From the IMG/VR virus record IMGVR_UViG_3300025132_000398, positions 1 through 20,441 of that record: DNA of 20,441 bases; one strand, given 5' to 3'. This DNA comes from a virus. Shown here in pieces: positions 1-20,441 of this stretch. The notes under the pieces are model-generated. The model was not told the DNA's origin. It saw only the letters and a program-made list of their open reading frames with translations, and ran no database searches. The translations under genes and the position numbers were made by a program. Position 1 is the stretch's first letter; each line of letters starts with the position of its first letter.

Positions 1-8
1 ATCAGGAG

Positions 9-380
9 CTACTGAGAGAAGACTGATAAGGATACCGTAGTAGAAGTAGTGTCGATTTCTCTTTCTATTTCTGTTACTGACAGTACCTGACTGGCTGCTC
101 TTGTTACTAATTCTAGCTCGAATGGATCTCCAGCTGTGTGTAAGGTGAATATTGAATCTGAGTCTGCTATACCTCCTGATGAGGCTGATGTATGGGTTAT
201 GTTTTCCCCAGTCCATTTTTGCAATGCTGATCCATAGGTTGTCGTAGTTATTTCTTCTACGATCTCTTGAGTTGTTGTTGTTGTACTGTTCATCGAACCC
301 TGGGTGAAGTTTGGGGTTACTAATTCTGCTCTTGCTACCGTGGGTGATGCCAGTAATAAGAGTACTAGCCATTTCTTCAT
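9..380 (-). CDS. Secreted or periplasmic small phage protein with signal peptide
   Basis: This 123-aa protein starts with a clear Sec signal peptide: MKKWLVLLLLASPTVARAEL has a KK n-region, a Leu-rich core and an ARA-E cleavage site near residue 18. The mature part opens LVTPNFTQGSMNSTTTTTQE, then is rich in Thr and Ser (EEITTTTYGSALQKW) and ends TTSTTVSLSVFSQ. I recall similar signal-peptide proteins in marine cyanophages, without known function. Export during infection puts it in the periplasm or outer membrane, where it might alter the cell surface or help release; this is inference. The start overlaps the preceding gene as ATGA. The TAG stop lies nine bases from the window edge. Confidence 0.72.
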   Translation of the reverse strand: MKKWLVLLLLASPTVARAELVTPNFTQGSMNSTTTTTQEIVEEITTTTYGSALQKWTGENITHTSASSGGIADSDSIFTLHTAGDPFELELVTRAASQVLSVTEIEREIDTTSTTVSLSVFSQ

Positions 381-661
381 GTCTTTGATTTGTCCTTTTT
401 ATTATTACCGTTACTACCAGTAGTCAAGCCGAAAGTTGCTAAGGCTCCAGTGAAGACACTGGCAGGAAATGTGATATCTCCACCTGGACTTTTCTTGATC
501 ATAGGTATTTCTACATAATTTAATGTAATAATAAATCCACTCCAAACAACTACGCCAAGCCTGACGAATGTTCCAAGGATCTGGATTTGGTGTTCTTGAT
601 CCTCTGCTGCATCTTTCAGCTTTCCGAGGAGTCCTTTTTTTTCTTCCGCTGTTCCTTCCAT
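377..661 (-). CDS. Two-TM membrane protein, holin candidate
   Basis: The 94-aa protein has a charged helical N-terminus (EEKKGLLGKLKDAAEDQEHQ), a first hydrophobic segment at about 29-49 (LGTFVRLGVVVWSGFIITLN) and a second at about 63-80 (TFPASVFTGALATFGLT). It ends in a Lys-rich tail. Size, two helices and charged ends fit class II or III holins, and the gene sits among small membrane and secreted proteins after the tail genes. No endolysin gene is seen in the window, so the holin call is tentative. It begins within the previous gene (46-base overlap), and its TGA overlaps the next ATG as ATGA. No strong Shine-Dalgarno is visible. Confidence 0.7.
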   Translation of the reverse strand: MEGTAEEKKGLLGKLKDAAEDQEHQIQILGTFVRLGVVVWSGFIITLNYVEIPMIKKSPGGDITFPASVFTGALATFGLTTGSNGNNKKDKSKT

Positions 662-1002
662 TTGTTGACTTTGGCTTGTAGTTGTTTCTGAACTTTCTTT
701 TTAATCGGTTCAAATAAAGACTGCGTAATAGATGTTGTTGCTACCGCTACAACTGCTGTAGTCACAGCTGTCACTACCACTGCTGTCTCAGGTACTGGCA
801 TTTTAATGTCCAATACAGGTATCTTTAAACTTGGTGCTACAGGTTCTTCTGTAGCTTCTTCCTCTACCCCTTCAGGAGCCTCCAGATCGCTCGGAGGGAT
901 CACCATAGGCTTATACCCTGGAATACGAGCTGAAGGTGGCTTAAACTCGATTTCCATCGTAGGTAGAGGTGTAGGAGCTGTTGGCAGCTTAATCGGCTGC
1001 AT
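616..1002 (-). CDS. Proline-rich single-TM protein
   Basis: The 128-aa product has three parts. Residues 1-72 are rich in Pro and acidic residues (PTAPTPLPTMEIEFKPPSAR, then EEEATEEPVAP). Residues 73-93 form one hydrophobic segment (TAVVVTAVTTAVVAVATTSI). The last 35 residues are very basic (KKKVQKQLQAKVNKWKEQRK). By the positive-inside rule the basic tail would be cytoplasmic and the Pro-rich arm outside. Similar proteins occur near the end of the structural genes in cyanophages. A part in lysis (spanin- or holin-like) or in the virion is possible but unproved. It overlaps the previous gene by 14 bases and the next by 46. Confidence 0.7.
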   Translation of the reverse strand: MQPIKLPTAPTPLPTMEIEFKPPSARIPGYKPMVIPPSDLEAPEGVEEEATEEPVAPSLKIPVLDIKMPVPETAVVVTAVTTAVVAVATTSITQSLFEPIKKKVQKQLQAKVNKWKEQRKKKKDSSES

Positions 1003-1162
1003 CAGGGGTGTTACCTGCTGCTACCCATTCTAGATACTCTTGGTAATCTGTGTTATCTTCTGCAAATGGAATCCAGGTTTTTTCTGATCCTATCGTTCTG
1101 ATAACAATATCAGTTAGTCCAGTTGGAGTAGTTGCTTTTTGTAATTTATAGTTAATAGTCAT
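989..1162 (-). CDS. Small conserved phage protein, 57 aa
   Basis: A short gene found by reading the minus strand between the last fibre gene and the proline-rich gene. It encodes a 57-aa soluble acidic protein starting MTINYKLQKATTPTGLTDIV. It ends with a segment around NTDYQEYLEWVAAGNTPDAA, a motif that recurs in small phage proteins near tail fibre genes. ATG 1162 is three bases after the fibre stop, so re-initiation is likely. Its end overlaps the next gene by 14 bases in another frame. The motif and the tight packing support that it is real. A fibre-associated role is inferred only from the neighbourhood. Confidence 0.75.
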   Translation of the reverse strand: MTINYKLQKATTPTGLTDIVIRTIGSEKTWIPFAEDNTDYQEYLEWVAAGNTPDAAD

Positions 1163-1165
1163 AAT

Positions 1166-2299
1166 TTAAAGCTCCGCAGAAAATGCAACATAGGCATCAT
1201 CATCGTTATTAGCACCGTATTCACCAACTTCCCCTTGTGTAAATCCTGATCCACCTGTACTTCTAAGATAAGCTGTATTCAATCCAGCTCTTTGTAATGT
1301 TGGTGTAAAGCTATCTGCCCTGGAAGCCATAACTCCACGAAAAGATCCTCCTGTTGTAAAGCTAGGACTAGATCTCATGGTAACTGGATATGAAATAACA
1401 GTACTGACTTCTGAAGAACTTGAGGCCCATCCAACACCTAAATTACCGTAAACGTGCCCAGGAAGCCATTTCCAATAATACCTCTGACACCTATCTAATT
1501 CTTCACCATACGATCTATGTTCAAAGTCAGTTGCGTAAGAACCTACTTCTAACTGAACACCTGTAATTTCTAAGGTCGCATCATTTGTTGTGTACCATGT
1601 TGATGTAGCATCTTTTGTTCGCGTACCACCAGCATAAGTCATCCAAGCATTTTCTGTTACAGAATTATCAGTATAATTTGTGCCAATAAAAGGCCAAAGA
1701 GAAAAAACAAATCCTTTACTAGCATTATTATCAGCTTGTAAAGCTGGACTCGAACTACCAGGAATTGTTTTAGTGATTTTTGTCCAAGTATTTGCAGTCA
1801 AAGTGCCTGTTGCATAGGGATAACTTCTTTCTGTACCATCTTCCATGCTTAAATAACCTTTAAAATCCTGTGCAACACTAGATTTTATCCAAAAAGATAA
1901 TGTTATAAAGCTAGATGTTGAAGTATAATTCCAGCCACTTTGTGCAATATCCTGTGCTTCTAGTTGCGTTGAAAAATTTATAAAGTCTGCTGCACCTGCA
2001 CCGCTTGTTTGGTTTCCGTTTGTTATTTTTAGAGCTTTTCTAAAACCTAATGTATAAGGAGTAGTTCCACTTGCAACATCAACTTGTGCGTGAGTAGGTG
2101 CTTCATCTACACCTGAGTTTTCAACTGCAAATCTATCAACACTTCCATAGCCATTGGTAGTAGATGACGTACCACGTTGAGCCACTTGCATCGCCCCATT
2201 AATTATCAAATTTCTAAAACTTCTAGGATTCTTAACATCTACTGCAACAGCTTGTCCACTAGTTGCAGCATTGATTGTATTTACGTTTAATGTACTCAT
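1166..2299 (-). CDS. Tail fibre protein with carbohydrate-binding-like jelly roll
   Basis: The 377-aa protein carries the tail fibre motif RNLIINGAMQVAQRGTS at residues 29-45 and GSVDRF just after. A predicted beta sandwich follows at about 60-250. It ends in the classic ITGVQLEVGSYATDFEHRSY then GEELDRCQRYYWK at 245-277, typical of carbohydrate-binding-like domains in phage receptor-binding proteins. Residues 280-377 form a separate tip with a Gly- and Ser-rich sequence. It is the last large fibre gene, and coupling to the S74 spike by ATGA suggests matched production. Binding of a host surface sugar is a fair inference. The receptor is unknown. Confidence 0.83.
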   Translation of the reverse strand: MSTLNVNTINAATSGQAVAVDVKNPRSFRNLIINGAMQVAQRGTSSTTNGYGSVDRFAVENSGVDEAPTHAQVDVASGTTPYTLGFRKALKITNGNQTSGAGAADFINFSTQLEAQDIAQSGWNYTSTSSFITLSFWIKSSVAQDFKGYLSMEDGTERSYPYATGTLTANTWTKITKTIPGSSSPALQADNNASKGFVFSLWPFIGTNYTDNSVTENAWMTYAGGTRTKDATSTWYTTNDATLEITGVQLEVGSYATDFEHRSYGEELDRCQRYYWKWLPGHVYGNLGVGWASSSSEVSTVISYPVTMRSSPSFTTGGSFRGVMASRADSFTPTLQRAGLNTAYLRSTGGSGFTQGEVGEYGANNDDDAYVAFSAEL

Positions 2300-3453
2300 G
2301 CTGCCTCCAATGCTGCTACTTTAGTTTCTAATGTTTCTATTTTAGTGATCGCCTCTTGTAATGCAGCAGTAAGAAGAGGAACGAGTTTCGATTGATCTAT
2401 ACCTTGGTAAACAGGGTTATCATCAGAATCTACTTCATCTTTTGTTCCTACTATTGCTTCTGGTACTACAGGTGTTACTTCATGTGCAAAGAACCCGTCA
2501 ACTGTTGTATCAGGATCAACTTTAAAATTAAATCTATATGGTTTAAGTGTTTTTAATCTTGTTATTCCATCGGAAATTGCAACAACATTATCTTTTAATC
2601 TGTAGTCTGAAGAAGTTGAATAAGTAGTTGAACTACTATTAATCGTAACCTGTCCGACTTGTGTCTGAGTTGATCCACTTGTGTTTCCATATCTCCACCT
2701 TATAGCTGCACCACCGTCAATTATATTCCATTCAGAATGGTCATTAGATTTAACATAAATTCTACCTCCTGAGGTGAGGTTGCAACCCGTATTGTTCCCT
2801 GTGTCTACACCTAAAGCGTCAACTGTTGTACCTATATTTAATTGACCACCTGATGTGATGCGAACTTTTTCTGTTGGTGTGGCAGAGGACGCATCAAGAT
2901 TAAAAGTAAGAGCATTTGAGTTTTTTGAACTACTACCGCAATCTATCGTCCAACTATTACCATAAGCATTAAGAGCAACACACGAGGATGCATCAGCATG
3001 ATTATTATCATTTTTAACTAATACTTGAGTTCTACCATTTTTATCTTCTTGGAATGTTGCTCTTGAACTCCAATAATCTGTATTTCGTCCTACATGTAAA
3101 TTTCCAGCAGATGTAATGCGAAGTCTTTCTGTACTATTAGTTCCTAAAACTAAATCACTTGCATAAGTGGTTATTATACTTGGATTATAAGAGGTACTTC
3201 CACCTCTAATCTCCATAGTACGACTTGATTGGTCATCTAATAAAATTACAGGTGTAGTTGTTCCAACTGTCAGAGGTTTTGTAGGAGTTGCATCACCTAT
3301 ACCGACATTTCCAGAACTATTAGCAGTTACAAACGATCCATCACCTGCGTAGTTATCGTTTAAATTGATTGTTCTATCAGCAGCAGGATTCGTTGCAGGA
3401 GCTGCGATGCTCATGCTATTCCCGCTTGAATGTTTTAATTTTATTTTACTCAT
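2296..3453 (-). CDS. Tail spike/fibre with C-terminal peptidase S74 chaperone
   Basis: The 385-aa protein has a beta-rich body with repeats of the type ERLRITSAGNLHVGRNTDYW and EKVRITSGGQLNIGTT. From residue 282 it has an intramolecular chaperone domain of the S74 family. The motif SDYRLKDNVV contains the Ser-Lys dyad (Ser282, Lys287) that cleaves the chain just before the serine once the trimer has folded. DGFFAHEV and the final coiled coil LVPLLTAALQEAITKIETLE are also standard for the domain. Mature spike would therefore be about 281 aa. The N-terminus (MSKIKLKHSSGNSMSIAAPA) is a known short fibre head. The codons for its last residues contain GGAGG, four bases before the next ATG, and the genes overlap as ATGA. 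Confidence 0.88.
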   Translation of the reverse strand: MSKIKLKHSSGNSMSIAAPATNPAADRTINLNDNYAGDGSFVTANSSGNVGIGDATPTKPLTVGTTTPVILLDDQSSRTMEIRGGSTSYNPSIITTYASDLVLGTNSTERLRITSAGNLHVGRNTDYWSSRATFQEDKNGRTQVLVKNDNNHADASSCVALNAYGNSWTIDCGSSSKNSNALTFNLDASSATPTEKVRITSGGQLNIGTTVDALGVDTGNNTGCNLTSGGRIYVKSNDHSEWNIIDGGAAIRWRYGNTSGSTQTQVGQVTINSSSTTYSTSSDYRLKDNVVAISDGITRLKTLKPYRFNFKVDPDTTVDGFFAHEVTPVVPEAIVGTKDEVDSDDNPVYQGIDQSKLVPLLTAALQEAITKIETLETKVAALEAA

Positions 3454-3731
3454 GTATCTTTATTTGCAATTAAGAATGCTTTGTAGTCTGCTTTGACTTG
3501 AGTAGTCCATGCAGCATTGCATATTGCCTGAACATCACTGTCCTCGCCCGATATGTTTGTATCTACTAAGTTGTCACTTGCATCAAGTATTCCTGGTACA
3601 ATTGTTTTCCGATGAAAAGAACGGGCAAGTTCCACACCATCTTCTTTGATGACTGATGCAGTTCTTACCTGTATATTCCATTTTTGAACGACTTCTATTT
3701 TATCGTTCTCTAGTGTTTTTGTTATTGCCAT
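3450..3731 (-). CDS. Small hypothetical protein in the fibre cassette
   Basis: This 93-aa soluble protein (MAITKTLENDKIEVVQKWNI at the N-terminus, ending AWTTQVKADYKAFLIANKDT) has alternating beta-like segments and a C-terminal helix. It resembles the small proteins that often accompany fibre genes in marine cyanophages, but I cannot assign a function. It follows the only sizeable gap inside the fibre cassette, so it may begin a separate translation unit. Its stop overlaps the next start as ATGA. It could be a fibre accessory or connector; no signal peptide, TM segment or catalytic motif is visible. Confidence 0.72.
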   Translation of the reverse strand: MAITKTLENDKIEVVQKWNIQVRTASVIKEDGVELARSFHRKTIVPGILDASDNLVDTNISGEDSDVQAICNAAWTTQVKADYKAFLIANKDT

Positions 3732-3737
3732 TTAGGG

Positions 3738-3752
3738 TTAATCTCCGATTAA
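3738..3752 (-). promoter_or_regulatory. Small hairpin presenting a Shine-Dalgarno in the 67-base gap
   Basis: The gap 3732-3798 is the longest one between genes in the window. On the coding strand it contains a perfect 6-bp inverted repeat TTAATC-GGA-GATTAA, whose centre supplies GGAG ahead of the ATG at 3731. A second, imperfect inverted repeat (TTAGAC / GTCTTAA) lies at about 3773-3794. There is no T-run, so neither looks like a terminator, and I recognise no phage promoter consensus. A regulatory role is a guess. Confidence 0.35.
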
Positions 3753-3798
3753 GACAGGTTTATGGCTTAGTTTTAAGACGTGCTAACGGTCTAAATAA

Positions 3799-4536
3799 TT
3801 AAACCATGTAATGAGCAGCCAATGATAACTGTGCGCTGGCACCATTAGACCATGAGTTCCAGTTCGCTCCTACATAAAATTCAAGTTGACTACCGCTTGT
3901 TTGCGCTCCAGCTTGCACACTTGAAAAAACATTAGATTGGTAAGCTACAGACCCAGAACCTTGATAACTATTGGCAGCGAAAGGTAATCCAGCAATCAGA
4001 GGATAGGCAACTCCACTAGTATTCATTTGAAAACCAGCCATTCTTAAGGTTACTTGAACAAATCTCCCTATCTTTGTATAGCGGGCATCTAGAGTGGTTG
4101 GACTAGTGGTGTAACTAACATCTACCCATGCACTACCATTATATGTTCTTGCTACAGGCGTCCATGTTCCCTCTTCATAATGATCCAAAAGCTCCGAAGT
4201 TGTAGAAGCACCCGTTGCTGATGTAGCAGTTTGAGCACTAAAGTCAATACCTTTACCAGACGGGAACGCTAGTCCTGTAGCTGATGTCTCACATTGCTTA
4301 GTATTATTATGGTAGAGTTCTACTGCTCCATTAGCTACAGCTTTAATAGCATCTTCATTATTATTTACTCTTGCAACTATATTTGCAGTAGCATCAATAT
4401 ATAAAGAACCTTGATTGCAATCTATCCAACCGTTTGTACCATTAAAAGAGATTTCTAGATCATCATCTGTTCCAAATTGTTGTTTATCGTTATCGTCTAG
4501 TTGTACTCCTGTAGAGCCTTTAATTGTTACTGCCAT
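3799..4536 (-). CDS. Tail fibre-like protein
   Basis: I chose the ATG at 4536, in a TAATG overlap with the previous stop, over one five codons earlier, because MAVTIKGSTGVQLDDND matches the usual short fibre head of these phages. The protein is 245 aa. Residues 20-90 read as paired beta strands (DDLEISFNGTNGWIDCNQGS then LYIDATANI), then comes the marine-phage linker LAFPSGKGIDFSAQTATSAT. The motif ELLDHYEEGTWTPVARTYNG starts a C-terminal beta domain ending in LSLAAHYMV. That EEGTWTPV motif is widely seen in phage fibre tips. The exact receptor cannot be inferred. Confidence 0.78.
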   Translation of the reverse strand: MAVTIKGSTGVQLDDNDKQQFGTDDDLEISFNGTNGWIDCNQGSLYIDATANIVARVNNNEDAIKAVANGAVELYHNNTKQCETSATGLAFPSGKGIDFSAQTATSATGASTTSELLDHYEEGTWTPVARTYNGSAWVDVSYTTSPTTLDARYTKIGRFVQVTLRMAGFQMNTSGVAYPLIAGLPFAANSYQGSGSVAYQSNVFSSVQAGAQTSGSQLEFYVGANWNSWSNGASAQLSLAAHYMV

Positions 4537-5033
4537 TAGATTACCGTCCAAGATTCACCAGCACCAACCGTTACGGTGACACTAGAATTTATAGTTACAG
4601 GGCCAAATGTACCTGCGTTGTGGTTGTTTTGGATGGTATAGTCATGGGTAACTGTTTGCTCGTTTTCCCAAAAGATTTTGTTACCATTACTGTTACCACC
4701 TGTTGCACCAGCTGAAGCATTACCCCATGATATATCTGTACCATCAGATGTTAGTACTTGATCAGCGGTACCTACAGCTAATACAGCTGGATTACCAGAT
4801 GCATCACCATAGATAATTTTACCTCTAGCTATCCCTGCCATATGAGCTAAAGTAATTGCGTCATTAGCTAGGTTGTTTAAGTCTTCACGTAGTAGAGGTC
4901 TACCAGCTTGTGTTGACCCATCATGTACAACTATAGTATCTTTTGTTGTGTCTACAGTAACTTCTCCTTCGGCACCAGTGAAGCTACTGTGGTCTGAGGT
5001 TGAACCTCTTCTTAGTTTTAATAATTTTGCCAT
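4536..5033 (-). CDS. Small fibre-like protein with Mtd-N-type domain
   Basis: This 165-aa protein begins AKLLKLRRGSTSDHSSFTGA followed by EGEVTVDTTKDTIVVHDGST, the N-terminal domain of major tropism determinant-like phage fibre proteins (residues 1-47). The middle (LTSDGTDISWGNASAGATGG) and the end GNKIFWENEQTVTHDYTIQN, then GTFGPVTINSSVTVTVGAGE, form a beta-helix-like tip common in cyanophage fibres. Despite the Mtd-like head there is no C-type lectin variable region and no reverse transcriptase nearby, so this is not a diversity-generating retroelement target. The start overlaps the previous stop (TAATG), and the end overlaps the next start the same way. Confidence 0.8.
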   Translation of the reverse strand: MAKLLKLRRGSTSDHSSFTGAEGEVTVDTTKDTIVVHDGSTQAGRPLLREDLNNLANDAITLAHMAGIARGKIIYGDASGNPAVLAVGTADQVLTSDGTDISWGNASAGATGGNSNGNKIFWENEQTVTHDYTIQNNHNAGTFGPVTINSSVTVTVGAGESWTVI

Positions 5034-6262
5034 TATGATACCGATCCAAAGTCAAGGTCAAGGTTCGATCCAGCACCACCATTTAATAGTGTTACTGTAA
5101 GATCTCCTGATGAAGAATTAAATGTTAAATTAGTACCACTCTTAGGTGCTAAATCTCCTGTTGCTGCTGTAGCAAACAGTGGAAAACAAGTTGTATCTGA
5201 ACTTTCATCTGCAACTGTTATAGCAGTTGGAGTACCGCCAGCGGCTGCTTCCCAACCAGCTTCGCCATTAGCGTCAACTGTTAGGACATAATCTTCAGTT
5301 GCAGTTGTATCTTTAACAACAAAGTTGATTCCAGGTATTCTGAATTTGGTGATGTTCGTATCACCTAAAGTTATCTCGTTAGATACTGTTGCTGAAGAAG
5401 GGTCTGCACTTGCACCTATAACTATATTGTTATCACCTGTTGTTATAAGATCTCCAGCTTTGTATCCAAATACAGAATTATTAGAAGCTCCTAAAGCATT
5501 TTCTAATGTTTCAGTACCAACAAAAGTGTTGTTGTCACCTTGACATTTCCAAGCAGCAGCATAACCAAGACCTGAGTTATTATTTCTTTGACCAGAGTTA
5601 GATCCAAACTGAGCATATCCAACTAAAGTATTTTTACTAGAACTACCAGTAAGATCTTTTCCACAACCTTTTCCAATAAATACTTGATGAATACCAGATA
5701 TGTTTCCACCACTGTCAGCACCAATGGAAACTGACCCCTCTGATATATTTTGACCAGCACCAGAACCCACGCAAACTATATCTGTTTCTGAAGCACTGTA
5801 GGCAGCATTATAACCTATTCCAACTGCTGTGGACTTGTTCGAGTGACCTCGACCAGCGTCATATCCAACAAAAGTATTTCTTGTGCCAGTTGTAACATTT
5901 CTTCCAGCACTAGAGCCTATAAAAGTATTTTTAAATGTGCTTGCATTAGCTTGCAAACCAGCTTCAAATCCAACAGCAGTGTTGTCGTCACCTTCTGTTA
6001 CGTCAGTAATAGCATTATATCCAAATGCAGTATTATTAGTTCCATCAGTGGTTATAGCGTCTCCAGCATTAGTACCGCCAAGGGTGTTGTACTGAGCGTT
6101 AGAGGTGACTCCACCTCCTCCACCTCCTCCAATTTCTTTTACAGTACCAGAGTCATTTATATATAATTTCGCTGCGGATGTATCAACAGCTACTTCACCA
6201 CTAACAATATCACTAGTACTTGGTGTGGAAGTACCCCGCTTTAGTTTTATTACTGCTGCCAT
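5033..6262 (-). CDS. Tail fibre-like protein with Gly hinge and NTxxGYxAG repeats
   Basis: Residues 1-43 (AVIKLKRGTSTPSTSDIVSG then EVAVDTSAAKLYINDSG) are an Mtd-N-like fibre head domain. A run of seven glycines at 45-51 acts as a likely hinge. Residues 60-290 carry irregular repeats of the type NTAFGYNA, NTAVGFEAG, NTFIGSSAG and NTFVGYDAG, about 20-30 aa apart. They resemble trimeric adhesin head repeats and suggest a beta-solenoid stalk. Next comes the common phage segment EITLGDTNITKFRIPG. Residues 349-390 (ADESSDTTCFPLFATAATG) copy the end of the preceding gene's product. The start overlaps the previous stop as TAATG, with GGAGG nine bases upstream. Receptor binding or stalk function is inferred. 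Confidence 0.8.
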   Translation of the reverse strand: MAAVIKLKRGTSTPSTSDIVSGEVAVDTSAAKLYINDSGTVKEIGGGGGGGVTSNAQYNTLGGTNAGDAITTDGTNNTAFGYNAITDVTEGDDNTAVGFEAGLQANASTFKNTFIGSSAGRNVTTGTRNTFVGYDAGRGHSNKSTAVGIGYNAAYSASETDIVCVGSGAGQNISEGSVSIGADSGGNISGIHQVFIGKGCGKDLTGSSSKNTLVGYAQFGSNSGQRNNNSGLGYAAAWKCQGDNNTFVGTETLENALGASNNSVFGYKAGDLITTGDNNIVIGASADPSSATVSNEITLGDTNITKFRIPGINFVVKDTTATEDYVLTVDANGEAGWEAAAGGTPTAITVADESSDTTCFPLFATAATGDLAPKSGTNLTFNSSSGDLTVTLLNGGAGSNLDLDFGSVS

Positions 6263-7272
6263 TAGAAGGTGCCTCCATCAACCAATCCGTCTACTTGAGT
6301 TGCTGTAAGTAATCCTGAAGATGAGTTAAATGTTAAGTTAGATCCACTTTTAGGTGGTAGATTTCCTGTCGCTGCAGTAGCAAATAATGGGAAACATGTT
6401 GTATCACTAGATTCATCAGCAACAGTAACATTTGTCGATGTAGTTGCTGTAGCAGCATTACCAGTACAAGAACCAGACGAACCAGAAGCATTACCAGTTA
6501 ATGCACCTGTAAAATTTGTAGAGGTTAGAACTCCTGAAGAAGGATTATAAGTTAAACCTGTATCAGTTTCAATCCCTTGTGTACCAGTAGCACCATCTAC
6601 AAAGACAGGGTAAACAGTCTCATCAGTAGAGTTATTTGCACTAGCAGTAACATTAGTTGCTTCTGTTGCTGTAGCAGAGTTTCCAGTACATGATCCAGCT
6701 GATCCAGATGTATTACCAGTTACGTTACCTGTTACATTACCAGTTAAATTACCTTCAAATGTACCAGCTACAAGTGTACCTGAACTGATAGATAAATTAC
6801 CTGTATCTGTACCTACAAAATTACCTGTACCTACTATAAATTTATCTTCTGATTCATCCCAACCTATAAATGCATTAGCAGAACTACCTCTTTCTATAAC
6901 AAGCCCAGCATCATTAGATGGACTACCAGACGTACCATTACCTAGTTCTATTAAAGCGTCTTTTATCTCAGAGTTTGTTGTTTGTAAAGATGTAGTTGTC
7001 CCGTTAACTGTTAAGTTACCAGACATAATTACATTATCACTGAATGTTTTTACGCCTGCTACGGTTTGAGCTGTTGTTAAATCACAAAATGCTCCAGATC
7101 CACCGATTGCTATAACAGAAGTAGCTACTCCACTACCATTATCACCATATCCATAGTAAAGTTTCTTATCACTAGCGTTTTCGTTAAAAGCTAATTCTGA
7201 AGATGCTAAAGAACTGGGTGCTCCAGCTGATCCACTAGAAGCTCTTTTCTTAATTCTTATTGTTGATGCCAT
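6262..7272 (-). CDS. Tail fibre-like protein with duplicated marine-phage modules
   Basis: This 336-aa protein begins with the fibre N-terminal motif IRIKKRASSGSAGAPSSLAS followed by ELAFNE and LYYGYGD, seen at the start of many cyanophage fibre proteins. A VAGVKTFSDNVIMSGNLTVN segment follows at residues 71-90. Residues 170-280 hold short TGNVTGN and SGSCTGN repeats. Two related modules of about 50-60 aa lie at about 205-265 (STDETVYPVFVDGATG) and 281-328 (ADESSDTTCFPLFATAATG). The second is nearly identical to the end of the next gene's product. The protein is low in charge and rich in Gly, Thr, Ser and Asn, as in trimeric beta fibres. GGGAGG 12 bases before the start is provided by the end of gp17. 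Confidence 0.8.
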   Translation of the reverse strand: MASTIRIKKRASSGSAGAPSSLASSELAFNENASDKKLYYGYGDNGSGVATSVIAIGGSGAFCDLTTAQTVAGVKTFSDNVIMSGNLTVNGTTTSLQTTNSEIKDALIELGNGTSGSPSNDAGLVIERGSSANAFIGWDESEDKFIVGTGNFVGTDTGNLSISSGTLVAGTFEGNLTGNVTGNVTGNTSGSAGSCTGNSATATEATNVTASANNSTDETVYPVFVDGATGTQGIETDTGLTYNPSSGVLTSTNFTGALTGNASGSSGSCTGNAATATTSTNVTVADESSDTTCFPLFATAATGNLPPKSGSNLTFNSSSGLLTATQVDGLVDGGTF

Positions 7273-7274
7273 TG

Positions 7275-8201
7275 TTAAAAATTACCTCCCTCTAAGGTCT
7301 TAATGTTTTGTGCGTTATCGGCAAAATATTTTGAGGAACTGTTTTTCCAATAGATCACAGAACCATCTTCTTTGGTGGATTGGTCAAGCCAAGGTATACT
7401 ATCTACATAAGCTTTAACTGATTGCTGGCTAGGTGGGTTAACAGCTGAATTACTAGACATATTATCTTCATCTAGTACTGTATTAGAAGCTATTTCAAAA
7501 AAAGTACTTCCAGTATAATACTTTAGTTTATTAGTACTAGTATCATACCATAAATCACCTGCGGATGGAGAACTAGGTGCTGATGATGCTATCTTATATT
7601 CATTTGCATATCTATTTACGTGAGCTATATTATCAGCTACAGTCGTAATGTTACTTCCAGCAGCTGTACCAGTTAGAGCATTAGATACAAAACCGTAATC
7701 AGAAGATACACTTAAGTCACCTGCAACAACTCCAATATCAGTCAACCAATCTGGTTCATTAGCAGTTATTTGATCTGCTAACGTATCTATACTATCAGCT
7801 GCAAATTTAGCTGTTGTTACTGCACCATCTTCTATTTCATATGTCTGTACTAAATGATCTTTTTCATCTATAGCACGTAATACTTGTATCTGATTATCAT
7901 TTAGATCATCTTGTTTTATAGAAGAACCTGCATAATATACAGCTCTACCTTCTACATCAGAAGAAGCATTATTTAATATTTTAGTATCTCGATAGATTCT
8001 AACAACTTTATTCTGTGGTATGTTACCTGAAGTCCAAGTAACTGTACCTCCATTTTCAGTATAATTTGTTATGTTATAATGAGTAGCAGCTGTCTTTAAT
8101 ACACCATCTACTCTTACTTTGATTTCATCAGAAGTGAAAGAAGGAATCGAAAAAGCTTCAGAAGAACCCCCACTTGCTGTATATTGTTTAAAACTTGCCA
8201 T
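7275..8201 (-). CDS. gp17: Tail fibre protein with T7 gp17-type attachment domain
   Basis: The 308-aa protein opens with the T7 tail fibre N-terminal domain (Pfam Phage_T7_tail type) that docks fibres on the tail. Residues 1-120 carry SFTSDEIKVRVDGVL, HYNITNY, GGTVTW, VVRIYRDT and the helical QDDLNDNQIQVLRAIDE. After a linker of predicted beta repeats, residues 208-230 (PSSPSAGDLWYDTSTNKLKY) form a small fibre motif common in marine phages. The protein is much shorter than T7 gp17 (553 aa) and lacks an obvious receptor-binding tip. It is probably a base to which the fibre proteins of the following genes attach; that role is inference. Its last codons, for EGGNF, spell the GGGAGG that serves the next gene. 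Confidence 0.9.
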   Translation of the reverse strand: MASFKQYTASGGSSEAFSIPSFTSDEIKVRVDGVLKTAATHYNITNYTENGGTVTWTSGNIPQNKVVRIYRDTKILNNASSDVEGRAVYYAGSSIKQDDLNDNQIQVLRAIDEKDHLVQTYEIEDGAVTTAKFAADSIDTLADQITANEPDWLTDIGVVAGDLSVSSDYGFVSNALTGTAAGSNITTVADNIAHVNRYANEYKIASSAPSSPSAGDLWYDTSTNKLKYYTGSTFFEIASNTVLDEDNMSSNSAVNPPSQQSVKAYVDSIPWLDQSTKEDGSVIYWKNSSSKYFADNAQNIKTLEGGNF

Positions 8202-8204
8202 TGT

Positions 8205-11200
8205 TTATTTGTAAATTGTGAGGACTTCATCAAAAGAAGTTTGAGCAGTCTTTTGTTTTCTCTTTAATTTTTTACCTATCTGTTCACTAGATAATTCTTG
8301 AATCAATTCATCTCCTTGAATACTTAACCAAGCTTGCTTTCTAGCTCTAGTAAATAGTTTACCTATCATTTTATTATGATAGTAGTCTTTAGATTCATAA
8401 GCACCTCTATTACCATCTCTAATATCCTTCTCCATTTGCATTATGGATTCAATGATTTTCTTTTGACGAGATAGTTTAGTTAGTTCTTTTTCTAAGTTTA
8501 GATCACCTATAGCTTTTTGATACTTAGAACGTATCATAGGAGAATCTGTTAAGTTAATACTATTAGGTCCAGGGGAGAAATATGTTGACATTCTTAAATC
8601 ATAACCTGATCTAAATAAGAAGTTTCTTCCTTCAGTATAGTCTAAGTTAAATGAAATAGGACTAACAGCATTCCACATTCTAGTTAATGGATCCCATTCT
8701 TTAATAGGCTTACCATTTAATAGATCATATTTAATTGGAATATCTTCACCTGGGAATTTCTCGAATGCTAGGTTTCTATTTCTTATAGCATCTTCAATAC
8801 CAGATCCTAATTCACGGGTATATGGTGTAATTAGTTTACCGAATTCATTTCTAATACCAGCTAAAGGTATCTGATTGTTTAGTAAACCAGCTACAATCCT
8901 ATTGAATTGTCCAGGTCTTCCACTAAATAATTCTACAAACTGTTGCATTCCAGCTAGATAAGACTTACTTGTAAAGCCTTGAGCTACAATAAGAGACATC
9001 TTTTGGAACTGATCTTCAGTCCACTCTTCTCCCATCAACTGACTTGCATCACCTATATCACCAATAGTAGCTAATATCTGGTTAAATGGTTCAAATGAAT
9101 CATATCCAATCCAGACATCACCTAGTTTAATTTGTCTAGGTCTCCATCCACCATCTATCCACATCTGTCTCTGTTGTCTATCAACAGGACCATTACCTGT
9201 AATATTACCACTTAAGTAAGAATATGCACCCATACTGATTACAGCACTACCCATAGACAACCTACCAACTTGTAATGCCTTAGCATTAGCTAGTTCTTCA
9301 GCTGAAGTGATGCCGTATTTAGCTACAGCTTCCATTGATCTTGGGTTATTTGCACTAGCAAATGCTATATCATTCCATTCTTTAACTAAGAAGTTAAGGA
9401 CTGGTGTATGTTTAGCAGTAAGATTAAGACCATTAACTCCAGTCTTAGCGAATAAGAAGAAAGGTTTAGCCCATGGAGTCTGTTGGAATACTGAGTTTAA
9501 ACCTGCAGCAAATCCAGTTAGTTCTTGGGTTAGTGTAACTTCTTGACGAGCAAACTTAGTAGCTGCATCTATAATATTACCGTTACCATCGAATATCTGT
9601 GCATAGAAATCTTCTTCATATAGTCTGACTAGCTCAGGAGTAACACTATTATAAGCTGTTAACGCTCCTTTGTTCTTAGCATCTATAGCAGAACGTAAAG
9701 CTTTCTCTCTCATCTTAGCTCTACCTAAGATATAAGCAAAAGCATCATCAGTTGCTGCCATTATCTTAGTAGAATATGTAAGGAAACTATTACTATTCAA
9801 GTTCCTAGACATATTTGCCATAGCAAATGCAGCTTTATCTCCAGCTGTAGCCTGATCACTTTCAGAGAATCTCCTTAATATCTCCCAGTTATCATCACCT
9901 TGAGTATATTCAGCAAATCTAGTCTTAATAGTAGCTATATCTCCAGTCCAGTATGAGTTTAACTTAGTTTTAAATAACTCAAATGACTCTGGAATAGCTT
10001 GCATCATAGCATTAATTGATGATAAACCAGCTCTTAAGGTAGTTGTATCACCTGTGAATGGTAAGCTTATACCAGCTCCTATAGCCTGTGCAAACGGTCT
10101 TAAGAAGGTTGCAGTACTTGTACCTATAATAGCTCTCATAGGAGTCTTAGGACCACTTAGAACACTATGTATCATAACTCCTTGGAGTTCTCTAACCATA
10201 GCTCCTACCTGTGCTTTACCTTCAATCTCTCCACCACGGATCATCTTCCTAGCCCATTGAGTAAAGTCATCTACAGTATTAACTGTTTTCATTGATGAGA
10301 ATGCTTCAAACAAAGCTAGTACTAAATCTCCATCTTCATCTTTATTAGCTATTTTAAGTATAGACTGAATAGTTTCTCTAGCATCTTTAACTTCTTGCTG
10401 TACTGCTTCTTGTATAGCAGCAGGTCTCTTAGCTCCTAAGTTACGGAACTCTTGAGATAATGTATACTTAGCTCTCTTAGATTCAGAGATAGCTGTAAGC
10501 ATAGTATCAAGGATCTGGTCAGCTGGTCCATCTATATCTAATAGGTTGTCCCAATTACCAATCTCCCTACCAGCAATTCCTAAATCTCTTAACTGTTGTA
10601 GTAGTGTAGATACAACTAGATCACTAACGACAACATTCTGAGCTGTGATAGTAGTAATCTCATCTATCTTCTTACCAGTTATATCAGTAACATCAAACTT
10701 AATTGAAGTCTCTAGTACCTCTTCTAAGTATTCTTCAGCTGTCATTTCAGCTGCATTACGACCTAAAGTAATACGTTGATGAGCTGCAATAGCATCACCA
10801 AATACTTCTATTAGACGCTTCTTATTACCATCTACAGCTTTAAGTACACTCTGGAATTTCTCTGCACTATATAGTCTTGATAGAGTATCTACAACTAACT
10901 CTTCAGTTAATCCAGTTTCTCTAGCAATTCTTTCTCTCTGAACAGGTGTCGATACGTTACCTGCAGAACCTTCCTCTGCTCCCCATTCAGTTCTTATTCT
11001 CTTGTTACGTTCCCAAACAACGAAAGGATCTTTATCTTGGGATAAATGATTACCCTGATGTCTACCAGCTACGGGTGAGTTTTTACTAGCTCTAAATCCG
11101 AACTCATTCTTCCTAAGTTCTTGGATACCTTTTCTTATTGTTTGTAGTTCTACACTAGCACCTCTTTCAGCTACCTGTGCTCTAGCAAAGTTACTGCCTT

Positions 11201-11915
11201 TACCAAGAGCCATTGCAGCACTATCAAAGAGTATACCAATACCCATACCTTCTACGATGTTTTTGAATTTCATCATTAGAGGATGGTCTGTATCTCTAGT
11301 ACTGAGTGGTGTGTCCATCCAACCAAAACGATCTCGCATCATTCCTAATGCGTTCTCACCATCTGTTGTATGAGATATAGTATCAGATATAGCACCTATA
11401 CCAGCTGCTCTAATGAGACCATAACCAGCTGCACCAGATAGCCATGCAGGAGCTGTTATCCCAGCTGCACTAGTAGCTGCTGTTACACCAGCTGCCATTG
11501 TACCGAAGTGTACTACACCTCTTAACATCTGACCCCACCAAGTCTTAGTGATGATAGGATCATCTTCATTAACAAATGGTGTCCACTCTGGTTGGTAGTA
11601 ACCTTTCTCTTTCTTTTCTTTACTTGCTTGACCTGTTACTGTGTCTATAGCACGTTCAGGGAAAGTTTGTATAGATGAAGCAGTATCTTGTATACCACCT
11701 AACACAGCTGATTTTAACTCTTCAGCTACACCTGGAAGACCCCATTGTTCTCTATTTCTAGGGTCATCTTGTCCTGCTTGTATGGCAGCATCTTCTGCAA
11801 CTTGTTGTTCTTGTACCTTATCGGCTTCTTCAATTCCTGTTTGAATACCTCCGAGTACATAAGAAGCTTGGTCTAGTAGTTCTTTATCTACCAGACCTTT
11901 TTCTTCATTTTCCAT
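8205..11915 (-). CDS. gp16: Large internal core/ejection protein gp16-like
   Basis: At 1236 aa this is the largest gene here and matches T7 gp16 (1318 aa) in size and place. T7 gp16 is ejected first and forms the channel across the inner membrane. I see no lytic transglycosylase signature at the N-terminus, unlike T7 gp16. That end is acidic ([20 protein letters not shown]). Hydrophobic, Ala/Gly-rich stretches follow at about residues 130-180 ([20 protein letters not shown]) and 220-240 ([18 protein letters not shown]), which could insert in a membrane. The rest is a long helical body, and the last hundred residues are very basic ([15 protein letters not shown]). A weak AAGG precedes the start. 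The gene begins 17 bases after the 136-aa gene and ends three bases before gp17. Confidence 0.88.
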
Positions 11916-11932
11916 ATTTACCTTAGTAATAA

Positions 11933-12343
11933 TTAAGCATAAGCCATAACGTCTTCTAAAGCTACCTTAGCAACTTCACTAGTTAATGTATTTAATTGAC
12001 GGAAGGGATCATTAGCAAGTTCGTCTCCATATGCTCCTGATACTATTCCATTATAAGCAAGTTGTTCGTCGTCAGTAATTTGATTAATTTTTCTATAACT
12101 ATTATTGAAACTCTTCATACTACCAGCTTGATTACCTTTAAGTAGTAGTTTAATCTTCATTAGATCTTTCTGCATTTTCTCATCAAATACAGCGTCACCA
12201 CCACCTAGACGTTCTACAACTCCTGGTATTTTTAGCATTTCAACAAGTTCTTTCATCTGCATGTCATAGATACCTAGACCTGTATCATCGTTCCAATTCC
12301 CATAATAATCTACACGTAATTGTAATAACTCTCTAAGAGTCAT
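11933..12343 (-). CDS. Unrecognised 136-aa protein between gp15 and gp16
   Basis: I do not recognise a family. The protein starts MTLRELLQLRVDYYGNWNDD and is mostly helical and soluble, with a Lys-rich middle (KMQKDLMKIKLLLKGNQAG) and an acidic C-terminal part. No signal peptide or TM segment is visible. It lies between two ejection proteins, so a virion core accessory role is a reasonable inference. The start is doubtful: ATG 12343 has no Shine-Dalgarno, while the frame is open for 12 more codons upstream (LPGKVPEFDPSQ) back to the TGA of gp15. None of those codons is ATG, GTG or TTG. It may therefore be a C-terminal extension of gp15 reached by stop readthrough, or the detached remnant of a once longer gp15. 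Confidence 0.65.
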   Translation of the reverse strand: MTLRELLQLRVDYYGNWNDDTGLGIYDMQMKELVEMLKIPGVVERLGGGDAVFDEKMQKDLMKIKLLLKGNQAGSMKSFNNSYRKINQITDDEQLAYNGIVSGAYGDELANDPFRQLNTLTSEVAKVALEDVMAYA

Positions 12344-12379
12344 TTGTGATGGATCAAATTCTGGAACCTTCCCAGGTAA

Positions 12380-14773
12380 TCAAAATGTACTATTATAATC
12401 TGCATCTTTAACTTGTAATTCAGTTAGCATATTTTCTGTATTATCTGGGACAACTGACCACTGAGCAGTTTTAGCAGAATTCTGTTTAATCATTAAAGGT
12501 CTAAGTTGGAACTTATCTTCAATTTTAATATCTCCTACTTCACCTTCTCTTAGGTCTGCTGTCATTTCAGTTCTCTTTTTAAAGAGTTCTCTACCAGTCA
12601 TATTAGGGAAGTATTTAGCTTTATCTGTCCACCAACCAGAGATAGGTTCACCTTTTTCTTCAGCAGCTAAACTATTTAGAATAGCTTCTTGTTCTCCAGC
12701 ATTCCAATATAAAGCACTATCTGCTGGTTTCTCAGTAGTACCTAGATACTGTACTAGTTGTGCTTCATTAGCTACTTCTAGTCTATAGTCAGGAACTATA
12801 TTATTTCCAAACAATTTAGGAGAATGATTATCAGGATTTTTATCCTTAATAGTATTGAACTCATTCTTAACTATATCCATTGCTTTTATCTTATTATCTA
12901 GTTTAGCAGCTAGTGTATCCTCTCTATTATCAGATCTCATTAGTTGCTGATAAGTAGCGTTATAAAGATTAAGCATTCTGGTTCTAGCTAATCTCATTTT
13001 AGCACCTAATCTTTGGTCTATTGTACCATGTACTTTATAGTCCTTTATGATCTCTACGAATTCTGCATCAGCATCTTCTAGTTCTTGAGAAGTTAAACCT
13101 TCTGAACCTAAAATTGCAACTTTATCTTTCCAAACTTGTTGTAGTTCTTGAGGTAATTTAGCAATTAATTCAGTAGATAATAATTCACCTCTAGCCTCTT
13201 GACCTTGAAGGGTTAGTAAAGCATTACCTGATCTATCAGCTCTACTTTCACCATAATTAGCAAAAGAAGCTAACTCAGCGAAGGCAGAATTAGCTGGAGA
13301 TAAGTTATGTTTCTTAGCTAATTCTGTCCATGTATTCATAGCTGCTGATTTTATTTCATCAGTAGACCAATTCTGTTCTTTAGCTTGATCTCTTATGCTA
13401 GCAGTTTGCTGTAGAATATCATTAGCTGTCTCAGCTTTCTCAAGCTTCAACTCTTCATTCATATCTTTCTGAGCTACGACTTGAAGTTGATTATATACTT
13501 CAGGTTTCAGTTCTTCTAGAGTAGTTGTACCACCACCTCTAGCTGGGAATGGAGTATTTATAGCATCCTGTAGTTCTCTACCAGATAGGTATCCTTTGTC
13601 TACGGCATGAGTAAGTAAATTAGCTGATTTAGCGAATCCCATACTATTATTCTTACCACCATCTAGTGTCTGTTCGTAGACACTGACTGAACCTGAACTA
13701 CCAACCATAGCGTTTATACCTTCACGCTTGAATGTAGCAGCGAAAGCTTTAGCATTAGCATCTCTATTATTAGATCTTGCAGTTTCTAAAGCTACACCCA
13801 TAAATTTCTTATGAGTTACTTGAGCTTGCTTGTATAACTCAGGAAAGACTTCTTCTCTATATCTTTTCTCTCCTATCTTATCTATGTAATCTTGGTTGAA
13901 AGCTGAATAATCTGCTAGTGCATCACGTAGTAATACTGAAGCAAAGGCAGCATCTTCTGCTGTAGCATCCTTACTAGTAGCATCCATGTAACTCATGGGT
14001 GTATCCATACCAGGAAGTTGTTTTTTAACACGTAAGAGTGATGGGAATATAGAATCAAAATCTTCTGCTATCTGCCATTGTAATTCTCTAGCAGTTAACT
14101 CATCAGCAGTAGCTCTATTAGTTTTAATGAATTCTAATCTTTGATTTAAATCAAGTTGATCTTCCTGTTCTTCAAATAACTCTTTTTGATGTTGATTTAC
14201 TATTTTTTCATTCCGTAAATCCCATTGCTTATCTTTCTCTCTAAGCTTCTCGTCAATATATATGTAACCATCTTCAGTTATAAATTGGCTAAGGTCTTCG
14301 TTTTGACCAATATAACCTTTAGATTCTAATAGCTCCCAGTGATCTGCAGTAAATTTTTCCCATACATATGTTCTAGCATCCATACCATACCACTCAGGGG
14401 CTGGACCTGCTGAATGTTCTGCTGCTGCTTCTACTTCAGATTTAGTAAGCAGCTTGGCTGTCTTCAGTTTAGTCTTATGTACTTGATCATACTGAGCTTT
14501 AGCTAAATCTTTTGCTTTCCAGTAATCATGTAATTTCTTACCTGAACCTATTAAACCTACTAAACTTTTTATATTCTCTTGTTTCCTATCAGCAGCATTT
14601 GTAGCCATTACTACGGCTTCTTGTGTGCGTTTAGCGAAGTCTTCTTTCTGCTGATCTATTTGTTTATTTACTTCTTCAACAAGGCTATTATCAGCTGGAT
14701 CATCATAGTTAGTTTTACTAATATCAGGTAAATTACCTTGATACTGACTCAGCATATCTTGAAAAGTACTCAT
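12380..14773 (-). CDS. gp15: Internal core/ejection protein gp15-like
   Basis: This 797-aa protein sits between the gp14-like and gp16-like genes and is close in size to T7 gp15 (747 aa). In T7, gp15 joins gp14 and gp16 in the ejectosome that spans the periplasm. The sequence is very hydrophilic and almost wholly helical, rich in Lys, Glu, Gln and Ala, with no signal peptide or membrane segment. Examples are the N-terminal VEEVNKQIDQQKEDFAKRTQ and the stretch EELKLEKAETANDILQQTAS. Assignment rests on order, length and composition more than on a specific motif. The start is fixed by a GGAGG seven bases upstream and an ATGA overlap with gp14. Its TGA stop is followed in the same frame by 12 sense codons and the next gene, so readthrough would yield a longer protein. 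Confidence 0.82.
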   Translation of the reverse strand: MSTFQDMLSQYQGNLPDISKTNYDDPADNSLVEEVNKQIDQQKEDFAKRTQEAVVMATNAADRKQENIKSLVGLIGSGKKLHDYWKAKDLAKAQYDQVHKTKLKTAKLLTKSEVEAAAEHSAGPAPEWYGMDARTYVWEKFTADHWELLESKGYIGQNEDLSQFITEDGYIYIDEKLREKDKQWDLRNEKIVNQHQKELFEEQEDQLDLNQRLEFIKTNRATADELTARELQWQIAEDFDSIFPSLLRVKKQLPGMDTPMSYMDATSKDATAEDAAFASVLLRDALADYSAFNQDYIDKIGEKRYREEVFPELYKQAQVTHKKFMGVALETARSNNRDANAKAFAATFKREGINAMVGSSGSVSVYEQTLDGGKNNSMGFAKSANLLTHAVDKGYLSGRELQDAINTPFPARGGGTTTLEELKPEVYNQLQVVAQKDMNEELKLEKAETANDILQQTASIRDQAKEQNWSTDEIKSAAMNTWTELAKKHNLSPANSAFAELASFANYGESRADRSGNALLTLQGQEARGELLSTELIAKLPQELQQVWKDKVAILGSEGLTSQELEDADAEFVEIIKDYKVHGTIDQRLGAKMRLARTRMLNLYNATYQQLMRSDNREDTLAAKLDNKIKAMDIVKNEFNTIKDKNPDNHSPKLFGNNIVPDYRLEVANEAQLVQYLGTTEKPADSALYWNAGEQEAILNSLAAEEKGEPISGWWTDKAKYFPNMTGRELFKKRTEMTADLREGEVGDIKIEDKFQLRPLMIKQNSAKTAQWSVVPDNTENMLTELQVKDADYNSTF

Positions 14774-15525
14774 GAGATCACCTCCATGTCAACATCAATT
14801 TTACCATAGTTAACTGCTAAGTAACCGTCTCTTATACCTACAGCCATAGGATCTATCTTAGCTACTTCTTGAGCCACAGCTCCACGGTATCTAGTTGGAT
14901 TGCCGATATAGTTAAATTCATATATCTTATGTCCATTAGGAGATACTCCTACTTGTTCTATATCTTCTTTCATTCTAATATCACTAGGAGCGAATAGAGC
15001 AGCTATAGACAAACCAGTACTTAAAGCACCCATAAACTGACCTGCTTTATCTGCACCAGGATCTGAGACAAGAGCACCAAACTCAGGTGTCATTCCTAAC
15101 TGTTTTCTGCTAGCACCTAACATCTTGGTCCTTTGTCTTTTCGCACCTTCTAATGCTATACTCTGACCTCTTCCAGCAAATTTTGCTATACCTGCATCAA
15201 TCTTAGATTCTGCATTTAATAGTTCTAAATATTTATTCCTACCAGCTGATCTGGAACCACCACCTTCATTAACATATTGAGTAGCTGCATAAGATCTAGC
15301 AGATTTCTCTTTAGCAGATAAACCAGCTGCTCTCTTCTGCATAACAGCTTGACGTATGTCACTTAGCTGTCTAGACTCACCAATACCTTGAATGAATTGT
15401 TTCTTTCTTTTGAAATCAGTTTCTCTATTCCAATATTTAATTGAATTACTTCTGTAATTGTACACCTTTTCACGGTGTCTTTCTTTAGCTGCAGCTCTAG
15501 CTCCAGCATTAGGATCTGCACACAC
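14770..15525 (-). CDS. gp14: Internal core/ejection protein gp14-like with C-terminal S74-like domain
   Basis: By position and build this is the gp14 ejection protein, which leaves the virion with the DNA and inserts in the host envelope. The basic, helical N-terminal half (ARAAAKERHREKVYNYRSNS) is followed by a short hydrophobic stretch QFMGALSTGLSIAALFA. The last 71 residues begin SDIRMKEDIEQVGVSPNG and include YRGAVAQEVAKIDP, the pattern of peptidase S74 / endosialidase chaperone domains. The Ser and Lys of the SDxRxK motif are present. I chose GTG 15525, giving an N-terminus MCADPN like the MC start of T7 gp14, and 251 aa. ATG 15561 would add 12 residues and has a GAGGG upstream. The end overlaps gp15 as ATGA. 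T7 gp14 (196 aa) lacks the S74-like tail. Confidence 0.8.
   Translation of the reverse strand: MCADPNAGARAAAKERHREKVYNYRSNSIKYWNRETDFKRKKQFIQGIGESRQLSDIRQAVMQKRAAGLSAKEKSARSYAATQYVNEGGGSRSAGRNKYLELLNAESKIDAGIAKFAGRGQSIALEGAKRQRTKMLGASRKQLGMTPEFGALVSDPGADKAGQFMGALSTGLSIAALFAPSDIRMKEDIEQVGVSPNGHKIYEFNYIGNPTRYRGAVAQEVAKIDPMAVGIRDGYLAVNYGKIDVDMEVIS
14781..14785 (-). promoter_or_regulatory. Strong Shine-Dalgarno for the gp15-like gene
   Basis: A perfect GGAGG lies seven bases before the ATG at 14773, inside the last codons of the gp14-like gene. It is the most canonical ribosome binding site in the virion core genes and fixes the start of the gp15-like protein. Confidence 0.8.
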
Positions 15526-15949
15526 GGCAAAACTCGATAAAGGATAATTGGTTAGGACCATACTTGAGTTCCCTCAAGAATTTAAACCCTAAGAATTTGA
15601 GTAGTTTTAAGTGGACTGTATTCCGTCTATCTGCAACATTCCAAAGTAAAGGTTCTGTTCTACTCTCTACAAACCTTTTGGATTCTTTTGCAAACGTATG
15701 TGGGTAATCTTTAATAGCAGGTGTACATATCATCCATATAGCTCCCTCTGGGCCGACTCCAGCCATACCAGCAGTCTTGCCGTTAGGCACTGTGAAATAC
15801 ACAGCAGAGCCTTCCTGAGCGATGAATTTAGCGTACTCTATCGGATCATACCCGTGACCTTCTTCGACCTCTCTACGGTCTTCTGGACGTAAGTTAGAGG
15901 CCACCTCCAAGGCAGCCTCCATTGTTATTGGATGGATGTATTTAGACAC
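15509..15949 (-). CDS. gp13: Internal virion protein gp13-like (GNAT-fold related)
   Basis: This 146-aa protein matches T7 gp13 in place (between gp12 and gp14) and size (138 aa), and in a pattern of short motifs. These are the N-terminal IHPITMEAALEVASNLRPED, a central SVYFTVPNGKTAGMAGVGPEG resembling an acetyltransferase beta core, then PLLWNVADRRNTVHLKLLKF and GFKFLRELKYG near the end. T7 gp13 is needed for proper virion assembly, apparently by supporting the internal core proteins; no enzymatic activity is implied. The start is GTG (15949-15947) inside the final codons of gp12, with no clear Shine-Dalgarno, so coupling is likely. An ATG at residue 10 is an alternative but would cut into the conserved N-terminal motif. 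Confidence 0.85.
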   Translation of the reverse strand: MSKYIHPITMEAALEVASNLRPEDRREVEEGHGYDPIEYAKFIAQEGSAVYFTVPNGKTAGMAGVGPEGAIWMICTPAIKDYPHTFAKESKRFVESRTEPLLWNVADRRNTVHLKLLKFLGFKFLRELKYGPNQLSFIEFCRVCRS

Positions 15950-18821
15950 GTCTATAATTTTTTGGTGAATAGTCTCCTTCCCATGACAAAGCTATTAGTG
16001 TAGCAGGAGCTGGGTGTGATGATTTAAGTAATAAGTCTACGTTATTATTTGCTTCATATACTGGTACTGTTTGTATTTGATCTGGTACATATGGTGCGTC
16101 TGATACTAAATAATCATCAGCAAAAGTAGATTCATATACTTCCTTATAATCATCTTTACCTACTCTTTGTAGAGTAGTTTCATATAAACCTGATTTACCG
16201 AAATTTAATTTAACTCTATGTATAACAAGTGATGAGTTAACATCAGCTTTAGATTGTTGACCTTGAGACTGAATAAGATAGAACTTAGGGAAACTAACAG
16301 AGTATTCATATAGATAACCTATATAAAATGTACCACTAGACCAATCTCCTGGCACTGTAAAGTCATCTGTATTAGTTACAGTACACTTAGCATATCTTCC
16401 AATTCTAGTAGCGTTAGTGTTTACATCAACTATTACAAGAGCACCGTTAGGTGAGGTTACTTGGTCTATCCAATCTGATTGGTTAGCAAATGTAGTTAAT
16501 TTAGTATTAACATTATAAGATCCATTACCTACAGTAGTCCAGTTATCAAGATTAATTAGATAATTAATATTATCCTCATCAATACTAGGATCAGCATCTT
16601 GCTGCATAAGAGAAATTTTTTGCAGAAAATTATCAGTATCTAAAACATAATAATCTTCATCTATAATGAAATGATACTTAAGTGGGTTATTCAGTTTCCA
16701 TTTAAACCAAGCCTGTTGTTCTCTTTTATCTCCAGTATTGAAATATTTATATGCATATATAGTATCTGAATTAGTTTTCCCAAATAATACTATAGAGTTT
16801 TCTCTAGAATTTGTTATTAGATCTATATTTTTCTCTAATAAAGTAGGTACAATTTTACTTGTTTCAACAACTGTAGGTTCTTGTTCTCTTACAACATTAG
16901 CCATCTCATTGAATCGGCTATACTTACCTGAGTTATCTACAAAACCTACAGTAGTACCTAGAGATATAGGAGGTAAATCCTTATTATAATTATATGTAGT
17001 CATACTCCTAAGTTTAGCTGTATCTGGATTTAATATCTCAGCATCAGAAGACAATAGGAATTGTTGGTTTGTACTGAATACTGCTAGTCCAGCAGCTACT
17101 TCTATACCATCAAATAAAGCTGATGGGAAAGTAGAGCTACAAGATATATCAATTGGATCTACAGAACTAACAGCTAACGCTGTCTTAGCAAAGAATGAAG
17201 GTACAGTTAATTCTCCAGGTCTAGATAGTATAACATTCTCACCTGATAATACTGCTAATCTATTACGAAAGAATAAAATTCTATTAATCTTATCCCCTAC
17301 AAAGGAAGGCATAGGATTAGTTGAATCATCACCTACTGTACGATCTTCCCATGAATATTTTTTTACTAAAAAAGCACCATCTGCTTGACGCTGTAATACA
17401 TGAGGCATAGTAGTAGCATCTAAGCTTTTCACGATACCTGGAGTTGGACATTCTACCCAACTACCTGGACCATCTAGACCATCATTACCTTGAAACTGAA
17501 GGTAGTAATCATCATCTGTTGAACTAGCAGAGTTAGATACTTTAACTATATATCCATCTTTACATTGTACAGGTAAATCTTGAACATCATTTATTGATTC
17601 TTGCATGACTCTCATCAAGTCTTTCTGAGGTATTTCTACACTGAATGCACTGTTAGAATGTAAATAAATACCATTACCTATTACTTGAGCAGTTATATTT
17701 GTACCTGATATTTCAGCAGTTATACCACCAATAATTGTATCAACAGTTACAGCAGTATCTGAATCAAAAGGCGTAGGAGCTGGTCTTATTGCTTTTATAT
17801 TAGATTTAACTGCTACAGTTTCAACTTCATCTACTCGTATAGTATACTCTGCTATAGTAGTGTCTGTTGCTCCGTACCCAGCACCCCCTTTAGCTTCGGT
17901 CATTTTAACTTTTACCTGATCACCTACAACATAACCTTCACCGCCATGTAATAAGTTTACTCGTATACTATATGTACATGCAAAGTCATCAGATTGTATT
18001 TGGTTTCCAGTTTTCGTTTGACTATTCTGACCTAGTACTGTTAATCTAAATATTAAATTTTTTTTATTATCACTAGCACTATAGCTACTACCTGAAGAAT
18101 TCTCAACATCAGCAATAGGCTCACCATTGTATGAGTTTGCAGAAGATGCACTAAATACTTGAGTACCTATACCTCTACAAGAACCACTGTCATTACCTAT
18201 AACTAAAGTATCAGCAGTCTTCCTTAATCTAGTAGCTCTAGTAACATTAGTTGTTGTTTCGTTATTATATAAATTTAATGAATACTGTCTACCATTCTCT
18301 GATCTTAGTATTTCTACATAAGCAAAGTGTGAATGTTCTCTAGCATCTGTAGTACCTGTGGTACCTACAGTTTTAGTTCTATTATTTAGAAAGGTAGTAT
18401 CATTAATAGTTAATGCTTGTATATCTTCTGTAGCTGTAGCACTGCTAGGTGTTAAGTAAGATGTGATAGATGTATGATCAGAATTACCTTCACTATACTG
18501 GCTGTTATCTGTATGATACCATACATCCTTTTCAGTACCATCCGTACAACTCCATATCCTCACCTTACCATGATGGTCTATCTGTCCTATATAAGATCCT
18601 TCTGTCTCATCTCTATAGTAATGAAACCAAGAACCATCATGATGTACATTAGCTAATGGTGTAGATCCTATACGTTTAGCTCCAGGTCTTTTATGTAATC
18701 CTTCTACTATATCAGGTATAGCATTTACTATATCTTTTACTTGACCAGGAAACTTCTTTAGATCTGGCTGTTGTGATATACCAGCATAATAACTATCTAT
18801 AGTTTGTGTTACTGAAGCCAT
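15942..18821 (-). CDS. gp12: Tail tubular protein B (T7 gp12-like nozzle)
   Basis: It forms the nozzle of the short tail through which DNA leaves the virion. The 959-aa protein starts with MASVTQTIDSYYAGISQQPD and continues with FPGQVKDIVNAIPDIVEGLHKRPG, the hallmark N-terminus of podovirus gp12 proteins. The central part has the family block DKINRILFFRNRLAVLSGENV and the region around SVDPIDISCSSTFPSALFDG. It is longer than T7 gp12 (794 aa); extra length lies in the beta-rich first half, around residues 150-400. Its first codon overlaps the stop of tail tube A (TAATG) and its last eight bases overlap the gp13-like gene. This implies translational coupling of the tail genes. Confidence 0.94.
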   Translation of the reverse strand: MASVTQTIDSYYAGISQQPDLKKFPGQVKDIVNAIPDIVEGLHKRPGAKRIGSTPLANVHHDGSWFHYYRDETEGSYIGQIDHHGKVRIWSCTDGTEKDVWYHTDNSQYSEGNSDHTSITSYLTPSSATATEDIQALTINDTTFLNNRTKTVGTTGTTDAREHSHFAYVEILRSENGRQYSLNLYNNETTTNVTRATRLRKTADTLVIGNDSGSCRGIGTQVFSASSANSYNGEPIADVENSSGSSYSASDNKKNLIFRLTVLGQNSQTKTGNQIQSDDFACTYSIRVNLLHGGEGYVVGDQVKVKMTEAKGGAGYGATDTTIAEYTIRVDEVETVAVKSNIKAIRPAPTPFDSDTAVTVDTIIGGITAEISGTNITAQVIGNGIYLHSNSAFSVEIPQKDLMRVMQESINDVQDLPVQCKDGYIVKVSNSASSTDDDYYLQFQGNDGLDGPGSWVECPTPGIVKSLDATTMPHVLQRQADGAFLVKKYSWEDRTVGDDSTNPMPSFVGDKINRILFFRNRLAVLSGENVILSRPGELTVPSFFAKTALAVSSVDPIDISCSSTFPSALFDGIEVAAGLAVFSTNQQFLLSSDAEILNPDTAKLRSMTTYNYNKDLPPISLGTTVGFVDNSGKYSRFNEMANVVREQEPTVVETSKIVPTLLEKNIDLITNSRENSIVLFGKTNSDTIYAYKYFNTGDKREQQAWFKWKLNNPLKYHFIIDEDYYVLDTDNFLQKISLMQQDADPSIDEDNINYLINLDNWTTVGNGSYNVNTKLTTFANQSDWIDQVTSPNGALVIVDVNTNATRIGRYAKCTVTNTDDFTVPGDWSSGTFYIGYLYEYSVSFPKFYLIQSQGQQSKADVNSSLVIHRVKLNFGKSGLYETTLQRVGKDDYKEVYESTFADDYLVSDAPYVPDQIQTVPVYEANNNVDLLLKSSHPAPATLIALSWEGDYSPKNYRRV

Positions 18822-19441
18822 TATCTTCCTAATGTCCTCCAGGGTTGGTATGCAGTATAGACAGAATCTTCTGGTAGACCAAACATAGTATGATTACCTT
18901 GATTACATTCATACTCCATTACTGCAGATCTTGCTATACTTTCTTGCTGAGCTAATAGTTGAGCTAATTGTGCATTACCGACTAGTTGTGTAGCAGCTCT
19001 GACTGATGCTTTATATATTATATATCTTTTAAATACTTCAGGTAGATCTTCATAGGATATTAGTCTTGTTATATCTAAATTAATACCTCCAGAGTGTCCA
19101 GAGAAATCGTCTGAGTGACTCTGTTTATCATAAAGGTATCCGTTTCTTTTAACTACATCATGTGTCCTATCAGACCAACCTTCTGTAGTATCCATCTTTA
19201 ATATATCATTACCAATAACTATCTTACCATTAGAATCTGGTGTATAAGTAACATGTCTCTCTGTATTAAAATGCCAACCTTCAGCTTGTAAATCTATATT
19301 AGCATCTCTAAGAAGATTATAGATAAAACCTATTTCTGGATTAGTTTTATTTATACTTGTTACTGGTGACTGACCGATAGCTCCCAAGATAGCATTTACA
19401 GCGGAGAGTTCGGTCTCGGTATCAATTGTCGTGGAAGCCAT
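18821..19441 (-). CDS. gp11: Tail tubular protein A (T7 gp11-like)
   Basis: It forms the adaptor ring joining the portal to the tail nozzle. With the chosen start the protein is 206 aa, close to T7 gp11 (196 aa). The motif ETELSAVNAILGAIGQSPV near the N-terminus matches the T7 pattern AAELSAVNDILASIGEPPV. Further family features are a GWHFNTE motif, a YLYDKQSHSDDF region, and EYECNQGNHTMFG near the end. The start at 19441 (MASTTIDTE) fits homolog length but has no Shine-Dalgarno. An in-frame ATG at 19471 adds ten residues (MAPFFITKFF) and has GGGAG five bases upstream, but both lie in the terminator hairpin. The stop overlaps the next start as TAATG. I am sure of the family and unsure of the start. 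Confidence 0.92.
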   Translation of the reverse strand: MASTTIDTETELSAVNAILGAIGQSPVTSINKTNPEIGFIYNLLRDANIDLQAEGWHFNTERHVTYTPDSNGKIVIGNDILKMDTTEGWSDRTHDVVKRNGYLYDKQSHSDDFSGHSGGINLDITRLISYEDLPEVFKRYIIYKASVRAATQLVGNAQLAQLLAQQESIARSAVMEYECNQGNHTMFGLPEDSVYTAYQPWRTLGR

Positions 19442-19454
19442 AAAAAATTTTGTA

Positions 19455-19481
19455 ATAAAAAAGGGAGCCATAAAGACTCCC
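19455..19481 (-). terminator. Intrinsic terminator after the major capsid gene (T-phi equivalent)
   Basis: On the transcribed strand a 7-bp stem GGGAGTC / GGCTCCC (one T-G pair) with loop TTTAT occupies 19481-19463. A run of six T follows at 19462-19457. It starts 14 bases after the capsid stop codon. T7 has its major terminator T-phi at the same place, between genes 10 and 11, where partial termination lowers expression of the tail genes relative to capsid. That role here is inferred from structure and position. An ATG at 19471 lies inside the loop. Confidence 0.85.
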
Positions 19482-19495
19482 GTATGAATAATAAG

Positions 19496-20441
19496 TTAGA
19501 ATGCTTGAGCAACTCCAGTATTAGGAGCGATACCTGCAATCAATTCCACAGCAGCAGCTGGGTTTAGAGGTGCAGCACCCATAGCTAGTCTACCGAGAAT
19601 AACATCTCCTTGGTAGATAACTGATACGTCACCTGAAGTTACCTGAACCTGTGGTCCGATAGCTTCTACACAACCAACAGCTTCTTTCTGGAAGATAAGT
19701 CCACAAGAGTTGTCGAACTTGTTTCCTTCACCGTAGTCATTAACTGTACGCTGTCCATCAGGAGCACCAGAAGCAGATTCTGCTTGGTTGCCCATGTCTT
19801 CACTAACGAAGGAACCAGTATTACCAGGATCAGTTACACCTGTTACAGTTGTACCAGAACCAGTACCATACTTAGTACCAAACTTACCGAAGAATGGAAT
19901 GTTCATTGACTTGTAGATCTTGATGCCTGCAATCTCAACGATACCTTGACCACTCTGACGTGAGTCACCTTGCTCGTCTCTGTTAACCAGTCCGTTCTCA
20001 CCAACCTGTTGGATTAGTTCGTAGTACTGTCTAGGGTTAAGTACACCTACACGTCCTTCAGTTGAAACACCTTTCTCATCTAGTGCAGCAGCTGCATCAT
20101 AGAAAGCGTTTACTAGTGAAGCAGCAACATAAGCATCAGCACCACTGTTGTTAGTACCAACACGAATCTGTGTTCCACCTGGCTCTACAAAGTTAGTCTT
20201 AAGAATAGGAGAAGCTTGTCTAGCAGCTTTAGTTACTGCTCTAAAGATTCTTCTATCATAATTTTCTGCTAATGCGTAACCGATTTTGCGACTTATTTCG
20301 CCTCGCAAATCGTAATGTGCAAGTGTCTCATCAAGTTCATACACGAATGCTGAACTGATTAAGAGGTCATCGCACTCGATGGTTACTTCTGCTACTGGTG
20401 GTGCGCCATCGGTGTTACCTAGTATGTTCTGTCCTGGGACA
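19496..20441 (-). CDS. gp10: Major capsid protein (T7 gp10-like), 5' end outside window
   Basis: This is the main shell protein of the icosahedral head. The frame stays open to the right edge of the window, upstream of the GTG at 20344, and reads VPGQNILGNTDGAPPVAEV and then IECDDLLISSAFVYELDE. The gene is therefore partial: the N-terminus lies outside, and the GTG is an internal valine codon, not a start. Family signatures visible include YELDETLAHYDLRGEISRKI and the C-terminal end NPAAAVELIAGIAPNTGVAQAF. It sits directly upstream of an intrinsic terminator and the tail tube A gene, exactly as gene 10 does in T7. Its sequence looks richer in G+C than the genes that follow, as expected of a highly expressed capsid gene. 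The seen part is 314 codons plus stop. I see no convincing slippery site for a T7-style 10B frameshift at its end. Confidence 0.95.
   Translation of the reverse strand, partial: VPGQNILGNTDGAPPVAEVTIECDDLLISSAFVYELDETLAHYDLRGEISRKIGYALAENYDRRIFRAVTKAARQASPILKTNFVEPGGTQIRVGTNNSGADAYVAASLVNAFYDAAAALDEKGVSTEGRVGVLNPRQYYELIQQVGENGLVNRDEQGDSRQSGQGIVEIAGIKIYKSMNIPFFGKFGTKYGTGSGTTVTGVTDPGNTGSFVSEDMGNQAESASGAPDGQRTVNDYGEGNKFDNSCGLIFQKEAVGCVEAIGPQVQVTSGDVSVIYQGDVILGRLAMGAAPLNPAAAVELIAGIAPNTGVAQAF

Follow-up and report, generated by a model that had tools for sequence, protein, structure and literature searches.

The left end of a 20,441-nt stretch of virus DNA (IMG/VR record IMGVR_UViG_3300025132_000398; hereafter the window) carries small genes that overlap one another, which raises the question of whether they belong together and what such a group could do for the virus. 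A sequence-only reading had described four tightly overlapping genes as one set acting from the cytoplasm to the outer envelope, perhaps in lysis or surface change. Its overlaps of 14, 46 and 4 nt agreed exactly with our coordinates (989–1002, 616–661 and 377–380). The four genes are real; the set was incomplete, a fifth overlapping gene, gp165, having been overlooked. The genes are as follows.

989–1162, minus strand: 57-aa soluble protein, matching phrog_20370 (E 1e-7)
616–1002, minus strand: Pro-rich protein of 128 aa, phrog_9426 (myovirus counterpart phrog_570)
377–661, minus strand: two-TM protein of 94 aa, matching DUF6450 (PF20048)
9–380, minus strand: signal-peptide (SP) protein of 123 aa, matching phrog_650 and, distantly, DUF6322
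1–216, minus strand: 5' part of gp165, a putative exported protein of the phrog_1755/phrog_848 family, in the −1 frame relative to the 9–380 gene

Relatives keep homologues of the 128-, 94- and 123-aa proteins in the same order, and the long overlap between the Pro-rich and two-TM genes recurs in them (46 nt in NATL2A-133, 9515-10a and P-GSP1, 37 in P-SSP7, 34 in S-RIP1); the overlapping set is therefore beyond chance. The 57-aa protein had been called soluble, and hydropathy indeed disclosed no hydrophobic segment, but its membership of the set was rejected. Its matches adjoin tail-fibre and tail-fibre-assembly genes in unrelated phages, and different genes occupy its place in NATL2A-133 and 9515-10a; as a counterpoint, S45-C4 has a small related gene two genes before its Pro-rich gene. 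The protein is probably tail-fibre-associated. Its gene overlaps the module by 14 nt, yet we judged it to lie outside.

What stands of the proposed module is thus a set of inner-membrane and exported proteins without the 57-aa gene. By profile, the window proteins and the gp165 of relatives belong to the conserved hypothetical families phrog_650 (DUF6322), phrog_1755/848, phrog_2714/721 (DUF6450) and phrog_9426/570, for which the literature searched gave no function, joint module or nested start. No member matched a known enzyme or fold. Pfam searches were in line with the earlier statement that none of the window proteins has a known enzyme motif; the same held for gp165.

Conservation of the gene neighbourhood, which the sequence-only reading had proposed as a check, bore the grouping out. 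In the podovirus set, 123 loci had enough flank; the two-TM gene and gp165 were present in all 123 of them and the Pro-rich gene in 122. In 76 myovirus-set loci the Pro-rich gene and gp165 were present in all 76, and the two-TM gene lay within the flank in 55. The podovirus loci were the best 80 gp165 and the best 80 SP matches, so they lean towards relatives of the window, and those derived from gp165 carry it by selection; they include genome contigs (L176–L182), the distant L182 being the sole Pro-rich miss. Several contigs are present twice under different ids, so that 123 and 76 count loci and not independent genomes, and because the sequences are related, the counts are not independent events either. 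Across 15 whole cyanophage records, the Pro-rich, SP and gp165 genes were all present (nine records) or all absent in every case. Carriers are T7-like, T4-like and P-HS2-type phages with at least four gene orders, including reshuffled arrangements in P-SCSP1u, P-RSP2 and P-HS2, and in S-SCSM1 the two-TM gene (at 127198) lies about 7 kb from the rest of the module (134650–136554). S-TIM4 has a two-TM homologue. Profile searches of whole records found no match to the Pro-rich, SP or gp165 proteins in Syn5, P60, S-PM2, PSS2, S-SZBM1 and S-CREM2; for Syn5 and P60 the profiles were DUF6450, both Pro-rich families and the podovirus versions of SP and gp165, for S-PM2 and PSS2 they were limited to phrog_570 and the myovirus versions of SP and gp165, and the DUF6450 search left out Syn9, P-SSM4, S-PM2 and PSS2. 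As judged from these profile matches, the Pro-rich, DUF6450, SP and gp165 families are neighbours in several different arrangements among unrelated tailed phages.

The membrane proteins largely fit their first description. The Pro-rich protein has, as described, a single hydrophobic segment (about residues 70–92) and a basic C-terminal tail (+8), and the part ahead of the segment is acidic (−6) and contains 17 Pro. The segment was C-terminal in all six members examined. The Pro-rich protein of P-SCSP1u was assigned by eye and not by profile; the P-SSP7 protein matched phrog_9426 at 1e-49 and phrog_570 weakly (E 0.0016). By the positive-inside rule, we infer an N-out/C-in orientation in the inner membrane, an argument that is weaker for S-SM1 because the N-terminal part of its protein has a net charge of +7. 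The two-TM protein passed the PF20048 gathering cut-off (104 bits against 25). Its description as two-TM held in part: one segment is strong (28–46) and PSSP7_043, the P-SSP7 homologue, is annotated with two TM segments, while the second segment is weaker by hydropathy. On the Kyte-Doolittle scale, one segment reached 1.6 in four of five DUF6450 members and none did in P-SCSP1u, the second again being weaker.

The N terminus of the SP protein, MKKWLVLLLLASPTVARA-E, appeared signal-peptide-like when assessed by eye, as had been proposed. The protein is Thr-rich, has no cysteine in the window, and ends in an S-x-S-x-F-S-Q motif invariant in an alignment of 16 podovirus sequences. It matched phrog_650 over its full length (residues 2–123, E 1.9e-32). 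Against DUF6322 (PF19847) the window protein scored 16.2 bits, below the gathering score of 30.6, and its phrog_650 relative in P-HS2 scored 117.5 bits; the DUF6322 link therefore holds by family and not by the protein's own score. A structure model (pTM 0.36) contained strands of 22 and 23 residues. Its weak structural matches were mostly hairpins of ring- or barrel-forming proteins, with Z up to 3.8, also the best value against the pore- or ring-type folds of aerolysin, lysenin and the FliF collar; the best Foldseek matches included phage tail proteins (8egr_I, E 0.029; 6iac_B, probability 0.93, TMq 0.42). All structure models were of low to middling confidence and gave no reliable match. 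Neither SP nor gp165 had a worthwhile sequence match to solved structures or a reliable fold match, an absence that is weak evidence. A hidden enzyme in either was rejected, as gp165 has no Pfam family and the window SP only the sub-cut-off DUF6322.

The P-SSP7 module is flanked by tail-fibre genes on one side and by gp19, the DNA maturase gene, on the other, which is the place of the 17.5 holin and 18.5/18.7 spanins in T7. In S-SM1 it lies near clamp-loader and regA genes and hsp20, and in S-RIM50 near hsp20. The T4 late sequence is given as TATAAAT in a published account (PMC3037559). In T4-like phages, late-promoter motifs preceded 36 of 40 SP operons, against 2.0 expected, and 40 of 45 two-TM genes, against 4.0 expected. 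The SP-operon count excluded loci with under 900 nt of upstream sequence, another 14 in which the upstream exported gene was not found, and identical upstream sequences; the two-TM count retained near-identical loci, with the gene start set at the beginning of the stop-to-stop frame. T4-like versions thus carry late-promoter motifs on both halves of the module, which fits a role in lysis. A classical lysis cassette with an endolysin was considered and set aside, as none was recognised in or beside the module in P-SSP7 and P-HS2. The earlier remark that no endolysin is in view agrees with a Pfam scan of 29 of the 58 P-SSP7 CDS, none endolysin-like, and with a Pfam and PHROG scan of the P-HS2 module neighbours; among PHROG families, one 'endolysin' matched PSSP7_050 weakly, over 99 residues at E 9.8e-10, 25 of the 32 families matched being listed without assignment to single proteins.

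When phages lyse Prochlorococcus and Synechococcus, carbon enters the dissolved pool of the ocean, and for this step the module would offer concrete genes: four of them in podoviruses, and in S-SM1 as many as seven neighbours. We consider it quite possible, if somewhat short of probable, that this module of marine cyanophages is expressed late and serves exit through the envelope (lysis), one part of it being spanin-like in a non-canonical way. Sec would export SP and gp165 to the periplasm or outer membrane, the two-TM protein would act like a small class II holin, and the Pro-rich protein would hold a stiff Pro-rich arm in the periplasm with its basic tail in the cytoplasm. SP, a predicted long beta-hairpin, may form rings or tubes by self-assembly, and the Pro-rich protein, SP and gp165 together could do the outer-membrane job done elsewhere by Rz/Rz1 spanins. 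Through the nesting, SP and gp165 may be made in step with each other as partners, an effect that the Rz/Rz1 gene overlap has in lambda. For lysis we counted the conservation and reshuffling of the block, the nested gene, the late motifs, the topology, the genomic place and the weak SP hairpin matches; against it, the lack of a recognised endolysin or a lipobox, the weak second TM segment, the split in S-SCSM1 and the unreliable models. A lysis role is plausible, and the module makes a good candidate for the missing host-exit step. Syn5, P60, S-PM2, PSS2, S-SZBM1 and S-CREM2 lyse their hosts without the Pro-rich protein, SP and gp165, and the module is therefore not needed for lysis in general.

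Comparison with known lysis proteins revealed partial likeness. Class II holins such as T7 gp17.5 are small, with about two TM segments and a basic C-terminal tail. The two-TM protein is likewise small, with a basic C-terminal tail and one strong and one weaker hydrophobic segment, and in cyanopodoviruses its gene follows tail-fibre genes; unlike class II holins, it belongs to its own family, DUF6450 (PF20048), no holin family was among its Pfam or PHROG matches, and its holin-like action is putative. With two-component spanins (lambda Rz/Rz1, T7 gp18.5/18.7), described in part in section 15 of a spanin survey (PMC6139136), the module shares late genes, an inner-membrane and an exported partner, out-of-frame overlapping partner genes, though here SP and gp165, and a similar place in the T7-like map. 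The i-spanin has an N-terminal TMD (type II), whereas that of the Pro-rich protein is C-terminal with a basic tail and a probable N-out orientation; the o-spanin has a lipobox cysteine, whereas SP and gp165 have AxA-type signal-peptide-like starts and no lipobox. The spanin overlap joins a membrane and an exported gene, and the nested overlap of the module joins two exported ones. The same section reports no spanin in 20 phages of Prochlorococcus and Synechococcus and asks if another route exists (PMC6139136). On its spanin-less list, P-SSP7, S-SM1, Syn9 and P-SSM4 carry the block, whereas in Syn5, P60, S-PM2 and PSS2 the searches matched none of SP, gp165 and the Pro-rich protein; an alternative topology named by the authors there matches the Pro-rich protein. 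More doubtful is a fuller version, in which an envelope-exit machine of N-out Pro-rich protein, holin-like two-TM protein and nested SP/gp165, one of the two forming a beta-structured ring or tube in place at the outer membrane, would replace spanins and be exchanged among marine cyanophages of several tail types. If true, phages would have a third way to disrupt the outer membrane, in addition to two-component spanins and u-spanins.

Other roles were weighed against lysis. Superinfection exclusion or surface remodelling, in which the envelope is changed to block further phages or to alter receptors or nutrient uptake, seems unlikely to us. It would suit exported and membrane proteins without enzyme motifs, with an accessory distribution (nine of 15 whole records) over diverse phages of related hosts, as for exchangeable accessory genes; exclusion genes, however, are usually early, and the T4-like versions have late-promoter motifs upstream of both halves, while four or more conserved components are many for exclusion. 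It is rather unlikely that SP and gp165 are virion or entry proteins, placed at the tail tip or ejected to cross the envelope, with starts that are not signal peptides. The podovirus module does adjoin tail-fibre genes, the top Foldseek matches of the SP model include the tail proteins 8egr_I and 6iac_B, and late motifs suit structural genes too, but both proteins have signal-peptide-like features, the neighbours of the module are clamp-loader and regA genes and hsp20 in S-SM1, and hsp20 in S-RIM50, and the module is dispensable for particle formation in Syn5, S-PM2 and other phages that lack it. A mere neighbourhood of unrelated late cyanophage genes, with no joint function, we regard as improbable. 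Direct interaction of the members is putative, only 55 of 76 myovirus-set loci have the two-TM gene in their flank, and in S-SCSM1 it is apart from the rest; against this, the families stay neighbours through at least four gene arrangements, and the Pro-rich, SP and gp165 genes are jointly present or absent in 15 of 15 whole records. An envelope-exit role for the module remains our preferred reading.

The nested gene was evaluated separately. In the window, gp165 would start at an ATG at 216–214, inside the SP gene, and leave at the left end; its frame is also open up to another ATG at 372–370. In relatives, a basic stretch, a hydrophobic one and AxA-E precede NPVAAATGNVTNQAVQFQNNG or its like. 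This pattern was seen in 139 of 141 SP loci, the other two (the window is one) ending there, and a loosely defined small-x-small site preceded the mature start in 139 of 139; gp165 was matched in 453 phage records. A host origin was rejected, as 16 loci in genome contigs, judged as a set and not each for phage origin, yielded no convincing host gene, many titles being non-cyanobacterial MAGs.

Among the 142 loci of the frame set are the window, P-SCSP1u and three genes of myovirus type (L183, L184, L190). In 76 myovirus loci, the gp165 ATG was in frame at −166 in 72 and at −172 and −178 in two, and two had a broken frame. The codon before the SP Trp was Ser TCA (49 of 49), Thr ACA (20 of 20) or CAA (five), all at −165, and L184 and L190 had ACA at −171 and −177. 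Codons creating a −1-frame stop numbered 0 of 632 inside the myovirus overlap versus 307 of 845 just upstream, which confirms the SP/gp165 nesting. In podoviruses, synonymous conservation of SP codons 56–123 exceeded that of 21–54 (p = 0.010), codons 56–100 not clearly so (p = 0.12), and codons 1–20 were as conserved as the 3' end (0.49 and 0.54); the redundancy filter reduced the 123-aa SP group from 86 to 83 for the last of these comparisons, another nested-frame analysis using 86. The podovirus start position is not fixed by synonymous conservation alone; candidate starts lie at −208/−193, −112 or −67, counted from the SP stop.

Programmed −1 frameshifting from SP into an SP–gp165 fusion, the nested starts being a by-product of the SP Trp codon, would suit the −1 frame of the SP loci examined (P-SCSP1u excepted) and the many podoviruses without ATG, GTG or TTG within 100 nt of the SP stop, but is very improbable, given that A precedes this Trp codon in 76 of 76 myovirus SP genes and mostly C the other Trp codons, that stop avoidance in myoviruses is complete downstream of the nested ATG and absent upstream of it, that the P-SCSP1u overlap uses the other frame and gp165 has an ATG of its own there, that a start sits downstream of the closure wherever the frame is closed upstream, and that an internal signal peptide behind an exported domain would make little sense. 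At the level of sequence, the start of gp165 lies within the SP gene but in a different frame, so that two predicted secreted proteins are clearly encoded in two frames, an arrangement mishandled by annotation. Existing records start gp165 too late in P-SSP7 and NATL2A-133, and omit SP in S-RIM50 and 9515-10a.

The 20,441-base virus record carries a T7-like cyanopodovirus structural region on the minus strand and has a 98% relative in IMG/VR (L100). The nearest named relatives of its signal-peptide (SP) protein are those of Cyanophage NATL1A-7, NATL2A-133, P-SCSP-R27W, P-SSP10, P-SSP6, and 9515-10a (83.6–89.1% identity). The sequence-only reading described four minus-strand genes overlapping by 14, 46, and 4 nt, and the gene coordinates give exactly these values:

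989–1162, (-), 57-aa gene
616–1002, (-), Pro-rich protein
377–661, (-), two-TM protein (DUF6450)
9–380, (-), SP protein (phrog_650)

Homologues in P-SSP7 are annotated '1 transmembrane region' (PSSP7_042), '2 transmembrane regions' (PSSP7_043), and 'possible SignalP' (PSSP7_044), and the long Pro-rich/two-TM gene overlap is found again in relatives (34–46 nt). Inclusion of the 57-aa gene in the module was not borne out. We grouped it with fibre genes because its matches lie beside tail-fibre or tail-fibre-assembly genes in unrelated phages and because different genes occupy its position in NATL2A-133 and 9515-10a; as counter-evidence, S45-C4 has a small related gene two genes ahead of the Pro-rich gene.

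The adjoining fibre-like region, 1166–8201 (-), holds no single long tail fibre; it is a run of separate genes (377, 385, 250, 165, 409, 336, and 308 aa, and a 93-aa gene), only some with tail-family matches. Two window proteins have stretches (SSDYRLKDNV.../SDIRMKEDIE...) near the C terminus, which we take to be an endosialidase-chaperone-like motif:

2296–3453, (-), protein with this stretch
14770–15561, (-), protein with this stretch; top PHROG match a DNA ejection protein, an odd site for a fibre chaperone domain

A fifth gene, gp165, follows the SP gene and is annotated inconsistently, beginning internally in P-SSP7 and NATL2A-133 and as a 313-aa frame across the SP gene in 9515-10a, because its N-terminal features overlap the SP 3' end in the -1 frame. 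This frame encodes basic and hydrophobic stretches and an AxA-E site (RNRKRNRHYFYYGIIISLFSIAPARA-EE in 9515-10a), followed by the conserved NPVAAATGNVTNQAVQFQNNG of gp165. An open -1 frame with a strict start codon was present in 141/142 non-identical SP genes, and gp165 sequence was seen in 139 of these frames, the window and L165 ending at that point; a small-x-small site, loosely defined, occurred in 139/139. In the remaining SP gene, that of P-SCSP1u, gp165 overlaps in the other frame and has its own ATG. The N termini of SP and gp165 are signal-peptide-like, making both proteins candidates for export. The S-RIM50 SP gene (L018 2516–2932 (+)) is intact but unannotated, and overlaps an annotated gp165 homologue.

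Comparison of 76 non-identical SP genes from T4-like phages places the gp165 start within the SP gene, because the base creating its ATG is invariant and stop avoidance is complete downstream of that ATG and absent upstream. The base ahead of a conserved SP Trp codon is A in 76/76, whereas at other Trp codons that base is C in 49 cases, G in 18, T in 16, and A in 8. The preceding codon is TCA for Ser (49/49), ACA for Thr (20/20), or CAA (5); L184 and L190 also have ACA, slightly displaced. Background usage within these SP genes is 25% TCA among Ser codons and 49% ACA among Thr codons. Relative to the SP stop, the nested ATG lies in frame at -166 in 72 sequences and at -172 (L184) or -178 (L190) in two others, while L223 and L227 lose the -1 frame close to the end of SP. 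Leaving out these last two (74 sequences), a third-position T ahead of a codon starting AA, AG, or GA, which makes a -1-frame stop, occurred in 0/632 cases downstream of the nested ATG versus 307/845 upstream.

The podoviruses agree on the overlap and define the start less uniformly. Once redundant sequences were removed, all 83 members of the 123-aa SP group kept the -1 frame open through the final 68 codons, compared with 5.5% of shuffles preserving protein and codons, and 76/83 kept it open through the entire gene, compared with 1.8%. Stop-making T was found in 0/945 cases in codons 55–122 versus 37% T elsewhere. Control genes of the same loci displayed no such avoidance, with T before AA/AG at 59% (Pro-rich) and 56% (two-TM) and before GA at 44% and 22%, the last value somewhat low. 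Other podoviruses had 3/251 in the last 30 codons, 20/274 in codons -60 to -30, and 83/410 further upstream. The start falls at -208 or -193, at an NTG at -112, or, in sequences with a closure farther upstream, at an ATG at -67; L129 has CTG at -208 and just an ATG at -364. Since codons 1–54 of the 123-aa group also avoid -1 stops (14/478), a longer product may begin at ATG 372–370 (window 9–372, (-)). Synonymous conservation was 0.47 in codons 101–123 versus 0.16 in 21–54, and also high in codons 1–20; it gave no sharp mark of the podovirus gp165 start.

Neighbourhood conservation across cyanopodoviruses, proposed as a check on the module, was upheld: among 123 loci with enough flank, some carrying gp165 by selection, the two-TM gene was present in 123, gp165 in 123, and the Pro-rich gene in 122. 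Podoviruses have Pro-rich, two-TM, SP, and gp165 in a row. T4-like phages as a rule have SP and gp165 convergent with Pro-rich and two-TM (76 loci: Pro-rich 76, gp165 76, two-TM 55); S-RIM50 adds an exported gene ahead of SP, and S-SM1 two small genes between two-TM and Pro-rich. In P-SCSP1u and P-RSP2, two-TM, SP, and gp165 are convergent with Pro-rich. P-HS2, a 38-kb Prochlorococcus phage classified to Caudoviricetes only and, from its name, presumably a siphovirus, has two-TM, an extra exported protein, SP, and gp165 in convergent orientation to genes for Pro-rich and for a small membrane protein. Neighbours of the module in S-SM1 include:

L005 6305–6625, (+), S-SM1_164, annotated 'plasmid stability protein', whose sequence suggests a small N-terminal membrane protein; a P-HS2 module neighbour looks similar
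L005 6622–7182, (+), S-SM1_165 (phrog_605), between two-TM and Pro-rich, with an N-terminal membrane segment and, by eye, a glycine-zipper-like C-terminal region

Whole-record searches found Pro-rich, SP, and gp165 together in nine phages (S-SCSM1, S-SM1, S-RIM50, P-SSP7, P-SCSP1u, P-RSP2, P-HS2, Syn9, and P-SSM4) and none of the three in six (S-SZBM1, S-CREM2, Syn5, P60, S-PM2, and PSS2). SP and Pro-rich of P-SCSP1u were assigned by direct sequence reading, as both lay beyond the reach of the myovirus profiles. DUF6450 tracks the block in the records searched for it, with one sub-cut-off match in S-CREM2.

TAAATA lay no more than 120 nt ahead of the SP operon in 36/40 myovirus loci, against an expectation of 2.0 loci derived from those sequences, with 38/42 copies 21–40 nt upstream; it also occurred near the two-TM gene in 40/45 (4.0 expected). 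The T4 late promoter is given as TATAAAT in PMC3037559. These motifs suggest late expression of the module in myoviruses.

The Pro-rich protein has one C-terminal TM, a tail with a charge of +5 to +14, and an N part that is acidic (-2 to -15) in five T7-like-phage members and +7 in S-SM1; by the positive-inside rule it would be N-out/C-in. The two-TM protein is the size of a holin. The low-confidence SP model has two strands (22 and 23 residues); the structures it weakly resembles (Z up to 3.8) are mostly hairpins from ring- or barrel-forming proteins (lysenin, CDTb, aerolysin, FliF collar, phage collars). Mature gp165 residues 1–29 are highly conserved with pLDDT under 50; strands and two long helices follow, and the model gave no reliable structural match.

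We tentatively favour a late module for exit through the envelope. The Pro-rich protein resembles the alternative topology named in PMC6139136, as the exported pair perhaps does. Against envelope exit, Pro-rich, SP, and gp165 are missing from six cyanophages, four of which (Syn5, P60, S-PM2, and PSS2) are among the phages listed without recognisable spanins in PMC6139136, and no adjacent endolysin was recognised among the genes scanned. PSSP7_050 (L272 40359–42065 (+)), directly ahead of gp19, shows weak similarity to a PHROG 'endolysin' entry (E 9.8e-10, 99 residues); among Pfam families nothing reached E 0.01, YhfT alone appearing at 0.031. Spanin-family membership is not claimed because the TMD position and lipobox of spanins are unmatched in the module proteins.

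The single gene families are already-known hypotheticals. In the open-licence literature searched, no account of the module, of the nested start, or of DUF6322/DUF6450 by name turned up; papers cited are PMC6139136, PMC3037559, PMC10665884, PMC9146016, PMC9602691, PMC9964418, PMC10575957, PMC13002823, and PMC6224464.

Matches to gp165 came from 453 phage records; judged by how their names begin, all are Synechococcus, Prochlorococcus, or other cyanophages or unnamed marine phages. Contigs among L178–L191 with cyanophage gp165 relatives are binned in Flavobacteriaceae, Chloroflexota, Euryarchaeota, and Nonlabens xiamenensis MAGs or genomes, probably reflecting contamination or co-binned phage.
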